From a virus, in IMG/VR virus record IMGVR_UViG_3300033388_001594, positions 1-20,685 of that record: a DNA stretch of 20,685 bases; one strand, 5' to 3'. The stretch's first letter is position 1. The number at the start of each line of letters is the position of its first letter. Made by a program: the position numbers and the translations under genes. Shown piece after piece: positions 1 through 20,685 of the stretch. The notes beneath the pieces were generated by a model. That model was not told the DNA's origin, did not search any database, and worked only from the letters and a program-made list of their open reading frames with translations.

Positions 1-44
1 AGCACCATGAGCTTGTCAAGCTCCTTGTCGCTAAGTATTTTCAT
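1..44 (-). CDS. 5' end of a small gene running off the left edge
   Basis: Only the first 14 codons are visible (MKILSDKELDKLMV). The start is supported by the leader AATCAATATCAACATT directly before the ATG, the same leader seen before the genes starting at 911 and 2520. The fragment is charged and probably helical. Nothing more can be said about function; it continues the minus-strand convoy of small genes. Confidence 0.6.
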   Translation of the reverse strand, partial: MKILSDKELDKLMV

Positions 45-73
45 AATGTTGATATTGATTGTTTGATGAGGGT

Positions 74-262
74 TTATATAATTATCTTTTTCACTAGAAT
101 ACTACCCATTCTATAGGAATCTCCGAACAGTGTAATGCCTGTAAAACCTCTTTTTATGTTTCCTCTACTTACTGTTCTTACATTTCCATCAATGTGCAGA
201 ATTGTATCTCCGTGTGCTATAGATGATATATGAACCTCTTGAATTTTGCGCTTTACTTTCAT
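74..262 (-). CDS. Small conserved-type phage protein, unknown function (62 aa)
   Basis: The frame is open further upstream, but I choose the ATG at 262 because it lies 5 bases after the stop of the upstream gene (268). The upstream extension would overlap that gene. The protein starts with a basic stretch (MKVKRKIQEV) followed by a beta-rich segment: HGDTILHIDGNVRTVS, then GFTGITLFGDSYRMGS. The pattern 'GDTvlHidG..RTV...f.GitlFGDSY' resembles a small protein that recurs in phage early regions; this is recognition by eye. It has no membrane segment or known catalytic motif and may be a small beta-barrel-like domain. Function unknown. Confidence 0.75.
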   Translation of the reverse strand: MKVKRKIQEVHISSIAHGDTILHIDGNVRTVSRGNIKRGFTGITLFGDSYRMGSILVKKIII

Positions 263-267
263 GGCGA

Positions 268-678
268 TTATTTGATGAACATTAGATCCTCTGCTACAGA
301 TAGCTTGAAACAACTCTCAAACCACTGCCAGATTTCTTCTCGATCGGTTCCTTTTTCGAATACCTCTCCGGTATGAGTAGTGAAATCCTCGTCCAGACAC
401 CCATCATCATCGACGGGTGTATCCCCTAGCTCGTCCCACAGGCTTACAGCCACTTCCTTGCAGTCGATGTCGTTGCCAGCCCTGTACTTACATGCGGCCC
501 CGAAACTCGAATCGCTCATTCTAAGCAATAAGATCTTGATTTCTTCATCGAAATTGTACGAACCGCCTTTACCTTTCGTGTACTTGGTTAGGATCGTGTT
601 CTCCACGTAGTAAACCTTGTACCCTGCTGAGTCATCCTCGCAGAGCCTAAACTGCCCTACTTCTCTGAGTACTTTCAT
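268..678 (-). CDS. Acidic conserved-type phage protein, unknown function (136 aa)
   Basis: The ATG at 678 overlaps the TGA of the upstream gene in an ATGA arrangement, which fixes the start and argues for translational coupling. The N-terminal part (residues 1-60) is mixed strand and helix. A central acidic stretch (DTPVDDDGCLDEDF, about residues 93-106) is followed by FEKGTDREEIWQWFE (about 112-126) and a C-terminal SVAEDLMFIK. The 'F.kGT.reeiW.WFe' pattern is typical of a small protein repeated across many unrelated phages, usually annotated hypothetical. Its acidity could fit a protein-binding role, but no function can be assigned. Cys residues are scattered and do not form a zinc motif. 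Confidence 0.85.
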   Translation of the reverse strand: MKVLREVGQFRLCEDDSAGYKVYYVENTILTKYTKGKGGSYNFDEEIKILLLRMSDSSFGAACKYRAGNDIDCKEVAVSLWDELGDTPVDDDGCLDEDFTTHTGEVFEKGTDREEIWQWFESCFKLSVAEDLMFIK

Positions 679-911
679 CTTATTAGCTCTCCTATGCAAA
701 GGTTTTTAACTGATTTGTGAATCCCGATACTCTCGTCAAGAAAGTCAACAAGAAATGTCTTCTGGTCGTACCCTCTCATCTCGTTGAAAAGGTCGGACAT
801 CTGTTGACGCTGCCCATTTATAAGGCTATCGATGATGTAGTTGAAGAAGTCTTCTGCTTCATTGCCTAACTCGTACTCTTTTGCGAGTGTTGCTGCGAAT
901 TTTCTTGCCAT
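675..911 (-). CDS. Small helical protein, unknown function (78 aa)
   Basis: The start at 911 is chosen because AATCAATATCAAC sits immediately 5' of this ATG, and because earlier in-frame codons overlap the upstream gene. The protein begins MARKFAATLAKEYELG and continues with a helix carrying EDFFNYIIDSLINGQRQQ, then MSDLFNEMRGYDQKTFLVDFLD. This 'FF.YI..S.INGQ......LF..M' layout occurs in small hypothetical proteins of many phages and plasmids. It looks entirely alpha-helical and soluble. The stop overlaps the next start (ATGA), so it is translationally linked to the 136-residue gene downstream. Confidence 0.85.
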   Translation of the reverse strand: MARKFAATLAKEYELGNEAEDFFNYIIDSLINGQRQQMSDLFNEMRGYDQKTFLVDFLDESIGIHKSVKNLCIGELIR

Positions 912-922
912 GTTGATATTGA

Positions 923-1150
923 TTAGTATCGATAAAACTCGATGTATGATAGATCCTTCGTGTACGATACTCGAAGTTGTGATCCAATTCCCCAGTATGC
1001 ACCTCCTTTGTCGTAGGCACCACATGAGCTCATTGGTACGGCACAGTCAAAGATTGCACCTTCATCTGGTCGTACACCAGTGTTGGATCTACCCATAGGG
1101 GATCCGAACTTGGTGCTTACCTCTGTAATGATTTTGTCGATCGTTCTCAT
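923..1150 (-). CDS. Small conserved-type phage protein, unknown function (75 aa)
   Basis: Starts MRTIDKIITEVSTKFGSPMGRSN and ends with a Gly/Tyr-rich half containing CGAYDKGGAYWGIGSQLRV and TKDLSYIEFYRY. The 'tKfGsPMGRsN ... DcaVP...gaYDKGGAYWG.G..LRV.Yt.dlsYi.FyR' pattern is one I associate with a widely scattered phage/bacterial family of unknown function. The near-invariant look of the Gly-Tyr-Trp segment suggests a defined binding site, but no activity is known to me. Its leader is CCAAACTTATAACC-ATG, a second leader type shared with the genes starting at 3504 and 3839. Its TAA forms the first bases of the leader of the next gene. Confidence 0.88.
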   Translation of the reverse strand: MRTIDKIITEVSTKFGSPMGRSNTGVRPDEGAIFDCAVPMSSCGAYDKGGAYWGIGSQLRVSYTKDLSYIEFYRY

Positions 1151-1152
1151 GG

Positions 1153-1407
1153 TTATAAGTTTGGTTCAAATTGAATACCGACCCAGTGAAGAACCATATA
1201 CCTTCTGGCATTGTTCATTCGGATCATTGCTTTAAGCTGCTCGACCTTCATGAAGTCAGCTTGTGCGTCCAGTTTCCATAGACGTTTCCACTCCTTTTCG
1301 ATTGCCGCGTTCTCTAATGGAAATCCTTCAGTACCATACACCTTCTGGAATCGCTTCCACAGACGCTTGATGTCTCGGTTTAGGTGTCTTGCTTCTTCTG
1401 TTGTCAT
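1153..1407 (-). CDS. Small basic helical protein, unknown function (84 aa)
   Basis: Stops 2 bases before the next gene starts. The leader AATCAACATC precedes the ATG. The sequence is rich in Lys, Arg, Trp and Glu (for example HLNRDIKRLWKRFQKVYG and EKEWKRLWKLDAQADFMKVEQLKAMIRMNN), giving a predicted amphipathic, possibly coiled-coil helix through residues 5-70. Regularly spaced Trp/Leu positions (RLWKRF, RLWKLD) suggest an internal repeat or helical hairpin. A nucleic-acid or host-protein binding role would fit the charge, but this is inference only. I do not recognise the family. Confidence 0.8.
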   Translation of the reverse strand: MTTEEARHLNRDIKRLWKRFQKVYGTEGFPLENAAIEKEWKRLWKLDAQADFMKVEQLKAMIRMNNARRYMVLHWVGIQFEPNL

Positions 1408-1426
1408 GATGTTGATTGTTAAACGG

Positions 1427-1636
1427 TTAAAGAATTTCTTCTGTTACTACAGTTGTGTAGGTCACTTTCTTGACGGCTACACCGTCCTTGAATAGTATCA
1501 CAACATTGTCACTCATGTCGTAATACTCTTTCCAAAAGGAATAATCATTCTCTGCTTCGTCTTTTTGCCATTCGTAAAAGGAGGTTTGGCTCCCTCCATG
1601 ATTTACTACATATACTTTTTTCGGTTCTTCTGACAT
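1427..1636 (-). CDS. Small soluble protein, unknown function (69 aa)
   Basis: The ATG at 1636 is chosen over the longer open frame: it follows the leader AATCACTATCAATC (a variant of the recurrent leader), and the extension upstream is a shadow of the overlapping gene at 1650. The protein reads MSEEPKKVYVVNHGG, then an aromatic acidic middle (FYEWQKDEAENDYSFWKEYYD), then a beta-rich C-terminus (NVVILFKDGVAVKKVTYTTVV). No motif or membrane segment is visible and I do not recognise the family. Confidence 0.75.
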   Translation of the reverse strand: MSEEPKKVYVVNHGGSQTSFYEWQKDEAENDYSFWKEYYDMSDNVVILFKDGVAVKKVTYTTVVTEEIL

Positions 1637-1649
1637 GATTGATAGTGAT

Positions 1650-2051
1650 TTAGGTCGTGAATAAACTCCTGTCTTTGGTGACGATGCTGGTGTGCTCCGT
1701 CTTGTCGATGTCCTTTCCTTGGGCATCTCTCCAGTATGGTAATGTCTTAGGGTTGTAAGATATGCGGAACTGGGGTGCAAATCTATTGACGGTGACGTAC
1801 ATGGGTTGAGCGTCAAAAACGTGTACCATAATGTTGTCACACCTAATAAAGGCACATACCGATCGGTTGCGTCCCTCATATATCTTAGTGGCCATGCCTT
1901 TCTGGTTGTATAGCTTACATCCGCCCATCTCTATACAAACCTCGTCTGGCTGGTAGAAGTTCACTTCTTTGGTTCGAAGATCCTCTACTCTCCACGTCAT
2001 GTAGTTCTTGCCGGCACCTAGGTGGAAGCGTACCTTGAATGGCCTAATCAT
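1650..2051 (-). CDS. Beta-rich small phage protein, unknown function (133 aa)
   Basis: Begins MIRPFKVRFHLGAGKNYMTWRV and continues as alternating strands (KEVNFYQPDEVCIEMGGCKLYN; SVCAFIRCDNIMVHVFD), ending in FRISYNPKTLPYWRDAQGKDID. It overlaps the 3' end of the upstream gene by 8 bases, so the two are co-translated. Aromatic residues and four Cys are present, but the Cys are not in CxxC pairs. The FRISYNP...PYW tail resembles a recurrent hypothetical phage protein, by eye only. A small beta-sandwich fold is plausible; function unknown. Confidence 0.85.
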   Translation of the reverse strand: MIRPFKVRFHLGAGKNYMTWRVEDLRTKEVNFYQPDEVCIEMGGCKLYNQKGMATKIYEGRNRSVCAFIRCDNIMVHVFDAQPMYVTVNRFAPQFRISYNPKTLPYWRDAQGKDIDKTEHTSIVTKDRSLFTT

Positions 2052-2298
2052 CTTGCTGATCTTTAGGCACTAGGTAGTACTGGCTTATGATGGTTGATAT
2101 AAGGCATCCGATGCCTATTTCGATCATAGCTGGGTCATCCCCTGCTTTTCTGATCATGTCCTTCGCTGTCTCGATGTCCTTCTGAGGTGCGAATATAGAG
2201 TTCACTCCTTTTGGTGAATGGTCGATCTCTGGCCTTAATTCAAGTAGTCTTGAAAGGAAGTACTGATCTTTTGGCATTCTTTTTTCTCGTTGTCCCAT
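2044..2298 (-). CDS. Small helical protein, unknown function (84 aa)
   Basis: The start is at 2298 after the leader ATCAACAACATC, which itself follows the TAA of the next upstream gene. An internal Met at residue 8 (MPKDQYFL) is an alternative start. The basic N-terminus is followed by LSRLLELRPEIDHSPKG and a helical block (KDIETAKDMIRKAGDDPAMIEIGIGCLISTIISQYYLV). The stretch IEIGIGCLISTIIS is hydrophobic but flanked by charge and short, so I read it as a buried helix rather than a clear membrane anchor. The acidic tail QQDD ends inside the next gene. Family not recognised. Confidence 0.78.
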   Translation of the reverse strand: MGQREKRMPKDQYFLSRLLELRPEIDHSPKGVNSIFAPQKDIETAKDMIRKAGDDPAMIEIGIGCLISTIISQYYLVPKDQQDD

Positions 2299-2310
2299 GA
2301 TGTTGTTGAT

Positions 2311-2520
2311 TTATGACGTTTCGTCGGTGAAAAAGTAATAGTCGGCACCGTAATCGTAATAGATGCCTACTCCGTTGATCTCTTCGATCATGAACCCGCT
2401 ATGAGCTGGTTTGTCTTGCTCCATAACCTCTACCTCCATCCAGTCGAGCCCTCTTGCGTGGTTTTGAGCGTTCTGGAGGGTGGCTTCGTGTCCGTCAAGT
2501 ATGTGATCGAATATTTTCAT
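2311..2520 (-). CDS. Small acidic protein, unknown function (69 aa)
   Basis: The leader AATCAATATCAACAGT precedes the ATG. The protein starts with a helix (MKIFDHILDGHEATLQNAQNHARGLDWMEVEV) and ends with a strand-rich aromatic acidic part (GVGIYYDYGADYYFFTDETS). The run of Tyr/Phe/Asp at the C-terminus is distinctive. No catalytic or metal motif is visible, and I do not recognise a family. It sits between two other small genes with gaps of about 12-14 bases, consistent with one transcript. Confidence 0.78.
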   Translation of the reverse strand: MKIFDHILDGHEATLQNAQNHARGLDWMEVEVMEQDKPAHSGFMIEEINGVGIYYDYGADYYFFTDETS

Positions 2521-2534
2521 ACTGTTGATATTGA

Positions 2535-2825
2535 TTAAACGACCATGGTAGCGTACTTGTACACTCCCTTGGCTATTTCGTTGTTAACGTCGTTGATGAA
2601 TGCCTCGATACGATCTTTGAACAGTTCGTTAGCCTCTGGCGTGAACTCGTCCTTGACCATCTTGGTCATATTCCTTTCGAAGATCTCTATAAGCTGAGCG
2701 TCCAGCATTCCGAATGCTAGTACTAGCTTTTTCTCCTCGTACTGATTGTGCATGTCACACAACCCTCTTGATAAGAGATCTATGTTTATGGTTACTCGCC
2801 TTCCGGCTACTTCTAATACTTTCAT
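2535..2825 (-). CDS. Small protein, first gene after a promoter-like element (96 aa)
   Basis: Begins MKVLEVAGRRVTINIDLLSRGLC and continues as long helices (MHNQYEEKKLVLAFGMLDAQLIEIFERN; DEFTPEANELFKDRIEAFINDVNNEIAKG). The first 15 residues look like a strand hairpin. The ATG lies 2 bases after CTATATAG, the end of a 63-base element related to one at 6409-6471, so this gene is probably the first of a transcription unit reading leftward. No family is recognised and no membrane segment is present. Direct control by the upstream element makes it a candidate early effector; that is inference. Confidence 0.82.
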   Translation of the reverse strand: MKVLEVAGRRVTINIDLLSRGLCDMHNQYEEKKLVLAFGMLDAQLIEIFERNMTKMVKDEFTPEANELFKDRIEAFINDVNNEIAKGVYKYATMVV

Positions 2826-2827
2826 AA

Positions 2828-2911
2828 CTATATAGTTCTAATTAATAGATCTTATTAATAAATGCATCGAATTTCAATGCATCCGCATATACGTGAGCAA
2901 TGCGGATGCAT
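2828..2911 (-). promoter_or_regulatory. Candidate phage promoter/operator with 12-bp inverted repeat
   Basis: Read on the minus strand, positions 2890-2828 align without gaps to plus-strand 6409-6471 at 46 of 63 positions. The best conserved blocks are ATATGCGGAYGCAT, GATGCATWTAYTAATAAG and CTATATAG. Upstream, ATGCATCCGCAT (2877-2888) and ATGCGGATGCAT (2900-2911) form a perfect 12-bp inverted repeat with an 11-base spacer and no following T-run, so an operator is more likely than a terminator. The element directly abuts the start of the 96-residue gene. The promoter role is inferred from position and repetition. Confidence 0.6.
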
Positions 2912-2923
2912 ATCCACTCTTCA

Positions 2924-3295
2924 TCAATCAACAATAAATGGGGTTAAATATTCTATTAGCCTGACCGCTGCCTTGTAGACTGATTCGATCCTTCTGTGGC
3001 TGACCTCGGCTATGTATCCGAAATCGTAATCCTTGTAAGACGCAGTGATGGTGGTAGTGTAGCATGGGTCTCCGTTCTCTTTAGATGTAGAACAGAACTC
3101 CATTCTTATGTCGCACACCAGAAATTCGTCCTTCCTGTCTGGCTCCGGTCTTGATATGCTTTCGAGCTTGTCGATAACAGGCATCAGTAAAGCCCAGTCT
3201 TTGTCGGGATTGTAGGAAACCCTTCCTCCCATATAGGTTCTGACTTGGATCCCCATGAATTTACCTATTAGCTTATTGCTTTCGTTGTTATTCAT
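2924..3295 (-). CDS. Conserved-type phage protein, unknown function (123 aa)
   Basis: The start overlaps the upstream stop as ATGA. The protein opens with NNNESNKLIGKFMGIQVR, then SYNPDKDWALLMPVIDKLESI, a beta-rich middle (DEFLVCDIRMEF; CYTTTITASYKD), and a helical end (RRIESVYKAAVRLIEYLTPFIVD). The order 'NkLI..FMG ... Y..dWd.LMPVv.KiE ... iesVy.AvV.fI.w' is a pattern I associate with a very common small phage protein of unknown function. It appears full length. It is the last gene before the 2826-2923 control gap. Function remains unknown despite its wide occurrence. Confidence 0.9.
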   Translation of the reverse strand: MNNNESNKLIGKFMGIQVRTYMGGRVSYNPDKDWALLMPVIDKLESISRPEPDRKDEFLVCDIRMEFCSTSKENGDPCYTTTITASYKDYDFGYIAEVSHRRIESVYKAAVRLIEYLTPFIVD

Positions 3296-3504
3296 ATCTC
3301 AGGTTTAGGATCGTGTCTGTTGTAGAAGGCATCGCATCGTGTCTGGACGTCCTTGGCTATCTCACACCACACACCGTCCTCGTTGTTGTCTACTACAGTC
3401 TCCGAGTACTCTCGGATGGCGTTGATACCCATTGCTCCGAATGGGCTGAAGTTCATGAGGTTCAATACTAGTTCCACGTTGTTGTCTGGATTTGATACTG
3501 ACAT
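3292..3504 (-). CDS. Small conserved-type phage protein, unknown function (70 aa)
   Basis: The sequence includes LNLMNFSPFGAMGINAIREYSETVVDNNED, then GVWCEIAKDVQTRCDAFYNRHDP. The 'mn.sp.Ga...nAi..Ya..V......gv.w..ia..v' layout recurs in small phage proteins, often beside the kind of gene found immediately downstream here. The leader AAACCCATAACC precedes the ATG and is nearly identical to the leader at 3839. The stop overlaps the next start (ATGA). Likely soluble and helical; no known activity. Confidence 0.87.
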   Translation of the reverse strand: MSVSNPDNNVELVLNLMNFSPFGAMGINAIREYSETVVDNNEDGVWCEIAKDVQTRCDAFYNRHDPKPEI

Positions 3505-3506
3505 GG

Positions 3507-3839
3507 TTATGGGTTTTGGTTCTTAGCTTTCCTGATTGCTGCCTCTGCTTCGGCGGTTAGCTCCTCGTGTCTGTCATCGTCGTACTTCCGCCCCTCCTCT
3601 GGGTGGTTGAACTTCAAGAAATCTGTTAGTTCGGTGAGCGCCTTGAGTAGATCTGGTGATGCTGACATGAGGTGAGCGTTCTCCTCAGCCTCGTGGTAGT
3701 CTGGCACCTCATGACTCCAGCAGCCTACTCTTGCTACTCCATGGTCTTGAATGTCGCCTTCTCCGAGGTCTTTCTCCTGTACGATCTGGATGTTATCGAG
3801 CTCCCCGACAACCTTCCATTTTTTGGTTTTACCTGACAT
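3507..3839 (-). CDS. Small phage protein with 'NA.L.saspdLL.AL' motif (110 aa)
   Basis: I choose the ATG at 3839 (MSGKTKKWKVVGELDN) because it follows AAACCCATAACT, matching the leader of the next gene. The longer frame would run into the upstream gene. The N-terminal half is strand-rich. The second half contains EAEENAHLMSASPDLLKALTELTDFL and ends in a helix AEAEAAIRKAKNQ. 'eaNA.LmsAsPdLL.AL' followed by a C-terminal 'AeaAI.KA' is a signature of a very widespread phage/prophage small protein whose function is unknown. Confidence in the family look is high, in function none. Confidence 0.9.
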   Translation of the reverse strand: MSGKTKKWKVVGELDNIQIVQEKDLGEGDIQDHGVARVGCWSHEVPDYHEAEENAHLMSASPDLLKALTELTDFLKFNHPEEGRKYDDDRHEELTAEAEAAIRKAKNQNP

Positions 3840-3849
3840 AGTTATGGGT

Positions 3850-4032
3850 TTAGAATGACGGGAAGCCATGGTTTATAGCGTTGATGGTGATTGCGGCACC
3901 TAGTGCGAGCACGAACCCTAACAGGATCGCTGTCTCGGATACCACCTTGGTTGATACCTTAGAAGTCTGTCCTTTAGCTTTTGCGGCTAACACTTCGTTC
4001 TTTACTGCTTTTGAGTTGATTGAATTTTTCAT
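3850..4032 (-). CDS. Small single-pass membrane protein (60 aa)
   Basis: Residues 1-31 are basic and hydrophilic (many Lys, e.g. KNEVLAAKAKGQTSKVSTK). Residues about 33-55 (ETAILLGFVLALGAAITINAI) form one hydrophobic segment, followed by a short HGFPSF tail. By the positive-inside rule the N-terminus would be cytoplasmic. It has no cleavable signal. Small membrane proteins of this type in phages may act in lysis timing, superinfection exclusion or membrane takeover; none can be chosen here. It ends 10 bases before the next start. Confidence 0.72.
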   Translation of the reverse strand: MKNSINSKAVKNEVLAAKAKGQTSKVSTKVVSETAILLGFVLALGAAITINAINHGFPSF

Positions 4033-4052
4033 GATGTCTCGATGTTTGATGA

Positions 4053-4199
4053 TTAATTGTCTTGGATCCTACGTTGGATCTCCTGTAAAAATATGTTTCC
4101 GTCTAGGGTGTTCATCCATAGTTCAGTGCAGAATGCTGCTGCTACTCTGGATGCTTCGTTGCTGAATGCGCTGCTGTATTTCTCTGGTTTAGGTTTCAT
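4053..4199 (-). CDS. Very small protein, unknown function (48 aa)
   Basis: The open frame fills the gap between the membrane protein and the next gene upstream: ATG at 4199, TAA at 4053. The protein reads MKPKPEKYSSAFSNEASRV, then AAAFCTELWMNTLDGNIFLQ, ending EIQRRIQDN. It is a probable helical protein with one Cys and one Trp. Tight spacing to its upstream neighbour (6 bases between its ATG and that gene's stop), the same strand, and the lack of any other explanation for the gap support it. Family unknown. Confidence 0.6.
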   Translation of the reverse strand: MKPKPEKYSSAFSNEASRVAAAFCTELWMNTLDGNIFLQEIQRRIQDN

Positions 4200-4205
4200 G
4201 GCTGT

Positions 4206-4355
4206 CTAGTTACAGGTGAAGAATGGTTTAGTTTTACCGCGCTGGGTTATCCCAGTCACCGGCGTTTTGGGTGCTCTTGTCCAGAACAGCCCTCCGCTGC
4301 TTATGTAGAAGTTCGAGTCTCCGATTCTTCTACGCCTGTTGAGCTTGTATTTCAT
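4206..4355 (-). CDS. Very small basic protein, unknown function (49 aa)
   Basis: The ATG at 4355 follows the leader TAATCTCTATCAACC, in which the TAA is the stop of the upstream gene, the same architecture as other junctions in this convoy. The protein begins MKYKLNRRRRIGDSNFY and continues ISSGGLFWTRAPKTP, ending KTKPFFTCN. It is strongly basic at the N-terminus, so nucleic-acid binding is possible but unproven. No recognised family. Confidence 0.6.
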   Translation of the reverse strand: MKYKLNRRRRIGDSNFYISSGGLFWTRAPKTPVTGITQRGKTKPFFTCN

Positions 4356-4367
4356 GGTTGATAGAGA

Positions 4368-4598
4368 TTAATTGAATGCGTATGCGGTGCCTTTGCTTGT
4401 CTCGATTACCTCGTCGGCACCCTTCATAACCATTAACATTTCTTCGTCAAGGTAGTAAAGTTCGGCGTTAGTGTAGTGAACTATGCAGCTGTGTTCGATT
4501 GATTGGAATACGTTTGCTCTTACGTGCTTTACCTCGTCTGAATAGAATGAGGATCCTGCACCGTCTAGGATGTCGTTGATACGTTCTGGTGTGTTCAT
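4368..4598 (-). CDS. Small acidic protein, unknown function (76 aa)
   Basis: Starts MNTPERINDILDGAGSSFYSDEVKH and continues with a strand-rich stretch (SIEHSCIVHYTNAELYYLDEEMLMVMKG) ending IETSKGTAYAFN. The start overlaps the stop of the 35-residue gene (ATGA), so they are coupled. No motif is visible and I do not recognise it. Predicted to be cytoplasmic. Confidence 0.78.
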   Translation of the reverse strand: MNTPERINDILDGAGSSFYSDEVKHVRANVFQSIEHSCIVHYTNAELYYLDEEMLMVMKGADEVIETSKGTAYAFN

Positions 4599-4702
4599 GT
4601 TTTCTTGGCGTTAACTGTGCAGATGATGCACGTAGTTGCTGAATGTGTTTGGCTTGCGTTCAGGAATTGTTTCCCGCAGCATTGGCAGTTAAGTGTGATC
4701 AT
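4595..4702 (-). CDS. Tiny zinc-ribbon-like protein (35 aa)
   Basis: The ATG at 4702 is preceded by CAACAATCAATACA, resembling the convoy leader. The protein contains CQCCGKQF and, after a 15-residue spacer, CIIC, so Cys6-x2-Cys9 and Cys25-x2-Cys28 could bind one zinc. A longer reading frame upstream passes through the tRNA gene and is an artefact. Two-knuckle zinc ribbons of this size in phages may bind host RNA polymerase or DNA, but that is only a possibility. Its TGA overlaps the next ATG. It is the first gene after the tRNA. Confidence 0.68.
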   Translation of the reverse strand: MITLNCQCCGKQFLNASQTHSATTCIICTVNAKKT

Positions 4703-4721
4703 TGTATTGATTGTTGATGAG

Positions 4722-4795
4722 TATTCCAGACAGGATTCGAACCTGCGACCTCTCACGTTTGTAGGCGAGTGCTCTTGCCACTGAGCTACTGGAAC
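4722..4795 (-). tRNA. tRNA gene with eight-base anticodon loop, identity uncertain
   Basis: Minus strand: acceptor GTTCCAG pairs with CTGGAAT (one G-U at 1-72), followed by discriminator A. The D arm is GCTC/GAGC with loop AGTGGCAA, and the variable region is AGGTC. The T arm is GCAGG/CCTGT (one G-U) with the classical TTCGAAT loop. The anticodon stem is CTCGC/GTGAG (one G-U) and its loop is CTACAAAC, eight bases instead of seven. If U33 is the second loop base, the anticodon is ACA (Cys codon UGU); A73 and the overall body look more like a Val-type tRNA. CCA is not encoded. It could be a frameshift-decoding tRNA or a decayed one. Confidence 0.8.
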
Positions 4796-4833
4796 ATATA
4801 AAAGCACCGAGGTCTTATGGTTGCCTCGGTGCT
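4796..4833 (-). terminator. Intrinsic terminator just upstream of the tRNA
   Basis: Plus-strand AGCACCGAGG (4803-4812) and CCTCGGTGCT (4824-4833) form a perfect 10-bp inverted repeat with an 11-base loop. On the minus strand the hairpin is followed by TTTATATG, so it reads as a terminator for transcripts coming from the right. It lies 7 bases before the tRNA 5' end and would separate the 5302-5766 gene or an RNA in 4841-5000 from the tRNA and small-gene convoy, unless antiterminated. Confidence 0.65.
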
Positions 4834-4840
4834 AGTTGTC

Positions 4841-4940
4841 TCTGCGTTGAGCTTATCGTCCACTACGCAGATACAGCGGACACTTTAGTGTACAGATCAT
4901 TGTGACCTGTGGCCTACTCACGTTTGTAGTGGTGAATAGG
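4841..4940 (-). ncRNA. Candidate structured RNA sharing the tRNA anticodon-arm sequence
   Basis: Minus strand, in order: CCTATTCAC/GTGAGTAGG (9 bp, one G-U; 4932-4940 with 4913-4921) closing the ten-base loop CACTACAAAC; ACAGGTC/GATCTGT (7 bp, one G-U; 4904-4910 with 4892-4898); TCTGCGT/ACGCAGA (4865-4871 with 4841-4847); then the 10-bp terminator at 4803-4833. CTACAAACGTGAG is identical to the tRNA anticodon region. This could be a small terminated RNA or the remains of a second tRNA. No expression evidence is available. Confidence 0.4.
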
Positions 4941-5139
4941 TTGTTGTTTGTTCTGACTGTTTCCCCTTTACTAAGGTTCTCGGCGATATTTCAATCGCGG
5001 CGATGATTAACAAGATGCTGCCAGATAGCTATCAATTGATACGGCTGTTCCGTGTCTGTGTTGTTGGTCTATTAACCCCGAGTCACAAGGGTGCTGCATT
5101 GTTAGTATTAATGCAATCCATTCAAGATGTCCCCGCTAT

Positions 5140-5145
5140 TATAAT
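5140..5145 (+). promoter_or_regulatory. Possible -10 box (TATAAT)
   Basis: TATAAT lies within the palindrome TATTATAATA (5137-5146), about 12 bases before the outer helix of the candidate RNA at 5157-5221. That is the right distance for a start site at its 5' end. No clear -35 is seen on either strand, and TATAAT is not the host-type box, so this is tentative. Confidence 0.25.
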
Positions 5146-5156
5146 ACGCATACTAA

Positions 5157-5221
5157 GTGGCAACACTACTGGACACCCTAAAGAGGGCACACGTAAAGAC
5201 GTGCATTTGTCCGGTTGCTAC
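5157..5221. ncRNA. Candidate three-way-junction RNA
   Basis: An outer helix of 8 bp joins GTGGCAAC (5157-5164) to GTTGCTAC (5214-5221), with one G-U. After a 6-versus-1 internal loop, a 5-bp helix joins GGACA (5171-5175) to TGTCC (5208-5212). Inside it are two hairpins, CCCT/AGGG (5176-5187) and CACGT/ACGTG (5190-5203), each closing an AAAG tetraloop on the plus strand. Twenty-two base pairs in 65 bases is far from random-looking. Strand is unresolved because both could fold. I do not recognise a known riboswitch or ribozyme class. Confidence 0.45.
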
Positions 5222-5301
5222 CTTTCGGCGGCGGTTAACTAGTGGGTGTGGTGGTTCCAATGTGGCACCGGTTCACGCTATTGCGTACACCCTAGGCAAT
5301 A

Positions 5302-5766
5302 CTATTTTTTTGCCTGTGCTTTGTTCTGACGCTCCACTTTTGCGGCACGTGCGATATGTTGGTTGTGACCCTTTAGCACCTTGTTACAAATGAGCGTCAT
5401 TTGGCCCTCAGTGAATAACTGCAAGTCCTTGTACTTTGGACTCACTTCTATGGCCGCTTTCACGTTAGCGAATGTAAGGCACTTTAGCTCTTTAGCCGTC
5501 ATCGTTTCCTTGGCCGCCTTCAAGAAGTCCTTAAGCGCCTTATTTAGGCCCATAGAATCAACGCGCTTTACTTTAGCCGTCATCTGCAGGCGCTTGTATG
5601 CATTGGTGTTGTCCTTATCGAATGCTTGCACGGCTGCAAGGTCGCTCGCTGCTCGCTTGTTCATCTTCGCGGGTTGCTTTGCTCTGCGTTCTTTGTCCGC
5701 CTTCGTTAGCTTGTTAGCCTTCTTAGTTGCTTTGCCTTTCGGCGCTTGTTTTGTTACTACTGACAT
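5302..5766 (-). CDS. Lys/Ala-rich basic protein, unknown function (154 aa)
   Basis: The first 35 residues are a low-complexity basic tail (repeated Lys, Ala, Thr, Arg; e.g. KGKATKKANKLTKADKERR). The rest is helical, including AASDLAAVQAFDKDNTNAYKRLQ and KALKDFLKAAKETMTAKELKCL, ending in another basic helix (KVERQNKAQAKK). The tail recalls histone-like or other DNA/RNA-binding phage proteins; that is composition, not homology. It stands alone between two non-coding blocks with a long C/A-rich leader on its own strand (about 50 bases), suggesting its own promoter near 5818-5850. Good candidate for an early, abundant nucleic-acid-binding protein. Confidence 0.85.
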   Translation of the reverse strand: MSVVTKQAPKGKATKKANKLTKADKERRAKQPAKMNKRAASDLAAVQAFDKDNTNAYKRLQMTAKVKRVDSMGLNKALKDFLKAAKETMTAKELKCLTFANVKAAIEVSPKYKDLQLFTEGQMTLICNKVLKGHNQHIARAAKVERQNKAQAKK

Positions 5767-6352
5767 AATGTATGTGTGTTAGTGTGTGTATTGATGAATG
5801 TTTGTTTGTTGGTGTTGTATAGTGTAACGCTGATACTTCAATAAAAGTTACGAGAACGCAACAAATAACTTGTAACTAACTGAGGATCAATAGAATAAAA
5901 TTAGCGTAATTAGTTGGACATCTTAACATAATAGGCTTAATATAGTGTTAACCGTGTGTGTGTAGTATGCTAAGGTGATGCGAGCGCAATGCAGCCGCAA
6001 AGCGTTGGTATCACTGGGATTAAGGGGATTGGGTTATGTACTTCTTCCTACAGACGAGCGCCAAAACAACTCACAACCCCCCAAAACCACGACAAATAGG
6101 CCAAATAACGACAATAATCACCCCCTGTAACGTGTTGGCCCTCAATCAATTAGCCCCAAAAAGAGGTAAAGATAGTTACGCCCTCTCATAAGGTGCATTT
6201 GTCGCGGTTCGGTTTTCCCTCAGATAGGGGAGGGGCCGGATGTATATAATAGTACCCCCACATACACGAACACCCTGTAAACGCCCCCCTAGTAGTTTTT
6301 TCTCCCAGACAGGAAATAGGCATCCCTAACTTGTTGACTACCAATAAATTAA

Positions 6353-6377
6353 GGGGGAGGGGTATCTATATAGCAGG
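6353..6377 (+). promoter_or_regulatory. Short copy of the phage promoter-like element
   Basis: AAGGGGGAGGGG (6351-6362) is followed by TAT and CTATATAGCAG (6366-6376). The same CTATATAGCAG ends the longer element at 6464-6474, there preceded by AAGAGTAGAGTTAG. CAATAAAT a little upstream corresponds loosely to the CTAATAAG block of the longer copy. Probable partial third copy. Confidence 0.35.
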
Positions 6378-6408
6378 TACCTATATATGCGGACGAACAT
6401 GCGCTCGG

Positions 6409-6477
6409 ATATGCGGACGCATCCAATATCGATGCATATACTAATAAGAAAGAGTAGAGTTAGCTATATAGCAGTAT
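6409..6477 (+). promoter_or_regulatory. Candidate phage promoter/operator, plus-strand copy
   Basis: Ungapped match of 46/63 to the minus-strand element at 2890-2828, with the shared blocks ATATGCGGACGCAT, GATGCATATACTAATAAG and CTATATAG. The half-site ATATGCGGACG also occurs just upstream at 6385-6395. It is oriented toward the rightward genes at 6812 and beyond, as the other copy is oriented toward the leftward convoy, consistent with one factor firing both arms together. Confidence 0.55.
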
Positions 6478-6640
6478 AGTGCCACACATTATTCTGGTGA
6501 ACTGAATACTGGGAGGGGCAGGATCAATACTTAATAGTAAGTAAACATATATAATAACTACAATTAGATAGGAAGAGGGGTTGGTTTTCAATTAGTTAGG
6601 TAGTGGGTATATTGACAGAATGAAAACATTTCGGGTTCCG

Positions 6641-6673
6641 TTTGTCAGGTATAAGGATAATTTACTATATTTG
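6641..6673 (+). promoter_or_regulatory. Bacteroidota-type promoter for the 6812 operon
   Basis: TTTG (6641-6644), a 21-base spacer and TATATTTG (6666-6673) match the Bacteroidota primary-sigma consensus (TTTG or TTG near -33, TAnnTTTG near -7). Transcription would begin near 6680, giving a leader of about 130 bases before the ATG at 6812. The -33 region reads TTTGTCAGGT, identical to bases at 8681-8690. Confidence 0.65.
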
Positions 6674-6811
6674 CTGTGCCCTTGGTGGGGAATGTACACC
6701 ATTGTCCTTGGCGCAGGATATAGGAGTTGTGGTTGGTCTGGTCTAATCGGACCGACTACTTCTCTAAGCGTCAGTCTTCATCGACATCTATTTACTAACT
6801 AATACATCATT

Positions 6812-7060
6812 ATGAAAATCACTATTAAGGAGAGGGATCCTGAACCTATTGAAAACATATTCTACATTGGGAATGTAGTTGTCTTAAAGAACCACGACGA
6901 CGTATCACCAGTACTTGTAACCGGCGGCGTAGACTCTGGAGCTAATTTTAGCGGAATAGCTTTAAGCCCTGAAGGTCCGTCACAGATTCTTGAAAATAAA
7001 TTTGGCAAGGACCAATTCGAACAGTTCCACGGGACCATAACACTGGAGGCGGGATCATGA
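6812..7060 (+). CDS. Small protein, unknown function (82 aa)
   Basis: First gene of the rightward operon. It starts MKITIKERDPEPIENIFYIGNVVVLKN and continues with a beta-rich core (SPVLVTGGVDSGANFSGIAL), ending with FHGTITLEAGS. It looks like a small beta-barrel with no catalytic motif or membrane segment. The final codons encode GGAGGCGGGATC, a Shine-Dalgarno-like run placed just before the next ATG, with an ATGA overlap. Family not recognised. Confidence 0.78.
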   Translation: MKITIKERDPEPIENIFYIGNVVVLKNHDDVSPVLVTGGVDSGANFSGIALSPEGPSQILENKFGKDQFEQFHGTITLEAGS

Positions 7061-7260
7061 TGTTCAGATGTAAATTGGAATTATCAAACGGACAGCTGCT
7101 AATAGATAAGCATATATCGGCTAGTGATAAGCATCAGGCTAAAGGTATTTTTATCGGGCAGAAAATAGAAATCATAAGTCGGGTAAGTAGGTACTCAAGT
7201 CTTGGGACCATTAACATGATTCGGGCTGGAAAAGAATCAATAGAGGAGGTGGGATCATGA
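7057..7260 (+). CDS. Small basic protein, unknown function (67 aa)
   Basis: The ATGA overlap with the previous gene sets the start (two consecutive ATG codons; either may be used). Sequence: MMFRCKLELSNGQLLIDKH, then SASDKHQAKGIFIGQKIEIISRVSRY, then TINMIRAGKESIEEVGS. It is probably a compact alpha/beta fold. Its 3' end repeats the 16-base junction seen at the end of the upstream gene (GGAGGTGGGATCATGA), so expression of the next gene is coupled the same way. Family not recognised. Confidence 0.75.
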   Translation: MMFRCKLELSNGQLLIDKHISASDKHQAKGIFIGQKIEIISRVSRYSSLGTINMIRAGKESIEEVGS

Positions 7261-7469
7261 AGCTAGTTAGTATGACAGATTTTGTTCTGGAGCTATGTGA
7301 GGACACTGGTGGATCATACGGATGGGCTATCAGTCAATCTTGGGAGATAACGGTCAACTACGCCAAGTTCCTAAAGCAGCCTTTAGAGTTATGGATGTTT
7401 GTTCCTTGTGGTGAAGATGGGGAGGAGTTGAAGTATTGTAAGGAATGTTATGAAAGTAGAAACCTTTAA
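7257..7469 (+). CDS. Small phage protein with 'FLKQPLELWMFVP' motif (70 aa)
   Basis: The start overlaps the upstream stop (ATGA) behind a GGAGGTGGG run. The protein holds ISQSWEITVNYAKFLKQPLELWMFVPCGEDGEELKYC. The segment 'Y.kFLkQPL.LwMFVPcdedG..L' is one I associate with a recurrent small phage protein of unknown function. A C-terminal KYCKECYESRNL has two Cys three apart, with one more Cys in VPCGED, so metal binding is possible but unproven. Soluble, acidic. Confidence 0.85.
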   Translation: MKLVSMTDFVLELCEDTGGSYGWAISQSWEITVNYAKFLKQPLELWMFVPCGEDGEELKYCKECYESRNL

Positions 7470-7481
7470 ACCAAAAAGAAG

Positions 7482-7697
7482 ATGAGTACAATAGAGATGC
7501 TTGAAGAAAGGCAAGAAAATAATAAGTCAAGCCATTATGTTTCTGTAAAAATTTCTCCAACAGAGTATAATCACTTTAAAGTTGACGAAGCTGTAAAGAC
7601 TTATATTCAGCAGTTGGAAAATGCACTACATAATGAAGGAGTAAAGAATACATTAATTGAATTATATCCAAGACTAAAACCAAAAGAATATGAGTAA
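7482..7697 (+). CDS. Small protein, unknown function (71 aa)
   Basis: Follows the upstream gene after 12 bases with an AAAGAAG run before the ATG. Sequence: MSTIEMLEERQENNKSSHYVSVKI, then SPTEYNHFKVDEAVKTYIQQLENALHNEGVKN, then TLIELYPRLKPKEYE. Predicted two helices plus a strand. The DNA is visibly more AT-rich than the virion genes to the right. It overlaps the next gene by 8 bases. Family not recognised. Confidence 0.75.
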   Translation: MSTIEMLEERQENNKSSHYVSVKISPTEYNHFKVDEAVKTYIQQLENALHNEGVKNTLIELYPRLKPKEYE

Positions 7698-8226
7698 ATA
7701 CTACACTCCAGAATTAGAAGAGTTTCATGTGGGCTTTGAGTATCAAGCAAAAGTTGTTGACTACTTCAGAGGGATTGAAGATGTTCATGAACAAGGTTTA
7801 AAAAAGAAAGACGTAGAGGACACTGATAAAAGAGAAGACTGCGACGGTGCAAGATATAAGCGATACCGTTGGTGTGATTGGGAAGTTTATGAGGATTCTT
7901 TCTATATACCTGACGCAGGGGTTAAGTGGTTAAGAGTAAAAGCTCTAGATCATAAAGACATAGAAGATTACTTGAATAAGGTCGAGCAGGCAACAGGAAA
8001 GAAATGGAAAAGAGGTAGACATTCTGTAAAAGGCGACGCTCCAAAAACAAGTCCTTGGGTGGAGTATATTTTCGAAGATGCTTCGTCTATGATCTTCAAT
8101 GAGCACCTTAAGAAGGTTCTGGTAGAGAAGACTGGCACACATGGAAGAGGAAGTCACATGGTGTTCAACGGCACCATCAAAAACAAATCAGAATTAAAGA
8201 GAATACTAAAACAGATAGGAATATGA
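7690..8226 (+). CDS. Phage protein beginning 'YYTPELEEFHVGFEY' (178 aa)
   Basis: The N-terminus MSKYYTPELEEFHVGFEYQ matches a start I associate with hypothetical proteins in phages of Bacteroidota; there it is typically a small conserved domain. Residues 35-75 are highly charged (KKKDVEDTDKREDCDGARYKRYRW). The remainder includes DWEVYEDSFYIPDAGVKWLRVKALDHKDIEDYL and a basic C-terminal part (GTHGRGSHMVFNGTIKNKSELKRILKQIG) that could bind nucleic acid. No nuclease or ATPase motif is visible. It is linked to both neighbours by overlaps. Confidence 0.82.
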   Translation: MSKYYTPELEEFHVGFEYQAKVVDYFRGIEDVHEQGLKKKDVEDTDKREDCDGARYKRYRWCDWEVYEDSFYIPDAGVKWLRVKALDHKDIEDYLNKVEQATGKKWKRGRHSVKGDAPKTSPWVEYIFEDASSMIFNEHLKKVLVEKTGTHGRGSHMVFNGTIKNKSELKRILKQIGI

Positions 8227-8669
8227 AAGCAAAGGAATTTAGCAGGTACTTAGACAAGATCGGGTGCCGAATCGAATGCAAGAACAAAGATGGCAGAAAG
8301 AGTGTCGAGGTCATTGCTGCAGAGAGAGACGAGAAAGGAAATACTGTTCTCACAAAAGCAGGTAATCCAAACGAGACCTCGGTGATGAAGGTGTACTCCG
8401 AGAAAAAGAACGACTCGTACATCGAGATGGTCAATTATCTGCACTTACAGCTGCTGACCTATGGCGTGGGATACATAATCATGGCTAGAGTTGAAGAACG
8501 GGCCAGTGAGACAACCGCTGATGCCAAGGAGGCTGGACTCATGGATGAGAAGGCTGAAGACAACCAAGTGGATCTCGAAGACATGATCGCTGAGGTCGAA
8601 AGCGAGGAGCCGGCGTCGAAGCTCAAAGTCGTGAAGAAGGCCAGTAAAAAGAAAAAGGCTGGCAAATAG
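8223..8669 (+). CDS. Charged protein with Lys-rich tail, unknown function (148 aa)
   Basis: The ATGA overlap fixes the start. Residues 1-85 form a mixed alpha/beta domain (KEFSRYLDKIGCRIECKNKDG; SVEVIAAERD; SYIEMVNYLHLQLLTYGVGYIIM). Residues 95-130 are strongly acidic (VDLEDMIAEVESEEP), and the tail is basic (VVKKASKKKKAGK). Acidic-then-basic tails suit a nucleic-acid-associated or assembly factor, but no family is recognised. It is the last gene of the 6812 operon; no terminator is seen before the next promoter at 8671. Confidence 0.8.
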   Translation: MKAKEFSRYLDKIGCRIECKNKDGRKSVEVIAAERDEKGNTVLTKAGNPNETSVMKVYSEKKNDSYIEMVNYLHLQLLTYGVGYIIMARVEERASETTADAKEAGLMDEKAEDNQVDLEDMIAEVESEEPASKLKVVKKASKKKKAGK

Positions 8670-8670
8670 C

Positions 8671-8703
8671 TTGTTTTCCTTTTGTCAGGTTTTTGTATAT
8701 TTG
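8671..8703 (+). promoter_or_regulatory. Bacteroidota-type promoter for the 8729 gene
   Basis: TTG (8671-8673), a 22-base spacer and TATATTTG (8696-8703). TTTGTCAGGT (8681-8690), identical to the -33 region of the 6641 promoter, lies closer in and would give only an 11-base spacer. The predicted start near 8710 leaves a short A-rich leader before the ATG at 8729. Confidence 0.65.
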
Positions 8704-8728
8704 ATGAAATCAACTAAAAATCAAGATT

Positions 8729-9130
8729 ATGTCAAAGTTTAAGAAGTCTGACTGGCAAAAAGCAGCAGGCGATCTAGGCATTGAATTTCAAGAAGACGAC
8801 AGCATCGGGTCTTTATCCGAACGCGTTGCTTTCAATCTAGGCATGGACAAAAAGTCCACGCTCGCTGAGATTCAAAAAGGAGCAGAAGACCATAAACCTG
8901 CACCAGCCAAAAAGAAGACCACCAAAAAAGTGGGCAAAAAAGAATCTGGCAACAAGAGTTGTGGCTTCAATAAGGTAATTGCTGATCGGGGTGAGCGCAT
9001 CTGCTTATCGATCAAAGGTCATGAGGTTTGGCTCCCTAGTGAGCATGCTGATGTGAACAAGTCCAAGAAGACAGTATCTATGCCTGCTTGGTTGTTCGAT
9101 GTTAAAATCGGCAAATTAGAGGAAGCGTAA
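8729..9130 (+). CDS. Monocistronic two-domain small protein, unknown function (133 aa)
   Basis: Residues 1-52 (KFKKSDWQKAAGDLGIEFQED; SIGSLSERVAFNLGM) look like a small helix-extended-loop-helix domain of the SAP/HeH/LEM kind. Residues 53-77 are a flexible Lys/Pro/Ala linker. Residues 78-133 form a second domain (ERICLSIKGHEVWLPSEH; VSMPAWLFDVKIGKLEEA), probably a beta fold. It has its own strong promoter and an immediate terminator, so its dose is set separately from its neighbours. The HeH-like head and basic linker suggest DNA or RNA binding; this is inference from fold appearance. Confidence 0.85.
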   Translation: MSKFKKSDWQKAAGDLGIEFQEDDSIGSLSERVAFNLGMDKKSTLAEIQKGAEDHKPAPAKKKTTKKVGKKESGNKSCGFNKVIADRGERICLSIKGHEVWLPSEHADVNKSKKTVSMPAWLFDVKIGKLEEA

Positions 9131-9138
9131 AGGAACAT

Positions 9139-9167
9139 GAAGCGGTGTAGTGCCGCTTCTTTTTTTT
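9139..9167 (+). terminator. Strong intrinsic terminator
   Basis: GAAGCGG (9139-9145), loop TGTAGTG and CCGCTTC (9153-9159) form a perfect 7-bp GC-rich stem followed by eight T (9160-9167). It follows the 8729 gene by 8 bases and lies only 4 bases before the ATG of the HNH gene. Confidence 0.92.
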
Positions 9168-9171
9168 GGAT

Positions 9172-9516
9172 ATGAGCAAGAGAAAAAATGGATGGGGAAT
9201 CTACGGAGTAAAAGTAGAAGTAAACCCCAAGGTTTGTTATTACTGTAAGAATGAGATGGACGAGTTCAGCCGAACTGTTGACCACCTGATTCCGGAAAGT
9301 CGCGGCGGAATACGAGCGAACAAGAACAAGCTGTACTGCTGTGGAGACTGTAATAAGCTTAAAGGAGACATGACCCCAGAGGAGTTTGAGAGGGCGCTTA
9401 ACTCCATGATAAGACTCGAATCTAAAGGGCATAAAAGGAGAGCATCGTACCTAAAGAAAGTTCTGGGGAGCGTGAAAATACTCACTGAGCAGAAAAGGAA
9501 GGTCGATGGAAATTAA
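9172..9516 (+). CDS. HNH endonuclease
   Basis: 114 residues. A zinc-binding pair C22YYC25 matches C57GDC60. The nuclease core is V36-D37-H38 (RTVDHLIPESRGG), then N50 in GGIRANKNKLYCC, then N61 in CNKLKGDMTPEEFE; this is the classical HNH order with the 'CN.LKGd.tPeEf' ending. The ATG at 9172 is preferred to the in-frame TTG two codons upstream, which lies in the terminator. HNH proteins beside terminase genes assist DNA cleavage during packaging in several tailed phages (HK97-type systems), and the position here fits that role. A free-standing homing nuclease is the alternative. The basic C-terminus could bind DNA. Confidence 0.93.
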   Translation: MSKRKNGWGIYGVKVEVNPKVCYYCKNEMDEFSRTVDHLIPESRGGIRANKNKLYCCGDCNKLKGDMTPEEFERALNSMIRLESKGHKRRASYLKKVLGSVKILTEQKRKVDGN

Positions 9517-9543
9517 CACCGAAGAAGAATTGTTGAGACAATA

Positions 9544-10101
9544 ATGGGAACGAAGAGAGTATATCACTTACTACACAACGAGCTGGCTAGGATTGACGAG
9601 AACATTCTCGAGATCGAAACCATCTACGTTGTTGACAAGCAGACTGGGGGCATGATCCCTATCGCTGAGGGGATTCCGGAAGACGCCGAGAAATTCATTC
9701 AAGACATCAAGAAGCGAAACACTAAAGGTCTCAGCTTCGCTATGATCTACCAAGAAACTCAGATGGAGCTCTGCAAGAAGCTCAGCGGAAATTCGTTTAG
9801 GATCCTGTGTATGATGCTGGGAAATATGAAATACGACAACAGCGCGTATGGTCTAACACATAGAAAGATAGCCGAGTTTCTGGGTATGTCTACTAGAACG
9901 GTCAACAGATCCATGAAGGAACTTGATAGATCAGGGTCTGTAGTCTCGACTGGGAGAAAAGGAAGTATAGTCTACCACATTAATCCGGCATACGCTTGGA
10001 AAGGTTCGTTCCACCGAATCAAGTATAAGCTGCCGATGTTCGATAAGGCAATGGAAGAGGATTTGCCGTTTACTTTTGGACGCGAAGACAACGAGGAATG
10101 A
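9544..10101 (+). CDS. RepL-like winged-helix protein in the small-terminase position
   Basis: 185 residues. Residues 104-130 (THRKIAEFLGMSTRTVNRSMKELDRSG) are a clear helix-turn-helix; the wing follows (VVSTGRKGSIVYHI), then INPAYAWKGSFHRIKYKL (about 146-163). The order 'iA...g.s..TVnR.mkeL...G.v.......Y.iNP..awKGs..r...l' is that of the RepL replication-protein family of plasmids and phages. The N-terminal 75 residues are family-divergent. It ends 1 base before the TerL start, where phages usually encode the small terminase. It could therefore recognise the packaging site, or initiate replication. No separate TerS is visible. Confidence 0.82.
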   Translation: MGTKRVYHLLHNELARIDENILEIETIYVVDKQTGGMIPIAEGIPEDAEKFIQDIKKRNTKGLSFAMIYQETQMELCKKLSGNSFRILCMMLGNMKYDNSAYGLTHRKIAEFLGMSTRTVNRSMKELDRSGSVVSTGRKGSIVYHINPAYAWKGSFHRIKYKLPMFDKAMEEDLPFTFGREDNEE

Positions 10102-10102
10102 C

Positions 10103-12178
10103 ATGAGCGACAATTCAGACTTACCATTTGACCTAAGCAAAGAGGTTATCCATATCGAGACCAAGGAATGGATGCCGTTTCATGCACCAACGGTGTACCC
10201 GAAATCTTTTGTAAGATGGGTAAACAGCATCAACAAGGGCTGGAAGAATCGGATCCAGTACAAGCCCTACGACATATACGTCAAGCAAGCCATGAACTGG
10301 CTGGCAGAGGACGACGACATCCTGAACTACAGGGATGAGGCTGATCAGGAAGATTACGTCATTCAGGAGTACCAGAGATGTCAGGACAACACCCTTTACT
10401 TCGCCAACAAGTATGGCTACCTCAAGGAAGGTGACGCCCAAGGAGGTAAGATCAAGTACACAGCTTGGGAACCACAGCAGATCCTGCTGTTCCTTCTGGA
10501 CAGCGGATACAACTGTATCATCGGTAAAGGTCGCCAGATTGGTTTCACTACCACGATGGGTCTGGCTGCGATGAAGAAGATTAACTTCAACAAGTCGTAC
10601 TTTGTTAAATTTATCACACATACCAAGGATAAGGGTGAAGAAATTTTCCGAGACAAGATTAGATGGGGTTTTGGTCAGATAGAAGATTGGTTGAGGCTTC
10701 CGGCATACAATGATGCTCACAACGTCCTGTCTCTTCAAGAAAAAGCTAAGAAGGGTGAGACTAAAGGATCTTACTCTAGAATCGAGGTTTCGACTCCAGC
10801 TGTAGATGCCATTAACGGTGGATCCCCTAACCTTGTTCTTATCGATGAAATTGGCCTATTGGAGCTTTTCGGAAAAATGGTTCGTGAAGGTCGTCCAACA
10901 CTATTCTTCTTCAACCCAGAAACCAAGCAAATGGAGATGAGACGCCAATTGTTCTGCTGGGGAACTGGTGGAGAAATGGGGAAGGGTGGCGCTATATTCG
11001 AGGCGGAGTTCAAGTCAGCTCTCAAGAACTGGAAAGAAGGCAATCACGCGCATGGAATCATTCCATTGTTCTTTGATGCCTATGCAAGGCAGGGTATGAC
11101 GGACGAGAGGTACAGATCAGAGAAGAAGCTGTACTACGGTGTAACTGGAGTTGACGCAGCCTCATCCAAGGTTCAGTTCCACCAGCACTACCCAATAACC
11201 CTTGAGGACATGTTCCTCAGAACTGCTTTGACCATAATCCCTGTGGATGAATGCAACAAGTACCTCTCGAAGATTTACAACATGAACCCAGTCGATCAGC
11301 CTCAGTATGGATACTTTGAGCCGATATACGACCAGACATCACCCACTCCAGATGGAGCTCTTCCATTCAAGCTTGTCGGAAGTAGATTCATTCCTACGGA
11401 AGGTCGGGGCGACGAGAGAACATCCTCCGTGGTGTTCAAGCATCCTCCTCAGGGGGAGAATTGGGAATATCGATGGTACCAAGGAACGGATCCAATTAAC
11501 TCTGAGACTGGACACTCAAAGATGTCCTCCTCAATTTGGGATGCTCTGAACAATACATGCGCCTCGATGGTGTTCTGGAGAGTAAGGGCATACAAGGAGT
11601 GTTACCTCCAGTGCCTCCTACAAGGTCTCTACTTTGATCAGGTCGGAGGCGGAGCTAAAGAACTAGTGGAGAGCAATATAGGTGATTCGTATGTCGACTT
11701 CCAAGACATGGTTGGGTACAGTAGAAGATTGGTGGCCAACAGAGCTCTACCTACCCACATGCAAACCCCGTCCAGCAAGTTTTGGGGGATAGCCAACAAG
11801 GCGAACACCGCCGGCTACATCGCCGGTAAGATCATTGAGATGATTGACGCATACGCACCCAATATCTATATCGAGTGGTTCTTCGAGCAAATAAAGACCT
11901 TCGTCGAAAAGGATCTGGCCGGTAGGTCGTCTCATCGTGAGACAAGATTTCAAGCTGCAGATTTGAAGACAAATTATGATGACGGTATCTTCTCAATGGT
12001 TTTTGCGTATATAAACGCTCAGGCACATTCTAAGTACGAGCCTAGGCTTATAGACAGTGCAGAGGAGAGCGTCAGACAGAGGAGGTATGTTCAGAATGCC
12101 GACACTAACTGGAAAATGAGACTAGCTCTTGTCGATGAGAACGGAAAGGTAATACGGTACCTTGGGAGCGGTAGGTAG
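10103..12178 (+). CDS. terL: Large terminase (packaging ATPase-nuclease)
   Basis: 691 residues from the ATG at 10103 (the frame is open upstream, but that part overlaps the previous gene). The Walker A variant is GKGRQIGFTT (141-150), Walker B is LVLIDE (244-249) with catalytic Glu249, and a coupling-type segment CWGTGG lies at 285-290. The C-terminal nuclease carries GTDPI (461-465, Asp463), LYFDQVGGGAKELVE (509-523), and AADLKTNYDDGIFS (618-631) with the metal-binding Asp pair. This enzyme pumps DNA into the prohead through the portal and cuts concatemers. The length is in the large range for TerL, with a long N-terminal extension of about 100 residues before the ATPase. All catalytic residues are present. 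Confidence 0.96.
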   Translation: MSDNSDLPFDLSKEVIHIETKEWMPFHAPTVYPKSFVRWVNSINKGWKNRIQYKPYDIYVKQAMNWLAEDDDILNYRDEADQEDYVIQEYQRCQDNTLYFANKYGYLKEGDAQGGKIKYTAWEPQQILLFLLDSGYNCIIGKGRQIGFTTTMGLAAMKKINFNKSYFVKFITHTKDKGEEIFRDKIRWGFGQIEDWLRLPAYNDAHNVLSLQEKAKKGETKGSYSRIEVSTPAVDAINGGSPNLVLIDEIGLLELFGKMVREGRPTLFFFNPETKQMEMRRQLFCWGTGGEMGKGGAIFEAEFKSALKNWKEGNHAHGIIPLFFDAYARQGMTDERYRSEKKLYYGVTGVDAASSKVQFHQHYPITLEDMFLRTALTIIPVDECNKYLSKIYNMNPVDQPQYGYFEPIYDQTSPTPDGALPFKLVGSRFIPTEGRGDERTSSVVFKHPPQGENWEYRWYQGTDPINSETGHSKMSSSIWDALNNTCASMVFWRVRAYKECYLQCLLQGLYFDQVGGGAKELVESNIGDSYVDFQDMVGYSRRLVANRALPTHMQTPSSKFWGIANKANTAGYIAGKIIEMIDAYAPNIYIEWFFEQIKTFVEKDLAGRSSHRETRFQAADLKTNYDDGIFSMVFAYINAQAHSKYEPRLIDSAEESVRQRRYVQNADTNWKMRLALVDENGKVIRYLGSGR

Positions 12179-12196
12179 ATGTATCTGAAAAAAGAT

Positions 12197-12204
12197 TATA
12201 TTTG
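12197..12204 (+). promoter_or_regulatory. -7 box (TATATTTG) before the 12285 gene
   Basis: An exact TATATTTG sits in the TerL-12285 gap, 19 bases after the TerL stop. No TTG lies 17-23 bases upstream, so it may be a phage-activated promoter needing another factor rather than a plain host promoter. Start expected near 12211. Confidence 0.45.
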
Positions 12205-12212
12205 TATTGATT

Positions 12213-12263
12213 GCACCGTGCAGGTGTTTTTTATTAACTGTACCGAGCCGATACTGGCTCTGT
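12213..12263 (+). promoter_or_regulatory. Two leader hairpins, the first terminator-like
   Basis: CACC (12214-12217), loop GTGCA and GGTG (12223-12226) are followed by six T (12227-12232): a weak intrinsic-terminator shape located right at the expected 5' end. A second hairpin, GAGCC (12245-12249) with GGCTC (12256-12260), follows. They may end TerL transcripts, attenuate, or protect the 5' end of the abundant message downstream. Confidence 0.4.
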
Positions 12264-12284
12264 GTAAACAAAAACCAAATTATT

Positions 12285-13088
12285 ATGTCACACAAACCAA
12301 CAGATGTTGCTGTATTGAACACGATTCAAGCAGTAGCGGCAGATGTTGTCCTATCGGGCGGCAAGCTGCAGTTGAATGATGGATCAGTAGATTTACTCTC
12401 TGAATCCGTTAGAATTAGCGATGGAATTGCTGTAGTAAAATCAGCTTATGCAGCTGGAACTGCGTCAGTAAAAGAATACGACTTAGCGGGAGTATCTCTT
12501 ACTGCAAACTCTCAATACGTTATGTCGATTGAGGTTCCTAAAGTTGCAGGCTTCAACAACGTTCTAGTTTCCAACGGAAACCACGGTCGTAACGAAGCGA
12601 GTGAATTGCTACGTATTCGCTCATACACCGTATGGGTAGGATCTGCTCCAACAGCTGATGAGTTAAAAACTCTTTTCATTGACCGTATCAACTTAGACGC
12701 AAGCACTAGAGTTACCGCTGCAAGCGGCGGATCTGGTGTTGTTGAGCTTACGCTTAACGATGTGAACGACGGAGACTTCTCTACTACTGCTCCGGCAGGA
12801 GCCGTAGAAGCAGTAACAACTCCATACGTTGCACCTGCAGGTACTCCGGCATTGGTTGAAGCGGACGCTCCAAGCGCATCTTCAGCTACAGGTCAGTACA
12901 CTACATGGAAGATTACGCTTAATCGCCTAAGAAACCATAACGGTGTTAGCGGTGGCAAAGTGTACTTCACTGAGGAGACTCGTGTGTATGCTGATGCGAC
13001 AGCTACGAATTACGCTGCCTTTGCAACAGAGATGGATGCTGTTCTTGACGGAACACACACCCCAGCTGCTGATTACTTAGGACTGTAA
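12285..13088 (+). CDS. Probable abundant virion protein (decoration, fibre or tube type)
   Basis: 267 residues from ATG 12285 (preceded by CAAAAACCAAATTATT; the in-frame ATG at 12207 lies in the leader hairpin). The protein is low in Cys, and rich in Ala, Val, Thr, Ser and Gly. Examples are VLSGGKLQLNDGSVDLLSES, SGVVELTLNDVNDGDF and a Pro/Ala/Thr stretch AVTTPYVAPAGTPALVEAD (about 192-210). The repeated short strands fit an all-beta structural protein. The pattern 'SYTVWVGSAPTADELKTLFIDRINLDASTRVTA' resembles structural proteins whose domains take in non-native DNA-free surfaces such as tubes or fibres. An own start box and a strong terminator imply high dosage. Exact role not assigned. Confidence 0.8.
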   Translation: MSHKPTDVAVLNTIQAVAADVVLSGGKLQLNDGSVDLLSESVRISDGIAVVKSAYAAGTASVKEYDLAGVSLTANSQYVMSIEVPKVAGFNNVLVSNGNHGRNEASELLRIRSYTVWVGSAPTADELKTLFIDRINLDASTRVTAASGGSGVVELTLNDVNDGDFSTTAPAGAVEAVTTPYVAPAGTPALVEADAPSASSATGQYTTWKITLNRLRNHNGVSGGKVYFTEETRVYADATATNYAAFATEMDAVLDGTHTPAADYLGL

Positions 13089-13094
13089 GTCATT

Positions 13095-13125
13095 GAGGGG
13101 GTGTAATAGCCCCCTCTATTTTTTT
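13095..13125 (+). terminator. Strong intrinsic terminator
   Basis: GAGGGGG (13095-13101), an eight-base loop and CCCCCTC (13110-13116) form a perfect 7-bp stem, then TATTTTTTT. It starts 6 bases after the stop of the 12285 gene and isolates it from the portal operon. Confidence 0.93.
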
Positions 13126-13143
13126 AACCAAAAACACTGAACC

Positions 13144-13473
13144 ATGGGTTATACAAGCCAAAGAGCTCAAGACGCTCTAGCAAAACACGGATCGAGAGAC
13201 ACTGATCCGCCAGTCAAGAAAGAAGAAGCTAAGACGGAAGTAAAAAAGGGCCTAAAAAGCACGGTTTCCAAAGCTAAGACATCAGAAGTTAGAGCTAAGC
13301 AGAACGTTAAGGGAGGGGCCGTGGCTGTCAGAGACAGAGCTGCTAGAACCTATAAGCAACAAGCCATCAATAGGGGTACTGCAAAGTTAACATACTACGA
13401 GGAGCAGAAGAAGAAGAATAAGGCTGCCGTGTCTGGAAACAAGCCAAAAGGCTCAGTATCTGGAAACAGGTAA
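13144..13473 (+). CDS. Small basic protein, unknown function (109 aa)
   Basis: Starts MGYTSQRAQDALAKHGSRDTD. The middle is very Lys-rich (KKEEAKTEVKKGLKSTVSKAKTSEVRAKQ), followed by AVRDRAARTYKQQAINRGTAKLTYYEEQKKK and a Gly/Ser/Lys tail with the repeated unit VSGNKPKGSVSGNR. Low complexity and high charge suggest a DNA-associated or internal virion protein, possibly removed during maturation, but no family is recognised. Its TAA shares a base with the next ATG (TAATG). Confidence 0.75.
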   Translation: MGYTSQRAQDALAKHGSRDTDPPVKKEEAKTEVKKGLKSTVSKAKTSEVRAKQNVKGGAVAVRDRAARTYKQQAINRGTAKLTYYEEQKKKNKAAVSGNKPKGSVSGNR

Positions 13474-13637
13474 TGGCCTACACTTCTGAATACGCGCACA
13501 ACTCCTTGCTCAACGATTCCAGCCTTATCAAAAAGGCTTACGTTGGGAGCAAAAAAGGTGCGTCAAAAAAGAAACGTAAAAAGAAGAAGAGGAACCGATG
13601 CTCCTCTTCTCTTATTAACACAAGCAAGTTTGGATGA
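13473..13637 (+). CDS. Tiny basic protein with poly-Lys tract (54 aa)
   Basis: The open frame starts in a TAATG overlap with the upstream stop and ends in an ATGA overlap with the downstream start, which is strong support. The N-terminus MAYTSEYAHNSLLNDSS echoes the N-terminus of the upstream protein (MGYTSQRAQDALAKHGS), suggesting a duplication. Residues 27-42 are almost all basic (KKGASKKKRKKKKRNR). Likely DNA- or RNA-binding, or a charged assembly peptide; function unknown. Confidence 0.75.
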   Translation: MAYTSEYAHNSLLNDSSLIKKAYVGSKKGASKKKRKKKKRNRCSSSLINTSKFG

Positions 13638-14203
13638 ATGATATAACATTATTTGAACCTACAGGTAGAGATATGGCGCTCGACTACCCAGAGCTCCTTA
13701 AGTATCCAGAACTTATGGGTCTGAAAGATAGGGAATTAAGACTATGCTGGCTTATGGGAAACCGAACAAGTCCGATAGCAGGCTATCCAGTAGCCAAGAG
13801 ATTAAAGGCAGCTGTAGCTCAATCTTACGGTAGGGCTTCTCAGAACAAAGGGGACGCTAAGAAAATGCTCGAGGGAGACATCCCTGATCACATAGTCCTC
13901 GGCATCAAAAGAATGGCATCCTTTAGACCTAGCAATAGGTTCAGAGGAAAGATGATGCAGCAGAAGATATTCGAGAACCTTGAGGAACTCGTCTACGTAT
14001 CTGATGATGACAAGAAGGTTATGGACATAGACGACAAGAAAAAGTACGCCGATCTTGTCATTAAGATATCTGGCAACTTGGGAGAGATGCTTATCGCAAT
14101 GGAATCCGGATTTGGAATCAGTGTTAGGGATAAGGAAAAAGGTAAAATAAAAGTTAAGACTAGTTTGAGCGCCGTCGCTGACAGAGCTGATGAACGACCA
14201 TAA
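13634..14203 (+). CDS. Unknown protein between terminase and portal (189 aa)
   Basis: Begins MNDITLFEPTGRDMALDYPELLKYPELMGLKDRELRLCWLMGNRTSP. The central part KRLKAAVAQSYGRASQNKGDAKKMLEGDIPDHIVLGIKRMASF is basic and helical. The C-terminal half (DDDKKVMDIDDKKKYADLVIKISGNLGEMLIAME) is helical and acidic, ending in a Lys-rich tail. No known motif. The location fits a packaging or head-assembly accessory; a second small-terminase candidate is possible because of the helical, oligomer-like C-terminal half. I do not recognise the family. Confidence 0.82.
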   Translation: MNDITLFEPTGRDMALDYPELLKYPELMGLKDRELRLCWLMGNRTSPIAGYPVAKRLKAAVAQSYGRASQNKGDAKKMLEGDIPDHIVLGIKRMASFRPSNRFRGKMMQQKIFENLEELVYVSDDDKKVMDIDDKKKYADLVIKISGNLGEMLIAMESGFGISVRDKEKGKIKVKTSLSAVADRADERP

Positions 14204-14213
14204 ATAGCACGAA

Positions 14214-16460
14214 ATGCCTTTATTTGTAAATACAAGTACGATTCGACCTAATAGGTTGACGCCTGAATCTAAGGATGAGCGTTATCACTCCGACTGGGGC
14301 CGATGGTGTCTTCAATCTATAAACCATCCTCTCCACAGGAACTTTATAGCCAAGACTCTGACGAACTGGTCTTTCTATAAGGGTGGTGACGGTCAATGGA
14401 TTTTCGAAGAGGATCTGGAAGCTTTCTTCCTAGACGAGTCTGGTGATGTGAAAAACAGACTGAAGATTGCGAAGAACCTCATCAAGCCGATGGTTCAGCA
14501 ATACGAAGGTAACGCTATAAGACTTTCGTTTAACGCCAAGGCCAGAGCTACCTCAGACTTCTCGATCAATAGAAGAGAACAAGAGCTGGGTAGACTTCAG
14601 TTCTATGAAGCGGCTGCTGCGGCCTATCCTGATATGAGGGAAGGCATTAAAGACCGACTACCTATCGGAGAAACCCCAATAGAGACAGAAGAGATATTCG
14701 AAAACTCTTGGATTGAAGAGCACGAGTCAGACATCAACAATCTGCTGAAGTTTGTAGCTCAAGACATTGACATGGACGAACTTAAGATCCGTATCTGTAA
14801 GAACTTGGCTATGTCAGGACTTGGCATTTACAAAGGATTTGAGCAGAACTCCAGATACTTAGGGGATTCTATAGATCCTCTATTCTTCTTCTGGGATCTA
14901 AGCGCCAAAAAGCCAGACCTCAGCGATGCTGAATACATGGGCGAGTGGAGCTACATGGATGCCCCTTCTCTTTTTGAGAAGTACCAGAACCTCGGCAAGC
15001 ACGAGCGCGAAGCCATCGAGAGGTATGCTCAGAACGAAAGCGGCAGTACTCAGAAAATGGTTCATAGCTACTATGCTATTAGCGGTTCTAAAATTCCGGT
15101 ATATGAAGTGTACTGGAAAGACATGGAGCAACAGGAGTATGGGTACATAGAAGATGATTACGGCTACCCGCACTTCACGAGAATCAACCACGAGGAGTCT
15201 GAGTACACCGACAAAGACCTTATCGATCCGCCTACTGACGCTCACAAAAAAATCCTAGGGAACAACAAAAAGAAGAAGAGAATCTTCGTTGATGTTCTTA
15301 GGTATTGCGTGTTCATTCCGAAAGAAGAAGTAGGAGCGAATATGGCAGAAGATATTATTCTTGAATGGGGAGAGCTTCCTTATCAAGAGAAATACGCGTT
15401 TGACCCATCTAACGTAGAGTTCCCATACAAATGCTACACTTGGGCGTATGACAAAGGAGAGGTTCTAAGCCCCCTCGACGATGCCATCCAACCACAGCGA
15501 TTGATCAACAGACTTATATCTGTAGCTGAATCACACATCAACAACTCTAGAGGAGAAGGTACCGTTATTGCTAAGGAAGCGGTAGACCCTAGAGACGGAG
15601 AGGAAACTCTCGTGCGGAACATCAACAAGTCGAAGCCGATCTTCGTTGATACGACCAGAACAGGAAGTGTACAAAATGCTGTGGGAACTTACGGGGCAAC
15701 AATTGGAAGTGGAACAATGTCTATTTTCAACATCGTTGGAGAGCTTCAGCAAGGACTTCAGGACGTTACTGGCATCAATGAGGCTATGACCGGAACCCAA
15801 GGTGGGTCCGACGCCCTTGTTGGTGTAATCCAGTCTCAGATCCAAAGAGGGTCTCTTGTTCAAGAACCATTCTACCACGCCCTCACAACTATAATGAGAC
15901 AGGCACATCAACACATCGCTAGTGTTGGTAAACGAATTTATGCCGAAAACCCAAGACGTCTAGCCATTATGGTCGGCGACAAAGGGATGCACAACATTGT
16001 TATGACTAAGGACATGTTGATGGAGGAGTTTAGAACCTTCATTACCAGATCAGAAGGAGAGCAGAGTGCCGTGGCTAGTGGAAACGAACTATTGTTCACT
16101 CTACGTCAAATGAATCTTATCGATGATATTAGGTTCGCAAACCTTTACGGAAGATCTGACTCCGATCAGATTGCTGACTCATTGAGAGACTACCAGAAAG
16201 AACTGCTTCAGGCTTCTAGAATGAAGGACAAAGAAGACGCTCAGTCAGCTATTGCCCAACAAGAGGAGATGGCAGCAATGAATAGCTCTATGATGGCGCA
16301 GGAGCAGGACGCAATCGATAGAAACGAAACGAATCAAGCTCTCAGTAGAGAGGCTGACATAAACAAGGTTCTCCTAAAAGAGGGCGCAAAGAATCAACGA
16401 GAGGAGATGAAGTACGCAGCAAACGGAACCCCTCCAGATCAAAACCCATTTAAGAGTTAA
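14214..16460 (+). CDS. Portal protein
   Basis: 748 residues. The N-terminal third is alpha/beta with RLKIAKNLIKPMVQQYEGNAIRLSFNAKARATS (about 82-114), a segment typical of the clip and wing domains of large P22-like portals. The middle is strand-rich (CVFIPKEEVG; SPLDDAIQPQRLINRLISVAESHINNSRGE). The pattern PLDDAIQPQRLINRL then GTGTQGG-like VTGINEAMTGTQGGSDALVGVIQSQIQRG is characteristic of the crown/stem switch region. The C-terminal 80 residues are a long helical barrel (AQSAIAQQEEMAAMNSSMMAQ; NQALSREADINKVLLKEG). It forms the dodecameric ring at the unique vertex where TerL docks. The next gene is scaffold, then capsid, confirming the module. Confidence 0.88.
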   Translation: MPLFVNTSTIRPNRLTPESKDERYHSDWGRWCLQSINHPLHRNFIAKTLTNWSFYKGGDGQWIFEEDLEAFFLDESGDVKNRLKIAKNLIKPMVQQYEGNAIRLSFNAKARATSDFSINRREQELGRLQFYEAAAAAYPDMREGIKDRLPIGETPIETEEIFENSWIEEHESDINNLLKFVAQDIDMDELKIRICKNLAMSGLGIYKGFEQNSRYLGDSIDPLFFFWDLSAKKPDLSDAEYMGEWSYMDAPSLFEKYQNLGKHEREAIERYAQNESGSTQKMVHSYYAISGSKIPVYEVYWKDMEQQEYGYIEDDYGYPHFTRINHEESEYTDKDLIDPPTDAHKKILGNNKKKKRIFVDVLRYCVFIPKEEVGANMAEDIILEWGELPYQEKYAFDPSNVEFPYKCYTWAYDKGEVLSPLDDAIQPQRLINRLISVAESHINNSRGEGTVIAKEAVDPRDGEETLVRNINKSKPIFVDTTRTGSVQNAVGTYGATIGSGTMSIFNIVGELQQGLQDVTGINEAMTGTQGGSDALVGVIQSQIQRGSLVQEPFYHALTTIMRQAHQHIASVGKRIYAENPRRLAIMVGDKGMHNIVMTKDMLMEEFRTFITRSEGEQSAVASGNELLFTLRQMNLIDDIRFANLYGRSDSDQIADSLRDYQKELLQASRMKDKEDAQSAIAQQEEMAAMNSSMMAQEQDAIDRNETNQALSREADINKVLLKEGAKNQREEMKYAANGTPPDQNPFKS

Positions 16461-16466
16461 ATGAGT

Positions 16467-16474
16467 TATATTTG
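16467..16474 (+). promoter_or_regulatory. -7 box (TATATTTG) before scaffold and capsid
   Basis: An exact TATATTTG 7 bases after the portal stop and 19 bases before the scaffold ATG. As with the box at 12197, no -33 TTG is present at the usual spacing. Would start transcription near 16481, giving a short AT-rich leader. Confidence 0.45.
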
Positions 16475-16492
16475 TTAATCAAATTGTAAAAC

Positions 16493-17746
16493 ATGAACGA
16501 AGAAGAACAAGAAGCCCCTGACGTTGTATTTAACGACGTAAACGAAGGGGAAGGCCAAGGAGCTGCTGAACAACAACAACAGCAAGCCTCTCGAGACGAA
16601 GAACAAATTTCCGAAGAAGAGATTATGAGTAACTGGAACCAGTTAGAGGTTTTGGCTAATGATAATCCGTCGGTAAAAGAAACTCCTGAATACAAGGCGA
16701 TCCTCGAGCAGGTTCAGTCTATGAATGGAGAATCTGAGGAAAAAGAGGGGGAAGAAGAGGCTCCTTCAGCCGAATCCAAAGGTGGTGATAGTGAAGGCGC
16801 AGCCGCTGAGGATAAAGAAGGTGAAGATGAGGAGTCTGACGCGTTCGGATTAACAAAAGGAGGCACTAAACCTAATGAAAAAGCCATTGACTTTGAAGTA
16901 CCAGAGGAAATGTCTAACTTTATCACCAGTAACTACGGGGTCGAGGATCCTGAAACGTTCTTTACATCGGTAGACAAATGGCGCCAGCAAAGCCAAGAAG
17001 GTGCTCAGGTTAGAAAAGACCATGATGATATTTTGGAGGGACTTAAAGATCTTCCTTCTGACATCAAGGCAGCTATCACGGCACACTCTAACGCTGAGGA
17101 TTATCGAGAGGTATTCAACAGCACCGGCTCAAGACTGGACTTCGACACTCCCTTTAAGTCACAAGACAAAGAGGTCATTGTCCAGCACTACTTCAAAGAT
17201 TCGCACGATAAGTTAAACGTAAAGTTAGACAAGGGCGACATTGATGAGGATGATTACAATGAGCGAATAGAGGAGTTATACACTAACTCCAAGCGTTCGT
17301 TTAGTTCAGATCAGAAAATGATTAAGGATCGACGTGCCGATATGATCGCTAGTGAAGGAGAGTTTCAAGAAGCTCTCAGAACTAGTGGCTCCGGTTCCCT
17401 AGATCTCTTGAAAGAGAAGTACCCTAACTTCGGTAAGTCTAACCTGCAAAGGGTTAAGCAGCACCTAGATAACGGTAACATTGAAGATCTGTTCCGCAAG
17501 GATGATGGCACGTATGGCCCGAGAGCAGCAGAAATGCTTGCTTTAGCTTTATACGGAGATGAGGTGATTGACCGCCTGACGAAGTCCGCCACAAAGAAAG
17601 GCGCTTCTAAGGCAACTGAAAAGATGGTAGGAGTAGCAGCGAAGAAGCCGAGATCTAAAGGCGCACAACAAGTGCCGACAGATAACCAAGCTCTAGATGC
17701 AATTTCGCACCTTACTGGACAGTTTAAGAAAGATCCTTATAGCTAA
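16493..17746 (+). CDS. Probable scaffolding protein
   Basis: 417 residues. The first 125 are very acidic and disordered, with a Gln run (AEQQQQQASRDEE) and repeated Glu/Asp/Gly/Ala blocks (EEKEGEEEAPSAESKG). The rest is helical (KSQDKEVIVQHYFKDSHDKLNVKLDKGDIDEDDYNERIEEL). The C-terminus is basic (KSATKKGASKATEKMVGVAAKK) with a final helical SHLTGQFKKDPYS. An acidic low-complexity head, helical body and basic C-terminal capsid-binding helix, placed between portal and capsid, are what phage scaffolding proteins show. No protease domain is visible. It shapes the prohead and then leaves. Assigned by composition and position. Confidence 0.78.
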   Translation: MNEEEQEAPDVVFNDVNEGEGQGAAEQQQQQASRDEEQISEEEIMSNWNQLEVLANDNPSVKETPEYKAILEQVQSMNGESEEKEGEEEAPSAESKGGDSEGAAAEDKEGEDEESDAFGLTKGGTKPNEKAIDFEVPEEMSNFITSNYGVEDPETFFTSVDKWRQQSQEGAQVRKDHDDILEGLKDLPSDIKAAITAHSNAEDYREVFNSTGSRLDFDTPFKSQDKEVIVQHYFKDSHDKLNVKLDKGDIDEDDYNERIEELYTNSKRSFSSDQKMIKDRRADMIASEGEFQEALRTSGSGSLDLLKEKYPNFGKSNLQRVKQHLDNGNIEDLFRKDDGTYGPRAAEMLALALYGDEVIDRLTKSATKKGASKATEKMVGVAAKKPRSKGAQQVPTDNQALDAISHLTGQFKKDPYS

Positions 17747-17774
17747 CCAATTTGTAAATTAAAAAACCGAAATA

Positions 17775-19013
17775 ATGCCATTATACAATCTGCCGAACGA
17801 TCAGTTCGCAAACGTAAACCTAAATTCCATTGGCTCTGAGTACGCTAAGAACTTTGGAAAGGACTTGAGCCTATTGGTTCAGAAGTTCACCAACACATCA
17901 ATTTTTGACTCTTCTCCACAACAGTTCTTCGATTTGAAGCTACTCAACATGAAGCAATTCATGGAAGTACCTTCTGATGAGTACTACTACAAGGAGATGG
18001 GTTACCAACGTGAGCCTTTGACGGCTACGTCTGGAGTAGCAGCTGCTACATATCCTGCAACTCAATCAATTCCAATTTCTGGTCTTGACAATATTAGCAC
18101 AGACACGATTATCGTGTATCCTAATAACCAAAAAGGAACTGTTGTTGCTATTAACACAACTACCTCAGAAATCACTGTAAAGCCTTACACTAATGATTCT
18201 CTTCCAGCGGTTTCCGCTTCGGATCAGTTCCAGAATCATTCGAGTATTGAAGCTGATGGTGCTGACGGATGGGCGCAGTATTTCCGCGCTGATACGATCG
18301 AGCGTCACAACTTCATCCAGCTTTTCAATAAAGTTATTCGTTACGGCGAAGTTGAACTTCACAAGTTGAAGAGAAACGGAACTACAAATAACTTCCTTGA
18401 AATGGAGCGCGATCAGATGATGCGTCAGTTCCGTACTGATATCTCTAACGCATTCTGGAATGGTCAGCAAGGCGAAGTCACTCTTAAGAGTGGGGCTGTA
18501 GCTAAGTCAACTGGTGGGGTATTCCCTGCAATGGTTGCGGCTGGATCTCCAAACGCGGCAGCGACTTCATCTACTCTTACTGATGCATTTGAAGACATGG
18601 TTCTTTCATCTGAATACGGAGAATACGGTGCTGTAAGGTTCGCCTTCATGACGCCTCGCCTTCACCTCAAACTATCTAAGGCATACAAAGACGAGAAGAC
18701 TCGTTATGCACCGGATGATGATGGGGTAACGAAGCTTGCTCTTAATGAGGTGAACATCGGTTCATCACGTATCGTAATGGTACCTTACCAACGATTCGAA
18801 GATGACGCATCTTTCCCAGCTGCGTTCAAGAACCGTATCATAATCCTTGATATGAAGAACATCAACCTATGCCAGCTCTGGGGAGAGCGTTCAGGAGAAA
18901 CTCTCGATCGTAAAGACGGGATTCCTAAGCGTTACAAAGAGATGTGGGTAGATGCCAACATGGGCGTTAAATTCAACAACCCACTCGGTTGCGCTTGGAT
19001 TGACGTACAATAA
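17775..19013 (+). CDS. Major capsid protein (HK97-fold type)
   Basis: 412 residues with a leader AATTAAAAAACCGAAATA before the ATG. An N-terminal arm (residues 1-80) precedes a likely inserted small beta domain at about 95-150 (IPISGLDNISTDTIIVYPNNQKGTVVAI then VKPYTND). A long spine-like helix region follows (IERHNFIQLFNKVIRYGEVELHKLKRN and LEMERDQMMRQFRTDISNAFWNGQQG). The strand-rich A-domain includes RFAFMTPRLHLKLSKAY and RIVMVPYQRF, ending MGVKFNNPLGCAWIDVQ. Regular codon use and a strong terminator right behind it fit a high-output gene. Identity rests on length, order (portal, scaffold, capsid) and layout. Confidence 0.9.
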   Translation: MPLYNLPNDQFANVNLNSIGSEYAKNFGKDLSLLVQKFTNTSIFDSSPQQFFDLKLLNMKQFMEVPSDEYYYKEMGYQREPLTATSGVAAATYPATQSIPISGLDNISTDTIIVYPNNQKGTVVAINTTTSEITVKPYTNDSLPAVSASDQFQNHSSIEADGADGWAQYFRADTIERHNFIQLFNKVIRYGEVELHKLKRNGTTNNFLEMERDQMMRQFRTDISNAFWNGQQGEVTLKSGAVAKSTGGVFPAMVAAGSPNAAATSSTLTDAFEDMVLSSEYGEYGAVRFAFMTPRLHLKLSKAYKDEKTRYAPDDDGVTKLALNEVNIGSSRIVMVPYQRFEDDASFPAAFKNRIIILDMKNINLCQLWGERSGETLDRKDGIPKRYKEMWVDANMGVKFNNPLGCAWIDVQ

Positions 19014-19020
19014 TCTAATT

Positions 19021-19052
19021 GGGGAGTTCCTTACTGGGGCTCCCCTATTTTT
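19021..19052 (+). terminator. Strong intrinsic terminator after the capsid gene
   Basis: GGGGAG (19021-19026) and CTCCCC (19040-19045) form a 6-bp GC-rich stem, followed by TATTTTT (19046-19052). It lies 7 bases after the capsid stop and closes the scaffold-capsid unit. Confidence 0.92.
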
Positions 19053-19071
19053 CTAACTAACATCAAAAAAA

Positions 19072-19842
19072 ATGGGTATTACTAAAAGCACAGACGAAGA
19101 CTCTGTTGCGGAGATCGGTGCGGCTTCTGAAGAAGTTGTAGAGATTAAGAATGAAAAAGAAGAGACCGTTTTGGTTTCGAAGTCGTTTCTAGAAGACTTG
19201 CGTAGGGACATTGAAGAGCTAAAGACTGCTCCTCCAGTCCACTCAAGCGAAGACGAGTATGTGGATCTAAAAGATGACTACCTTGATGAGGCAGTTGTAT
19301 TTTTCGCATTCAGCACTATATACGGAATCTACGGCGACAAAAGGTATGGCCGAGAGGTTGATACTCCAAGAGGAGAAGGATTCAGCTTTAAGAAGCTTTA
19401 CCGATACGGAAAAAGAAGAACTGCCAGAGGAATTGAAATGGTTAGTGTTAGCCAGTTAATTGTTCGAAGCAGAATTGATGCAGAATGGCTGAAGGCACAC
19501 TCGCTGTTTAACATTAAATTCTTCGAGAGCGTCGATAAGGTTCAGAACGTTGACGTTACTTTCGCTGAAAAGCTGGCGGAGCAGAATACTATTGTCTCCA
19601 GCATGAATGATTATCAGGTGATCCAGAGGTGTAAGTCAAACGACATCGCTGTTTCGACATCAGATACTGTCCAGCTCAGAAAGATGCTTGTCAGAAAGAT
19701 GGCTGATGATGCTTTGAAGAGAACGGCGCACAAAAAGAAAGTCAGAATTGACGGCATCGAACTCGACGAGAACGATCGTGAGATTAAATATAAGAAGGTT
19801 GGTGATGTTGATTCAGACAGCAAATCCAGCATTCCGTACTAA
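19072..19842 (+). CDS. Unknown protein following the capsid gene (256 aa)
   Basis: Leader CTAACTAACATCAAAAAAA before the ATG. The first 50 residues are acidic (SVAEIGAASEEVVEIKNEKEE) and include a short coiled-coil-like helix (LVSKSFLEDLRRDIEELK). The middle carries EAVVFFAFSTIYGIYGDKRYGREVDTP and a basic stretch GFSFKKLYRYGKRRTARGIEMVSVSQ. The C-terminal half is helical and charged (DTVQLRKMLVRKMADDALKRTAHKKK). Its place between capsid and connector suggests a virion accessory such as a head-associated protein, but no family is recognised. Confidence 0.8.
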   Translation: MGITKSTDEDSVAEIGAASEEVVEIKNEKEETVLVSKSFLEDLRRDIEELKTAPPVHSSEDEYVDLKDDYLDEAVVFFAFSTIYGIYGDKRYGREVDTPRGEGFSFKKLYRYGKRRTARGIEMVSVSQLIVRSRIDAEWLKAHSLFNIKFFESVDKVQNVDVTFAEKLAEQNTIVSSMNDYQVIQRCKSNDIAVSTSDTVQLRKMLVRKMADDALKRTAHKKKVRIDGIELDENDREIKYKKVGDVDSDSKSSIPY

Positions 19843-19853
19843 AAACGTGAAAA

Positions 19854-20615
19854 ATGCCAATACTTGGTCAAGACATGGCGAATCAGATTCGATTCGCTTT
19901 AGATGCAGAAGGTGCAGATCATTACGATGACGCACTAGACATTATCCCTGCCATAAACGCTTCAGTTAAATGGTTGGTGAATGTTATAAACATCGCTCTT
20001 GGCGAGAAAAAAATTGGCGAGGAAATATTACAGGACTTAACGACAGCGGGAGTTTTTCAAACATCGAAGGACTCTCGTGTGTCGTTTTCTGTTTTTCCAG
20101 ATCCGGTGTGGACCATTTTGGCTATATACCCTCTCCCGACCACGGAAACTACCGGCATGGCGTTCACTCCAGTAGTGGATCCTAAAAATTCAGCATACAG
20201 AAACGACTTATATCACGTTTCCTCTGACAACGACTGTAAAAGGCTTACGGTTGAAGAATGGAGCAGCAATAGAGGAAACCCATTTGAGGCAGGCTACGAA
20301 GGAAGCGCTATTTGCGACGAACTCAAAGAGTACGCGTACCTAGCTCCTATAAACTACTCTCCCAATGGTACAGGAATCATTGACAGAGAATTAGAGGTAA
20401 GACCTGCCTTAAACCAACAGTTGACAACTATTATCTGGGCCAAAGCTCCAACCCCAATTACTTCACTTGCGCAGGACATTGAGTTTCCTCAAACAGCCTT
20501 CCAAGTGCTTTTCAACAAAGCTTTACAATACATAGCGTACAAGCAGGGAGATGGGACAAGCCTACATAGTATCACAAGTCAAGATATTCAGCTTCTCATT
20601 CAATCCATCCAGTAA
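19854..20615 (+). CDS. Probable head-tail connector (ring/adaptor) protein
   Basis: 253 residues. The N-terminus MPILGQDMANQIRFALDAEGADHYDDALDIIPAINASVKWLVNVINIALGE is helical, in the style 'D...R.aLDaEGsdhYd...D..PAiN.sikwlv..in.alg' that I associate with connector or structural genes in phages of Bacteroidota. The rest is mixed (VSFSVFPDPVWTILAIYPLPTTET; RPALNQQLTTIIWAKAPTPITSLAQDIEFP), ending in a helix (SITSQDIQLLIQSIQ). This kind of protein usually sits just after the capsid and builds the neck beneath the portal. The stop overlaps the next start (TAATG). Role inferred from position and pattern. Confidence 0.75.
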   Translation: MPILGQDMANQIRFALDAEGADHYDDALDIIPAINASVKWLVNVINIALGEKKIGEEILQDLTTAGVFQTSKDSRVSFSVFPDPVWTILAIYPLPTTETTGMAFTPVVDPKNSAYRNDLYHVSSDNDCKRLTVEEWSSNRGNPFEAGYEGSAICDELKEYAYLAPINYSPNGTGIIDRELEVRPALNQQLTTIIWAKAPTPITSLAQDIEFPQTAFQVLFNKALQYIAYKQGDGTSLHSITSQDIQLLIQSIQ

Positions 20616-20685
20616 TGGCAACGTACAGATATGTAGCAAAGGACATACAGACCTCATTAAACAAGGCATTCGATGATGCTGACAT
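20615..20685 (+). CDS. 5' end of a connector-region gene, cut by the window edge
   Basis: 23 codons are visible: MATYRYVAKDIQTSLNKAFDDAD. The TAATG overlap with the upstream stop supports the start. The 'tYryvAkDi.tsL...fDDad' beginning is like second ring/adaptor genes that follow the one upstream in related phages, by memory only. Nothing further can be read. Confidence 0.65.
   Translation, partial: MATYRYVAKDIQTSLNKAFDDAD

What the first reader, a model, noticed from the sequence alone, without database searches (positions are those of the whole stretch)
2828..2911. Two related 63-base elements on opposite strands, aimed at both gene arms
Minus-strand 2890-2828 and plus-strand 6409-6471 align without a gap at 46/63 positions. 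Three conserved islands stand out: ATATGCGGAYGCAT, GATGCATWTAYTAATAAG and the palindrome CTATATAG. One copy points at the leftward small-gene convoy, the other at the rightward operon. Paired, oppositely facing, non-host-consensus elements are what a phage-encoded or phage-modified transcription system would use, and the pattern does not match the TAnnTTTG boxes used elsewhere in the window.
Basis: seen in the sequence. Interest (0 to 1): 0.72.

Follow-up and report, generated by a model that had tools for sequence, protein, structure and literature searches.

The report
Palindrome arrays in a phage control region
The two matching stretches are copies of a phage-specific cluster of short palindromic sites, probably bound by a protein, that normally lies beside a conserved core in the control region of an uncultured phage family, and is more likely part of a replication origin than a pair of phage promoters.

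Summary
Copies A (2828-2890, minus) and B (6409-6471, plus) match at 46 of 63 positions; the next places score 32 and 31, and 12 shuffles reached at most 40. The unit is a near-palindrome, ATGCGGAYGCAT, in clusters (mostly 22-24 nt steps) followed, in window, L005 and L008, by TAATAAG and a TATATA element. B is the ancestral copy: three relatives with 62-70% identical terminase carry the same sites, at similar distance from a roughly 110-bp core aligned in 35 distinct sequences. A is an extra copy inside the left arm, without the core. Some distant members have arrays of other palindromes beside the core. In one pair (L151/L153) only the array differs: it is unrelated, while the flanks are 88% and 96-97% identical.

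Phage-promoter reading: a host-type promoter lies 170 bp beyond B, and 12 chosen long relatives gave no RNA polymerase or sigma match. Most likely reading: iteron-like sites of a replication origin (about 0.45). A packaging site or operators remain possible.

The parts
2828..2911 (-). Copy A: ectopic array inside the left arm, directly upstream of the minus-strand gene 2535-2825; no core beside it
2900..2911 (+). Palindromic site ATGCGGATGCAT of copy A, inverted relative to the next site
2877..2888 (-). Palindromic site ATGCGGATGCAT of copy A; with 2900-2911 it forms a 12-bp inverted repeat with an 11-nt loop (DNA fold -13 kcal/mol, z -3.8)
2851..2868 (-). Tail element GATGCATTTATTAATAAG of copy A
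2828..2835 (.). CTATATAG palindrome, 2 nt before the ATG of gene 2535-2825
2535..2825 (-). 96-aa reading frame directly behind copy A, no PHROG match
6387..6471 (+). Copy B: array plus tail in the divergent noncoding region; ancestral copy by comparison with relatives
6387..6398 (+). Degenerate first site ATGCGGACGAAC of copy B
6411..6422 (+). Second site ATGCGGACGCAT of copy B, 24 nt after the first
6431..6448 (+). Tail element GATGCATATACTAATAAG; TAATAAGAAAGA starts +273 from the core anchor, +277 in L005, +269 in L008
6464..6471 (.). CTATATAG palindrome of copy B
6354..6373 (+). Second G-rich block with a CTATATAG palindrome; several distant members show a G-rich block followed by TAGTACTA
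6169..6270 (+). Conserved core: AAGATAGTTA, TTTTCC, GGGGAGGGG (+58), TATA..ACCCCC, ACATACAC; aligned with few gaps in 35 distinct sequences
6641..6673 (+). Host-type (Bacteroidota) promoter TTTG-N21-TATATTTG ahead of the rightward operon
   Evidence: consensus recalled
5302..5766 (-). First gene of the leftward arm, basic 154-aa protein
9166..9516 (+). HNH nuclease gene, syntenic in relatives
9544..10101 (+). Winged-helix protein of Pfam RepL, between HNH and terminase
10076..12178 (+). Large terminase reading frame used to find relatives (start codon as listed, TTG)

Best explanation
The element is a cluster of near-palindromic 12-14 bp sites (TATGCG-GA-CGCATA) bound, presumably as dimers, by a sequence-specific DNA-binding protein. 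With its AT-rich tail it forms the array part of a roughly 300-bp control region between the two gene arms. I think the region is the phage's replication origin. The array acts like iterons: binding at regular spacing would help open the DNA at the core and AT-rich tail and load the phage's DnaB-type helicase. Copy A is a duplicated array without the core, inside the left arm; it would act as an extra binding site that titrates or regulates, or as an operator for the gene directly behind it. Shown by sequence: anatomy, spacing, near-constant position beside the core, presence in relatives, exchange of an array in one pair of close relatives, extra copy A. Inferred: that a protein binds, which protein, that the window's phage has a helicase of that kind, and that the process is replication.
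For: The same site recurs in L005, L008 and L013 beside the same core; in L013 four sites (the last degenerate) and then three sites step by exactly 22 nt on the two sides of the core, between the two arms. Distances from the core anchor are near-constant: G block +58, +58, +59, +58 in window, L005, L008, L013; tail +273, +277, +269 in window, L005, L008. The core is conserved as DNA: 35 distinct sequences, and no compensatory pair change in an RNA fold of 21 of them. AT-rich DNA adjoins the arrays: A tail 83%, B tail 71%, L013 82%, against 56-59% overall. Seven of 12 chosen long relatives match the DnaB helicase family. A RepL-like winged-helix gene matches in 20 of 22 records and lies between HNH and terminase where both are seen; Pfam RepL 37.9 bits against a cut-off of 20.3. 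Precedents, read as passages: in V. cholerae PLE satellites the iterons of an intergenic origin (three semi-palindromic repeats of about 30 bp) differ between lineages as exchanged modules (PMC8263062); lambda O binds iterons that are 19-bp imperfect inverted repeats beside an AT-rich tract (PMC7466680).
Against: No experiment or replication profile exists. The obvious initiator candidate, the RepL-like winged-helix protein, does not follow the array: L151 and L153 share it at 99% and the core at 97%, but their arrays are no more alike than shuffled ones (58%; 69 of 200 shuffles reach this); L118/L125 also share it at 99% with unrelated DNA left of the core. L013 has the clearest array but no such gene in its 13.6 kb, though the record is partial. 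The conserved core is rich in G and C tracts, not a typical unwinding element. In most loci no array of identical arm pairs was detected: 15 of 154 loci (11 distinct contigs) had three or more copies, and the window, L005, L008 and L016 themselves are not flagged by that scan. In the window B is weak: two sites, one degenerate. DnaB was not found in 5 of 12 long records, nor DNA polymerase A in any. No protein was shown to bind.
Confidence: 0.45

Rival explanations
1. Packaging (cos-like) region. The core with GGGGA...TATAAGACCCC is the cleavage site, and the palindrome arrays are binding sites for the terminase-recruiting protein, in an operon HNH - winged helix - large terminase.
For: An HNH gene lies upstream of the terminase in more than 40 loci. 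In the window a 185-aa winged-helix frame overlaps the listed start of the terminase frame. The core has G and C tracts as a hyphenated dyad. Contig ends are enriched here: 28 of 72 HNH contigs end within 1.5 kb upstream of HNH; of 14 contigs of 50 kb or more, two (65,680 and 63,929 bases) end 1157 and 235 bases upstream of HNH, in the noncoding region, and a third ends 1277 bases upstream.
Against: The contig ends are scattered over hundreds of bases with no common coordinate and their rate falls gradually (0.26, 0.20, 0.15, 0.11, 0.08 per kb at risk with distance), as expected from assembly breaks in variable DNA. Two 65-kb records overlap themselves by 127 bases at ends away from this region. 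In distant members a metallophosphatase-like gene and small genes separate the winged-helix gene from the terminase, and L013 lacks the winged-helix gene. In the model the winged helix follows helices of low confidence, unlike classical small terminases (recalled). An extra array A inside the genome is awkward for packaging, although A has no core.
Confidence: 0.2
2. Operators or promoters of a phage transcription regulator: the arrays are binding sites of an activator or repressor that times left- and right-arm expression.
For: Copy A carries array, tail and CTATATAG and ends 2 nt before an ATG. B lies between two divergent arms. The module (array plus tail) was duplicated without the core, as an independent regulatory part might be.
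Against: A complete host-type promoter lies 170 bp beyond B, and similar ones beyond the arrays of L005 and L008, far for a direct operator. No RNA polymerase or sigma factor was found in 12 chosen long relatives. The array keeps a near-constant distance from a core. Copy A was seen only in this phage type.
Confidence: 0.2
3. Palindrome cassettes without a phage function of their own (REP-like or otherwise mobile short repeats) that accumulate beside the core.
For: Different palindromes occupy the same place in relatives, two kinds occur side by side in L050, and an array was exchanged cleanly in L151/L153. One copy (A) has moved.
Against: Position beside the core is kept over 62-70% terminase identity. 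The tail after the array is conserved in window, L005 and L008. The unit is not a host repeat (3 of 296 genomes; reversed control 6 of 296).
Confidence: 0.1

Closest known systems
Phage lambda origin (O-protein iterons plus AT-rich tract)
   Same: Repeated imperfect inverted repeats with AT-rich DNA beside them (lambda: passages of PMC7466680)
   Different: Noncoding region instead of inside the initiator gene; a separate core with G and C tracts; the nearby winged-helix protein does not vary with the sites; no binding shown
V. cholerae PLE satellite origins (RepA_N iterons, modular)
   Same: Semi-palindromic repeats in an intergenic region, different versions in relatives (passages of PMC8263062)
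   Different: In PLE the DNA-binding domain of RepA covaries with the origin; here the neighbouring winged-helix protein stays 99% identical in two pairs whose left-side DNA is unrelated
RepL family (Pfam PF05732) replication proteins, also sought in crAss-like phages (passage of PMC11652158)
   Same: The winged-helix gene 9544-10101 scores above the Pfam cut-off
   Different: Role untested; 7 of 13 aligned members match at E 0.001
cos regions with HNH - small terminase - large terminase (arrangement recalled)
   Same: HNH and winged-helix genes next to the large terminase, conserved DNA core upstream
   Different: No fixed genome end detected; gene order interrupted in distant members
N4 or T7 type phage promoters (recalled)
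   Same: Phage elements, repeated and oriented; copy A can form a hairpin
   Different: No phage RNA polymerase found in 12 chosen relatives; copy B forms no such hairpin

Membership tests
Iteron-type replication origin | Several tandem, regularly spaced copies of one binding site | tested here: met
   Met in L013: 4+3 sites at 22 nt (fourth degenerate). In the window weaker: B two sites at 24 nt, one degenerate; A two sites 23 nt apart but inverted. L005 and L008 also have 12-nt steps
Iteron-type replication origin | AT-rich unwinding region next to the sites | tested here: inconclusive
   A tail 83%, B tail 71%, L013 82% AT against 56-59%; the conserved core itself is not AT-rich
Iteron-type replication origin | Cognate initiator whose DNA-binding part matches the sites | tested here: inconclusive
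   Not met for the RepL-like candidate: 99% identical in L151/L153 and L118/L125 with unrelated DNA at the array place. Another initiator was not identified and is not excluded
Iteron-type replication origin | Drives autonomous replication | not testable with these tools
   needs an experiment
RepL (PF05732), protein 9544-10101 | Score above the Pfam gathering cut-off | tested here: met
   37.9 bits against 20.3; 7 of 13 aligned members match at E 0.001
cos packaging site | Defined genome ends at one coordinate | tested here: not met
   28 of 72 contigs end within 1.5 kb but at scattered positions; contig ends are weak evidence
cos packaging site | HNH, small and large terminase genes adjacent | tested here: inconclusive
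   HNH and winged helix next to the terminase in the window; other genes between in distant members; winged helix absent in L013
Phage-RNA-polymerase promoters (T7, N4) | Genome encodes an RNA polymerase or sigma factor | tested here: not met
   0 of 12 long relatives for PF00940, PF04998, PF04542; T7 control positive; tested in relatives only, the window's genome is a fragment
Phage-RNA-polymerase promoters (T7, N4) | Hairpin shared by the copies (N4 type) | tested here: not met
   A z -3.8, B z -0.04
Bacteroidota promoter (TTTG / TAnnTTTG, recalled) | TAnnTTTG box in the element | tested here: not met
   none in A or B; present at 6641-6673

The most novel reading that the evidence does not exclude
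A phage family keeps one roughly 110-bp control core for its origin but swaps the address arrays beside it: palindrome arrays of unrelated sequence are exchanged between genomes that are otherwise about 93% identical, without change in the neighbouring RepL-like and HNH proteins. Such turnover would mean either a reader encoded elsewhere that travels with the array, or arrays that change to escape an origin-targeting enemy (a satellite, or a nuclease of the kind that ICP1 aims at PLE origins). Copy A would be an array caught outside the origin.
Probability: 0.25. Interest if true: 0.65.

Novelty: new variant of a known kind. Interest (0 to 1): 0.45.

Why it matters
It points to a conserved control region, probably an origin, in an uncultured phage family of likely Bacteroidota hosts. 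In the annotated phage collection its terminase has only distant matches (none covers 80% of it; the best listed covers 41% at 23% identity), and its portal and capsid candidates have no match at E 1e-5. It also gives a natural experiment: a constant core beside an exchanged array (L151/L153). If the arrays are origin addresses, such pairs would let one ask directly what drives turnover of origin sites in phages. It also corrects a plausible but weak promoter reading.

Tried and rejected
Phage-polymerase promoters: lowered, because no polymerase or sigma match was found in 12 relatives and a host-type promoter is present. Hairpin promoter: only copy A folds. Structured RNA core: no covariation in 21 sequences; the only Rfam match in the window at gathering threshold is a tRNA. 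RepL-like winged helix as reader of the array: proposed first, then disfavoured. Of the pairs, L123/L140 is not a clean case: its left 120 nt are more alike than all 200 shuffles, so I do not count it. Fold search of the winged-helix model (mean pLDDT 69.9) gave only generic MarR/ArsR-type matches in PDB, none at E 0.001 or better, and winged-helix, RepL and replisome names among viral models; profile search of PDB gave MarR 0.004 and TubR 0.006. Left-arm genes that follow array type: of 33 records, the 40 largest families were printed; two families occurred only in L077 and L117, close relatives that share an array, and no other family followed array type. The first left-arm gene is exchanged too (unrelated in L118/L034, L067/L077 and L119/L141), but L119/L141 have left 120 nt 93% identical, so it does not simply follow the array. 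Left arms are often cut off. Host repeat: 3 of 296 genomes, reversed control 6 of 296. Core DNA of one member (L127) in annotated phages or plasmids: no match. A pattern for the core found 9 stretches in viral contigs, none followed up as a satellite or plasmid. Host scan with the winged-helix alignment found nothing. The first palindrome-cluster scan with 6-nt arms found only one phage and was replaced by 5-nt arms. The lag scan for tandem periods ranked the array first in L013 and L016, but other places first in the rest. A count of perfect palindromes per 150 nt picked the region in only some records. Six paper searches listed no description of this array or family, but their terms were general; of papers I saw the search listings and, as found passages only, PMC8263062, PMC7466680 and PMC11652158.

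Selections and dropped rows: contig ends use 72 of the 80 loci; left out were L104 and L105 (the window's phage), L166 (a record that repeats L167 around the array) and the five weakest matches L171-L175. The core comparison used 57 loci that I chose; 44 had the anchor AA[AG]ATAGTT within 3.5 kb and 13 did not (L014, L016, L020, L022, L156, L157, L159, L163, L164, L165, L167, L168, L169; some are cut short, L014, L016 and L020 show a variant core by eye). 41 went into the alignment and 35 remained after a 90% identity filter. The 12 'long relatives' are chosen records of 60-129 kb without completeness estimates; two of them (L016, L167) look like the same phage.

Full report
Observation. A (2828-2890, minus) and B (6409-6471, plus) match at 46 of 63 positions without a gap, the best such pair in the window; the second pair (43) lies within the portal gene, and 12 dinucleotide shuffles reached 36-40. 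Against the whole window the partner scores 46 and the next place 32 or 31. The islands are as described, although CTATATAG has a third copy at 6366. The window's record is 20,685 bases.

Anatomy. Island 1 is a near-palindrome, TATGCG-GA-CGCATA. B has two sites, 6387-6398 (degenerate) and 6411-6422, 24 nt apart. A has two sites, 2877-2888 on the minus strand and 2900-2911 on the plus strand, 23 nt apart and inverted, so that A alone can form a 12-bp hairpin. Both continue into GATGCATWTAYTAATAAG and CTATATAG. CTATATAG of A ends 2 nt before the ATG of a 96-aa frame without a PHROG match.

Relatives. The terminase search kept the best 80 of 190 relatives in IMG/VR; two of them are 99.9% identical to the window. 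TATGCGGAYGCAT occurs exactly in L005, L008 and L013, terminase identity 70, 69 and 62%. In L013 four sites (the last degenerate) and then three sites step by exactly 22 nt on the two sides of the core. L005 and L008 also contain 12-nt steps. L016 has a degenerate ATGC/GCAT array, and L014 a weak one, at the same place. In window, L013, L014 and L016 the place is the noncoding region between the leftward arm and the rightward arm with HNH and terminase; in L005 and L008 the contig starts inside that region, so only the right side is seen. Copy A was seen only in the window's phage type, in both records that cover the place.

Core. Near the arrays lies a conserved DNA core, roughly AAGATAGTTA-N(32)-GTTTTCC-N(8)-GGGGAGGGGATA-N(10)-GTATAAGACCC-N(6)-ACAGATAC. 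I examined 57 chosen loci; 44 had the anchor. 41 were aligned and 35 stayed after a 90% identity filter. An RNA fold of 21 sequences gave 4 pairs and no compensatory change, so it seems conserved as DNA. The G block lies at +58, +58, +59 and +58 from the anchor in window, L005, L008 and L013, and the tail at +273, +277 and +269 in window, L005 and L008. The core of L127 has no match in the phage and plasmid collections.

Array turnover. Some distant members carry other palindromes beside the core: CTATGTATGCATAG in L151, TATGCACGCATA in L050 and L020, TTAGTGT...ACACTAA types in L067, L052 and L125. With 5-nt arms, 15 of 154 loci (11 distinct contigs) had three or more copies of one arm pair within 200 nt, against 0, 0, 0, 1 and 1 of 154 in five shuffles. 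In 8 of the 11 contigs the cluster starts within about 160 nt of the anchor; in L077, L078 and L117 it is about 1.1 kb away. The window, L005, L008 and L016 are not flagged by this strict scan. L151 and L153 are 93.1% identical over 1.75 kb, with winged helix 99%, HNH 98% and core 97% identical. Their left flanks are 88% identical and the 490 bases after the core 96%, but the 106-125 nt array between flank and core is 58% alike, which 69 of 200 shuffles reach. L118/L125 share the winged helix at 99% and have unrelated DNA left of the core throughout; L123/L140 are partly related there and are not counted. The winged-helix and HNH proteins are therefore unlikely to be what reads the array.

Transcription. 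Ahead of the rightward operon lies TTTG-N21-TATATTTG at 6641-6673; L005 and L008 have TTTG-N19-TATGTTTG at the corresponding place (read). The Bacteroidota consensus is recalled. A terminase relative at 37% identity lies in a MAG named Bacteroidetes bacterium UBA4408, which suggests but does not prove the host phylum. In 12 chosen long relatives: T7-like RNA polymerase 0 of 12 (T7 itself positive), RNA polymerase beta-prime 0 of 12, sigma-70 region 2 0 of 12, DNA polymerase A 0 of 12, DnaB helicase 7 of 12, RepL 7 of 12 of which 5 pass the cut-off.

Packaging. HNH next to the terminase suggests cos packaging (recalled association). 28 of 72 HNH contigs end within 1.5 kb upstream of HNH; the rate of ends falls from 0.26 per kb at risk there to 0.20, 0.15, 0.11 and 0.08 further upstream, and is 0.10-0.12 at 3-9 kb downstream. 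The ends are at scattered positions. Two 65-kb records overlap themselves by 127 bases and hold this region inside. This leaves cos possible but unproven.

Conclusion. It is best seen as an exchangeable array of palindromic binding sites tied to a conserved core between the two arms, with an extra copy in the left arm. A replication origin is the likeliest function; packaging and regulation remain open. Which protein reads the array is unknown.

Noticed in passing
4721-4795 (-): tRNA gene for which ARAGORN reads a four-base anticodon (acaa), i.e. an enlarged anticodon loop; Rfam tRNA 58 bits. Part of its anticodon arm (TCACGTTTGTAG) recurs near 4918 (seen by eye).
   Followed up: no
L151 141-265 and L153 271-376: Clean exchange of a palindrome array between two otherwise about 93% identical genomes.
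   Followed up: partly
L067 5110-5340; L034/L125 2150-2265; L052 3575-3690: Arrays of TTAGTGT...ACACTAA type palindromes beside the core, unrelated to the window's unit.
   Followed up: partly
L118, L034, L067, L077, L119, L141: first leftward gene: The gene at the left border of the noncoding region belongs to unrelated families in close relatives.
   Followed up: partly
8671-8703 (+): A second plus-strand TTG-N-TATATTTG promoter-like site inside the rightward arm.
   Followed up: no
6673-6800: Noncoding leader after the host-type promoter with a stretch similar by eye in L005 and L008 (GTGCCC..GG..GGGAATGTA.ACCA), possibly a regulatory leader.
   Followed up: no
L059 8620-9504, L075 8498-9376 and others: Metallophosphatase-like gene between winged helix and terminase in distant members; L067 carries an intein-like insertion in it (judged by eye).
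   Followed up: no
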